From: an uncultured Campylobacterales bacterium
GTDB taxonomy: Bacteria; Campylobacterota; Campylobacteria; Campylobacterales; Sulfurimonadaceae
DNA: 47,666 nucleotides
Assembly: GCA_903892995.1 (NCBI GenBank)
Contig: CAITKP010000018.1
Location: forward strand, 1 to 47,666
Direction of reading: 5' to 3'
The position numbers were made by a program, and so were the translations under genes. Shown here piece after piece: positions 1 to 47,666 of the stretch (its first letter is position 1; each line of letters starts with the position of its first letter). The notes beneath the pieces were generated by a model. It ran no database searches. It was not told the origin of the DNA and saw nothing but the letters and a program-made list of their open reading frames with translations.

Positions 1-564
1 CTCTTTGGCTTTAGCAATCTCCTCTTTTCTTTTCTCTTGAAGCTTTATTTTTTCTTTTTCTAAAGCCTTTTCTTTTGCTTTTTCTCGGCTTACATGTAAG
101 TAGTTTTTAAAAATATCAAACTTCCCTAAAGATGGTTCTATAAACTCATAAAATGTTTTATCAAAAAAGATTGATGATGCGACAATGCTCATCACAAACC
201 AAAAAATCCAAACACCAAAAAGACCTATAAAAGGAGAAAGAAACTCTACAAAACCCTGAGCCAATGTGCCACGAAAATCATTTGAAACAATCAAAGCTTG
301 AAAAATTATCGCTGAAAAAAAGAGTAAAACTGAAGAAACAGCGATCTCAAAAGATCGTAGATTAAACTCAGGATTTCTATACATGTAATAAAGAGGATAA
401 AGAAGAATAAATGGATAAAGATAGGAAATATATCCAAAAGTTTCATGGTTAAACTGAGCAAATCCTGATCCAAGCTTGCCAATAATAGAGCTATCTGCAA
501 TAATTGTAGAGACTCCAAGATAAATAAAAATACCAAAAACTATTATAAATATTATATTACGCAA
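1..564 (-). CDS. ftsK: DNA translocase FtsK, N-terminal part (truncated by window edge)
   Basis: Reading the reverse strand from a TTG at 562-564 gives 188 uninterrupted codons running off the window. An in-frame TAG lies two codons upstream of the TTG, and AGGA sits about 8 nt before it, so the start is well constrained. The product has about four hydrophobic segments: one at the N-terminus, then a GYISYLYPFILLYPLYYMYR-type segment and two more. A highly charged Lys/Glu-rich stretch follows. This matches the 4TM membrane domain and start of the linker of FtsK, the septal DNA pump that handles chromosome dimers and terminus segregation. The motor domain lies outside the window, so the call rests on the membrane domain alone. 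A copy of the CTTACATGTAAG palindrome (89-100) encodes Leu-His-Val-Ser at the start of the linker. Confidence 0.72.
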   Translation of the reverse strand, partial: MRNIIFIIVFGIFIYLGVSTIIADSSIIGKLGSGFAQFNHETFGYISYLYPFILLYPLYYMYRNPEFNLRSFEIAVSSVLLFFSAIIFQALIVSNDFRGTLAQGFVEFLSPFIGLFGVWIFWFVMSIVASSIFFDKTFYEFIEPSLGKFDIFKNYLHVSREKAKEKALEKEKIKLQEKRKEEIAKAKE

Positions 565-620
565 TAAAAAATCCTAAGCAAAAATAAAAATGGAGTATAG
601 CAAAAAAAGCAGCACAAAGG

Positions 621-3065
621 CTACTTTACATAGTTTACGAGAGAAAGCTGAGAGACTTTGGCTATTGTTGAATAGATCGCTTGATAATTTAGCTGTAACT
701 GGTTCAGTTGCAATGTAGCGCCCGCAATATCTGTATCTACAACATCCTTACGCATATTTTGAGTGCTAAGGATAAGCATCTGAGTACGATCTCCTGCTGC
801 TTGAAGAGATTGAGACTGGACACCTGATCTTGATTGCTCTTTTGAGATATGATGACTCAAATCATCAAGCATTTGAATCCCATTTTGAATCCCTGTATTT
901 CTAAGGTCTCCTTTAGATGCATCTGCTCTATATTTTCCCTGTTCTACAGAGTTTATGATCTCATCAATAGTTGCAAAAAAATCTGTTTTTGGATCACTGA
1001 TAGTCAATGAACTATTTGCATTAAATTCTAATGTTGAACCAACAGTTTTTACACCTGAGGCTGGGTATGTAGTACTATTAACATCAACTATCGTCAAATC
1101 AGCTTTTGTTGTATTTACATTCGTTTGTTCAAAGCTAATCTTTCCTTGTGAATCAAGAGCAACCGCAGAAGCACTATCTGCATTTCCTATAGCACTGTCA
1201 TACTCAGCAGAAGTGTTAGTTGTTGCTGGAGTAGTAATTGTTGGTAAATTATTGCTCATAATCATATTAACAACATCGGTTAATTGTTTATAGGTCATAT
1301 CATTACCATCGACAGCTGCTCTTGGACTTGCCATATTGTAGATTGTATAGTTAGTCGTTCCACCATCAAGTGAAAATGTAGATCCACCATCTGCTGCCGT
1401 TTTGATATCTATTTGTGCATTAAAAGTTGTCCCGTTTATATTCAATCCAGTTAATTTAAGTTGTTGTGGATTTCCTGCGGTAACAAAAGGTGCATTTCCC
1501 GAAACTTCAGATAATTTTGTACTGTCTGTTGCATAAGAGTTATCTGCTTTTACAATTTGTGGTGCGTTTGATAGTAAATACCTTCCAGATTTTTCAAACT
1601 TTACATTATCATAACTAATGCTTGCATTTGAGGATAAAGCATTTAAAGGATTATTAGAACTATCTTGAGCTGTCATCTGAACATTGATATTATCTTTTCC
1701 AGATAGCGTTGAGAAATTAATACGACCATTAGATAAATTTGTCGTTAAATCTGTTTTAGTTCCCTTATATGCAGATGTCACTGCATCCATTATATCTTTG
1801 ACGGTTGATGTTGCTGATATTGAAAAAGATGTATTAACTACATTTCCATCAGCGTCTTTACCTCCAAAAGTTATATGATCAATATTTGACTGAAAAATAT
1901 CCTTTAAAGGAGTGGTAGAATTAGCCATAACGCCTTCATGGGTGCGTAAATCCATATTGAGGAAAAAACTATCAGTCTGAAACTGGTCTCTTTGTTGTCC
2001 TACGCTCGATGAATAGCTTGAAACTTCACTTTTAGTAAATTCAACTACTTTTGTACCATTACTGTTGAGATCATTAAGATTTGTCACAGCTCCAGTTGGA
2101 TCAATATTTGCAACCATGTGAAAATCAAGTTTTGAGCTTCCAGCGAGATTATCTTCTATCTCTATTTGACCTAAATCATTTAAACTTACATTTACAACTT
2201 TATTTGTGGAGGTATTACCGTAAGCTTTTCCTACTTTATCCAAAAGATCACCGACAGTTTCTCCATCTTTCATATCAACTGTCGTTTTAAAAGTAGAGCC
2301 ATCATGATTTGTTCCACTGATATAAAAATGATTTTGTGCAACTGTTGTATTTGGAAGATTATCAGTATCTCCCATAAGATCTCTGATTGTATCTGTTGGT
2401 TTAATATATTGTTCTACTCCATTACTTGATGAGATTGTAGTATCTGTCATCACATCAGGATGAAGAAGTGATTGATTGAGATGTTCTGTATTTGTTGTGA
2501 TTTTTCTTTTCACACTACTCTCATCACCTTGAAACATTTCTACACCAGTAATGTTGTAAGTTTGACGAACATTTGATCCTAAAAATGATGTCAATGATTC
2601 ATTATTTCCAAGATATTTTCCATTATCATCTATAGGTTTTTGATTTACCATAGAACCTGAAAAAATATACTGTCCATTAATTGAGGTATTTGCTAAAGTT
2701 TTTAGCTGTTTTTCAAGTCCTCTTAACTCGTCTGCAAGTGCTGCTAAACTATCTGGAGAGTTTGCTGCTGAAGCAGATTGTATAAGTTTCGTTTTAAACT
2801 GATCCATTGTTTGTGTAATAGAACTAATCGTAGAATCCGTCTGCTGTGAAAATTTCAGTCCACTACTCGCACTTTTTACTACTTGATCAAATGTGTTGAT
2901 CTCGTTATCTAGTCGCATTGCATCGGAAAATGAAGTAGGTGCTTCATACGCGTATTGAAATTTTTGACCTGAAGATATCTGTTTATTGACATCAAAAAGT
3001 TTTTCAGCAATATTGTTTGTATTTGAATTTTGAACTTGATAATACATACTTTCCGTTATTCTCAC
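621..3065 (-). CDS. flgL: Flagellar hook-associated protein 3 (hook-filament junction), large form
   Basis: The protein has 814 residues from a GTG start. The N-terminus (RITESMYYQ) and the alpha-helical flagellin-like start are typical of FlgL. The C-terminus ends with the flagellin-type helix (VVDTDIAGATLQLNQLQLNYQAIYST). FlgL joins hook to filament outside the cell. Enterobacterial FlgL has about 320 residues; here some 500 extra residues of Ser/Thr/Asn-rich beta-type sequence sit between the two helical ends, as is usual in Campylobacterota. I chose GTG at 3063-3065 over a longer upstream opening because GGAGGT precedes it at 3071-3076 and a sigma-54-type promoter lies just upstream at 3105-3122. 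The gene is divergent from a diguanylate cyclase gene. Confidence 0.9.
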   Translation of the reverse strand: MRITESMYYQVQNSNTNNIAEKLFDVNKQISSGQKFQYAYEAPTSFSDAMRLDNEINTFDQVVKSASSGLKFSQQTDSTISSITQTMDQFKTKLIQSASAANSPDSLAALADELRGLEKQLKTLANTSINGQYIFSGSMVNQKPIDDNGKYLGNNESLTSFLGSNVRQTYNITGVEMFQGDESSVKRKITTNTEHLNQSLLHPDVMTDTTISSSNGVEQYIKPTDTIRDLMGDTDNLPNTTVAQNHFYISGTNHDGSTFKTTVDMKDGETVGDLLDKVGKAYGNTSTNKVVNVSLNDLGQIEIEDNLAGSSKLDFHMVANIDPTGAVTNLNDLNSNGTKVVEFTKSEVSSYSSSVGQQRDQFQTDSFFLNMDLRTHEGVMANSTTPLKDIFQSNIDHITFGGKDADGNVVNTSFSISATSTVKDIMDAVTSAYKGTKTDLTTNLSNGRINFSTLSGKDNINVQMTAQDSSNNPLNALSSNASISYDNVKFEKSGRYLLSNAPQIVKADNSYATDSTKLSEVSGNAPFVTAGNPQQLKLTGLNINGTTFNAQIDIKTAADGGSTFSLDGGTTNYTIYNMASPRAAVDGNDMTYKQLTDVVNMIMSNNLPTITTPATTNTSAEYDSAIGNADSASAVALDSQGKISFEQTNVNTTKADLTIVDVNSTTYPASGVKTVGSTLEFNANSSLTISDPKTDFFATIDEIINSVEQGKYRADASKGDLRNTGIQNGIQMLDDLSHHISKEQSRSGVQSQSLQAAGDRTQMLILSTQNMRKDVVDTDIAGATLQLNQLQLNYQAIYSTIAKVSQLSLVNYVK

Positions 3066-3104
3066 ATCACACCTCCATGTACTCTGTGCTTTCTTAAACT
3101 TTTT

Positions 3105-3122
3105 AAAGCAAGAACAGTTCCA
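3105..3122 (-). promoter_or_regulatory. Candidate sigma-54 (RpoN) promoter for flgL
   Basis: On the reverse strand the site reads TGGAAC-TGTTC-TTGCTTT. GG and GC are separated by exactly 10 nt, as the -24/-12 spacing of sigma-54 requires. Transcription would begin near 3096, leaving a leader of about 30 nt that contains GGAGGT before the GTG start. Middle and late flagellar genes of Campylobacterota are often RpoN-dependent. A weaker CGATAT element, resembling a sigma-28 -10 box, lies further upstream near 3144-3149. Confidence 0.7.
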
Positions 3123-3217
3123 TAAAATATTTGCACTTATATCGTCCAATTCATTTTTATGTTAAGACTCCTAACGCTATAATCAAATACACTAAACTGT
3201 TTTTAAGGATACCTCCT

Positions 3218-4297
3218 GTGCAAGTAATTCAAAATCGATTGGTCCACTTTGATACTTTTGAAGAATATTATACGAAACGTATTTTTCCAATTTTTATAAC
3301 GTTTAGTTATTTAGGATTATTTTTAGCATCTATTTTTCTTTTATTTGATTACTTTACTTATATCAACAGCCCTTATCTACATGATGTTATCAGTTACCGA
3401 CTTATTGCAATATTTTTTGCGCTGATGGTTGTCATAGCAGCAAAACATGACTTTTTTATGTATCGACGTGTTGAAGCTATCACTTTGTTTGGAACTTTAG
3501 GGTATAGCGCTCTTACATACGCATTTATCGCGTATGATAATATCATCTACTTTGTGGGTTTTAATTGGATGTTTTATCTTGTAGCAACCATTATGCTGAC
3601 TCCGTTAATCACAAAACAACTCTATATTTTCATGGAGGCTTTTCAGATTTTTGTCGCACTTGCCCTTATGTTTTTCTTTTACAAACCATTTGATCTCATT
3701 TTTAGTTATATCGTCTTTTCCATCCCTTTAGCCGCATATATCTACGCTGTTGTATCTCTCAATCGTAAAAATGGACTTGAAGCTTATAAAAATGCCTATA
3801 ATATGCATGTACTCTCTTCTATCGACGGACTTTCTCACTTGCTCAATCGACGCAGTTGGTATGAAATATCAAAAAAACTTTTTACCAATGAAAAGAGTGT
3901 TGCTTTTATTATGTTAGACATAGATCATTTTAAAAATGTCAATGATAGCTATGGTCATGACGCGGGAGATATGGTCATTCAAACAATTTCACGCATTTTA
4001 CTAGAACAAACGCGCCAACATGATCTCATAGGCAGATTGGGCGGAGAAGAGTTTGGCATCATTTTACCTCATACACCTGTTGTTGAGGCACATATGGTTG
4101 CAGAGAGGATACGTGCGACCATTGAAGATACACAGATTCACCATAATGATCTGATTTTAAAAGTAACTGCGAGTTTTGGCATTTCTGCAAAGTCTGCTCA
4201 AATATCAGATTTTTCCTCTTTAGTGACTTATGGAGATCAGCTTCTCTATAAAGCGAAAGAAACTGGGCGAAATAGAGTCGTTGTAATCCAAAATTGA
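3218..4297 (+). CDS. Membrane-bound GGDEF diguanylate cyclase
   Basis: The product has 359 residues from GTG at 3218, preceded by AAGGAT at 3205-3210. A longer upstream opening exists but would run into the flgL control region. The first 190 residues carry about six hydrophobic segments. A linker helix follows, then a GGDEF domain that starts around the IDGLSHLLNRRSW motif. The active-site signature is GGEEF (residues 275-279), and an intact RxxD inhibitory site (RQHD, 266-269) sits five residues before it. The enzyme is therefore expected to make cyclic di-GMP from two GTP and to be product-inhibited. The membrane part resembles no sensor family I can name. Its divergence from flgL fits a motility/biofilm switch, but the target is unknown. 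Confidence 0.9.
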   Translation: MQVIQNRLVHFDTFEEYYTKRIFPIFITFSYLGLFLASIFLLFDYFTYINSPYLHDVISYRLIAIFFALMVVIAAKHDFFMYRRVEAITLFGTLGYSALTYAFIAYDNIIYFVGFNWMFYLVATIMLTPLITKQLYIFMEAFQIFVALALMFFFYKPFDLIFSYIVFSIPLAAYIYAVVSLNRKNGLEAYKNAYNMHVLSSIDGLSHLLNRRSWYEISKKLFTNEKSVAFIMLDIDHFKNVNDSYGHDAGDMVIQTISRILLEQTRQHDLIGRLGGEEFGIILPHTPVVEAHMVAERIRATIEDTQIHHNDLILKVTASFGISAKSAQISDFSSLVTYGDQLLYKAKETGRNRVVVIQN

Positions 4298-4341
4298 ATT
4301 AAGAAATATACTTTTAAATCTTATTTTAATATTTCTTTGAG

Positions 4342-4347
4342 TAAAAT
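4342..4347 (+). promoter_or_regulatory. Candidate -10 element of the tRNA-Leu gene
   Basis: TAAAAT lies about 17 nt before the mature tRNA in AT-rich DNA with T-runs upstream, as in Campylobacterota vegetative promoters, which often lack a clear -35 box. Assigned by sequence resemblance only. Confidence 0.4.
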
Positions 4348-4363
4348 TCAACTCTTCAAAAAT

Positions 4364-4447
4364 GCCTGCGTGGTGAAATGGTAGACACGGCGGATTCAAA
4401 ATCCGCTAGCGCGAGCTGTGGCGGTTCGAGTCCGCCCGCAGGTACCA
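4364..4447 (+). tRNA. tRNA-Leu, anticodon CAA
   Basis: The acceptor stem pairs GCCTGCG with CGCAGGT. The anticodon stem GCGGA/TCCGC encloses the loop TTCAAAA, giving anticodon CAA, which reads the UUG codon. A long variable arm (TAGCGCGAGCTGT region) marks it as class II, as expected for Leu. The T arm is GGCGG-TTCGAGT-CCGCC. The 3' CCA is encoded at 4445-4447. The gene stands alone between the diguanylate cyclase and the pentapeptide gene. The rest of the 4298-4605 interval is AT-rich and shows nothing beyond promoter-like sequence. Confidence 0.97.
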
Positions 4448-4605
4448 CTACAAATCCCCTATTTTACGAACTTTAAAGATATAAAAACACAAAATTCTAA
4501 AGCTATAATAAATATTTTCATTCTTGAACTTCTAGCTGGTACAATTCATTTAATAAATAAATAAAGATAAAAGATGAAAAGTTTACAAAAAAAAAGGATT
4601 AAAAA

Positions 4606-5211
4606 GTGGCACTAGAGAAGATAGTAGATAAAATGGATGTTTTTGCAGAAACCTATGAGGCAATTGTGCTTCATGGCAAAAAAATCACAAAAGCTGAGTT
4701 CGAGGATTGTACTTTTATTTCATGTGACTTTAGTGAGACCTCTTTTCTTTCTTGTAAATTTATCGGATGCCGCTTTGAAAACTGCAATCTCGCTCTAATG
4801 AAGCTAACCAATACAAAAATGAGTGGTGTTGATTTTATCTCTTGTAAGATGATCGGCATAGATTGGACGATGCTGGACTACAAAAGTCTGCTCGCCACCG
4901 ACCCGTTACGTTTTAAAGAGTGCATCTTAAACGATAGTAATTTTTTTGGTTTAACACTCGAAGCGCTTATGATCAAAGAGTGTCGAGTAAAAGATGTCGA
5001 TTTTCGTAATGCAACACTTAAAAAAGCAAATTTTACATGTAGCGATTTCAAAGGTGCACTCTTTGGCAATACTAATTTAGAAAATTCCAATTTTACTGAT
5101 GCACAAAACACCGCAATCGACATACGTTCCAATAATCTAAAAGGAGCCATGTTTAGTCGTTATGAGGCTTTATATTTGCTTGAATCTATGGGCATTGTAT
5201 TGGTGGATTGA
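4606..5211 (+). CDS. Pentapeptide-repeat protein
   Basis: The product has 201 residues from a GTG start with AGGA upstream; the nearby ATG at 4574 is in another frame. Two blocks of A(D/N)LXX-type pentapeptide repeats are visible, at about residues 30-90 (F/C-rich variant such as CDFSETSFLSCKF) and 120-180 (NATLKKANFTCSDFKGALF). Such repeats form a right-handed square beta-helix. No signal peptide or membrane segment is seen, so it is probably cytosolic. Some pentapeptide proteins mimic DNA and protect gyrase (Qnr/MfpA-like), but nothing here supports that role, so function is open. The second block carries a one-mismatch copy of the palindrome (TTACATGTAG, 5033-5042). Confidence 0.85.
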   Translation: MALEKIVDKMDVFAETYEAIVLHGKKITKAEFEDCTFISCDFSETSFLSCKFIGCRFENCNLALMKLTNTKMSGVDFISCKMIGIDWTMLDYKSLLATDPLRFKECILNDSNFFGLTLEALMIKECRVKDVDFRNATLKKANFTCSDFKGALFGNTNLENSNFTDAQNTAIDIRSNNLKGAMFSRYEALYLLESMGIVLVD

Positions 5212-5296
5212 GCATGCCTAGTATGCCACATTTGGTGCAAAACAATCAGCCAATAATGGCAGAAGCTATATTATTTAAAAACCAAACTATCTCAAT

Positions 5297-6421
5297 CTAT
5301 TTTGTTGGTACAAGTGTCATACATGTAATCTCAGAACTTGCACCTAATCGCATCGGCGGACCCCAAAATCCAGTTCCTTTACTCACATATATCTGCAACT
5401 CTTTTGTGTGTTGATGGAGTCCGCTGATATATGGTTGATTAAGAGCGACTAAAAAACGAAAAGGATAGATCTGTCCTCCATGCGTATGTCCGCTTAGCAT
5501 CAAATCAACACCACTTTTAACTTCATAAATAAATTTTGGCTGGTGAGCCAAAAGCACAGTTGGGGACTCTGTTACCTTTTGTGCGAGGGCTTGAGAGAGA
5601 TTTGGCTCATATGATCCCATACGATATCCAAAAAGGTCATATACGCCAGCGAGATTAAATCCAGCATCCTTTTTTCCAATATACAAAGATTCATTTTCTA
5701 AAACTCTGATACCGCGCAGTTTGAGAGCTTCTATGATCTTTTCTATGCCATGAAAATACTCATGATTACCAACAATGTAATAAATGCCATAACGGGAATG
5801 AAGATTTTTGAGTGCATCAAGTGCGAGTGCTGCACTTTTAACATCGATATCAACAAGGTCACCTGTAATCACAACAAGATCAGGGTTCATTGCATTTGAT
5901 TTTTCTACTACTTCACGTATAAAACTCTCTCCAACAACTCCACCGATATGGAGATCGCTTAACTGGTTAAGCTTGTAGGGTGATTTTAGATGATTTATCT
6001 GAACCTCTACTTTTTCTATCTCGATCTTTCTTGCTTCGACCATGCCTTTAACATTTAAAACAAGTGCTGCACCAAGGGTTGAAATATCAAAAGATCTTTT
6101 AAAAAAATCTCTTCTTGATCTGCTTAGGGGAAGTCGAAAAAGAATAAATAAAGAGATATCATAAAACAATGTGGCGCAAAAAAGGAGGAAAATAATACCA
6201 ATAGGAACTGAAAGTAAAAAATAGAGCCAACTTGGGATATTAATATAATAACGTCCCAGCATATAGCCTATAATTCCGAGAAAATTGATGATCAAAAAGA
6301 TATTGAATCCATCTTTTAGAGCTTTTTTGAGATCTAACTTTTTGATAAGTCTTTTGGAGATATAGATGTTTAAAAGTGCAAAAACGAATATAAATGTAAA
6401 GCTGAAAAGTAATAAGTTCAT
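5297..6421 (-). CDS. Membrane metallophosphoesterase (YaeI/YkuE-like)
   Basis: The product has 374 residues. About four hydrophobic segments fill the first 130 residues. A calcineurin-like phosphoesterase domain follows, with all the metal-binding blocks: QLSDLHIG, VVITGDLVD, YIVGNHEYFHG, LLAHQP and SGHTHGGQ. These ligate two metals and hydrolyse phosphomono- or diesters. The closest described group is the YaeI/YkuE family of membrane-associated phosphodiesterases. The substrate cannot be told from sequence; a lipid or nucleotide diester is plausible. The gene converges with the pentapeptide gene across 85 bp, and a long hairpin (6452-6496) separates it from pgaD. Confidence 0.85.
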   Translation of the reverse strand: MNLLLFSFTFIFVFALLNIYISKRLIKKLDLKKALKDGFNIFLIINFLGIIGYMLGRYYINIPSWLYFLLSVPIGIIFLLFCATLFYDISLFILFRLPLSRSRRDFFKRSFDISTLGAALVLNVKGMVEARKIEIEKVEVQINHLKSPYKLNQLSDLHIGGVVGESFIREVVEKSNAMNPDLVVITGDLVDIDVKSAALALDALKNLHSRYGIYYIVGNHEYFHGIEKIIEALKLRGIRVLENESLYIGKKDAGFNLAGVYDLFGYRMGSYEPNLSQALAQKVTESPTVLLAHQPKFIYEVKSGVDLMLSGHTHGGQIYPFRFLVALNQPYISGLHQHTKELQIYVSKGTGFWGPPMRLGASSEITCMTLVPTK

Positions 6422-6451
6422 AGTGGTGATTATAGCAGTTAAATAAAAAAT

Positions 6452-6496
6452 TATAGAGTAAAAAAACGCTTACATGTAAGGTTTTTTTACTCTATA
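6452..6496. terminator. 45-bp near-perfect inverted repeat with TTACATGTAA at its apex
   Basis: TATAGAGTAAAAAAAC pairs with GTTTTTTTACTCTATA around a central CTTACATGTAAG. The stem has A-runs on one arm and T-runs on the other, so the same structure could end transcripts in both directions. It lies just downstream of pgaD and just upstream of the metallophosphoesterase gene, both on the reverse strand, so it probably ends the pga operon. Confidence 0.65.
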
Positions 6497-6540
6497 AAGA
6501 AGATATCATATTGAAACAAAAATAAAAAATTAAATAGACT

Positions 6541-6978
6541 CTATTTTTTTTCTATATTATTTTCCAAACGAGTAATATGTCCATGATCATCATGATACAC
6601 TGTTATTAATTGACTGTTGACACACTCTTGTAACTGAGTATTTTCTACACCAAAATAGTTTGCATACTCGCTAGCATCATATAAGAGATGTTCAGTTGAT
6701 GATTTATGTCTATTGAGTCTTGAAAGAATAAACAATACCAACGGAGTAGCAATAAGCATAAATATAGCATGATGAAAAGGAATAACGCTAATATTATCTA
6801 AGATAACATCTGCCATTTCACCAGGAGCAGCTTTAAGAGTGAGTATATGATAAAAAACTACAATAAGTGGCTTCCATAAATAGATCCAACCAATCCACAA
6901 TAAAACAGTTGCTATATCCCACATCAATCTTTTTGCACGTGGAAGTTCATGACGCTTATTTATAATTAAAGATTCCAT
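6541..6978 (-). CDS. pgaD: Poly-N-acetylglucosamine synthesis protein PgaD
   Basis: The product has 145 residues with two membrane segments (about 22-48 and 68-88) and a charged C-terminal tail. This size and topology, together with the position 3 nt after pgaC, are those of PgaD, the partner of the PgaC synthase. In E. coli, cyclic di-GMP binds PgaC and PgaD together and activates polymer synthesis; whether that holds here is an inference. PgaD sequences diverge strongly, so context carries much of the call. Confidence 0.82.
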   Translation of the reverse strand: MESLIINKRHELPRAKRLMWDIATVLLWIGWIYLWKPLIVVFYHILTLKAAPGEMADVILDNISVIPFHHAIFMLIATPLVLFILSRLNRHKSSTEHLLYDASEYANYFGVENTQLQECVNSQLITVYHDDHGHITRLENNIEKK

Positions 6979-6981
6979 TAT

Positions 6982-8280
6982 TTAGACCTTTGATTTTTTT
7001 ATCTGTTGATGAGCACCACGATCTGGACTCACCCATCTAGCTCTTTTTTTCTTTGCAAATATTACTTTTGGAAGCGCTGTGACAGCAGTAAAAAGATTCA
7101 AAAACCAAAAAGCAAATGGATACCATATCATCCAAAAATAGTTTTGTCCCATCCCTTTGTCATAATGCCCATCAAGCCATTTACTCACATAAAACTGTAT
7201 CAAACAAGCACCAATCAAAATCACACTACTTTCATTAGGCAATATAGGAGAATCCGGAAGCATTAAGTATGGAAAATCCAAAAATTTATCTAAAAACCAA
7301 ACAAGAAAAACAATAATCATACTATATGCCCAAATCATACTAAGTACTAATTCCGTCATTAATCCCCAAAGGTGAGTTTGCTTTGGTAAAAAAAGAACTT
7401 TGAAATTTTTAAGCATTACCTGTGCACCACCCATAGCCCAACGTAAACGCTGTTTCCATAAGCCTTTTAATGTTTCAGGCATCAATATCCATACTAAAGC
7501 ACGAGGTTCAAAACGTACATCCCATCCTTCGCGTTGTAGCTTCCATGTAATATCTATATCCTCTGTGAGCATATCTGGGCTCCAATACCCTACTTCATGG
7601 ACAGCTGATTTTCTAAATCCTGTAACAACTCCAGAAACAGTAAATAATCTTCCAAAACTTCGCTGAGCCCTTTTAATCATACCAACAATAGAGGAGAACT
7701 CACCAACTTGAATTTTACCAAGAAGGCTTGTACGATTACGGATTCTTGGGTTTCCAGTCACTGCTGCAACTTGTGGATAACGAATAAAATGTTTCGCCAT
7801 CCAATGCAGACAATATGGATCTATAAGCGCATCTCCATCGATACCAACTAAATACTCATATTTTGCAACCAATGCACCAGCTTGAAGACCGATCGCTTTT
7901 CCTTGATTTTCAGCAAGATTAACAACTTTTAATTTTGGATTATTTGTTGCCAAAGCCAATAAAATCTCTAAAGTATTATCCTTACTTCCATCATTAACTG
8001 CAATAACTTCAAACTCAGGATAGGCAACATTGAGCGCGTAAGTAATCGTTTCAACAGCATTCTCTCCCTCATTGTAACAAGGGATAATAATACTTACACC
8101 TGGCCAACTTTCGTTTTCATGTAAAGTCGGAATAGTTTCATGAAGATAAGGTTTTTCATTTTTAAAATAAAAGAAGATCGCGCCTATCATCCAAAGAGTT
8201 GACATAAATAGAGGATAAAAAAAGATATAACTGAGCATTATTTGCCATATTACATGTGACCATACTTGAAAATCCATCAT
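6982..8280 (-). CDS. pgaC: Poly-beta-1,6-N-acetyl-D-glucosamine synthase PgaC
   Basis: The product has 432 residues. One N-terminal membrane segment is followed by a family 2 glycosyltransferase domain and two to four C-terminal membrane segments. Active-site motifs are NDGSKDN (about 96-102), DGD (148-150), TEDID and QRLRW, the D,D,D,QxxRW pattern of processive beta-glycan synthases. It would polymerise UDP-GlcNAc at the inner membrane and extrude the chain. Two adjacent ATG codons could start it; SD-like AGG precedes them. It sits 9 nt after pgaB and 3 nt before pgaD, forming one operon. Confidence 0.93.
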   Translation of the reverse strand: MMDFQVWSHVIWQIMLSYIFFYPLFMSTLWMIGAIFFYFKNEKPYLHETIPTLHENESWPGVSIIIPCYNEGENAVETITYALNVAYPEFEVIAVNDGSKDNTLEILLALATNNPKLKVVNLAENQGKAIGLQAGALVAKYEYLVGIDGDALIDPYCLHWMAKHFIRYPQVAAVTGNPRIRNRTSLLGKIQVGEFSSIVGMIKRAQRSFGRLFTVSGVVTGFRKSAVHEVGYWSPDMLTEDIDITWKLQREGWDVRFEPRALVWILMPETLKGLWKQRLRWAMGGAQVMLKNFKVLFLPKQTHLWGLMTELVLSMIWAYSMIIVFLVWFLDKFLDFPYLMLPDSPILPNESSVILIGACLIQFYVSKWLDGHYDKGMGQNYFWMIWYPFAFWFLNLFTAVTALPKVIFAKKKRARWVSPDRGAHQQIKKSKV

Positions 8281-8289
8281 AAGCCTTTC

Positions 8290-10341
8290 CTATTTTTTTG
8301 CTGTTGTGTTATTTGTTTTTAGTTGATGCATAAGAAGACTTTTTTGTGAAAAATCTTTTCTCATCATCGCTGCATCTGGATTATTTTTAAATTGATTATC
8401 AGGATAATATGCGATATGATGTACACCTAAACCATAAAGATAAGATATCGTACCACTAAGTTCAAAAGGAGATATCGGTGTATCACCTTTTCTCCAGTTA
8501 ACCGTTTGAAGCTCCATAACTGTACGCTCTAAGCCACATTTTTCCTCTTTTACATTGTTAACAATATCATCATAAAACTCTTTGCTATCTGCTGCTTGTT
8601 CCATATATGGCATTGCCATAATCGCAGTATAATCATAATGTTTTATCGATTCTCCAAGATTTTGAGCATACCATTCTTCAGCATTTTCATTCAATGCAAC
8701 TTGGGCATAAAGATTGCGTGCTGTAAGAAGTCCTGGTTTTTCCTCTCTTACAATTTGTGCTAACTCCATCGCAAATCCATCTAAATATGCTGTTTTTTTC
8801 TTTGTCCATTTTTGAAACTGATCATGGTCACCTCTTATCTTTGCTACGCTTGGATAAAGCCCCCACTCTTTGTATTGTTCGCGCGCTGTTGTGCTGTCAT
8901 CTTCAAAATCAGAGAGAGTTACATCATCATGAAAAATGATTCCATCGATATAAGCTGCTTTTCCTAGATCTTCATAAATCTCTTTGATCACTTTTTTTGC
9001 TTTTTTAGAAAATGGTGAGAGTCTTGGATAGCCCATATTCAAGTGGGTTGGATCTACTTGAAGGGTGACAACCATATCTTGTGAAGCTGGATTATTCGCT
9101 GGCAATTGCCATGCAATCACAGGCATCCAAGCATAGATACGCTTCACATTTGTTCGAGTTCCTATTTGCCAAGCGACACGATTAAAAAGGTCAGCTCGCA
9201 TCGGAACATTTCTATTTGGAAAATATACATAATCCGCTGCACCATTTGCATCTGGATCAGCAAATGCTTGCAAATATACAGTATTAACGCCTAAACTTTT
9301 TATGCGTTCTAAAAGATCACCAAGATTTTTTTCTGTTTGAGCTGGATCTGGATCATAAATATAATCAAGATCAATATGAGCAGCTTTTGTTACATGATCA
9401 TCATCAATAAAGTTCTCATTTCTAGACCACATATTTACTTCAAGATCTTTAAGTGTCATCACACCATCAACCAAAATACGGCGTAAACCCCATACTGGTG
9501 TCAAACGTGTATTACTTCCATCATCAAGTGTAAGTCCAACTGGCATACCGAGCTCTTCTGCTATCTCACGGACTACTTTATTATAATGCCCGTATGGCCA
9601 AACCATCACTCGAGGTTTCTGTCCTGTATATTTTTTTAGAAAACTATTATTCTCAGCCAAATCATCTTTAATCCGTTTTTTATAGCTTTTTTCATCTTCA
9701 TAACCATTATTTATGTATTGACGTGTTGTAACTGCTGGCTCCATATTGCCTTGAGGATTCCCTTGGATGCCATGGTGTAAACCATAACTATGACTTCCTA
9801 TCTCTACTAGACCGCTAGCGACCATCTCTTTGATCTCTGCTTGACTTAAGAATTTATTTCTATCAATAATCTGACCACTAAAATCAACTTTATCTTTTGA
9901 GTTTAACCAACTTCCAACTAAAGCAATAACTGTTGGAATCTTATATTTTTTAAGTACTGGATAAGCATTTGCATATACAGATTGGTACCCATCATCAAAT
10001 GTTAGAAGAACAGCTTTATCTGGTAATGGAGTTTTGTTTTTACGATAGTTTAAAATATCGTCAACTTTAATAAAATGGTAGCCATTATCCAAAAGCCATT
10101 TTACCTGCTCATCAAAATGCTTTGGAGTTACAGTGTATGTAGCATCTAAAGTTTCACTTTTATCAGCTATTTCGTGATAACTCAGTACTGTAAACTCATT
10201 GGGATTTTGATCTCTGCTGCACATATTTGGATGCCCTTGCGCCATGCTCAAAGTGCCAAAAAAGCTAAAAGATAGCAACAAAACTTTAGAGGTTTTTTTA
10301 AATACTTCACACTTACTTTTAATCATCATGAATAGAGTCAT
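8290..10341 (-). CDS. pgaB: Poly-N-acetylglucosamine deacetylase/hydrolase PgaB
   Basis: The product has 683 residues. A hydrophobic segment at about 18-35 should act as a signal peptide; the first Cys (41) is not in a clear lipobox, so I cannot call it a lipoprotein. Residues 50-300 form a polysaccharide deacetylase domain with TFDDG (114-118), a metal-binding SHS..LHH stretch near 180 and VWPYGHYN. The second half is the glycoside-hydrolase-like C-terminal domain of PgaB, with the GIIFHDD motif. PgaB partly deacetylates PNAG in the periplasm so that the chain can be exported. It is first in the visible operon. The outer-membrane porin PgaA, which normally precedes it, is absent: the next upstream gene is an unrelated protease. 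Confidence 0.92.
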   Translation of the reverse strand: MTLFMMIKSKCEVFKKTSKVLLLSFSFFGTLSMAQGHPNMCSRDQNPNEFTVLSYHEIADKSETLDATYTVTPKHFDEQVKWLLDNGYHFIKVDDILNYRKNKTPLPDKAVLLTFDDGYQSVYANAYPVLKKYKIPTVIALVGSWLNSKDKVDFSGQIIDRNKFLSQAEIKEMVASGLVEIGSHSYGLHHGIQGNPQGNMEPAVTTRQYINNGYEDEKSYKKRIKDDLAENNSFLKKYTGQKPRVMVWPYGHYNKVVREIAEELGMPVGLTLDDGSNTRLTPVWGLRRILVDGVMTLKDLEVNMWSRNENFIDDDHVTKAAHIDLDYIYDPDPAQTEKNLGDLLERIKSLGVNTVYLQAFADPDANGAADYVYFPNRNVPMRADLFNRVAWQIGTRTNVKRIYAWMPVIAWQLPANNPASQDMVVTLQVDPTHLNMGYPRLSPFSKKAKKVIKEIYEDLGKAAYIDGIIFHDDVTLSDFEDDSTTAREQYKEWGLYPSVAKIRGDHDQFQKWTKKKTAYLDGFAMELAQIVREEKPGLLTARNLYAQVALNENAEEWYAQNLGESIKHYDYTAIMAMPYMEQAADSKEFYDDIVNNVKEEKCGLERTVMELQTVNWRKGDTPISPFELSGTISYLYGLGVHHIAYYPDNQFKNNPDAAMMRKDFSQKSLLMHQLKTNNTTAKK

Positions 10342-10419
10342 TTTTTGGGTACTTCTTTAGAGGAAAATAATAGTTTATATTATACTCTATCTCCTCTTGA
10401 AATTTTATATGAAATGATA

Positions 10420-12804
10420 TTATTTTTCTTCAAGAGCTTTTGTAATGATCTCTTTGAGTTCCTCTCCATCAACTACCTCTTTAGCAATGAGCTCTTTTGC
10501 AACTGCTTCAATAGCTGGCCACACCTTTTTCACCTCTTGCTCAGTTTTTTCTTTCGCCCTTTTCATCCAAACAACAAGTCGCGCTTCGATCTCTTTGGAA
10601 AAAATTTTTTTATCATAAACAGATTCAATCCCTGTTACATTGATATATCCAAGTTCCTCATCCATTCCAAAAAGTGCAATCGCTGCATATGCTTGCATAT
10701 TTGCCACTTCAAGATCGTTGATTGCTCCTGTTTCTAAGCCATCATCACCAAACTTTTCTATAGTTACAATACGTCCTGCGAGTAAAACACATATATCATT
10801 AAAAAGTTCCTCTTTTGATGTTGCATCTATATAGTCATCACTGTGGTAGGAAACAAAACCCAATGCTTCGCTTCTTGGAGCAACTGTAACTTGTTCTATT
10901 TTGATCTTTGGCAAAAGCATATATGAAAGTACCGCATGCCCTGCTTCATGATAGGCAGTTTTTGCCATTGAAGTTTCAATATCACGAATCTGTTTATTTT
11001 CAAGTTTTGTACCATATTTGATTATATTTATCTGCTCTAATAGTATCTCTTCTGTAAGTTCTTCAAGCCCTTTTCTTGCACATTGTAAAGATGCTTCTTC
11101 TCCAATACGTTTGAGTTCATTGCCGCCAAGACCTGAGATATAGCGTACCACTCTTTCTACATCTATTTTGCCATTATGAGGTTTTTTCAATACTTCATTT
11201 AGAAAAAATCTTCGTGCTTCTATATCAAGTTTTGGAACTTCGATGCGGATATCGATCCGCCCTGCTTTGTTGAGTTCATCTGGAATATCTGCAATATCTG
11301 TTAGTGTGATTATGGTAAAAACAGGAACTTCAAAACTCTGATTGAGATTATCCAACTCCTCTATAAGTGGCGAAATATTCATCTTTGAGATCATTCCACC
11401 TACAACACCTTGAACATCAATATCCTCTAAAATAACGATTGCAGGTGCAGAAACATACGCTTGTGCATAAGCTTTTCGTATCACTGATTCATTAAAAAGG
11501 TCAGCTCCATTAATGGTAATGTATGGCATATCACTCTCGCAAGCAAAAGCACGAGAGAGAAGTTTTTTCCCCATTCCCTGCTGCCCATACAAAAACATCC
11601 CCTTTGGAGGCAACATTCCAAAATGCTCTAATCTATGAGGTTCTTTTAAAAGCGCCAAAATCTCTAAAAGCTCATCTTTCACCCTTTGCTGCCCAGCAAC
11701 ATCTGCAAACCTTATATCTGAGACATGTAACTCTTCATTACTTAAGATAGAGAGTTTTTCTTTACTATAATAGGCGTTTTCTATCTTACATGTAAGGCTA
11801 TTTCCCTCTGCAACTATCTGCCAATCAAGCGTGATTCTATAGTGTTGTTTGAGTGTTTTTTTTGTAAAAAAAGCCTGCTCTTTTAATATTTCATCAGTAA
11901 AATCAATAGCTGTTTGTGAGAGATCAAAATGGATATGATTCATATCTGTATTGAGTTTCATCGCATCATAAATCACACTAAATAAAAGCTCTGGAAGCTT
12001 TTTAATAATATGTCTTGCATTAAGATATGGTGCTAAAGAGAGGGTTAAAAGTGATATCAATTTGTCAAAATTTTTGTATTCTATTTCTATTTTGCTTTGT
12101 TTATTGAAGTTTGTTGAGGTTTCATTGAGCGTTCTTATTGCTATTTTAATCAGTGTAGCCAAACTCAAGCGGTTAAATGGAATTACAGTGTGTTCGTTCA
12201 TTAAAGAAAGCAGTTTTTTATCAAAAGCCTCCTCTTTGACACCATTTAAGATCAACATCTCTCGGCTGAGTCTCTCCATCAAAAAGGTGTGCGCCTGCAT
12301 AGGATCAATTTTCAAAAGTTCATGCAGATCTTGGCGCTGTAAAAGTGATGCAACTCGCGTTGTAGTTAAAACAACAATAATATTTGAAAAATCGATCTCA
12401 CTCTTTTGTGTATCTCCAAAAAGTGTATATATAGAGAGTTGTGCTTGTAAATCAGCTTTTTCTATATCTTCAAAAACTAAAATCGAGTTTGGATTTTGTT
12501 CTACAAATGCAATAACCTCTGTCTCAATTATCGGCGCGTTATACTGCTCCATAGCCATTGAAAAATTTCCACTGTACTTATCCATATTGAAAGTTTTAAT
12601 CTGCTCCAAATGAGTATCAGCTTGAAGAAGCAATTCACAAAGATAGTGTTTCCCACTATTTGGAGGGCCAATAAATGTAAAAAGTGCTCGAACTTTTCTA
12701 CTTGTTTTGAGTAAACTAGCTTGTAAAAGAGTTTTTGCTATCGTCTCTACTGCTTCTTGTTGATCAAAAATATTTTCATTTAAAATTTTCGCTATATTTG
12801 TCAT
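10420..12804 (-). CDS. Double AAA+ protein with FtsH-type M41 zinc protease domain, no membrane anchor
   Basis: The product has 794 residues. I chose ATG at 12802-12804 because GGAG precedes it by 6 nt; a TTG four codons earlier would include that ribosome site. The N-terminal third is an AAA+ module of Clp-like type with Walker A GPPNSGKH (about 46-53) and Walker B ILVFEDIEKAD. A second AAA module resembles FtsH (FADVAGQQRVKDEL, Walker A GQQGMGKK, Walker B VILEDID, KAGRIDIR in place of RPGRFDR). An M41 peptidase follows with zinc site HEAGH (near 618) and the third ligand in NDLE. Bona fide FtsH has two N-terminal membrane helices and one AAA domain; here no membrane segment is evident. It is probably a soluble or peripheral protease with unknown substrates. 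A palindrome copy (11785-11796) encodes Leu-Thr-Cys-Lys between the two AAA modules. Confidence 0.82.
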   Translation of the reverse strand: MTNIAKILNENIFDQQEAVETIAKTLLQASLLKTSRKVRALFTFIGPPNSGKHYLCELLLQADTHLEQIKTFNMDKYSGNFSMAMEQYNAPIIETEVIAFVEQNPNSILVFEDIEKADLQAQLSIYTLFGDTQKSEIDFSNIIVVLTTTRVASLLQRQDLHELLKIDPMQAHTFLMERLSREMLILNGVKEEAFDKKLLSLMNEHTVIPFNRLSLATLIKIAIRTLNETSTNFNKQSKIEIEYKNFDKLISLLTLSLAPYLNARHIIKKLPELLFSVIYDAMKLNTDMNHIHFDLSQTAIDFTDEILKEQAFFTKKTLKQHYRITLDWQIVAEGNSLTCKIENAYYSKEKLSILSNEELHVSDIRFADVAGQQRVKDELLEILALLKEPHRLEHFGMLPPKGMFLYGQQGMGKKLLSRAFACESDMPYITINGADLFNESVIRKAYAQAYVSAPAIVILEDIDVQGVVGGMISKMNISPLIEELDNLNQSFEVPVFTIITLTDIADIPDELNKAGRIDIRIEVPKLDIEARRFFLNEVLKKPHNGKIDVERVVRYISGLGGNELKRIGEEASLQCARKGLEELTEEILLEQINIIKYGTKLENKQIRDIETSMAKTAYHEAGHAVLSYMLLPKIKIEQVTVAPRSEALGFVSYHSDDYIDATSKEELFNDICVLLAGRIVTIEKFGDDGLETGAINDLEVANMQAYAAIALFGMDEELGYINVTGIESVYDKKIFSKEIEARLVVWMKRAKEKTEQEVKKVWPAIEAVAKELIAKEVVDGEELKEIITKALEEK

Positions 12805-12835
12805 TTTACTCTCCAAAAATTTATTTAATTCGCCT

Positions 12836-12841
12836 ATTATA
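12836..12841 (-). promoter_or_regulatory. Candidate -10 element for the AAA/M41 protease gene
   Basis: TATAAT on the reverse strand lies about 32 nt before the chosen ATG, in the short divergent interval shared with flgA. It supports transcription of the protease gene separately from anything upstream. Confidence 0.5.
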
Positions 12842-12867
12842 TGGCAAATTTTATAAAAGTAATATGC

Positions 12868-12873
12868 TAAAAT
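12868..12873 (+). promoter_or_regulatory. Candidate -10 element for the flgA-to-cysE run
   Basis: TAAAAT within TATGCTAAAAT lies about 24 nt before the flgA ATG, and GGAG (12888-12891) provides the ribosome site. It is the only clear promoter-like element before a series of eight nearly contiguous forward genes. Confidence 0.45.
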
Positions 12874-12896
12874 CTTCCTTTTACTTTGGAGTGTGA

Positions 12897-13769
12897 ATGT
12901 TCTTTACAAAAACTTTTTTTTTGTTACTTCTTTTTATGATGAACCTGCATGCAATCACCCTAGAAGAGAACTATGAGACAAAAGGAAGAGATATCTATGC
13001 AAGTGATATTTCCAAAGAGGTAACAAACGATTTTTTACTTTTTTCCTATGATACAGATAAACATATGCTCCGCACATCCGCTGCTAAAGTGCTCTCTCTT
13101 TTTAAAACACATGGAGTTACAATCCAATCAAACAAGGTAAAATATATCACTTTTAGAGAAAAATCCGCTATTAATATTGATAAAATCTCTGATGCTCTTA
13201 AAGATGAGTTTTTAAAAAAATACCCAACTTTGAACATAAAATCTCTCAAAATATATCCAAGAAGCTATTTAAGTGAACTTCCAAAGAGCTACTCTCTTTC
13301 TTTGCAAAAACAGACTCTTTATAAGAACTATTCAACTTTCTGCATTACTACTCCAGATCATAAAATGATCTTTTTTGATTATATTTTAGATGCCCAGCTT
13401 GATATAGTCATCAGCACAAAACCTATATCTCGCCATCAAATACTTTCTTTTGAAAACACAACAATAAAAAGAGTAAAATTTTTAAGTTTTAAGGCCTATC
13501 CGCTCACTGAGATTATAAATCATCAATATCAAAGCAAATTTTCAATAAAATCCGATGAAATTTTGACGAAAAATGATATTGAACAGCTCAGTGTTGTACG
13601 AAAAAATGATCATCTCATTGCTTTTGTAGAGGATGATGGGCTCTCTATAACATTTGATGCCACAGCCCAGCAAGATGGAAAAGTTGGCGATGTTATCGTT
13701 GTTCGCAAAGCAGATGGCAAAACATTAAGAGCTAAAGTTATTTCAGAGAAGAGAGTGCAGATCCAATGA
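12897..13769 (+). CDS. flgA: Flagellar P-ring assembly chaperone FlgA
   Basis: The product has 290 residues. It starts with a signal peptide (hydrophobic 7-18, ending near LHA-I). The last 130 residues form the SAF/FlgA domain, ending in a GKVGDVIVVR...GKTLRAKVI stretch typical of FlgA. The protein acts in the periplasm to help FlgI form the P ring around the flagellar rod. The N-terminal half is weakly conserved. It is the first gene of a forward run and overlaps ubiX by 4 nt (ATGA), so translation is probably coupled, although the functions are unrelated. Confidence 0.87.
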   Translation: MFFTKTFFLLLLFMMNLHAITLEENYETKGRDIYASDISKEVTNDFLLFSYDTDKHMLRTSAAKVLSLFKTHGVTIQSNKVKYITFREKSAINIDKISDALKDEFLKKYPTLNIKSLKIYPRSYLSELPKSYSLSLQKQTLYKNYSTFCITTPDHKMIFFDYILDAQLDIVISTKPISRHQILSFENTTIKRVKFLSFKAYPLTEIINHQYQSKFSIKSDEILTKNDIEQLSVVRKNDHLIAFVEDDGLSITFDATAQQDGKVGDVIVVRKADGKTLRAKVISEKRVQIQ

Positions 13770-14296
13770 AAAAAGTAGTCGTTTCTATAAGTGGTGCAAG
13801 CGGTGCTAGTTTGGGATTAAAAGCACTCTCCTTGTTACCAAAAGGTATCCAAAAACATCTTATAATCTCAGATCATGCAAAAGTGGTCTTGGATAAAGAG
13901 CAAGATATCATGATCCATGATGAAAAAAACATCGCAGCTTCCATTGCCAGTGGAAGTTTTAAAGTGGACGCTATGCTTATCATTCCATGCAGTATGAACA
14001 CTTTGGCAAAAATCGCGTGTGGCATCTCTGACAATCTCACAACACGCGCGGCAAGTGTGATGATAAAAGAGCAAAAAAAGCTACTTTTAGCTCCACGTGA
14101 GATGCCATTTTCTGCCATCGCTTTAGAAAATATGCATAAACTAGCATCACTTGGGATTATCATAGCCCCTCCTGTTATGGCGTATTACAGCGAACAAAAC
14201 TCTTTAGAAGAGATGGAAAACTTTATGATCGGCAAATGGTTTGATCTGCTTGGAATTGAGAATGATCTCTATAAAAGATGGGATGAAAATGAATAA
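13766..14296 (+). CDS. ubiX: Flavin prenyltransferase UbiX
   Basis: The product has 176 residues, close to the usual 185-200. A Rossmann-like start with SGASGASLG binds FMN. The central PCSMNTLAKIACGISDNL and the APREMPFS motif are UbiX signatures. UbiX attaches a dimethylallyl group to FMN to give the prenylated flavin cofactor of UbiD-type decarboxylases, which act in ubiquinone or menaquinone routes. Neither UbiD nor other quinone genes are in the window. It overlaps flgA by 4 nt and coaD by 8 nt. Confidence 0.93.
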   Translation: MKKVVVSISGASGASLGLKALSLLPKGIQKHLIISDHAKVVLDKEQDIMIHDEKNIAASIASGSFKVDAMLIIPCSMNTLAKIACGISDNLTTRAASVMIKEQKKLLLAPREMPFSAIALENMHKLASLGIIIAPPVMAYYSEQNSLEEMENFMIGKWFDLLGIENDLYKRWDENE

Positions 14297-14774
14297 AATT
14301 GCACTCTATCCAGGAACTTTTGACCCAATCACCAAGGGACATTTTGATATTATTGAAAGAGCTTTAAGGCTTTTTGATGAAGTTGTCATCGCTGTTGCGG
14401 ATTCTAAAGAGAAAAACCCTATGTTTACACTTGATCAAAGAGTTGAGATGGTACAAGAGGCTGTAAAGACTCTTAAAAATGTGCGAGTTATTGGCTTTAA
14501 TAATCTCACAGTTGAGCTGGCAAAAAGTCTCAATGCAACCATTTTAATTCGTGGTTTACGTGCTGTAAGTGATTTTGAGTTTGAACTCCAGCTTGGATAT
14601 CTCAATAACTCTTTGGATGATAAAATCGAGACGGTCTATCTTATGCCAAAATTACAACACGCATTTATAAGTTCATCTATAGTTAGAAATCTTTTAAAAT
14701 TTAATGGTAAGACTAACCATCTTTTACCTCAAGAGGTACAAACAATGATAGAAAAGAGGATGCTATGTATATAG
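14289..14774 (+). CDS. coaD: Phosphopantetheine adenylyltransferase
   Basis: The product has 161 residues, the family norm. Start chosen at ATG 14289, because the family begins directly before the YPGTFDPITKGH nucleotide-binding motif and GGGA lies just upstream. Further signatures are RGLRAVSDFEFE and ISSSIVRN. The enzyme transfers AMP from ATP to 4'-phosphopantetheine, the penultimate step of coenzyme A synthesis. The end of ubiX overlaps its start, and its own end overlaps tmk by 10 nt. Confidence 0.96.
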   Translation: MNKIALYPGTFDPITKGHFDIIERALRLFDEVVIAVADSKEKNPMFTLDQRVEMVQEAVKTLKNVRVIGFNNLTVELAKSLNATILIRGLRAVSDFEFELQLGYLNNSLDDKIETVYLMPKLQHAFISSSIVRNLLKFNGKTNHLLPQEVQTMIEKRMLCI

Positions 14775-15346
14775 TTATTGAGGGGATCGATACAGCTGGA
14801 AAAAGCACTCAGATCGAAGCCTTAAAAAACCATTATCCAAATGCACTTATCACAAAAGAGCCAGGCGGAACAGAGCTTGGTTTAAAACTGCGTGAGATCG
14901 CCCTATTTTCAGAGATCAAAAGCCCTATTGCAGAACTTTTGATATTTCTTGCAGATCGGGCTGAACATATTGCCCAAATCGTAGAACCAAATCTTGAAAA
15001 ACTCATCATCAGTGATAGAAGTGTGATCTCAGGTATAGCGTATGCTGATGTTGTAGGGCACTTTGAGATGGAGAAACTCATAAAGCTAAACCGCTTTACA
15101 TGTAAGGATATTTTGCCTACAAAAGCAGTGATATTAAAACTCTCCAAAGAGGAGCTTACATGTAGGCTTTCTCAAAAGGCGCATGACAAGATCGAAGGCA
15201 GAGGAATTGATTATTTACTCTCTATCCAAGACTCACTTATCAAAGCCGCAAAAGCTTTACATGTAGAGATTTTAGAGATCGATGCATCCTTACATGTAAG
15301 CGATATAACAACACAAATTATAAATTTTATAGAGGAAAAAAAGTAG
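14765..15346 (+). CDS. tmk: Thymidylate kinase
   Basis: The product has 193 residues with P-loop GIDTAGKST (7-15), the SDRS motif for dTMP binding and a LID-region GRGIDY. It phosphorylates dTMP to dTDP. The C-terminal half is peppered with palindrome copies: TTACATGTAA at 15096-15105 (Thr-Cys-Lys) and 15290-15299 (Leu-His-Val), plus one-mismatch copies at 15156-15165 and 15257-15266. That is four in about 205 bp, the densest cluster in the window. The stop codon directly abuts hisS. Confidence 0.95.
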   Translation: MYIVIEGIDTAGKSTQIEALKNHYPNALITKEPGGTELGLKLREIALFSEIKSPIAELLIFLADRAEHIAQIVEPNLEKLIISDRSVISGIAYADVVGHFEMEKLIKLNRFTCKDILPTKAVILKLSKEELTCRLSQKAHDKIEGRGIDYLLSIQDSLIKAAKALHVEILEIDASLHVSDITTQIINFIEEKK

Positions 15347-16552
15347 ATGATACAATCACTTCGTGGAATGAATGACATTATAGAATCGCAGAGATTTGAA
15401 TATTTTATAGAAGTTGCAACAAAGATAGCAAAAAATTATGGGTTTAATTACATTGAAACACCTCTTTTGGAAGAGACGGCGCTCTTTAAGCGTTCAGTTG
15501 GCGAGTCAAGTGATATTGTCGGTAAAGAGATGTATCAGTTCATAGACAAGGGTGAAAATGATGTTTGTCTGCGACCTGAGGGAACTGCGGGAGTTGTACG
15601 CGCATTTGTACAAAACAAATTTGACAAAGCTGGCGGGAACTATAAATTTTTCTATCATGGTCCAATGTTTCGCTATGAAAGACCGCAAAAAGGCCGTCTA
15701 AGAGAGTTTCACCAGTTTGGAGTTGAGAGTTTTGGTGAAGAAAGCGTGTATGAAGATGCAACGATGATTATGATGATCGCTGATATTTTCAACGCGCTTA
15801 AAATCGGTTACAGACTTAAAATAAACTCTTTGGGTGACAACAATTGTATGCCTCAATATAGAGAAAATTTGGTGAACTTTTTAGACCTACATCAAGAGCA
15901 TATTTGTGAGGATTGTCTTCGAAGAAAAGCGACAAATCCTATCCGTGTTCTTGATTGTAAAAGTGAAAAATGCCAGACACTTTATCTTAATGCACCAAAA
16001 CTATTAAACAATCTTTGCCTTGCATGTAATGATGATTTTGAAGCTCTCAAAAAAATCTTAAAAGCAAATAATATCAATTATGAAATAGACAATCATTTAG
16101 TACGTGGTCTTGATTATTATTCTAAAACTGCATTTGAGTTTGTAAGTGATAACATCGGTGCTCAAAGTGCCATCGCAGGCGGTGGACGCTATGACAGACT
16201 TGTAGAGTTTTTGGATGGAAAAGCAACTCCAGCTGTTGGATTTGCCATAGGAATCGAGAGACTTTTAGAACTCATCGTTATGCCTGAAATTTTCCGTGAT
16301 GGCTACTATTTTGGAGCGATGGATGAAGAGGCGCTCGAACTGGTGATCTCTTTAGCTCAAGCAAAAAGAAAAACAGACAAAGCAACCGTTTCCTATAAGC
16401 CAAGAAATCTCAAAACTCACCTCAAAAATGCAGATAAAGTCAATGCAAAATATTGTGCGATTATCGGAGAAAATGAGTTTAGGGAACAAAAAATTTGGGT
16501 AAAAAATCTCGAAGAAAAAACAGAGCAAATCATCCCAATCGCTGAAATATAA
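15347..16552 (+). CDS. hisS: Histidine-tRNA ligase
   Basis: The product has 401 residues. Class II synthetase motifs are clear: LRPEGTAGVVRAFV, motif 2 FRYERPQKGRLREFHQFGVE, the histidine-specific RGLDYYSKTAFE and the motif 3 region VGFAIGIERLLEL. A CxxC...CxxC set around residues 185-227 (CEDCLRRK, CKSEKCQ, CLAC) suggests a bound metal. The C-terminal anticodon-binding domain is shorter than in E. coli HisRS. It begins immediately after the tmk stop codon. Confidence 0.95.
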   Translation: MIQSLRGMNDIIESQRFEYFIEVATKIAKNYGFNYIETPLLEETALFKRSVGESSDIVGKEMYQFIDKGENDVCLRPEGTAGVVRAFVQNKFDKAGGNYKFFYHGPMFRYERPQKGRLREFHQFGVESFGEESVYEDATMIMMIADIFNALKIGYRLKINSLGDNNCMPQYRENLVNFLDLHQEHICEDCLRRKATNPIRVLDCKSEKCQTLYLNAPKLLNNLCLACNDDFEALKKILKANNINYEIDNHLVRGLDYYSKTAFEFVSDNIGAQSAIAGGGRYDRLVEFLDGKATPAVGFAIGIERLLELIVMPEIFRDGYYFGAMDEEALELVISLAQAKRKTDKATVSYKPRNLKTHLKNADKVNAKYCAIIGENEFREQKIWVKNLEEKTEQIIPIAEI

Positions 16553-16564
16553 AAGGAGTAAAAT

Positions 16565-18394
16565 ATGAGAAATTATGGAATAGATATTTGGGGAAATAAT
16601 AACTTTTTGATCAAAAATGGAAAAGTTTGTATCAATTACGGTTCAAAACCATCCATCATTGATATAACTCAAAAAGTTCGTGCTTCAGGTCTTAGAGGAC
16701 CGCTCATCCTTCGTTTTGAACACTTAATAAAAAAACAGATCGATACTCTTTTTGACTCTTTTTCAAGCGCGATCAACGAAAACAGTTATAACGGAACTTT
16801 TAACGCAGTTTTTCCACTTAAAGTCAACCAATTTCCAAATGTTGTGGAAGCGATTGCAAATTGTGGGCAAAATAGAGGCTATGGCCTTGAAGCGGGTTCA
16901 AAAGCAGAACTCTTTTTGGCGATGAGCTACACTCCTCTTGGTTACCCAATCACAGTCAATGGTTTTAAAGATACAGAGCTTATTGAACTGGGATTTATCG
17001 CAGCACATAGCGGACACAATATCACAATCACTATTGAGGGACTTGGAGAGTTAGAAACTATTTTAGAGGTCGCTGAATCTTGTGGTTTAACGATGCCAAA
17101 CATTGGGATTCGTCTTCGTCTTCACTCTTCAGGAAGCGGTACTTGGGCAAAAAGTGGAGGAATGGACGCGAAATTTGGTCTTACTTCTACAGAAATTTTA
17201 GAAGCGATGCAACTACTTCGTGATTCTGATAAAATGGAACATTTTAAGATGCTGCATTTTCATATCGGCTCACAGATGTCTGATATTTCTCCACTCAAAC
17301 GCGCACTCAGAGAAGCTGGAAACATCTACGCAGAACTCAAAAAAATGGGAGCAACAGCTCTCAATAGTATCAATATCGGGGGCGGTCTTGCCGTTGAATA
17401 CTCACAACATAAAAATGAATCTGCAAAAAACTACTCCATAGAAGAGTTTGCAAACGACGTTGTGTTTTTACTTCGTGAAGTTAGTAACTCAAAATCGGTC
17501 GAGCATCCAAATATCTATACCGAGTCTGGACGATTTATCGTAGCATCTCATGCTGTGCTAGTTACACCTGTTTTAGAACTTTTCACACAAGATTATCAGA
17601 TGCAGCATATCAAGTTTAAAGAGATCAATCCACCGCTTATCGAGGAACTTCGTGAGCTATATGATCTTTTAACACCAAAAAATGCAATCGAATATCTTCA
17701 CGATGCACTCGATCATATTGAGTCTCTTTTAACTCTTTTTGATCTTGGTTATATCGATCTTCAAGATAGATCAAATGCTGAGATTTTAGCGCATAATATC
17801 ATCAAAAAAGCACTCTATATTTCTCAAGAAAGCCCAACACAAGAGATCAAAAAACTCCAAGAGAGACTTCAAGAAAGATATCTTATTAACAGTTCGATCT
17901 TTCAAAGTCTTCCAGATTATTGGGGTCTAGGTCAGAGTTTTCCTGTTATGCCACTTGATAGACTTGACCAAAAAGCGATCCGCCCAGCCTCTTTATGGGA
18001 TATTACCTGTGATAGCGATGGAGAGATAGGTTTTGATCCAAAAAAACCGCTCTATCTGCATGATGTAGATCTTGATAATGAAGAGTACTTTTTAGGATTT
18101 TTCAATATCGGAGCTTATCAAGAGACTTTAGGAATGAACCATAATCTTTTTTCACATCCAAGCGAATGTAGCGTAAAGATTGATGATGAAGGGTTTAAAC
18201 TCTATAACATCGAGGACTCGATAAGCGTTATGGATATCTTAGATGATATGGGATACAACGCAAGAGAATTATTAATAAAACTTAAAACAAATCTTTTACA
18301 AAGTGATTTTATAACAGAAGAAGAAAAAAATGATACACTTCAAAAATTAGAAAACTATATGTATCAAAACGGTTATTTAAGAACAACTAGATAA
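16565..18394 (+). CDS. speA: Biosynthetic arginine decarboxylase
   Basis: The product has 609 residues, typical of SpeA (about 610-660). PLP lysine is in FPLKVNQF (K86). HFHIGSQMSDI and ESGRFIVASHA are fold III decarboxylase signatures, and the C-terminal CDSDGEIGF region supplies the second active-site loop. It converts arginine to agmatine, the entry to putrescine and spermidine in Campylobacterota. GGAG (16556-16559) precedes the ATG. It sits 12 nt after hisS and 8 nt before cysE. Confidence 0.96.
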   Translation: MRNYGIDIWGNNNFLIKNGKVCINYGSKPSIIDITQKVRASGLRGPLILRFEHLIKKQIDTLFDSFSSAINENSYNGTFNAVFPLKVNQFPNVVEAIANCGQNRGYGLEAGSKAELFLAMSYTPLGYPITVNGFKDTELIELGFIAAHSGHNITITIEGLGELETILEVAESCGLTMPNIGIRLRLHSSGSGTWAKSGGMDAKFGLTSTEILEAMQLLRDSDKMEHFKMLHFHIGSQMSDISPLKRALREAGNIYAELKKMGATALNSINIGGGLAVEYSQHKNESAKNYSIEEFANDVVFLLREVSNSKSVEHPNIYTESGRFIVASHAVLVTPVLELFTQDYQMQHIKFKEINPPLIEELRELYDLLTPKNAIEYLHDALDHIESLLTLFDLGYIDLQDRSNAEILAHNIIKKALYISQESPTQEIKKLQERLQERYLINSSIFQSLPDYWGLGQSFPVMPLDRLDQKAIRPASLWDITCDSDGEIGFDPKKPLYLHDVDLDNEEYFLGFFNIGAYQETLGMNHNLFSHPSECSVKIDDEGFKLYNIEDSISVMDILDDMGYNARELLIKLKTNLLQSDFITEEEKNDTLQKLENYMYQNGYLRTTR

Positions 18395-18402
18395 GGATTT
18401 CG

Positions 18403-19104
18403 ATGGGATTATTGAGTGAGATAAAAGAGGATTTTACAAACGCTTATAAAAATGATCCCGCCTTAACTTCATACACAAACTTCCTCTTTAACTATCCAGG
18501 AGTTTGGGCGATTGCATGGTACCGTGTTGCAAATAGGCTGCATAAAAATGGTTTTAAACAGCTTGCGCGCACGATTATGGGAATCAACCAAATTGTCACA
18601 AATATTGACATCCATCCAGCTGCAACAATTGGTAAACGTGTCTTTATAGATCACGGGTTTGGTGTAGTCATCGGTGAAACAACTATCATCGAAGATGATG
18701 TACTTATCTATCAAGGTGTCACACTTGGAGGTGTGAGTTTAGAACCTGGCAAACGCCACCCGACTATTTGCCACAATGTTGTCATTGGTGCGGGAGCAAA
18801 AGTGCTTGGAAATATCACAATTGGCGAACACTCTAAAATTGGTGCGAACTCAGTTGTTGTCAAAAATGTTCCTGCATGCTCAACTGCTATTGGTATCCCC
18901 GCTCACACGATAGAAAAAGGTCGTTGTAAAGATCCATTTATGCACAATATGCTTCCAGATATCAACAAAGAGATGTTTGAATATCTTTTAAAACGTGTTG
19001 CGATTTTAGAACATATTATCGTCGAAGATAATAAAAACCTTTTAGAAAAAGATCTTGAACTCGAAAAGATATATGAGTCCTTCATTAAGTCAATGAAAAA
19101 CTAA
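18403..19104 (+). CDS. cysE: Serine O-acetyltransferase
   Basis: The product has 233 residues. An N-terminal helical part (FNYPGVWAIAWYRVANRL) leads into a left-handed beta-helix of hexapeptide repeats (DIHPAATIGKRVFIDHG, VVIGETTIIEDDVLIYQGVTLGG) with the catalytic His in FIDHG. It makes O-acetylserine from serine and acetyl-CoA for cysteine synthesis. The C-terminal tail ends in charged residues rather than the usual Ile that binds cysteine synthase. AAGGA precedes the ATG. It is the last gene of the tightly spaced run. Confidence 0.94.
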   Translation: MGLLSEIKEDFTNAYKNDPALTSYTNFLFNYPGVWAIAWYRVANRLHKNGFKQLARTIMGINQIVTNIDIHPAATIGKRVFIDHGFGVVIGETTIIEDDVLIYQGVTLGGVSLEPGKRHPTICHNVVIGAGAKVLGNITIGEHSKIGANSVVVKNVPACSTAIGIPAHTIEKGRCKDPFMHNMLPDINKEMFEYLLKRVAILEHIIVEDNKNLLEKDLELEKIYESFIKSMKN

Positions 19105-19111
19105 AATTTGA

Positions 19112-19117
19112 TATAAT
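19112..19117 (+). promoter_or_regulatory. Candidate -10 element of the aminotransferase gene
   Basis: TATAAT 30 nt before the ATG, with CTAAGG (19135-19140) as ribosome site. It suggests that the following gene has its own promoter besides read-through from cysE. Confidence 0.5.
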
Positions 19118-19147
19118 TTCGCAATTTATTTCACCTAAGGTATAACC

Positions 19148-20317
19148 ATGCTTACTAAACGTATCAATGCCCTATCTGAGTCTATCACTATCGCTGTATC
19201 TAACCTTGCGCAAGAGCTAAAAGCACAAGGAAAAGATATCCTTAGTTTTTCTGCGGGCGAGCCTGATTTTGACACGCCTCAAGTTATTAAAGACGCTGCT
19301 ATCAAAGCAATTAACGATGGTTTTACCAAATACACTGCAGTTGATGGAATCCCTGCTCTTAAAAAAGCAGTTATTGATAAACTTCAAAGAGAAAATGGTC
19401 TCACTTACACTCCAGCACAAGTTATCGTAAATAATGGTGCAAAACACTCTTTATTTAACCTCTTTTCAGCAGTTGTTGAAGAGGGTGACGAAGTAATCAT
19501 CCCAGCACCTTACTGGGTTACATATCCTGAACTTGTAAAATATTGTGGTGGAACTCCAATAGAGATCCAAACAGATGATGCTTCAGGATTTAAGATCACT
19601 CCAGAGCAACTCAAAAATGCAATCACTTCAAAAACGAAAATGATTGTTTTAACATCTCCATCAAACCCAACGGGTTCAGTTTACTCAAAAGAGGAGCTCA
19701 CAGCTCTTGGAAAAATTTTAGAGGGAACTGATATCTTAGTTGCAAGTGATGAGATGTATGAAAAACTGATCTATGATGGTGAGTTTACATCTTCAGCAGC
19801 GATAAGCGAAGATATGTTTAAACGTACTATTACTATCAATGGCCTGAGCAAATCTGTTGCGATGACTGGATGGCGTTTTGGCTATATGGCTGCTCACCGT
19901 ACAGATATCATACAAGCAACAAAAACTTTGCAAAGTCAAAGCACATCAAACATCAACTCTATCACTCAAAAAGCGGCAATTGTCGGACTCGATGGAAGTG
20001 CAGATGCTGATGTTGAGATGATGCGTGTTGAGTTCAAAAAACGCCGTGATGAAGCTGTTAAACTTTTTAATGCAATCGATGGGCTCTCTGTTATTAAACC
20101 AGATGGTGCATTTTATCTTTTTGTAAATATCAAAGAAATCAGTAATGATTCACTTCAATTTTGTAGAGAACTTTTAGAGCAAACAGGTGTTGCTGTAGTT
20201 CCAGGTATTGGATTTGGAAGTGATGGTTATATCAGATTTAGTTTTGCTACGGATATGGAAAGTATCAAAGAGGGAATCAAACGTATCGAAGGGTTCGTTA
20301 AAACTCTTAAAAAATAG
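19148..20317 (+). CDS. aspC: Aspartate aminotransferase (class I, PLP-dependent)
   Basis: The product has 389 residues. The fold I aminotransferase pattern is complete: SFSAGEPDFDTP at the N-terminus, NGAKHSLF, TSPSNPTGSVY, ASDEMYEKLIYDG and the PLP lysine in LSKSVAMTGWRFGYMA (near 235). The C-terminal RFSFA arginine binds the substrate carboxylate. It belongs to the 1-gamma aspartate aminotransferases (AspB/AspC type), which make aspartate or glutamate and sometimes accept aromatic acids. It has its own candidate promoter and ends in a strong hairpin terminator shared with the convergent HD-GYP gene. Confidence 0.92.
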   Translation: MLTKRINALSESITIAVSNLAQELKAQGKDILSFSAGEPDFDTPQVIKDAAIKAINDGFTKYTAVDGIPALKKAVIDKLQRENGLTYTPAQVIVNNGAKHSLFNLFSAVVEEGDEVIIPAPYWVTYPELVKYCGGTPIEIQTDDASGFKITPEQLKNAITSKTKMIVLTSPSNPTGSVYSKEELTALGKILEGTDILVASDEMYEKLIYDGEFTSSAAISEDMFKRTITINGLSKSVAMTGWRFGYMAAHRTDIIQATKTLQSQSTSNINSITQKAAIVGLDGSADADVEMMRVEFKKRRDEAVKLFNAIDGLSVIKPDGAFYLFVNIKEISNDSLQFCRELLEQTGVAVVPGIGFGSDGYIRFSFATDMESIKEGIKRIEGFVKTLKK

Positions 20318-20323
20318 ATTTCT

Positions 20324-20360
20324 AGCCTTACATGTAAGCCTTTACATGTAAGCTTTTTTT
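20324..20360 (+). terminator. Terminator built from two tandem TTACATGTAA palindromes
   Basis: Two copies of TTACATGTAA (20328-20337 and 20342-20351) are separated by GCCT. Copy one can pair with copy two, extended by AGC/GCT with one bulged C, giving a stem of about 13 bp with a 4-nt loop. A run of eight T residues follows on the forward strand. It ends aspC and lies between convergent genes. Confidence 0.75.
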
Positions 20361-21592
20361 TAAAAATTGTAATGCAGTTTTGATCCTATTGCATACTCAT
20401 AACACAACGCAAGATGCTCTTTTAGTTTAGCTACTACATTAAAATCAAGTTTTCCCTCTTGACACATCAAATAAACGATATCATAAGCTTCATCCATTGA
20501 AAGTCCATGTCTATATGGTCTATCCTGTATCAAAGCTTGAAAAATATCAGCTACGGTAATAATCCTTCCCTCTAGTGGAATTTGTGATGCTGGTAAATTG
20601 TATGGGTATCCTTTGGCATCAAGTGTTTCATGATGAAGGGAAGCTAAACGGGCTATCTCTTTAAAACCTTCAATATGACGTAAAATAATATATGAATCAA
20701 AACCATGCCGATTCATTTTCAATCTTTCATCAGCATTGAGTTTAGAGGGCTTATCCAAAATCAGATCATCAACTTTGAGTTTTCCCAGATCATGTAGCAA
20801 TCCTGCTAACTCTACTTTTTCACAAATATTTTTTGGAAGATCAAAGCACTCTGCCAAGTATCTTGCAAGGACACTCACACCTAAAGAATGCTCGGAGGTA
20901 AATTCGCTTTTTGCATCCACCACTGCCGCAAACATTAAAGCTATCTCTTTAACTATCTCAAATGAAAACTCATCATCAACACCCTGCTTAATCCATTCTG
21001 TAAAGTATTCACTCAAAGCATCAGGCTCTAAATAAAACCAAAAAGAATCTTTCATAGAGGCACTCAAAAACGCTTCAACAAGTGTGGGAGAGAACATAGA
21101 ATCTGTATATTTTTTAATAGTATCTTGAATAAGAACGATCGACTTTACACCGCTTATTTGCATTTGCGCATTGATGGCATCAACTCTATCCACAAGATAG
21201 ATCAGATTTGAAATATTTTTTTCAAGATCACTTAACTCAGATGGAAGCTCATTCCAATGAGTATGATGGTATTTTACAAAAATCGCATAGGAACTATAGA
21301 CACTTGTATTTTTCAAAAGTATCTCGCCTCTTAGTGAGTGCACTTGAGAGTTGTTCCAATCGAGCTCACTCACGAGATGTGTATGTACATCTGTAGAGGA
21401 AACACCGCAGTCATGCAACATTCCAATAAAAATAATATCATCAATTAAGTTTTGAGGCCAAGAGAGTTCTCGTGCAAGCTGAGCCGCCATATAAGCGACT
21501 CTTTTTCCATGTAAAGTATCATCAATACCTACAAAATCCAATGCTCCAGAGAGTGCGTATGTGACCTCTCTGATATTTAAGTTATAACTCAA
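20360..21592 (-). CDS. HD-GYP domain protein, probable cyclic di-GMP phosphodiesterase
   Basis: The product has 410 residues from a TTG start. Two HD-type halves are visible. The N-terminal half has a partial HD motif (GMLHDCG). The C-terminal half is a full HD-GYP domain: LLHDLGKLKVDDLILDKP, HGFDSYIIL, SLHHETLDAKGYP and ITVADIFQALIQDRPYR. HD-GYP enzymes hydrolyse cyclic di-GMP to pGpG or GMP with two or three metals. No membrane or receiver domain is seen, so the input signal is unclear. With the GGDEF protein at 3218-4297 and pgaBCD it makes cyclic di-GMP control of biofilm a plausible theme. Sites near the 3' end converge with aspC. Confidence 0.88.
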   Translation of the reverse strand: MSYNLNIREVTYALSGALDFVGIDDTLHGKRVAYMAAQLARELSWPQNLIDDIIFIGMLHDCGVSSTDVHTHLVSELDWNNSQVHSLRGEILLKNTSVYSSYAIFVKYHHTHWNELPSELSDLEKNISNLIYLVDRVDAINAQMQISGVKSIVLIQDTIKKYTDSMFSPTLVEAFLSASMKDSFWFYLEPDALSEYFTEWIKQGVDDEFSFEIVKEIALMFAAVVDAKSEFTSEHSLGVSVLARYLAECFDLPKNICEKVELAGLLHDLGKLKVDDLILDKPSKLNADERLKMNRHGFDSYIILRHIEGFKEIARLASLHHETLDAKGYPYNLPASQIPLEGRIITVADIFQALIQDRPYRHGLSMDEAYDIVYLMCQEGKLDFNVVAKLKEHLALCYEYAIGSKLHYNF

Positions 21593-21609
21593 AAATGTAT
21601 CCGTTGATA

Positions 21610-21831
21610 CTATTTTAATTTTTGAAGCGCTTCAATCACCTCAGAGAGATTTTCCAATGGAATATGTACTTTCCAATCTGGCTCTTCTGCCATTCCACTG
21701 AGTGACACACCAATACTTGCTACAACTCCGCTGTCTTTTCCATAAGGCTCCTCTATTTTTGCAATAGAAATCAGACCTTTATTTGTTCCATGAAGATGAA
21801 TTGTTGTTTCTTCGATTAAATTTTTAGACAT
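21610..21831 (-). CDS. Small conserved-looking protein of unknown function
   Basis: The product has 73 residues with strong ribosome site AAGGGG 7 nt before the ATG, so I believe it is translated. It is acidic overall, has no membrane segment, and alternates beta-type stretches (TIHLHGTNKGLISIAKI, GVVASIGVSLSG) with a C-terminal helix (ENLSEVIEALQKLK). I do not recognise the family. It lies 20 nt after lpxD and 17 nt before the HD-GYP gene, all in the same direction, so it may belong with either. Confidence 0.7.
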   Translation of the reverse strand: MSKNLIEETTIHLHGTNKGLISIAKIEEPYGKDSGVVASIGVSLSGMAEEPDWKVHIPLENLSEVIEALQKLK

Positions 21832-21851
21832 TTTGTACCCCTTGTATTAGA

Positions 21852-22802
21852 TTACTTTATAAGTCTAGCCAATTTTCCTTGAAGTTTCAACCATAATTTA
21901 TGTTCCATTAGTGGAAAACCTGCAAATGTTCCCCCGCTCTCTTTTATAGACTTCGTGATTCCGCTTCTTGCAGCAAATGTATTAAACGCTGCGACTTCAA
22001 GATGTCCAGAAGTAGCACTCTGTCCGCCCATCACAACGTTGCGTCCAAGCTTGGATGAACCAGCTAATCCTGTTTGAGAAACAAGAACTGCGTATTCGCC
22101 TATCTCGCAGTTATGCCCGATTTGGACAAGATTATCGATGCGCACACCTTTTTTGATAAGCGTTGTTTTAAAAACTGCTCTATCTATGGTTGTAGCACTT
22201 CCAATCTCTACATCATCTTCGATAACAACATTGCCATTTTGATAGATTTTGGTATGCTCACCCATTTTATTTGTCGCAAAACCAAAGCCATCACTTCCGA
22301 TGGTCGTATTGGCATGGATGATACAATCACTACCAATTTTACAATCTCTATAAACTACAACATTTGGATAAAGAATTGTATTATCTCCTATGACACAATT
22401 GCTTCCAATATAAACACCAGCCATAATCGTGCAGTTTTTACCCACAACTGTTCCAGAAGCTATCTCAGCTTTTTGAGAGACATTTGTGCCCTCGCCTATT
22501 TGTGCTTTTGGTGCATCTATATCTTCTATGGGAGGTGCAAAATATTTAGAAAGTTTTGCCATCATCAAATAGGGTTCATCAACTATAAGTGCGATAGAAC
22601 TTGATGGAACACTTGAAGCTGTATGTGAAGAAACTATAATTGCCCCCGCTTTTGAATCTTCAACATCTTTAAAATATTTTGGATTTGTAACAAAGGAGAT
22701 CTCATTAGAACTGGCATCTTTAAGCGTGTTAATACCACTCACTTCAAATGATTTGCCACTATATTCAAATCCTATAATACGCGCTATCTCTTTAATATCC
22801 AT
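21852..22802 (-). CDS. lpxD: UDP-3-O-acylglucosamine N-acyltransferase, copy 1
   Basis: The product has 316 residues. The N-terminal uridine-binding domain (about 1-95, [20 protein letters not shown]) is followed by a left-handed beta-helix of hexapeptide repeats and a C-terminal helix ([13 protein letters not shown]). The catalytic His lies in [11 protein letters not shown]. LpxD adds the N-linked hydroxyacyl chain from acyl-ACP in the third step of lipid A synthesis. GGAG lies before the ATG. A second, clearly related lpxD lies 21 nt upstream; the catalytic domains of the two are largely alignable without gaps. Confidence 0.93.
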
Positions 22803-22823
22803 AAATACTCTCCAAGGGGAATT

Positions 22824-23777
22824 TTATTCTTTAATAAGTTTTGCGATTTTACTTTGCAGTCTCATCCACTCTTTATGTGGCATAAGTGGGTATCCACTCC
22901 AAACACCGCGAGGTTCTTTGATAGATTTTGTAATCCCGCTTCTTGCAGTAAAAGTTGAAAAAGGGGCAATCTCTAAATGATCTGTAAATGCACTCTGCCC
23001 GCTTACAACACAGTTGCGCCCTAGTTTTGTAGATCCTCCAACTCCAGATTGTGCAACAAACAAAGAGTATTCACCGATCTCGCAGTTGTGTCCCACATGG
23101 ATAAAGTTATCTAATTTAACACCTTTTTTAATAATAGTTGAGCCAAATACAGCTCTATCAATGGCACAATTTGCACCAATCTCCACATCATCTTCGATAA
23201 TCACATTACCATTTTGATAGATTTTTATATGCTCGCCCGTTGCAGTATGAGAAAATCCAAATCCATCCGCGCCAATACTCGTTCCCGCATGGATAATACA
23301 ATCACTTCCGATAATACAATCACGATAGATGACAGCATTTGGATAGATTGTCGTGTTATCGCCTACATGTACGTGTGAGCCAAGATACACGCCCGCCATA
23401 ATCGTAGAGTTTTTCCCAATCACAACGCCATTTTCAATATTAGCTCGCTCATCGACATAAGTTCCATCTCCTAAAATAGGATCAGGCGCATTGAAATCTA
23501 TCTTTTTTGGAGCAAATAGCTTCGTTGCATACGCCATAGCAATTGAAACATTATCACAAACAATATAGGAGCTTTGGGGAGGTAAAAAATCTATAAGTGA
23601 AGATGGGATTAAAAAAGCCGAAGCTTGAGAGTTTTGTAGATCAGTTGCATATTTTTTATGCTCTGCGAAACTAAGTTGTCCCACAGAGGCGCTCGAGAGA
23701 TTGTTCATCGAAATAATTTTGACATCTTCTCCAACATGCTTACATGTAAGCGAATCTGCTATTTGAGATAAAAGCAT
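22824..23777 (-). CDS. lpxD: UDP-3-O-acylglucosamine N-acyltransferase, copy 2
   Basis: The product has 317 residues from ATG 23775-23777, one base after the ilvH stop. This start aligns the N-terminus with copy 1 residue for residue; a GTG eight codons earlier would overlap ilvH. The domain order is the same as in copy 1: uridine-binding domain, hexapeptide helix, C-terminal helix, with catalytic His in [11 protein letters not shown]. Both copies look intact. The gene order ilvB-ilvH-lpxD matches that known in Campylobacter jejuni, so copy 2 is probably the ancestral position and copy 1 the duplicate. The palindrome at 23739-23750 encodes Leu-Thr-Cys-Lys near residue 10, where copy 1 has unrelated residues. 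Confidence 0.92.
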
Positions 23778-23778
23778 C

Positions 23779-24252
23779 TTATCGCTCAAGAGCGACTGCA
23801 CCGCTTCTTACTATCTCACGCGGATGGAAACGCTTTGCTGCAGCTAAAAAGTAATCTACTCTTTTTGGTTCATCTGCAACCATTGCGATAATAAGCTCTT
23901 CACTAACATTAACGATGCTTCCATTATATGCGCTGCAAAGTGCAGAGATCTCACTTAACGTTTCAGTGATTGGAAATTTTACAAGTGCCATCTCTTTTTC
24001 AACCAAGTCAGCGTGCTCGATTACTTTTAAGACAGGAATCAATTTATGAAGCTGTTTTGTTATCTGCTCCATTACACGCACTGAACCTGAGGTAACTATT
24101 GTCAAACGAGAGTATCTACTCTCAGGAATCGGTGCTACTGTTAGGGATGTGATGTTATACCCACGTCCAGAGAAAAGGTCTGTAATACGAGAAAGCACAC
24201 TTGCTTCGTTAATTACGATAACCGAAATTACACGTCTTGCTGCTTCTTCCAT
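23779..24252 (-). CDS. ilvH: Acetolactate synthase small (regulatory) subunit
   Basis: The product has 157 residues. An N-terminal ACT domain ([29 protein letters not shown]) binds valine for feedback inhibition, and the C-terminal half is the second conserved domain of the family. The ATG follows directly on the ilvB stop codon, with GGAG inside the end of ilvB. Coupled translation with the catalytic subunit is likely. Confidence 0.95.
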
Positions 24253-25947
24253 TTACTTCTCCTTATACTCTAACATCATATTAAATAGTGATCCACCTGC
24301 TGGAACCATCGGCATTACGTTTTCTAATCTATGAACTTTTACATCGATAAATGCGACAACATTTTTTTCAACAGCATCTTTAAGCGCTGCATCAAACTCC
24401 TCTTTTGTCGTAACTCTGTATCCGATTCCGCCAAACGCTTCTGCGAGTTTGACAAAATCTGGCTGTACTGAAAGATCAGTCGATGAGTGGCGTTTGTTGT
24501 AAAAAAGTGTCTGCCACTGACGAACCATTCCAAGATAGTTATTATTTAATATGATATTGATAACTGGCAGTTTATATTCAACTGTTGTCATCAACTCTTG
24601 TACATTCATCAAAATCGAACCATCGCCTGTGAAGTTTATACTTACACGTTCAGGATCAGCAACTTTCACGCCCATCGCCGCTGGAAAACCAAATCCCATA
24701 GTTCCTAAACCACCTGAAGTGATCCATTGTCTAGGACGAGAAAATGGATAAAACTGCGCTGTCCACATCTGGTGTTGGCCAACATCTGTCGTGACATTTG
24801 CCCTGTCTCCTAGAAGCTCACCAACTCTTTGTATAACCCACTGAGGTTTGAGTTCTGGCGTATCCTCTTTATATGAAAGCGGATGTAACTTGTTGAAATT
24901 TGCAATGGTATCCAACCAAGGTGTATAACGCTCTTTATCGACAATCTCTTTTGAGATTTCAAGCATACTTATCGCTACATTTTTCAAATCTCCAACGATT
25001 GGAAAATCAGCCGTCACAAGCTTAGAAATACTTGCAGGATCGATATCAACATGGATAACTTTTGCATTTTTAGCAAATTCACTCAGTTTTCCAGTAACAC
25101 GATCATCAAATCTAGCACCCAAACCGATAACTAAATCTGTCTCACTCATCGCCATATTTGCCGCATAACTTCCATGCATACCAAGCATAGAGATCAAAAG
25201 AGGATTTTCAAAGCCAAGCGTTCCACGCGCCATTAAAGTCTCAACAGCTGGGATTCCTGTGAGTTTTACAAGCTCTCTTATCTCATCTGCTGCATCTGCA
25301 TGAATAACTCCACCACCCAAATAAAAGAGTGGACGTTTTGCATCACGTATCGCTTCGACTGCTTTTTTTATCTGACGAATATTACCATTGACAGTTGGTT
25401 TATATGTTTCAATCTCAACTGGTTTTGAGTAATCAAATGTCGCGATTTGCGCTGTAACATCTTTAGGAATATCTACATGTACAGGTCCGGGACGGCCAGT
25501 GCGAGCGATATAAAATGCCTCTTTTAAGATACGAGGAAGATCAGCTGCATCAGTTACAAGATAGTTATGTTTTGTACATGAACGGCTGATGCCGACTGCA
25601 TCAATCTCTTGAAAAGCATCTGTTCCTATTAAACTCATCGGAACCTGTCCACTGATAACAACTAAAGGAATAGAATCCATATAGGCATCTGCTAGTCCTG
25701 TTACAGCATTTGTAAATCCAGGACCACTTGTGATCATTGCTACACCGACACGTCCGCTTGCTTTAGCGTATCCCTCAGCTGCATGGACTGCTGCTTGCTC
25801 ATGACGAGCTAAAATATGTTTAAAAGAGTTTTGTTTGTATATTTCATCATAGACGTTCATAATCGCACCACCTGGGTAACCAAAAATGGTATCAACGTTT
25901 TCTGCGATCAATGCTTCAATGACCATCTGTGCGCCACTAATCTGCAT
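24253..25947 (-). CDS. ilvB: Acetolactate synthase large (catalytic) subunit
   Basis: The product has 564 residues. The thiamine-diphosphate enzyme pattern is complete: catalytic Glu in ILARHEQAAVHAAEGYAKA, the FAD-binding middle domain (MLGMHGSYAANMA, GARFDDRVTGKL), and the GDGS...NNNYLGMVRQWQ cofactor motif. It condenses two pyruvates, or pyruvate and 2-oxobutyrate, for valine, leucine and isoleucine synthesis. AAGGAGAC gives a strong ribosome site. It leads the ilvB-ilvH-lpxD operon. Confidence 0.96.
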   Translation of the reverse strand: MQISGAQMVIEALIAENVDTIFGYPGGAIMNVYDEIYKQNSFKHILARHEQAAVHAAEGYAKASGRVGVAMITSGPGFTNAVTGLADAYMDSIPLVVISGQVPMSLIGTDAFQEIDAVGISRSCTKHNYLVTDAADLPRILKEAFYIARTGRPGPVHVDIPKDVTAQIATFDYSKPVEIETYKPTVNGNIRQIKKAVEAIRDAKRPLFYLGGGVIHADAADEIRELVKLTGIPAVETLMARGTLGFENPLLISMLGMHGSYAANMAMSETDLVIGLGARFDDRVTGKLSEFAKNAKVIHVDIDPASISKLVTADFPIVGDLKNVAISMLEISKEIVDKERYTPWLDTIANFNKLHPLSYKEDTPELKPQWVIQRVGELLGDRANVTTDVGQHQMWTAQFYPFSRPRQWITSGGLGTMGFGFPAAMGVKVADPERVSINFTGDGSILMNVQELMTTVEYKLPVINIILNNNYLGMVRQWQTLFYNKRHSSTDLSVQPDFVKLAEAFGGIGYRVTTKEEFDAALKDAVEKNVVAFIDVKVHRLENVMPMVPAGGSLFNMMLEYKEK

Positions 25948-25973
25948 ATCGTCTCCTTATTAAAAATTCGGTA

Positions 25974-25979
25974 ATTATA
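25974..25979 (-). promoter_or_regulatory. Candidate -10 element of the ilvB operon
   Basis: TATAAT on the reverse strand, 27 nt before the ilvB ATG. The dyad at 25998-26015 overlaps where a -35 box would fall. Confidence 0.55.
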
Positions 25980-25997
25980 TTGAGAGTGAGCTATAAC

Positions 25998-26015
25998 TTA
26001 GGTTAAATCACCTAA
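25998..26015. promoter_or_regulatory. Dyad TTAGGT-N6-ACCTAA upstream of ilvB
   Basis: Six-base inverted arms around a 6-nt centre, located at the expected -35 region of the ilvB promoter and just downstream of the Ppx/GppA stop codon. It could be an operator or a weak terminator. On the reverse strand no T-run follows the stem, which argues against a terminator in the gene direction. Confidence 0.4.
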
Positions 26016-26020
26016 ATTTT

Positions 26021-26944
26021 TTATCTATTAAGCTTTGATTTAGAAGATTTTTCACAATATGAAAGTGCAATCCCCTCGCGCAGTCCATCATCAATAACGA
26101 TCGCTTGAGTAAATTCTAAAAGTTCATAGAGTTTTTGAACAATGATAATTCCGGCAATAATAAGTTCTTCTCGCCCTACTCCTGCGTAAAATGATCTCTC
26201 ATTTTCATCCATCTTCAAAAGATCTTGCAGAGTTTTTTGACAACCCTCTTTATCCAAAATATAGCCATTGATTTTTGATGCATCATAAGAAGCATAATTC
26301 ATCCCTTGCAAATAAGCTGCTATAGTCGTGGGGGTTCCAGCAGTTTGGATAAAGTTTTGCGGTTTGCCAACTTTGTTGTAATACTCTTTTACAAATTCTC
26401 TCACACTGACTAAAAGTTTTTCAAGATTTTCTTGCATCTCTTGAATATTTGTCGAGGACTCAGAAAGTGTAACTATACCGATATTGAAACTTTTTGATGT
26501 GAGTATTCCATTGGAGTAAAAGATGATCTCAGTTGAGCCACCACCGATGTCGGTAAGAACAAAAGAAGAGGATGAAAGATTTAAGATATCTAGCCTATTT
26601 TTGACAGCTTTTGCCGTTAAAAGCGCCTCTTCATCGCCGCTAATTATTTCAAATTTTATACTTGTTTGATTCAAAATTTCTTTTAAAATCTCACCAGAGT
26701 TTTCTGCTTGACGAGCGGCTTCTGTTGTATATGCCACAACTTCATGCTCTGAAAAATTAAGTTTTTTATCCGCTACATGTAAGGCTTCAATAATGCGCAT
26801 TAAAGCTTTTTCATTAATCATTTTGTTTACATGTAAGCCATCTGCGGTTCGAACAACTGTTTCGTATTCGCTACCAAAAACCTTTTTCTCACAATCATAT
26901 ACAATACACCGAAGTGTATTAGAGCCTAGATCTACCGCAATCAT
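26021..26944 (-). CDS. Ppx/GppA family phosphatase
   Basis: The product has 307 residues, the length of the short one-domain-pair members. The ASKHA fold signatures are clear: AVDLGSNTLRCIVYD at the N-terminus, YTTEAARQAENSGE, ISGDEEALLTAKAV and LTDIGGGSTEI. The family hydrolyses polyphosphate or the 5' phosphate of pppGpp; which one applies here is not decidable from sequence, and the long C-terminal domain of E. coli Ppx is missing. It begins 2 nt after ilvA on the same strand. One exact palindrome copy (26827-26836) and one with a mismatch (26773-26782) lie within 65 bp, both as Leu-His-Val. Confidence 0.88.
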   Translation of the reverse strand: MIAVDLGSNTLRCIVYDCEKKVFGSEYETVVRTADGLHVNKMINEKALMRIIEALHVADKKLNFSEHEVVAYTTEAARQAENSGEILKEILNQTSIKFEIISGDEEALLTAKAVKNRLDILNLSSSSFVLTDIGGGSTEIIFYSNGILTSKSFNIGIVTLSESSTNIQEMQENLEKLLVSVREFVKEYYNKVGKPQNFIQTAGTPTTIAAYLQGMNYASYDASKINGYILDKEGCQKTLQDLLKMDENERSFYAGVGREELIIAGIIIVQKLYELLEFTQAIVIDDGLREGIALSYCEKSSKSKLNR

Positions 26945-26946
26945 CT

Positions 26947-28158
26947 TTAGTTGATATACCGACTGAGGTATCCCTCGCTTTGAAGAACGGAGCGGATCTG
27001 CTCTTGATGCTCTTCCCCTTTTGTTTCCAAATGGATAGTGACATTTGCATCACCATAATCAAGTGAGATAGAGGTTCGATCATAAGCGATATGAACGATA
27101 TTTGTATTGAGCTCTTTGAGTATCTCTGTAAGACGCATCAGTGAACCGGGTTTATCCACTAAAGTTACAGTGATCTTCATCTTTCTGCTTGATTTTATAA
27201 GCCCTTTTTCGATGATAACTGAAAGAAGTGTGACATCCACATTTCCACCGCTAAGGACTACGCCTACTTTTTTGCCTTTAAGCTCTGGAAGCTCATTATG
27301 CAAAAGCGCTGCAACTCCAACAGCTCCAGCACCCTCAACCACAAGTTTTTGACGCTCTAAAAGATAAAGTATCGCACTTGCTATCTCTTCATCATCCACA
27401 CCGATAAACTTATCTACATTTTCCAAAATATGTGAAAGTGTGATTGATGAGCAGTCACGCACAGCGATTCCATCAGCGATAGTGCGTACTGAAAGTGAGT
27501 CAACTGCGCGTCCAAGCTCATAAGAGTTTTTCAGTGCAGGAGCACCTTTTGCGCTTACTCCAATCACTTGAATATGAGGATTGATACTCTTAAAAGCTTT
27601 TGCCATTCCAGAGATCAGACCGCCACCACCAACGGGGATAAGAACTGCATCAAGGTCTTGAGCCTCTTCTAAAATCTCCAAAGCGACAGTTCCCTGACCT
27701 GCCATCACTTCATCATCTTCAAAAGGATGAACAAAAACTAAAGAGTTTTCTTCCCCAAATTTACGAGCATAGGCATAAGCTTCATCATAATTTGAACCTG
27801 CTAAGATAACAGTCGCACCATAATGTCTCACGCCATTTATCTTTGTAAGCGGTGTGGACTCTGGCATAATAATCGTAGCGTTGATACCAAATTTTTGAGC
27901 AGAAAACGCCACGCCTTGCGCATGATTTCCAGCACTTGCTGCAACGACACCGCTTGCTCTTTGATCATCGTTCAAAGATGCTATTTTGTTATAAGCACCA
28001 CGTATTTTAAATGCACCTGTAACTTGAAGATTCTCTTTTTTTAAGTACACTTCACAACCCGAAGCTTCACTCAAATATGGCGCATAAGAGAATGGAGTGT
28101 TAACAACTATCTCTTTTATGCGCTCTTTTGCTTCATATATTGATTTTAAATCTAACAA
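26947..28158 (-). CDS. ilvA: Threonine ammonia-lyase (threonine dehydratase)
   Basis: The product has 403 residues. A fold II PLP domain has the lysine in GAFKIRGAYNKI and a GGGGLISG phosphate loop. A single C-terminal ACT-like domain (KITVTLVDKPGSLMRLTEIL) follows. It deaminates threonine to 2-oxobutyrate, the first step to isoleucine. This short form with one ACT domain is common outside enterobacteria. Its neighbourhood with ilvB and ilvH supports the biosynthetic role. Confidence 0.93.
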   Translation of the reverse strand: MLDLKSIYEAKERIKEIVVNTPFSYAPYLSEASGCEVYLKKENLQVTGAFKIRGAYNKIASLNDDQRASGVVAASAGNHAQGVAFSAQKFGINATIIMPESTPLTKINGVRHYGATVILAGSNYDEAYAYARKFGEENSLVFVHPFEDDEVMAGQGTVALEILEEAQDLDAVLIPVGGGGLISGMAKAFKSINPHIQVIGVSAKGAPALKNSYELGRAVDSLSVRTIADGIAVRDCSSITLSHILENVDKFIGVDDEEIASAILYLLERQKLVVEGAGAVGVAALLHNELPELKGKKVGVVLSGGNVDVTLLSVIIEKGLIKSSRKMKITVTLVDKPGSLMRLTEILKELNTNIVHIAYDRTSISLDYGDANVTIHLETKGEEHQEQIRSVLQSEGYLSRYIN

Positions 28159-28167
28159 AGAGTTTTC

Positions 28168-28593
28168 CTACATATTGCGATGGTCAACCATCGCGCACTG
28201 GTTTTGAACCACTTTCATTCCTGCATCTTTTGCTTTTTGTGCCGCTTCATTGTTTACGATTCCAGCTTGTGCCCAAAATACTTTTACATCGCCACGTTTT
28301 ATACAAGCATCAGCCACAGCATCAAGGGCATCAGGTTTGCGAAAAATATCGACCATATCTACAGCAAATGGAATCTCTTCTAATGATTTATACACTTTTT
28401 CGCCAAGGATTTCATCCCCTTTTGGATAAACAGGAACTATTTTATAGCCCTTACTTTGTAAATATGCAGCAACTCTGTGGCTATCTTTATCTGGATCTGG
28501 AGAGAGTCCTAAAACAGCAATCGTTTTAACTGTTTCAAATATCTCTTTTATCTCAGCTTTGTTTGAATTAATTGTTGGAAATTGGCACTCCAT
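28168..28593 (-). CDS. CoA-binding domain protein (YccU-like)
   Basis: The product has 141 residues and is a single Rossmann CoA-binding domain: IAVLGLSPDPDKDSHRVAAYL, VPVYPKGDEILGEKVYKSL and the VWAQxGIxNxEA-type motif (FWAQAGIVNNEAA). It resembles the CoA-binding part of succinyl-CoA ligase alpha but lacks the catalytic part. Such stand-alone proteins bind CoA or acyl-CoA; their role is unknown. It is 9 nt upstream of ilvA on the same strand. Confidence 0.85.
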   Translation of the reverse strand: MECQFPTINSNKAEIKEIFETVKTIAVLGLSPDPDKDSHRVAAYLQSKGYKIVPVYPKGDEILGEKVYKSLEEIPFAVDMVDIFRKPDALDAVADACIKRGDVKVFWAQAGIVNNEAAQKAKDAGMKVVQNQCAMVDHRNM

Positions 28594-28643
28594 AAAATAT
28601 CCTTTTCATCTTATTGTGCAAATTATATAATAAATAGACTTTT

Positions 28644-28661
28644 GAGGAGCATAAGCTCCTC
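28644..28661 (-). terminator. Hairpin just after dnaE
   Basis: GAGGAGC and GCTCCTC pair with a 4-nt loop directly after the dnaE stop. On the reverse strand AAAAGTCTATTTATT follows, so the T-run is weak. It separates dnaE from the CoA-binding gene. Confidence 0.55.
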
Positions 28662-28662
28662 A

Positions 28663-31600
28663 TCATAATATATTGATAAATTCTAACCTGTTTAGCTCTT
28701 CAAGGATGGAGTTATCCACGCCTATTGCTGAGTCTATGAGTACATTTTGTAGTTTTGAAACTATACTCAATTTCAACGAGCGGCGTCCGGGATGCGCTCT
28801 TACAAGTGTGTAAAGTTCTTCAAGCTCTTTTGTAGAATCATTGAGACGAATGCTTACATGTAAAGGTTCTTGAGGTTTTTCCACAACAGTTGTTTTTACT
28901 TTCTTAGACTCTTTTTTCGCTTCTTTGAGTGAAAGCACTTTTAAAACAGAGATACGCGTAAACATCTCTGTATGCGTTACTTTGACTTTAAAAGCCACAG
29001 GTTCTTCGAGGTTCATCGCAATAAGCTCTTCTAGCTTATCCGAAAAGAGCATCATCTCGATATTGCCATGAAAATCCATCAGCGTGACGATGCCAAAAGC
29101 ATTGCCCTTTTTAGAGACTTTTTTTTGTATATCCTCTACTTTTCCTATAAATATTGCCGTTGAACCATCGCCAATATTTTCTATCTCAGAAGAGAGCGAA
29201 TAACTCAGCTCATCCATCTCTTTTCTGTAGCTATCGAGTGGATGACCTGAAACATAAAATCCAAGTGTATTTTTTTCAAACTCTAAAATCTCTTTGAGTT
29301 CATACTCATCTGAGTTTTTAAGGTTTAGTTTCACCTCGGTAATCTCTGCATCATCTCCAAAGAGGCTTCCCATCGCATTTTTCTTTGCGTCATTGGCTTT
29401 TTTACCAGTTTCTACAAGCAGATCTATTTGATCTAAAAGTGCTTTTCTTGAAAATCCAAATCTGTCAAAGCCTCCCGCCTTGATGATAGACTCGATGACG
29501 CGTTTGTTAACCTTTTGCGACTCGATACGGTTAACAAAATCCTCCATTGAAGCAAACTCACCGCCCTCTTTTATCACCTCCAAAATAGAGACAACAGCCG
29601 CACTTCCAACCCCTTTAATCGCACCAAGACCAAATAAAATAACATCTTGTCCATCTTTTTCTATGGCTGAAAACTCTAACTGAGATTTATTGATATCAGG
29701 CGGTGAGAGTGTAATGCCCATATGTTTGACTTCGTCGATATATTTTACGACTTTGTCTGTATTATCTTTCTCGCTTGTAAGGAGTGCTGCCATAAACTCA
29801 TTTGGATAGTAGCACTTGAGCCATGCAGTTTGAAAAGTAATCATCGCATACGCAGCTGAGTGGGATTTGTTAAAACCGTACCCTGCAAACTTTTCAATCA
29901 GATCAAAGAGTTCAGAGGCTTTTTTGTAATCATACCCTTGCCCTGCTGCTCCACTTGCAAACTCGTCGTTGTAAACTGACATATCTTTTTTCTTACCCAT
30001 CGCACGGCGGATAATATCCGAGTATCCAAGAGAGAAGCCACCAATAGTCTGAACAATCTGCATGACCTGTTCTTGATAAACGATGACTCCATAAGTGTTT
30101 TTAAGGATCGGTTCCATCGCATCAAAAGTGTATGTGATCGCTTCACGTCCATGTTTACGTTCGATAAAGCTATCAAGCATCCCAGACTCCATCGGCCCTG
30201 GACGATAAAGTGCCAAAACCGCGACTAAATCCTCGAAACTATCGGGTTTGAGACGTTTGTTCAAGTCTTGCATTCCGCTTGACTCTATCTGAAACATCCC
30301 AATCGTATCGCCGCTGCGAATAATGTCATACACTTTTTGGTCATTCTCATCGATAGCATGCCAATCGATATTTTTGTCATATCGAAACTTGATAAGTTTA
30401 ATGGCATTGTCGATTACATCTAGCGTTTTAAGTCCCAAGAAGTCGAATTTGATTAAATCAACATCTTCGAGATAGTTCAGCGAATACTGCGTGACAAAAG
30501 TATCCTCGCCTGATGGTTTATAAATAGGAGTCTTTTTCCAAAGCTCCTCATTTGAGATCACAACTCCTGCGGCGTGCATTCCAGAGTTGCGTTTGAGCCC
30601 TTCGAGTTTTTTGCTAAACTCCCAAACACGTGCGGCTTGTGGATCTGTTTCAATGAGCTCTACAAGTTTTGGCTCTTTTTGATACGCTCCCTCGATAAAC
30701 TCACCTTTTTTGCTTTTTCCATTGAGTGTGATTCCAAGTTCATCAGGGATAAGTTTTGCCATTTTGTCCGCTTGTGAGAGTGGCATATCCAAAACTCTCG
30801 CAACATCACGAATGACTCCTTTTGCTAGAAGTGAACCAAAAGTGATGATTTGAGCGACTTGATTGCGTCCATATTTTTGTACAACATACTCAATAATCTC
30901 GCCGCGGCGAGCCTGCATAAAGTCCATATCGATATCGGGCATACTCACACGTTCAGGATTTAAGAAACGCTCAAAAAGAAGATCATATTTCATCGGATCG
31001 ATATCGGTAATCTCTAAGCTATACGCAACCAAACTCCCCGCCGCAGACCCACGTCCCGGCCCGACTGCTATGCCCATCTCTTTTGCAACTTTCACGAAAT
31101 CCCAAACGATAAGCATATATCCTGGAAACTTCATGGAGTTGATGACATCCATCTCAAATTCTAATCTTGCTCTGTACTCTTCATGCTTTTGCTCTGGTAC
31201 ATGCACAAGACGTTTATCAAGTCCATTGCGACAACAATAGATAAAATACTCCGCATCATTTTTATCAGCAGCACTTTTGTAAGCTCTTTTTTCATCTTTT
31301 GAAGCGCTTACATGTAAGGGTTCATCATCTGTATTATCGATATTTAAACCATCGTTTTTTGAATATTCTGGAGTAAATTTAAAGTTTGGAGGCGTTGGAT
31401 CACCGAGTTTAAGCTCTAAAACGCATTTATCTACGATCTCTTGCGTATGTTCAAGAGCTTCGGGAATATCTGCAAAAAGGCGTGCCATCTGCTGGGGAGA
31501 TTTGAGATAAAACTCATGGACAGAGTGGCGCATGCGTTTTGGATCATCATAGAGTTTATTCATCCCGATACACATAAATGCTTCATGATATTGTGCATCA

Positions 31601-32268
31601 CCTGGGTAAGTGTAGTGCGTGTCGTTTGTAGCAACTACTTTTATATCAAGCTCACGAGAGAGTTTTAAAACCTGTTCATCGATAAACATTTGATCGCTTA
31701 TGCCATGACGCATCAATTCAAGATAAAAATCTTCTCCAAACATCTCTTTATACTCAAGTGCGACAGCTTTTGCGCCTTCATATCCAAGCGCTCCATTTTT
31801 GACATTGCGTTCATTTTGCAGATTTAAGTGCCAATTCACCTCACCTTGAAGGCATGCAGAGGTACAGATGAGTCCCTCGCTATGTTCACGAAGCTCTTTT
31901 TTGTTGATGCGGGGAAAATAGTAAAAGCCATCTATAAATGCTTTAGATGAAAGATACATAAGGTTTTTATAACCGATCTCATTTTTTGCGAAAAGACAGA
32001 CGTGAAAGCGCTGTTTTGTAGATTTATCATCTATCTCCTCGGCATTATGGATATAGCCTTCCATCCCGATGATAGGCTTCAGCCCTGCTCCCTTCATCTG
32101 ATGATAAAAATCGATCGCACCAAACATATTGCCATGATCTGTCATAGCAATAGATGTCATTCCGAGCTCTTTAGCACGCTCTACAAGATTTGAAATTTTA
32201 TTTGCTCCATCAAGTAAAGAGTATTCCGTATGGAGATGAAGATGGGTAAAGGATGGTTTTTTGCTCAA
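28663..32268 (-). CDS. dnaE: DNA polymerase III alpha subunit
   Basis: The product has 1201 residues from a TTG start with AGGC upstream. The order is PHP domain (FTHLHLHTEYSLLDGANKI, AMTDHGN), palm with GPGRGSAAGSLVAY and catalytic PDIDMDF, fingers, helix-hairpin-helix region, and an OB domain near 1020-1100. It is the replicative polymerase. Two exact palindrome copies lie in low-conservation stretches: 31308-31317 (Leu-His-Val near residue 319, inside an acidic insertion between PHP and polymerase core) and 28854-28863 (near residue 1137, after the OB domain). Confidence 0.97.
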   Translation of the reverse strand: MSKKPSFTHLHLHTEYSLLDGANKISNLVERAKELGMTSIAMTDHGNMFGAIDFYHQMKGAGLKPIIGMEGYIHNAEEIDDKSTKQRFHVCLFAKNEIGYKNLMYLSSKAFIDGFYYFPRINKKELREHSEGLICTSACLQGEVNWHLNLQNERNVKNGALGYEGAKAVALEYKEMFGEDFYLELMRHGISDQMFIDEQVLKLSRELDIKVVATNDTHYTYPGDAQYHEAFMCIGMNKLYDDPKRMRHSVHEFYLKSPQQMARLFADIPEALEHTQEIVDKCVLELKLGDPTPPNFKFTPEYSKNDGLNIDNTDDEPLHVSASKDEKRAYKSAADKNDAEYFIYCCRNGLDKRLVHVPEQKHEEYRARLEFEMDVINSMKFPGYMLIVWDFVKVAKEMGIAVGPGRGSAAGSLVAYSLEITDIDPMKYDLLFERFLNPERVSMPDIDMDFMQARRGEIIEYVVQKYGRNQVAQIITFGSLLAKGVIRDVARVLDMPLSQADKMAKLIPDELGITLNGKSKKGEFIEGAYQKEPKLVELIETDPQAARVWEFSKKLEGLKRNSGMHAAGVVISNEELWKKTPIYKPSGEDTFVTQYSLNYLEDVDLIKFDFLGLKTLDVIDNAIKLIKFRYDKNIDWHAIDENDQKVYDIIRSGDTIGMFQIESSGMQDLNKRLKPDSFEDLVAVLALYRPGPMESGMLDSFIERKHGREAITYTFDAMEPILKNTYGVIVYQEQVMQIVQTIGGFSLGYSDIIRRAMGKKKDMSVYNDEFASGAAGQGYDYKKASELFDLIEKFAGYGFNKSHSAAYAMITFQTAWLKCYYPNEFMAALLTSEKDNTDKVVKYIDEVKHMGITLSPPDINKSQLEFSAIEKDGQDVILFGLGAIKGVGSAAVVSILEVIKEGGEFASMEDFVNRIESQKVNKRVIESIIKAGGFDRFGFSRKALLDQIDLLVETGKKANDAKKNAMGSLFGDDAEITEVKLNLKNSDEYELKEILEFEKNTLGFYVSGHPLDSYRKEMDELSYSLSSEIENIGDGSTAIFIGKVEDIQKKVSKKGNAFGIVTLMDFHGNIEMMLFSDKLEELIAMNLEEPVAFKVKVTHTEMFTRISVLKVLSLKEAKKESKKVKTTVVEKPQEPLHVSIRLNDSTKELEELYTLVRAHPGRRSLKLSIVSKLQNVLIDSAIGVDNSILEELNRLEFINIL

Positions 32269-32295
32269 AATTATTGCCTATAAAAAAAGTCATTG

Positions 32296-32301
32296 ATTAT
32301 A
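32296..32301 (-). promoter_or_regulatory. Candidate -10 element of dnaE
   Basis: TATAAT on the reverse strand, about 28 nt before the TTG start, in a 105-bp interval with no gene. Confidence 0.5.
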
Positions 32302-32373
32302 TTCACTTGTTCATAAAAATCAGGTTTAATCACTCAAGTCACACATTTGTTAAATTTTATTCCCATAAGCAGT

Positions 32374-32778
32374 TTAAAAGGTCGTTCTCACACATCTGAC
32401 ATGTGAAGTATCACATTTGTCATTATGAAAAAGGTGTCCACTTCTCATATGGATAGCCCAAGCCTCAGAGTCATCTTCTTTAAACTCTTCACTTGTCCAA
32501 TAATCATTCTCATTGCTATATTGAAATTTTTTTTCATCACTAGGATTTTGAACAACTAAGATAATCGATTGGAGTTCTGATATAGTTGGAAGCCGCCAAT
32601 CGCGATGCCCTGCTAATTTCAGTGAACGGCAATAGGACCGAGACATAGACCATTTTTCCTCTTTCTCTTGAGCACTTTGAGTATCCTGCCACTCTAAATG
32701 ATGCTCATTATCAAGAAAACTTCCCTCTTGTGCAAAAAGAGATGAAAAAAAGATCAAAAATGAGAAAATATATTTCAT
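32374..32778 (-). CDS. Exported DUF1566 (Lcl-like C-terminal) protein
   Basis: The product has 134 residues. A short signal peptide (about 1-17, ending SLFA-Q) is followed by one DUF1566 domain with hallmark stretches: WSMSRSYCRSLKLAGHRDWRLPTISELQSI, YWTSEEF and HVRCVR. Three Cys residues could form a disulfide. The domain is found in secreted and surface proteins, including the collagen-like Lcl of Legionella, but its role here is unknown. It stands alone with its own TATAAT-like element upstream. Confidence 0.8.
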   Translation of the reverse strand: MKYIFSFLIFFSSLFAQEGSFLDNEHHLEWQDTQSAQEKEEKWSMSRSYCRSLKLAGHRDWRLPTISELQSIILVVQNPSDEKKFQYSNENDYWTSEEFKEDDSEAWAIHMRSGHLFHNDKCDTSHVRCVRTTF

Positions 32779-32881
32779 TGAAAATTCACTTGGATAAAGA
32801 TAAATAAAATTATAAAGATTGATTCTTAAAATAGCGGTTGAAATTTTACGGGAGAGAAGAAGTTTTTAAAATAGAGTAAGC

Positions 32882-32897
32882 AGCCCAAAAATGGGCT
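32882..32897 (-). terminator. Hairpin after the DUF302 lipoprotein gene
   Basis: AGCCCA and TGGGCT pair with a 4-nt A/T loop, 15 nt beyond the stop codon. The following sequence is only moderately T-rich. Confidence 0.45.
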
Positions 32898-32911
32898 AGC
32901 GTACAAAGTGA

Positions 32912-33499
32912 TTAGAAATCACCCTTTGCAGCTCTTTCTGGAATCTCTTCCATAGCTTTTTTAACTAAAAGTGCAGAATCTAACATCTCTTTTGGAAGTG
33001 TTTTTCCGCCATAAATTGCAAGAGCCATATCCATACTAACAAGGTATGCATCACCATTTCCATATTCAACATACATAATTCTACATGGCATAAAACCACC
33101 GTAGTAACGAGAGTAGTTTAAGAATACTTTAGCTGTTGTAAGATTACATAAAGACCAAATTCTAGCCTCTTTTACTTCAGTTGGTGCTGCATCCTCTTTT
33201 GTGTACATTTTAACATAGTTCGTCAAACGCATATTATATTCATCAGTAAGTACAGTGATTGATTCTTTGATATCATCACCTTTGATACCTTTTTGAACTT
33301 TCCACTCTTTCATCATTGCAAATGCTGGATCACCAGATTCAGTCAATTTTGTAAACATATTATCAAACGCTGGCATAGCACCAGGATCTAATTTGTGTTG
33401 TTGCGTTACTGCTGTCCAACCCATATGCATTGTTGAACATCCACTCATTGTTAAAACCATAGCTAGTGCAAAAGCTGCACCCAAAACTTTTTTTACCAT
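32912..33499 (-). CDS. DUF302 domain lipoprotein
   Basis: The product has 195 residues. The signal peptide ends in lipobox LTMSGC with the acylated Cys at position 21, so it should be anchored in a membrane facing the periplasm. The C-terminal half fits DUF302: an NLTTAKVFLNYSRYYGGFMPCRI core followed by VEYGNGDAYLVSMDM. The biochemical role of DUF302 is not established. AGGGAG precedes the ATG, and TACAAT (33577-33582, reverse) is a candidate -10 giving a leader of about 75 nt. Confidence 0.82.
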   Translation of the reverse strand: MVKKVLGAAFALAMVLTMSGCSTMHMGWTAVTQQHKLDPGAMPAFDNMFTKLTESGDPAFAMMKEWKVQKGIKGDDIKESITVLTDEYNMRLTNYVKMYTKEDAAPTEVKEARIWSLCNLTTAKVFLNYSRYYGGFMPCRIMYVEYGNGDAYLVSMDMALAIYGGKTLPKEMLDSALLVKKAMEEIPERAAKGDF

Positions 33500-33736
33500 T
33501 TAAGCTCCCTTTATTTATATCACTTATGTGCTGTAAAAGCTTCTAAAACGATTAGTCTTTCGAAGTCTAGGCAGTAATTGTATAATAGTTAACTTTTCTT
33601 TTTCCTGAAATATTTGATAACTTTTTGATATATAAGCAAGATTAATTATTTACCGCTGTTTGATGCGCTGTGTAGGGGGAAAAGGAAATAATGTGATTCA
33701 TTTTTAGAGATAATAAAAACAAAAACAAACAAAGAA
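33500..33736. other. Intergenic region without a recognisable gene
   Basis: This AT-rich interval holds the candidate promoter of the DUF302 gene on the reverse strand (-10 at 33577-33582). I see no open frame with a ribosome site and no RNA structure I can name. Confidence 0.5.
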
Positions 33737-33758
33737 AATCCCTTACATGTAAGGGATT
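33737..33758 (-). terminator. 22-bp perfect palindrome containing CTTACATGTAAG
   Basis: AATCCC and GGGATT extend the core palindrome to 22 bp, starting 6 nt after the DJ-1 gene stop. On the reverse strand TTCTTTGTTTGTTTTTG follows, a usable T-rich tail. The RNA would fold as a hairpin with the ACATGT region at the tip. Confidence 0.65.
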
Positions 33759-33764
33759 AAAAGA

Positions 33765-34319
33765 TTAACAAAAATCTGCTAAAAGCCCCTCTTTTAGAGC
33801 TGCTTTTTTCTCTTCACCTACAAGAAGGTTTACAATTTCAAGTCCAAAACAGATTGCCGTTGCGGGACCGCGAGAAGTGAGAATATTTTTATCGCTTATG
33901 ACTTTTTGTGTTGCATCGTAACCGTTGTGAGATATCTCCTCTTCAACTGATGGATAACATGTAAACTTCTCTTTTAAAACTCCAGCTTTATCAAGAGCAA
34001 AAGGAGCAGCGCAGATCGCACCGATATGTTTACCTTTTTGATCCATCTCTTTGAGCAAAGATTGTACTTTTGCATCTTCAGCTAAAAGCTTCGTACCGCC
34101 CCATCCACCAGGAAGTACGACCATATCAATATCATCTACAGAGATATTTTTTATACTTAAATCCGCTTTGATAGTAATCCCATTTGCGCCGCGAACTTCA
34201 AAATCATCATCTAAAGAAGCAACGATCACTCTAATCCCTGAACGTCTCACAACATCGATGATAGAAACAGCTTCTATCTCCTCAAAACCCGTTGCCAAAG
34301 GTACTAAAACTACAGCCAT
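33765..34319 (-). CDS. DJ-1/PfpI family protein
   Basis: The product has 184 residues from ATG 34317-34319, preceded by AAGGAGG; a TTG six codons earlier would lie upstream of that ribosome site. The family fold is clear: VLVPLATGFEEIEAV with the conserved Glu, VVLPGGWGG, and the nucleophile Cys103 in GAICAAPFAL. Members act in oxidative or carbonyl stress, some as glyoxalases, chaperones or deglycases; this one looks like the DJ-1/YajL branch. It lies 21 nt after efp and may share its transcript. Confidence 0.87.
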   Translation of the reverse strand: MAVVLVPLATGFEEIEAVSIIDVVRRSGIRVIVASLDDDFEVRGANGITIKADLSIKNISVDDIDMVVLPGGWGGTKLLAEDAKVQSLLKEMDQKGKHIGAICAAPFALDKAGVLKEKFTCYPSVEEEISHNGYDATQKVISDKNILTSRGPATAICFGLEIVNLLVGEEKKAALKEGLLADFC

Positions 34320-34340
34320 CGTGCCCTCCTTAGTCAAAAA

Positions 34341-34907
34341 TTATTTTACTTTTTCTAAATATTCACAATCAACAGTATTTACTTTAATTGTGTCGCCCTC
34401 TAAAATGTGGTAAGGAACTTGAACAACCGCTCCAGTTTCTAGAGTTGCTGGTTTACGGCTTCCACTTGATGTATCACCTTTAAAGTTTGGTGGAGTTTCT
34501 GTAATAACGAGCTCCATAGTTTCAGGAGGTGTTACAGAGATCGCATCGCCTTTGTAAAAGATCATATCAACATTTGTACCATCTTTTAGCCATTTCATCG
34601 CATCATCACACTGCTCATAAGTAAGACCGATTTGATCGTAAGTGTCATTATCCATAAATTGAAGCATCTCGCCATCATCATAAAGATATTGCATTGTTTT
34701 ATATTCAATAACAGGAACTTCAAACTTATCACCTGCGTGAACCGTCTTTTCAATCACTTTTCCATTTAAGAAGCTTTTTACTTTCATACGAACAAACGCC
34801 GCACCTTTTCCTGGTTTAACGTGTTGAAACTCAACTACTTTATATGGTACGTCAGAGATCTCTAAACGTACATTTTTTTTGATATCGCCCATGCCGATTG
34901 TTGCCAT
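34341..34907 (-). CDS. efp: Elongation factor P
   Basis: The product has 188 residues with the three beta-barrel domains of EF-P. The tip loop reads KPGKGAAF, with Lys34 at the place that is beta-lysylated in bacteria with EpmA/EpmB. EF-P rescues ribosomes stalled on polyproline. No modification gene is in the window. TTACATGTAA (34957-34966) lies in the gap upstream. Confidence 0.96.
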   Translation of the reverse strand: MATIGMGDIKKNVRLEISDVPYKVVEFQHVKPGKGAAFVRMKVKSFLNGKVIEKTVHAGDKFEVPVIEYKTMQYLYDDGEMLQFMDNDTYDQIGLTYEQCDDAMKWLKDGTNVDMIFYKGDAISVTPPETMELVITETPPNFKGDTSSGSRKPATLETGAVVQVPYHILEGDTIKVNTVDCEYLEKVK

Positions 34908-34971
34908 AATGTCACCCTAATCTTAAAAAATTTGTGCAATTTTACCTCAAAGAGGCTTACATGTAAAGAAA

Positions 34972-35199
34972 CTACTTTTTAAATGTTCTAATATAAAGCT
35001 CTTCTACTCTAGTTCTCGCCCAAGGCGTTTTTCTTAAAAATTTCAAACATGAACTAATCGTCGGATTTATCAAAAAACATCGGATATCAATACGGTTGCT
35101 AAGCTCTTTAAAGCCGTATTTCTCCACCAAACTCTCCAAAATTTCTTGAAGTTTTATCCCATGCAGAGGATTATTTTTATTTTTTTCTTCTTCACTCAT
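34972..35199 (-). CDS. VF530 family DNA-binding-type protein (DUF2132)
   Basis: The product has 75 residues with the full family pattern: [55 protein letters not shown]. The solved structure of the family prototype suggested DNA binding, but no function is established. AAGGAAG precedes the ATG. Confidence 0.87.
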
Positions 35200-35260
35200 T
35201 TTCTTCCTTTAATGGGCAATATTATACTACAACGAAGATATTGTTTAAAAAAAATTCATC

Positions 35261-35272
35261 CTTACATGTAAG
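35261..35272. repeat. Iterated palindrome CTTACATGTAAG upstream of gapA
   Basis: An exact 12-bp copy between the divergent VF530 and gapA genes, about 28 bp before the gapA -10 candidate. It is not followed by a T-run, so it is not an obvious terminator. Confidence 0.6.
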
Positions 35273-35299
35273 AACAAGCACAAATTACTTGGAAATTAT

Positions 35300-35307
35300 T
35301 ATAAAAT
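35300..35307 (+). promoter_or_regulatory. Candidate -10 element of gapA
   Basis: TATAAAAT, about 38 nt before the gapA ATG; AAGGG lies near 35333-35337. Confidence 0.45.
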
Positions 35308-35344
35308 ACGTTTAACAAGTTAAAAATAAATAAAGGGTGTTTTG

Positions 35345-36340
35345 ATGGCAGTAAAAGTAGCAATCAATGGAACTGGGCGTATTGGGATGATCGTAGCGAA
35401 AATAATCGCTAAAAGAGATGATATTGAGTTAGTAGCAATCAATACAACAGCTGAGCCAAAAATGCTTGAATATCTTTTTAAATATGATAGTGTTCACACA
35501 GGAATCGATGCGAAAGTGATTGATGAGAATACTTTAATGCTAGATGGAAAAAATGTTGTGCTTTCATCAACTCGTGATCCCAAAGAGCTTGAATTTGGAA
35601 AAGCTGGAGCGGAGGTTGTTATCGAGTGTACAGGTGTATTTTTGACTACTCAAAAAGCAGAAGCTTATCTAAAAGATGGTGTTAAAAAAGTTGTTATGAG
35701 CGCTCCTGCAAAAGATGACACACCAACTTATGTTTACAACATCAACACAGATGCCTACAAAGGTGAAGCGATCATCTCAAACGCAAGCTGTACAACAAAC
35801 TGTCTTGCACCTATTTGTAAAGTGCTTGATGATGAATTTGGTATCGAAAATGGTCTTATGACTACGATCCACTCTTACACAAACGATCAAAATATTTTAG
35901 ATGTAAAACACAAAAGTGACGTAAGACGTGCACGTGCAGCGGCTATCAATATGATCCCAACAACAACAGGCGCAGCAAAAGCGATCGGTCTTGTTATGCC
36001 TCAGCTCAAAGGAAAACTCAACGGTTATGCGATGCGCGTACCAACACCTGATGTTTCAGTGGTGGATTTAACAGTGAACCTTAAAAAAGATGTGACAAAA
36101 GAGGAAGTAAACGCAGCCTTTGCTAAAGCTGCAGAAACAAACTTTGCAGGACTTATCGAAATAGACAATGACAAACGTGTTTCAAGTGACTTCATTGGCT
36201 CAACTTACAGCTCAACGTATGTTCCAGATATGACAAGTGTCGTTGATGGAAAAACTCTCAAAGTGCTTGCATGGTATGACAATGAGTGGGGTTACTCAAG
36301 CCGCCTCGTTGATATGTGTGTTTTTGTAGGCAACAACTAG
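35345..36340 (+). CDS. gapA: Glyceraldehyde-3-phosphate dehydrogenase
   Basis: The product has 331 residues from ATG 35345; a TTG directly before is less likely. NAD-binding NGTGRIGMI, catalytic Cys in ISNASCTTNCLAP and IPTTTGAAKAIG are present. At residue 34 the NAD-selecting Asp of typical glycolytic GapA (AIND) is replaced by Thr (AINT), as in enzymes that accept NADP. The enzyme may therefore work with NADP or both cofactors and serve gluconeogenesis, which suits an autotroph. It is followed by pyk one base after its stop. Confidence 0.95.
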   Translation: MAVKVAINGTGRIGMIVAKIIAKRDDIELVAINTTAEPKMLEYLFKYDSVHTGIDAKVIDENTLMLDGKNVVLSSTRDPKELEFGKAGAEVVIECTGVFLTTQKAEAYLKDGVKKVVMSAPAKDDTPTYVYNINTDAYKGEAIISNASCTTNCLAPICKVLDDEFGIENGLMTTIHSYTNDQNILDVKHKSDVRRARAAAINMIPTTTGAAKAIGLVMPQLKGKLNGYAMRVPTPDVSVVDLTVNLKKDVTKEEVNAAFAKAAETNFAGLIEIDNDKRVSSDFIGSTYSSTYVPDMTSVVDGKTLKVLAWYDNEWGYSSRLVDMCVFVGNN

Positions 36341-36341
36341 T

Positions 36342-37820
36342 TTGAAAAAACGCACCAAAATCTTAGCGACTATCGGACCAGCCTCTGATAGTCTGCAGAT
36401 GATAACCCAGCTTATTTATGCTGGGGTCAATCTCTTTCGACTCAACTTCAGTCATGGAAGCTACGAGTATCACACACAAGTTTTAAAAAATATCAGAGAA
36501 GCTTCACAAAACACTGGTCTTGTCGTTGGTGTTTTACAAGATATCAGCGGTCCAAAAATAAGGATTGGCGAACTTGAAAAAAACTTTGAGCTTAAAAAAA
36601 ATGACACTATCACCTTTGTAGCAGAAAACATCATAGGCAGACAACTCGATGCACACAACTATGAAGTGAGCATCAACTACCCGCAAATCCTTTCTAAGCT
36701 ACATGTAGGCGATTATATCTATCTTTATGATGGAATTATTCGTACAAAAGTGCTAACACCCCAAGGGCACCCCTCTTGTAAAGACTCAACAGTAAGTGTT
36801 CTTGTAGAAAATAGCGGAACTTTATCATCAAAAAAAGGGATCAACTTTCCAAATACTCGGCTTGGTGTCGAAGTACTCACGCAAAAAGATATGGATGATA
36901 TGCATTGGGGCGTAGAAAATGGTGTGGATTTTATGGCAATCTCTTTTGTTCAAAATGAGCAAGATATGCTCCAAGCAAGAGAGATTATCAAAGATCTTGG
37001 CGGAGATCAAATGCTTTTGGCAAAAATAGAGAAATTTGATGCTGTTGAAAATATCGATGCCATTTTGCAAGCGAGCGATGGAATCATGGTTGCACGCGGT
37101 GATCTTGGGATTGAAGTGCCCTACTATGAAGTGCCAAGTATTCAAAAAATGCTCATCCAAAAAGCAAATGCCGCTTCAAAACCCATCATCACAGCAACGC
37201 AAATGTTGCTTTCTATGACACACTCACCAAGAGCTTCCAGAGCAGAGATCAGTGATATTGCCAATGCTGTTCTTGATGGAACTGATGCGGTAATGCTCTC
37301 AGAAGAGAGCGCGGTTGGGGAGTATCCCATCTTGGCTGTTCAAACGATGTTTGAGACAATAGCTCAAACTGAAAAGCTCTATCCATATTACCGTTTTGAT
37401 TTTACGCAAGAGGATGATGTTACAAGCGCCATAGATAAATCTGCTGTACGCCTCAGTAAAGAGTTACATGTAAGCGGAATTCTTACATTGACAAACTCAG
37501 GCAGTTCAGCAAAAAAAATTGCAAAATACCGTCCATCCATGCCCATCTATGCGATCACACATGATGAACGAGTCCGAGCCAAGTTAACACTGACATGGGG
37601 TGTTATCCCGCTTTTTAGTGTCACAAAAGGCTCTCTTGGACAATCTTTAAATAAAGTGATAGAAAAAGGCTTAGAGAGCAGAGTTATCGATCTCAAAAAA
37701 ACTTATATCCTCACTGCAGGTGATCCCACTGGAGTGAGCGGTTCTATCAATATGATCCGCTTACTTAGAGAGCAAGAGATGCTCTTTTTTCAAAGCATCA
37801 ATCAAAAATCTAACGTCTGA
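36342..37820 (+). CDS. pyk: Pyruvate kinase
   Basis: The product has 492 residues from a TTG start. KILATIGPASDS, FRLNFSHG, VARGDLGIEVPYYEV and the ITATQMLLSM active-site signature are intact, followed by the C-terminal allosteric domain. It turns phosphoenolpyruvate and ADP into pyruvate and ATP. Direct linkage to gapA, rather than to pgk or tpi, is unusual. A palindrome copy (37464-37473) encodes Leu-His-Val in a loop of the C-terminal domain. Its 3' end overlaps the convergent trmA by 11 bp. Confidence 0.94.
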   Translation: MKKRTKILATIGPASDSLQMITQLIYAGVNLFRLNFSHGSYEYHTQVLKNIREASQNTGLVVGVLQDISGPKIRIGELEKNFELKKNDTITFVAENIIGRQLDAHNYEVSINYPQILSKLHVGDYIYLYDGIIRTKVLTPQGHPSCKDSTVSVLVENSGTLSSKKGINFPNTRLGVEVLTQKDMDDMHWGVENGVDFMAISFVQNEQDMLQAREIIKDLGGDQMLLAKIEKFDAVENIDAILQASDGIMVARGDLGIEVPYYEVPSIQKMLIQKANAASKPIITATQMLLSMTHSPRASRAEISDIANAVLDGTDAVMLSEESAVGEYPILAVQTMFETIAQTEKLYPYYRFDFTQEDDVTSAIDKSAVRLSKELHVSGILTLTNSGSSAKKIAKYRPSMPIYAITHDERVRAKLTLTWGVIPLFSVTKGSLGQSLNKVIEKGLESRVIDLKKTYILTAGDPTGVSGSINMIRLLREQEMLFFQSINQKSNV

Positions 37821-38934
37821 TCAGTTTTACGCCCATTTCTACATGATTTGTGTAGGGAAACTGATCAAATAAAGCCATTCTTTGCACTTTATGAGTTTGG
37901 GTTAAAAGTTCAAGATCTCTATAAAGAGTCTCAGGATTACAAGAGATATATAAAATCAGATCGTGGCGTGCTGCAAATGCACAAGACTCTTCATCCATTC
38001 CAGAGCGCGGAGGATCGACAAAGATGTTTTTGAGTTGATATGAACCAATATCTATCTCTTTCATACGGTTAAATTCGCGCACACCATCTAAGGCTTGGAC
38101 AAACTCCTGCGCACTCATTCTCACAAACTCTATATTTGAAACACCATTTTGTTGCATATTATTTTTTGCTGCGTTAATCGAAGATTTTGAGATCTCAGTA
38201 GCTAATACTTTGTCAAATTTTGAAGCAAATGGAATCGTAAAGTTCCCAGCACCGCAATAAAGTTCTAAAAGATCGCCGCTGGCATCTTCAAACTGCTCCA
38301 TCGCCCATGCAATCATCTGCTCATTGACACGTGGATTTGGCTGAGTAAAACTGTTTTCAATATGGATAAATTTATACTCTTTAGCGCTTACATGCGAAGT
38401 GCCCTTTGGGTGTAGAGTTTCTTCAATAAAGTCCCGACCCACGACAAGCTTCTGTTTTCTACTGCGTCCGATGATATGTATGCCAAGTTTTTGTGCGATC
38501 ACTTTAGCTTTTTCTTCCCATAGCACATCTAGTTGCTTATGATACAAAAGCGAAACTGCTATCTCGCCCTGTGAAGATGAGAGAAAATCTACACCAAAAA
38601 GTTTATGCCCCATTTGAGCCAAACCAATCTCATCTAAAAGTTTTGGCATCAGGGCAAAAATATACTCATTTACCTGTGGACACTCATCGATGATAAGCGC
38701 ACCCTTATGCTCAAGGGCGTTCATAGCATAGTGAATCTCTTCACCGATATGCCAGATTTTAAACTCTGCTCTTGCGCGATACGCTCTCTCTTGTGATGGG
38801 CATATATCAAATTCTGCATCATAAAAATTTTTAAAACGCTCTTGATTGAGCTTAACTTTTCTTAGTAATTGAGCCTCATAACCACCCTCATAATTTTTAC
38901 AACTTCCACACTCACCAAAATATTTACAATTCAA
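37810..38934 (-). CDS. trmA: tRNA (uracil-54-C5)-methyltransferase
   Basis: The product has 374 residues. SAM-binding LELYCGAGNFTIPFA, VDPPRSGMD and the nucleophile region YISCNPETLYRDL mark the RNA m5U methyltransferase family. There is no N-terminal TRAM domain, which points to TrmA rather than RlmC/RlmD; the N-terminus has a CKYFGECGSC cluster. It makes ribothymidine-54 in tRNA. It lies 8 nt after fliP. Confidence 0.88.
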   Translation of the reverse strand: MNCKYFGECGSCKNYEGGYEAQLLRKVKLNQERFKNFYDAEFDICPSQERAYRARAEFKIWHIGEEIHYAMNALEHKGALIIDECPQVNEYIFALMPKLLDEIGLAQMGHKLFGVDFLSSSQGEIAVSLLYHKQLDVLWEEKAKVIAQKLGIHIIGRSRKQKLVVGRDFIEETLHPKGTSHVSAKEYKFIHIENSFTQPNPRVNEQMIAWAMEQFEDASGDLLELYCGAGNFTIPFASKFDKVLATEISKSSINAAKNNMQQNGVSNIEFVRMSAQEFVQALDGVREFNRMKEIDIGSYQLKNIFVDPPRSGMDEESCAFAARHDLILYISCNPETLYRDLELLTQTHKVQRMALFDQFPYTNHVEMGVKLIRR

Positions 38935-38942
38935 AAGTTCCC

Positions 38943-39674
38943 CTATTTTACGCTAGCTATTAGATTTCCGATTAAAAGATTCCATCCATCAATAAGAACA
39001 AAGACGAGTATCTTAAAGGGCAAGGAGATCATAACAGGAGGCAACATCATCATACCCATTGACATCAAAATCGAAGCCACGACCATATCGATAATCAAAA
39101 ATGGCAAGAAGATCAAAAATCCTATCTCAAAAGAGGTCTTAAGTTCACTAATAACAAAAGCAGGAATAACAACAGACAAAGGTACAGCATCGATATTTTT
39201 TGGATTTTCCAAGTGACGAATACGCACAAAAAGTGCTAAATCTTTCTCTCTTGTATTGCGAATCATAAAGCTTTTAAAGGGTTTTGTTGCCTTGTCAAAC
39301 GCCTCATCATAACTTATCTCTTTGGCTATATAGGGCTTTATACCCTCATTGTATGATTGTTGACCGATAGGTTCCATCACAAAATAGGTCAAAATCATCG
39401 CAAGCATAACCATAAGCTGCGTTGGCGGAACTTGTTGTGTTCCAAGGGCTTGGCGCAAAAAACCAAAAACGATAACAAAACGTGTAAACGTAGTCATAAC
39501 CAAAACAATACTTGGAGCTAAAAAAAGTATAGTCAGACCAACGAGAACATTTAAAGAACTCACAAGCTGTTGCGGCGTACTAGGTGCTGCAAGGGAGAGA
39601 TTGATCGCTGGAATTGGATCGGTAGCAAAGGAAAAACTCATAAAAAATGTAAAAAGTAAAAAAAATCGTATCAT
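38943..39674 (-). CDS. fliP: Flagellar export apparatus protein FliP
   Basis: The product has 243 residues. A signal peptide (about 1-18) is followed by the conserved TTFTRFVIVFGFLRQALGTQQVPP segment and membrane helices, ending with VLIDGWNLLIGNLIASV. FliP forms the core of the type III export gate in the inner membrane. TGAGG precedes the ATG. It is a lone flagellar gene paired with trmA, as flagellar genes are scattered in this phylum. Confidence 0.95.
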   Translation of the reverse strand: MIRFFLLFTFFMSFSFATDPIPAINLSLAAPSTPQQLVSSLNVLVGLTILFLAPSIVLVMTTFTRFVIVFGFLRQALGTQQVPPTQLMVMLAMILTYFVMEPIGQQSYNEGIKPYIAKEISYDEAFDKATKPFKSFMIRNTREKDLALFVRIRHLENPKNIDAVPLSVVIPAFVISELKTSFEIGFLIFLPFLIIDMVVASILMSMGMMMLPPVMISLPFKILVFVLIDGWNLLIGNLIASVK

Positions 39675-39797
39675 CGAGCCTCAGTAAACGCATATATTAT
39701 TGCCTTATGGTATCACAACTTTATTATGGGATTTATTAATCAAGGAAGATTTTAAGTATAATTTGAAAAATTTAACTTCGATGGAATAAAATAAAAT

Positions 39798-41201
39798 ATG
39801 CGAGAAACTCTATATAAAAACCCAAGTAAATCAGCCTATATCTTAATAGTTTTTTTAGCAATATTAAGCACTTTTTATAACTCTTTTTTGCCTTTACATG
39901 GGGATGAAGCCTACTATTGGATGTGGAGTAAACAGCTTCAAATGGGTTATTATGACCATCCGCCGATGATTGCATATATGATCTATTTAACAAATTTCAT
40001 CTCGATGAGTGAATGGGGAGTACGTCTTGTCAATGTTTTTTGTATGGGTATTTCTGCTTTGTATATTTTTAAATTGACAAAAGATTTAAGTGATGACAAA
40101 ACTGCCCTAAATGCAGTAATTATCTTTTTATCTGTCGCACTTACAAATGCTGGCACCATCATCACAACACCCGATTCTCCGCTCTCTCTTTTTTGGAGTA
40201 TCTCTTTATACTACACATACAGAGCTATTTTTATTGGTGATAAAAAAGATTTTATACTCACGGGGCTCTTTTTAGGACTTATGATGCTGAGTAAATACAG
40301 TTCCGTTTTATACATTTTAGGAGTAGTTTTATTTTTACTGTTAAAAAGACGCGATATATTTTTAAATCCTTACATGTACGTCTCAATTTTGATCTCACTT
40401 ATCATTGCATCACCTATGATTTTTTGGAACTATCAACATGACTGGATCAGTTTTATGTTTCAGTTGCATCATGGCGCAAGCGAAGATGCAAAGCTTTATC
40501 CGCATCTCTTTTTTGAGTTTTTTGGTGGACAGTTTGGGATCTTTTCTCCTATTTTTACTGCTGTACTGTTTTTTATGCTCATCAAAGAAAAACTGTTTTT
40601 TAAAGACAACAGACTCTTTTTTATCGCTTTGAGCGTTATTATCACTCTACTTTTTTTCTTTTATAAAAGTTTCTACTCTCGTATGATGCTCAACTATACG
40701 GCTCCTGCTTATATTGGAGGAACTATACTTTTAGCACTTTCATTTGCAAAATATGAGCTCAAAAAAACATTTATTTGGGGTGTTGGTATTGCGCTTTTAC
40801 TCACAATTGCTGCAAGGGCTGCTTTTTTATTTTATCTGCCTTTAGTGCAAGAGAGAATGTATGGCAACAAAGAAGCGGTGCAACTTTTAGCAAAATATGC
40901 ACAGAAAAATGATCGTTTTTATGCAGATCATCTCACTACTGCGGCGTATCTAAAATACTATCTTCCAACCCATCCAGATTCTGATGTCATCACTCCTACG
41001 AGATATAGTCAATATGATATGTGGAGAAAGAAAGATTTTCTTGCCAATGGTCTCTTTTTGGGGCGTGATAATGATTCATTTTTATATTTAAAAACGCTTT
41101 ATAAAGATGTAAAAGTGATCGCAACACTTCAAGTAAAAAGTGGTATGCATACGACAAAAACCTTTTATATTTATCGACTCACTGACACAAAATTCCAATA
41201 A
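39798..41201 (+). CDS. ArnT/PMT-type membrane glycosyltransferase 1
   Basis: The product has 467 residues with about ten membrane helices. The first periplasmic loop has LHGDEAYYWMWSKQLQMGYYDHPPM, the acidic DE catalytic site of ArnT-like GT-C enzymes. These use polyprenyl-phosphate sugars to modify lipid A, other lipids or proteins outside the inner membrane. The closest relative in this window is the protein at 43382-44818, which has the same motif. Substrate unknown. It starts the envelope-glycosylation cluster. Confidence 0.85.
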   Translation: MRETLYKNPSKSAYILIVFLAILSTFYNSFLPLHGDEAYYWMWSKQLQMGYYDHPPMIAYMIYLTNFISMSEWGVRLVNVFCMGISALYIFKLTKDLSDDKTALNAVIIFLSVALTNAGTIITTPDSPLSLFWSISLYYTYRAIFIGDKKDFILTGLFLGLMMLSKYSSVLYILGVVLFLLLKRRDIFLNPYMYVSILISLIIASPMIFWNYQHDWISFMFQLHHGASEDAKLYPHLFFEFFGGQFGIFSPIFTAVLFFMLIKEKLFFKDNRLFFIALSVIITLLFFFYKSFYSRMMLNYTAPAYIGGTILLALSFAKYELKKTFIWGVGIALLLTIAARAAFLFYLPLVQERMYGNKEAVQLLAKYAQKNDRFYADHLTTAAYLKYYLPTHPDSDVITPTRYSQYDMWRKKDFLANGLFLGRDNDSFLYLKTLYKDVKVIATLQVKSGMHTTKTFYIYRLTDTKFQ

Positions 41202-41251
41202 TTAATAGTTTTTTAGATAAAATATCCCCTCATTTTAGATTTTGGTTGTTG

Positions 41252-42166
41252 ATGAAAAATATTTTAAAGCTGCTGATAACTGCGGCGATCTTCTATTATC
41301 TGTTTCAATATATAGATTTTTATGCCCTTATGGCAGTTCTCTCAAAAAGTCATGGTGGCGATATTTTCATCGCCCTTTTACTCCAACTTGGCAGTACTTA
41401 CTTAGCAGCTTATCGCTCGAGAGCCATTAGTAAACTTCTAGTATTTAACGAGTCCCTCTCATTTTATGTAAAAAGTTATTTTAAGGGCAGTTTTTTCAAT
41501 CAAGTTTTGCCTAGTAGTATCGGTGGTGACGCTGTTCGTGTTTTAGATCTCACAGCACGCGGTTATGAAAACAAAGAGGCTTTTTATGGTGTTTTTGTTG
41601 ATAGAGTCGTAGGTTTAGTTGGTCTATTAGTGCTCAACCTTCTCTCTAGTATCTTCTTTTTTGGAACATTTCAAAGAGATTTTTCCACTCTTATCATCTT
41701 TATCTCTTTTTCTGGAATTATCGGTTTTGCCCTTCTCTTTTTTCTTAATAAAATCGCTTTTTTACAAAACTATAAATTTTTAAATCTCTTTCATAGACTT
41801 GCAAATAGGCTTAATGCTCTTTATGCCGATAAAAAAGTTTTAGTAAAACATATTTTTATCTCGCTAGGTGTTCATCTTCTCACAGTTATGGCGATTTTCG
41901 CTATTGCTCTAAGCATCGATGTGAAGCTTGATTTTCAGATCTTTCTTATCGCGATTCCTCCTGTTTTTTTACTGATGATAGTGCCTCTTTCACTTGCAGG
42001 ATGGGGAATCAGAGAGGGCGCAATGGTTGGAATACTGATGCTTGTGTATGAAGATAAAACAAAAATTTTGGCAATCTCCATTTTATATGGATTATTGCTT
42101 GTCATTAGCGCACTTCCAGGAGCTTACTTTTGGATAAATGGTGTGACAAAGAAACTTAAAAAATAG
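41252..42166 (+). CDS. Flippase-like membrane protein (LPG synthase TM/YbhN family)
   Basis: The product has 304 residues with seven to eight membrane helices. The segment SFFNQVLPSSIGGDAVRVLDLTARG carries the family hallmark, a proline followed by GGDA-R. A later SLAGWGIREGAMVG also fits. The family covers the membrane part of MprF and the archaeal AglD and bacterial YbhN proteins, thought to move or modify lipid-linked molecules. A TTG two codons upstream is an alternative start. It sits 8 nt before the GT9 gene. Confidence 0.82.
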   Translation: MKNILKLLITAAIFYYLFQYIDFYALMAVLSKSHGGDIFIALLLQLGSTYLAAYRSRAISKLLVFNESLSFYVKSYFKGSFFNQVLPSSIGGDAVRVLDLTARGYENKEAFYGVFVDRVVGLVGLLVLNLLSSIFFFGTFQRDFSTLIIFISFSGIIGFALLFFLNKIAFLQNYKFLNLFHRLANRLNALYADKKVLVKHIFISLGVHLLTVMAIFAIALSIDVKLDFQIFLIAIPPVFLLMIVPLSLAGWGIREGAMVGILMLVYEDKTKILAISILYGLLLVISALPGAYFWINGVTKKLKK

Positions 42167-42174
42167 GAAAGATT

Positions 42175-43398
42175 ATGAATGTAGATATGATGAGAAAAGT
42201 GGATTATTATGTTGGAATTCCACTCGCTTTTATCGGAACAATTTTAGATAAAAGTTTAGCTCTTTTTCGCTCAAATAAAGTAGTAGAACCAAAAAATGTC
42301 CTCCTCATAGAGCTCTCAGAGATGGGAAGTGCTATCATCGTCGATCCAGCTATGAGAAAACTCAAAGCAAATATAAAAGGGGAACTTTTCTTTGTTATTT
42401 TTAGTAAAAACAAGATTAGTCTTGATCTTTTAGGTACAGTAAAAAGTGAAAATGTTTATATGCTTGATGAAAGCAGTATCTTTTCTCTTATAAAGAGTGC
42501 TATAAAATTTATCTTTTGGTGTAGAAAGATGAATATCGATTCAAGCATTGATTTAGAACTTTTTTCACGTGTTACAGCCCTTCTTTCTTTTGTAAGCGGT
42601 GCAAAAAATCGTGTCGGTTTTCATGCTTTTCATAATGAGGGGCTTTACCGTGGAGATTTTCTGACAAAAAAAGTAGCCTACAATCCGCATCAACACATTG
42701 CAAAAAGTTTTGTAGCGCTTGTGGATGCACTTTTAAACCCAAATGAAGAGATTCCTTACACAAAACGTATCATCCCAGATAGTGAGATCGTAATCGCAAA
42801 AGCAGTGATCGATGAAGCAGATCAAAAAGAGGTCTTAAATATTATCGCGTCCAAATATGAGGGATTTGATGCTGGTGTGAATCCTGTCATTTTAGTAAAT
42901 TCAAACGCTTCTGATCTTTTACCACAACGCCGCTGGGATAGAAAAAACTACTGCGAAGTGATCAAAAAAATTCTTGCATATAATGAAAAAGCGATCATTT
43001 TGCTCACAGGTGCTCCTGCAGAGTTTGAGGGAGCGCAACTTTTAACAGATTGTGTCAATGATAAAAGATGTATCAATTTTGCTGGAGGTGTGAAGTTTTT
43101 ACAACTCCCAACACTTTACTCACTGAGTGCCTTTATGCTCACCAATGACTCTGGCCCTGCTCACTTTGCGTCTATCACAAATATGCACACTTTTGTAATT
43201 TTTGGTCCTGAAACTCCCGCACTTTATGGCTCACTTGGCCCAACAACTCCGATCTTCGCTGGTATGGCATGCAGTCCTTGTGTGAGTGCAGCAAATCACA
43301 GAAAAACGCCATGTTCTGACAACCAATGTATCCAAGTTATCACACCTGACTGGGTGTTTAATACACTGAAATTCAAACTCGATGCACTACCTCACTAA
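42175..43398 (+). CDS. Family 9 glycosyltransferase (heptosyltransferase-like)
   Basis: The product has 407 residues. The GT-B pattern of ADP-heptose:LPS heptosyltransferases is seen: VLLIELSEMGSAIIVDPAMRKL at the N-terminus, VNSNASDLLPQRRWDRKNY, and LTNDSGPAHFASITNMHTFVIFGPETPALYG. The last 60 residues have a CSPC...C...C cluster. It would add a sugar to a lipid or LPS-core acceptor in the cytosol. The first 30 residues are amphipathic and may touch the membrane. Sugar identity cannot be told. It overlaps the next gene by 17 nt. Confidence 0.82.
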   Translation: MNVDMMRKVDYYVGIPLAFIGTILDKSLALFRSNKVVEPKNVLLIELSEMGSAIIVDPAMRKLKANIKGELFFVIFSKNKISLDLLGTVKSENVYMLDESSIFSLIKSAIKFIFWCRKMNIDSSIDLELFSRVTALLSFVSGAKNRVGFHAFHNEGLYRGDFLTKKVAYNPHQHIAKSFVALVDALLNPNEEIPYTKRIIPDSEIVIAKAVIDEADQKEVLNIIASKYEGFDAGVNPVILVNSNASDLLPQRRWDRKNYCEVIKKILAYNEKAIILLTGAPAEFEGAQLLTDCVNDKRCINFAGGVKFLQLPTLYSLSAFMLTNDSGPAHFASITNMHTFVIFGPETPALYGSLGPTTPIFAGMACSPCVSAANHRKTPCSDNQCIQVITPDWVFNTLKFKLDALPH

Positions 43399-44818
43399 AG
43401 AGCATCGTCCTCTTTTTCTATTTATCTCGTTTGTAGCCCTATTGAGGCTCATTTTAAGTCCATTTGTTGGGCTTGGAGTAGATGAAGCGCATTATGTTTT
43501 GTATGGCATTAATCTTGATTGGAGCTATTTTGACCATCCGCCGCTTGTTGGCTGGAGTGATGCCCTCTTTACCTCAATCTTTGGTGTCAATGAGTTTGGC
43601 GCGCGATTTGGTGCAATCCTCATAGGTTTTTTTACATCTATATTTATCTATAAACTTATCTTCGATCTTAGTAAAAATACTACAACTGCGTTTATTTCTA
43701 TTTTAGCTTTACATGCATCTTTTTTATTCAATGCTCTTTTTATCATGCTGTTGCCAGATACATTTTTGTTTTTACTACTTATTCCAATTATTTGGACGGT
43801 TATTGCCATTGAGAAAAATCCATCATTAAAAAACTGGCTTACTTTGGGAGTTTTACTGGGAATTGGCGGACTTGCTAAATATACAGCTGTTTTGTTTATT
43901 GTCCCTATTTTATTCTATGTGATCATCAAAAAAAGATGGGATCTGCTTTTTAACCTAAAAATCATCCCTGCAATTTTTATAGCACTTTTACTTATCTTGC
44001 CTGTTCTTTACTGGAATAGTGAACATCATTGGATTAGTTTTACTTACCAAAGCGATCATGTTGTGGGTGCGAAGCATATAAGCTGGAGCTCTATTTTAAG
44101 CTCCATTGGTGCGCAGTTTGGAGCATACAATCCGCTTCTTTTTCCAGTTGCATTTTATGGGCTCTACAAAGCACTAAAAAGCAAAAATGACACTCTCTTT
44201 TTATCGGGGTTATTTGGTGGCGTTTTAATTTTGTTTTTCACCTATGCGTCACTTTACAAACCTGCTCTGCCTCACTGGAGCGCCCTTTTCTATCTGCTTT
44301 TTATCCCAATAGGAAGCTACTATATTTTAGAATCAGGGAAGTATAAAAAAGCCTTACATGTAAGCATAATTTTTGGACTCGTTCTCTCAGCTATCGCGTA
44401 TAGCGAACTTGGTTTTAAATTTATTCCTCAGCCTCCATTCCAATCGCTTCACCGCGATATTTATGGCTGGGATACTATTTTAAAAGAAGCAAATGCTCTT
44501 ATCAAAGATGATAAAAAGGAGGCTCTTGCCGTTACAAACTGGACGCTTGCCTCACGTGCTATATTTTATAACCATCCATATAAAAGTGATGTTTTTCTCA
44601 TAGATGATAGATATGATCAGTTTGATCTTTGGCAAAAAGGTTCTGCACTTGGTAGAGATCTCATCATCATAGACTCACATTTTTTTCATAAAGATATCAA
44701 TGCGACAATGCGATGCGACGCTGTTATACAAAATAAAAGCTTTGATATACTACTCCATAATAATCCCGTAGATACCATTAATCTGCTTACATGTAAGAAC
44801 TTTCAAGGACTCAGATGA
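43382..44818 (+). CDS. ArnT/PMT-type membrane glycosyltransferase 2
   Basis: The product has 478 residues with about ten membrane helices and the GT-C site GVDEAHYVLYGINLDWSYFDHPPLVGW, clearly related to the protein at 39798-41201. Two exact palindrome copies lie in it: 44354-44363 (Leu-His-Val) in a helix and 44787-44796 (Thr-Cys-Lys) near the C-terminus. It starts within the GT9 gene and overlaps the PAP2 gene by 4 nt. Confidence 0.85.
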   Translation: MHYLTKEHRPLFLFISFVALLRLILSPFVGLGVDEAHYVLYGINLDWSYFDHPPLVGWSDALFTSIFGVNEFGARFGAILIGFFTSIFIYKLIFDLSKNTTTAFISILALHASFLFNALFIMLLPDTFLFLLLIPIIWTVIAIEKNPSLKNWLTLGVLLGIGGLAKYTAVLFIVPILFYVIIKKRWDLLFNLKIIPAIFIALLLILPVLYWNSEHHWISFTYQSDHVVGAKHISWSSILSSIGAQFGAYNPLLFPVAFYGLYKALKSKNDTLFLSGLFGGVLILFFTYASLYKPALPHWSALFYLLFIPIGSYYILESGKYKKALHVSIIFGLVLSAIAYSELGFKFIPQPPFQSLHRDIYGWDTILKEANALIKDDKKEALAVTNWTLASRAIFYNHPYKSDVFLIDDRYDQFDLWQKGSALGRDLIIIDSHFFHKDINATMRCDAVIQNKSFDILLHNNPVDTINLLTCKNFQGLR

Positions 44819-45474
44819 AGAACAAAAAACTTTCTCTTTTTATTGCAACGGTACTGCTTTTTCTACCCTTTTCTTATCTCTATCTCGATAGAGCGATAGC
44901 TGAGTATTTTTTAGCAAACGCAAGTATATATGAAAGTTTGGGAGATTTTTTAAGTATATTCGGCGAGTCAAATTGGTACTTTGCAACTGCAATCGGCGGT
45001 TTTATTATTTTTCGATTTTTTAAAAAAAATGAGCTTTATGCACAGCGATTTGCTTTTCTTCTTTACATCAATCTTTTTTCTGGACTTCTTAGTTTAGTGC
45101 TCAAAAATCTATTTGGACGCATTCGTCCTTGGGGACTTCGCAATGGTGGTGATGAGTATGGATTTTTACTTTTTCAAAACTTTGATATGGGAATTGTAGA
45201 GAAGTTCAAAATCCATTTTTCAACCCTTGCAGATGCCGCAACAACCTACACTTCATTTCCATCAGGCCACGCTACAACCATCTTTGCAGCAGCAACTTAT
45301 CTGTGGCTACTCTTTCCAAAACAGCGTTATCTTTGGCTCTTTATCGCTCTTCTTTTAGCGAGTGCAAGGCTAATGGATAGCGATCATTTTTTAAGTGATA
45401 TCACAGCAGGTGCGCTAGTTGGTACGCTTGCAACACTTATCATGTACACAAAATTAAAGGAGAAAATCAGATGA
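44815..45474 (+). CDS. PAP2-family membrane phosphatase
   Basis: The product has 219 residues with six membrane helices. All three phosphatase blocks are present: KNLFGRIRPW, PSGHATT and SARLMDSDHFLSD. Such enzymes act on undecaprenyl pyrophosphate, phosphatidylglycerol phosphate or lipid A phosphates on the outer side of the inner membrane. In this cluster, recycling of polyprenyl phosphate or dephosphorylation of lipid A is the likely role. It overlaps both neighbours by 4 nt. Confidence 0.9.
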   Translation: MKNKKLSLFIATVLLFLPFSYLYLDRAIAEYFLANASIYESLGDFLSIFGESNWYFATAIGGFIIFRFFKKNELYAQRFAFLLYINLFSGLLSLVLKNLFGRIRPWGLRNGGDEYGFLLFQNFDMGIVEKFKIHFSTLADAATTYTSFPSGHATTIFAAATYLWLLFPKQRYLWLFIALLLASARLMDSDHFLSDITAGALVGTLATLIMYTKLKEKIR

Positions 45475-46757
45475 AAATCGCAAAAAAAATTGCTTTAGCC
45501 CTACTTCTCATCGCTTCGCTTTATGGCACTGGCAGATTTGCAATGGTTGCTTATGACAGCTATGTGTTTTTACCAAGACAACCCTATTTGCAAATGCAAA
45601 CACAAAACTCCATTACGCTTAAGTGGCAAACACCAAAAGAGGAGATTGGGAGTGTTGATTATGCTGATAGTTTGCATCCAAGAGATGTGTTACATGTAAG
45701 TGAAAAAAAAGCCTCCAGATACCATTTTCTAAGCATAGAAGGTCTCAAACCTGACACTTCTTACTTTTATAGAGTCAATGCAAGTTCTCTTAAAATAGAC
45801 AATACAGAGCGAGTTTTTTGTACGCTCAATACTAAAAAAGATTTAGAACGTGTATGGTTGGTTGGCGATACGGGAGAGGATTCAGATAAACAAAAATATG
45901 TTTATAGTCAAATGCTCAAATATATCGACAATAATCTCTCAAAAATAGATATGTGGGTGATGCTTGGCGACAATGCTTACACAAGTGGAACGCAAAAACA
46001 GTTTAACAAAGATCTTTTTAATCCATACAAAGAGCTTATTAAACAAAAAAATATCTGGGCAGTGATTGGCAATCACGATGCAAGACGCTGGGCTTTTTAT
46101 GATATTTTTGATTTTCCTACAAAAGGAGAATCTGGTGGAGCAGCGAGTAAAAGTGAAAAATATTATTCTATTGATGAAGCAAACTTTCACCTTGTTATGC
46201 TAGATTCTGAGACTGAAGATAGAAGCGCAAATGGAAAAATGGCTCAGTGGCTGAAAAAAGATCTCGCTGCCAATAAAAAGAACTGGACAATTGTCGCTTT
46301 TCACCATCCTCCATACACAGATGGTTCCCATAAATCAAACAATCCAAAAGATAGCGGCGGACGTATGAAAGAGATGCGTGAGAACTTTATACCTATCTTT
46401 GATAAATATGATGTGGATTTAGTTATCAGCGGCCACTCTCACGTTTATGAGAGAAGCCGACCAATGCTAAACCATACAGGAGATAGCAAAGGGTTCAATG
46501 AAGCCTTACATGTAAAGGAGATGAATCTACAATCTTACATGAAACCTCTTGCAAAAACTCCAAACAGTGGAGTCATCTACATTGTCAATGGTTCTGGTTC
46601 AAAAGCGGATAGCGGAGATTTTAAAATCCCTGAACTTCCTATTGGCTATTCGGTCTCTGGCTCAGTTATTTTAGAGGTCACGCCAACCTCACTCAGCGAA
46701 AAGTTTTTGAGCGATAGAGGTGAGATTAAAGATAGTTTTACGATCACAAAACACTAG
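45471..46757 (+). CDS. Purple-acid-phosphatase-like exported metallophosphoesterase
   Basis: The product has 428 residues. An N-terminal hydrophobic anchor or signal (about 6-22) precedes a fibronectin-like domain (30-110) as in purple acid phosphatases. The catalytic domain has every PAP block: GDTGED, LGDNAYTSG, GNHDARR, AFHHPPYTDG and SGHSHVYERS. It should hydrolyse phosphate esters in the periplasm or at the surface. Two palindrome copies (45690-45699, 46506-46515) encode Leu-His-Val in loops. The 3' end overlaps the convergent recombinase gene by 4 bp. Confidence 0.9.
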   Translation: MKIAKKIALALLLIASLYGTGRFAMVAYDSYVFLPRQPYLQMQTQNSITLKWQTPKEEIGSVDYADSLHPRDVLHVSEKKASRYHFLSIEGLKPDTSYFYRVNASSLKIDNTERVFCTLNTKKDLERVWLVGDTGEDSDKQKYVYSQMLKYIDNNLSKIDMWVMLGDNAYTSGTQKQFNKDLFNPYKELIKQKNIWAVIGNHDARRWAFYDIFDFPTKGESGGAASKSEKYYSIDEANFHLVMLDSETEDRSANGKMAQWLKKDLAANKKNWTIVAFHHPPYTDGSHKSNNPKDSGGRMKEMRENFIPIFDKYDVDLVISGHSHVYERSRPMLNHTGDSKGFNEALHVKEMNLQSYMKPLAKTPNSGVIYIVNGSGSKADSGDFKIPELPIGYSVSGSVILEVTPTSLSEKFLSDRGEIKDSFTITKH

Positions 46758-47569
46758 GCTAAAGGGTGACAAGCCCTTATTGTCTCTTGAAGATTTTGCT
46801 TTTGAACGTGTGTGTATATCTGAGTTGTAAGCAGTGATGCATGACCTAAAAGTTCCTGAACCACTCGCAGATCGGCTCCGCCGATAATTAGCGAAGTCGC
46901 GTATGAGTGGCGCAGCACATGCGGAGAGACTCCAAGATATTTTTGTGTTATTGCATAAGCAGAAATACGGCTAAGAGCCTTGCCTTGGTAGTTGAGCCAA
47001 ACGTCATCTTTATGAAAAGGTGCTGCTTTTAAATACTCAAAGATAGCAGTAATTGCGACTCCAGCCAAAGGAACTACACGCTCTTTTTCCCCTTTTCCAT
47101 GCCTTACATGTAACCATTCATCCTCAATATCGCTACGTTTAAGATCCAAACATTCGCTGATCCTTGTTCCACTTGCATATAAAAAAAGGATCAAAGCATA
47201 ATCACGCAATCCTATCCAAGAGGATCTATCAATCAAGGATAAGCCATTTTTAACATCTGCAAAAGAGAGGAATTTAGGAAGTGTTTTAGGGACTTTTGAG
47301 AGTTTGAAGTGATTTTTTTTATCTACAAATTGACTTTTATAGCAAAAATCAAAAAAAGCGTTTACGGAGGAGAGTTTACGATTTAAAGTGCGTTTGTTAG
47401 AATATTGAGTCAATATCTTCAAAACTTCGTTGGAATCAAGGTCTATAAGATTTTTTTTGAGATCCTCCTCAATTTGAGAAAGATCACCTCTATACGCCTC
47501 GATTGTTTTTTTACTTAAAGCTTTTGTTACAGTAATATACTCAAAAAAAGCCTCTAATTCATTGGACAT
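46754..47569 (-). CDS. Tyrosine recombinase, Xer type
   Basis: The product has 271 residues. An N-terminal SAM-like core-binding domain (about 1-85) is followed by the catalytic domain with the full set: Arg in SGTRISECLDL, Lys in GKGEKER, HVLRHSYAT, GHASLLTTQIYTHV with the nucleophile Tyr. It is shorter than XerC/XerD (about 300) and than the XerH of Campylobacter and Helicobacter (about 350-360). It could be the chromosome-dimer resolvase or an accessory Xer; no integration site or phage gene lies nearby. A palindrome copy (47104-47113) encodes Leu-His-Val beside the catalytic Lys hairpin. It starts 4 nt after the preceding gene. Confidence 0.9.
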   Translation of the reverse strand: MSNELEAFFEYITVTKALSKKTIEAYRGDLSQIEEDLKKNLIDLDSNEVLKILTQYSNKRTLNRKLSSVNAFFDFCYKSQFVDKKNHFKLSKVPKTLPKFLSFADVKNGLSLIDRSSWIGLRDYALILFLYASGTRISECLDLKRSDIEDEWLHVRHGKGEKERVVPLAGVAITAIFEYLKAAPFHKDDVWLNYQGKALSRISAYAITQKYLGVSPHVLRHSYATSLIIGGADLRVVQELLGHASLLTTQIYTHVQKQNLQETIRACHPLA

Positions 47570-47573
47570 AAAA

Positions 47574-47666
47574 CTATTTTTTTACAATAAAAAACTCATC
47601 ATCTATATAAAAAGCTTTATCGCCAACATACACATAACCATCACTATTGATACTCGCTTTATAAAC
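47574..47666 (-). CDS. 3' end of an unknown gene (truncated by window edge)
   Basis: Thirty codons in an open frame end in TAG at 47574-47576. The visible tail ends with GYVYVGDKAFYIDDEFFIVKK. The frame is open up to the edge and the recombinase gene follows after 4 nt, as in an operon. I cannot name the product from so little. Confidence 0.6.
   Translation of the reverse strand, partial: VYKASINSDGYVYVGDKAFYIDDEFFIVKK

Follow-up and report, generated by a model that had tools for sequence, protein, structure and literature searches.

The window examined here is a stretch of 47,666 nucleotides which, from its relatives and gene content, is core chromosome of a Sulfurimonadaceae bacterium. 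Positions 10420–12804 of the minus strand, on which all features of the gene given below also lie, hold one open reading frame of 794 amino acids plus stop, starting with an ATG at 12804 that has a ggag 5' of it; the extent of the gene is supported by its orthologues. The protein begins directly with a Clp/Hsp100-type AAA module, termed D1 (residues 1–300; 11905–12804), and no Clp-N-like domain precedes it. A linker follows (residues 301–362; 11719–11904), placed by the selection analysis and the structural model and with the lowest conservation of all segments, then an FtsH-type AAA module, D2 (residues 363–600; 11005–11718), and an M41 metallopeptidase domain (residues 601–794; 10423–11004).

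An earlier note, made from the sequence alone, had proposed such a fusion of a Clp-type AAA module to an FtsH-type AAA and M41 protease, and Pfam, phmmer and the AlphaFold model agree on it. Two AAA modules, rather than a single one, were found by domain search: Pfam AAA_2 (PF07724) matches residues 42–161 (E 4.6e-7; 30.5 bits against a cut-off of 27) and Pfam AAA matches residues 403–524, over its cut-off (E 1.6e-18), while Peptidase_M41 (PF01434) covers residues 614–786 (E 3.4e-28; 99 bits against 29.9), the M41 domain also being matched within the organism's own genome. When residues 1–307 were used as the sole phmmer query, only Hsp100/Clp-type chains (ClpB, ClpC and Hsp101) were returned, through their second AAA domain (NBD2), and the structure match of an intact relative points the same way for D1; residues 363–787 match FtsH across AAA and M41 at 1e-54. 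The AlphaFold monomer model (mean pLDDT 84.5) recovers both AAA modules and M41, and its comparison with known structures predicts two AAA tiers and a C-terminal half that resembles FtsH, the relative placement of the domains being uncertain in a monomer model with a pTM of 0.53. Orthologues at 59–81% identity occur in several genera with an omega of about 0.04 (synonymous sites near saturation), which excludes chance.

The protein was also suggested to lack a membrane segment and not to be the housekeeping FtsH, and both points hold. No membrane helix was found in it, its best 19-residue hydropathy being 1.42, where the FtsH of the same genome reaches 2.52 and 2.16, and a canonical ftsH is present on another contig of the same genome (G000:C99). 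Against the FtsH_fam equivalog TIGR01241 the protein scores 212 bits, where the cut-off is 600, and none of the NCBIfam equivalogs reaches its cut-off with it. Other matches in the genome, read by size and score, are ClpB, ClpA, two ClpX-like proteins, HslU and Lon, and no ATP-competent double-AAA paralogue was found among its proteins, for which reason a heteromer with such a paralogue was set aside.

ATPase motifs, pore loops and the zinc site

The sequence marks of an M41 peptidase are present. The HEAGH zinc and catalytic motif is intact at residues 619–623 (10936–10950), as the earlier note had it, and alignment to FtsH and to the family motifs places D697 at the third zinc ligand position (GAINDLE; 10714–10716). 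In the motif alignment, D1 has a Walker A of GPPNSGKH (12646–12669), with His in place of Thr/Ser, and a Walker B of ILVFED (FEDIEK; 12466–12483), with ED in place of DE. D2 likewise reads GQQGMGKK at Walker A (11563–11586), with Lys in place of Thr/Ser, and IVILED at Walker B (LEDID; 11422–11439), again with ED for DE. The sensor-1 Asn is missing from both modules, the corresponding regions being LTTT in D1 and TLTD in D2. Neither the G-aromatic-x-G pore motif in D1 nor an aromatic-x-G in the D2 pore loop was found when looked for; this second loop has 17 residues, compared to 23, including FVG, in FtsH. What is retained are the Walker A Lys and glycines of the P-loop and an arginine in the Arg-finger region (GR, residues 515–516; 11257–11262) that is common to nearly the whole family. 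All 13 members of the window's branch, from several Campylobacterota genera, conform to the pattern GK[HR]/ED/GKK/E[DN]/HEAGH/D, the D2 Walker B being EN in one of them and ED in the rest.

These non-canonical Walker motifs had been missed by the earlier note, whose description of a ‘two-engine’ protease does not survive, since Walker A Thr/Ser, Walker B DE, sensor-1 Asn and a recognisable pore loop are missing from both modules. Because of the same absences, we consider that the protein is probably a soluble, ATP-hydrolysis-independent M41 zinc peptidase resting on two pseudo-AAA+ rings, D1 of Clp-NBD2 type and D2 of FtsH type. Its ancestor would have been an ATP-driven protease of Clp-N/Clp-D2/FtsH-AAA/M41 architecture in which D1 decayed first and D2 later. 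The protein presumably assembles as a ring, as its relatives do, in which the AAA tiers would no longer unfold and thread substrate through ATP hydrolysis and would serve instead as scaffold and gate. As the P-loop Lys is kept, nucleotide binding may persist, and with the glycines also retained the rings could hold nucleotide as a fixed ligand. With no need for ATP hydrolysis, the M41 chamber would then cleave peptides, or proteins that are unstructured or brought by an adaptor. Two general points count against this reading, namely that non-canonical Walker sites may occasionally hydrolyse ATP, and that FtsH-type proteases normally depend on ATP for protein degradation.

A further proposal, tentative and on balance somewhat doubtful, is that each of the two rings is a nucleotide-locked pseudo-ATPase, with Lys (GKK) or His/Arg standing in for the Mg-coordinating Thr/Ser, so that a threading machine would have become a self-gated, nucleotide-sensing soluble M41 chamber in this lineage and a protease-dead unfoldase in its sister lineage.

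The missing motor could alternatively be supplied in trans, the protein acting as the protease subunit of a mixed ring driven by another AAA protein. The same genome encodes a third FtsH-like protein (L003; G000:C102, 552 aa) with membrane segments, canonical ATPase motifs and a dead zinc motif, YQAAK, a membrane pseudo-protease alongside canonical FtsH with which the window protein may associate. Mixed rings of FtsH and FtsHi are known from plastids, and L003, with its canonical ATPase and dead zinc motif, or canonical FtsH itself, would be the candidate drivers. Both of these candidates, however, carry membrane segments, their identity to the window protein is just about 26–30% and the D2 pore-loop length differs, and genomes without a window-type gene commonly give two matches, FtsH and one further. 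A mixed ring is thus quite unlikely, and a peptidase working on its own pseudo-AAA rings remains the preferred reading.

The double-AAA M41 family and the probable order of loss

The window protein is a member of a wider, apparently uncatalogued family of Clp-N/Clp-D2/FtsH-AAA/M41 proteins, for which no full-length model was found in Pfam or NCBIfam. Relatives were gathered through a scan of the collection and a search of the phylum, and 97 members were classified by motif state. They occur in Campylobacterota, Desulfobacterota, Clostridia and Gammaproteobacteria, the latter including Neptuniibacter, Amphritea, Marinobacterium, Alteromonas, Rheinheimera and Thiomicrorhabdus. The phylum search covered 397 Campylobacterota genomes, 39 of which gave a match at E up to 1e-100, and roughly 30 of the 151 genomes in the host's taxonomic family hold any family member; one Sulfurimonas single-cell genome holds both a group B and a group D member (L042 and L075).

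D1, D2 and M41 are all canonical in 23 of the 97 members, found in Gammaproteobacteria and some Campylobacterota, and it is in these relatives, judging by their motifs, that real two-engine machines would lie. The model of an intact Neptuniibacter member (pLDDT 85.4) matches ClpB NBD2 with a Z of about 26 and FtsH with a Z of 33.5. This member carries 110 extra residues at its start, and with one ClpC model the alignment runs from residue 1, which makes a Clp-N-like domain at the N-terminus likely, on a weak test. Pore loop 1 of D2 is some 6 residues shorter than that of FtsH in all but three of the 97 members, from which it would follow that even the intact members must treat their substrate unlike FtsH and that translocation, where it occurs in the family, would depend on D1. 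The D1 pore motif, G-aromatic-x-G, is found in one of the 26 members in which D1 and D2 are both non-canonical.

On the tree, the family lies apart from the canonical FtsH outgroup (branch support 100/99). The window's clade of 33 rows (100/100) comprises Desulfobacterota, the C/C2 and E groups, an intermediate group and the window's branch. D1 is non-canonical in every row of this clade that has one, which would place its decay in the common ancestor of the clade or earlier, unless it was lost on several occasions. Seven rows retain a canonical D2, and the non-canonical D1 and canonical D2 of L155, L156, L160, L164, L038 and L041 fit an order in which D1 decayed first and D2 afterwards. In group E, the D1 module has gone altogether (448 aa; 639 aa in L170) and D2 is also non-canonical. 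Over the whole tree the FtsH-type D2 ATPase changed at least three times, with HExxH retained each time; such counts give no direction by themselves, and the changes are read as losses on account of the FtsH outgroup and the intact members in several lineages. A single loss of the protease is seen, in group D (31 members in one clade), where the zinc His residues have been replaced (YEAGR, REAAH), the D1 Walker-B Glu has become Ala or Ser, and the D2 ATPase is kept. None of the 97 members has lost both the D2 ATPase and the protease.

Group D, the sister of the window's lineage, shows an AAA protein that occurs naturally with its M41 domain dead, which lends something to the idea that the window protein is a non-proteolytic scaffold or chaperone whose zinc site is structural. 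Set against this, outside group D every member examined whose ATPase is degenerate still has HExxH and the Asp ligand, and we regard a purely structural zinc as very unlikely.

Omega values are rough with synonymous sites near saturation, so that only their ranking is used; in the window's branch this runs from M41 (0.030) through D2 (0.033–0.041) and D1 (0.05–0.085) to the linker (0.107), with purifying selection on every domain and the strongest on the D2-lid and M41. In group D the ranking is reversed, M41 being at 0.086 compared to 0.044–0.051 for the AAA cores. That the gene is simply decaying and heading for loss, a reading suggested by the lost hydrolysis motifs and by the sporadic distribution within the taxonomic family, is hard to reconcile with values of 0.03–0.085 in the domains and about 0.11 even in the linker, with an invariant zinc site or with the full-length reading frames found in many genera; it was already disfavoured and is most improbable.

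The strong purifying selection on the AAA domains could alternatively mean that the ATPase sites are unusual yet working, the Lys, His or Arg after the P-loop Lys and the shifted acid pair, ED, forming an altered, perhaps Mg-poor, site in what would still be a motor-driven protease. The retention of GKK in D2 of all 13 branch members speaks for this, as does the change of DE to ED, which is found repeatedly, across both modules and in several lineages, and which could reflect altered chemistry rather than simple decay. Both modules, however, have also lost the sensor-1 Asn and any recognisable pore loop, and close kin in group E do without the D1 module entirely, which leaves a working motor unlikely and favours the ATP-hydrolysis-independent peptidase.

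The motor and the protease of AAA+ proteases are regarded as obligately coupled. We infer that the window protein works as an M41 peptidase without its motor, and the sister branch, group D, would be its mirror image, with a working motor and a dead protease. The family thereby constitutes a natural uncoupling experiment, in which the protease is kept with the D2 motor lost (at least three times) or the motor is kept with the protease lost, and the intact two-motor members surviving in other bacteria provide matched sets of proteins for comparison. It allows us to ask what an AAA ring gives besides force and whether M41 works without ATP hydrolysis, and it bears on how Clp and FtsH engines stack in one chain.

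Known systems and chromosomal setting

The closest known proteins are FtsH and the AAA-M41 membrane proteases (m-AAA and i-AAA), which share the order of AAA then M41, the HEAGH motif and Asp, and the fold, at about 25–30% identity. Unlike them, the window protein has no membrane anchor, carries an extra Clp-type AAA module, and is without the Walker Thr/Ser, DE or FVG pore loop. Its D1 aligns to the second AAA domain of the Hsp100 proteins ClpB, ClpC and ClpA, but with degenerate motifs (GKH, ED, no G-aromatic-x-G) and fused to M41, whereas Hsp100 proteins work with ClpP or as disaggregases. The plastid FtsHi pseudo-proteases and the Ycf2-FtsHi motor, represented among the structure matches of the model by 8xku and 8xqw, are likewise FtsH relatives missing one of two activities; there the protease was lost and the motors were kept, the opposite of the window protein, making group D the nearer analogue. 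Kaur et al. 2020 (PMC7159879) described an FtsH component of the MoxR-vWA ternary conflict systems with two FtsH-type AAA domains, the first inactive and the second active, linked to MoxR and vWA partner genes. The window protein resembles it in having two AAA domains with the first inactive, and differs in the Clp type of D1 and in the lack of recognised MoxR or vWA partners nearby, its neighbours being read by eye.

The anti-phage system IetAS, which pairs the ATPase IetA with an adjacent IetS protease, was considered and set aside, as IetA is the best match for a 64-residue stretch of D2 only and no protease-like reading frame was recognised by eye in the directly adjoining genes. A defence system was similarly rejected, PADLOC yielding generic AAA matches only. 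By the features compared, the window protein is not FtsH proper, FtsHi, MoxR-vWA FtsH or IetAS. In the open-access literature, a search for tandem-AAA M41 proteins, Clp-FtsH fusions and inactive-ATPase FtsH found only the FtsHi/Ycf2 and MoxR-vWA FtsH systems, and no description of this protein or family.

Carriage on a mobile element was discarded, as none of the plasmid records matches the window protein over 80% of its length, the matches listed being ordinary FtsH, and an intact relative gave no plasmid match at 1e-60. No conserved neighbour of the gene was found within the window's clade, which leaves its chromosomal surroundings without a pointer to the substrate; by eye, its neighbours in the window are housekeeping genes or genes of exopolysaccharide type. 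Directly downstream and in the same direction (6541–10341, minus strand) lies what appears by eye to be a poly-N-acetylglucosamine synthesis-like operon, with a PgaB-like deacetylase, a PgaC-like glycosyltransferase and a PgaD-like protein, shared with the sister genome G058 and absent from the other relatives examined. A P-type ATPase-like gene lies near L034 and L055, a few loci only.

Elsewhere in the family, intact or near-intact double-AAA M41 genes adjoin one or two YbjN-like small proteins (L044:7650-12887, L080:4938-10433, L042:7077-10409), and those in Gammaproteobacteria additionally a membrane protein gene. At L061 (Campylobacter concisus) and L162, an intact member is flanked by large proteins that look by eye TIR-like and DUF4062-like, a setting that resembles a defence island. 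Group D genes (L063:7875-10496, L022, L070 and others) adjoin ClpS-like, trigger-factor-like, hemerythrin and truncated-globin-like genes, with PP2C-kinase genes alongside in some loci, a neighbourhood reminiscent of an island of chaperones or unfoldases. One group D member (L102:7869-10491) is split between two overlapping frames, a frameshift or assembly error. In Rheinheimera, a second, divergent family member of 1352 aa (L080:10494-14549) is the immediate neighbour of the first and runs on the opposite strand.
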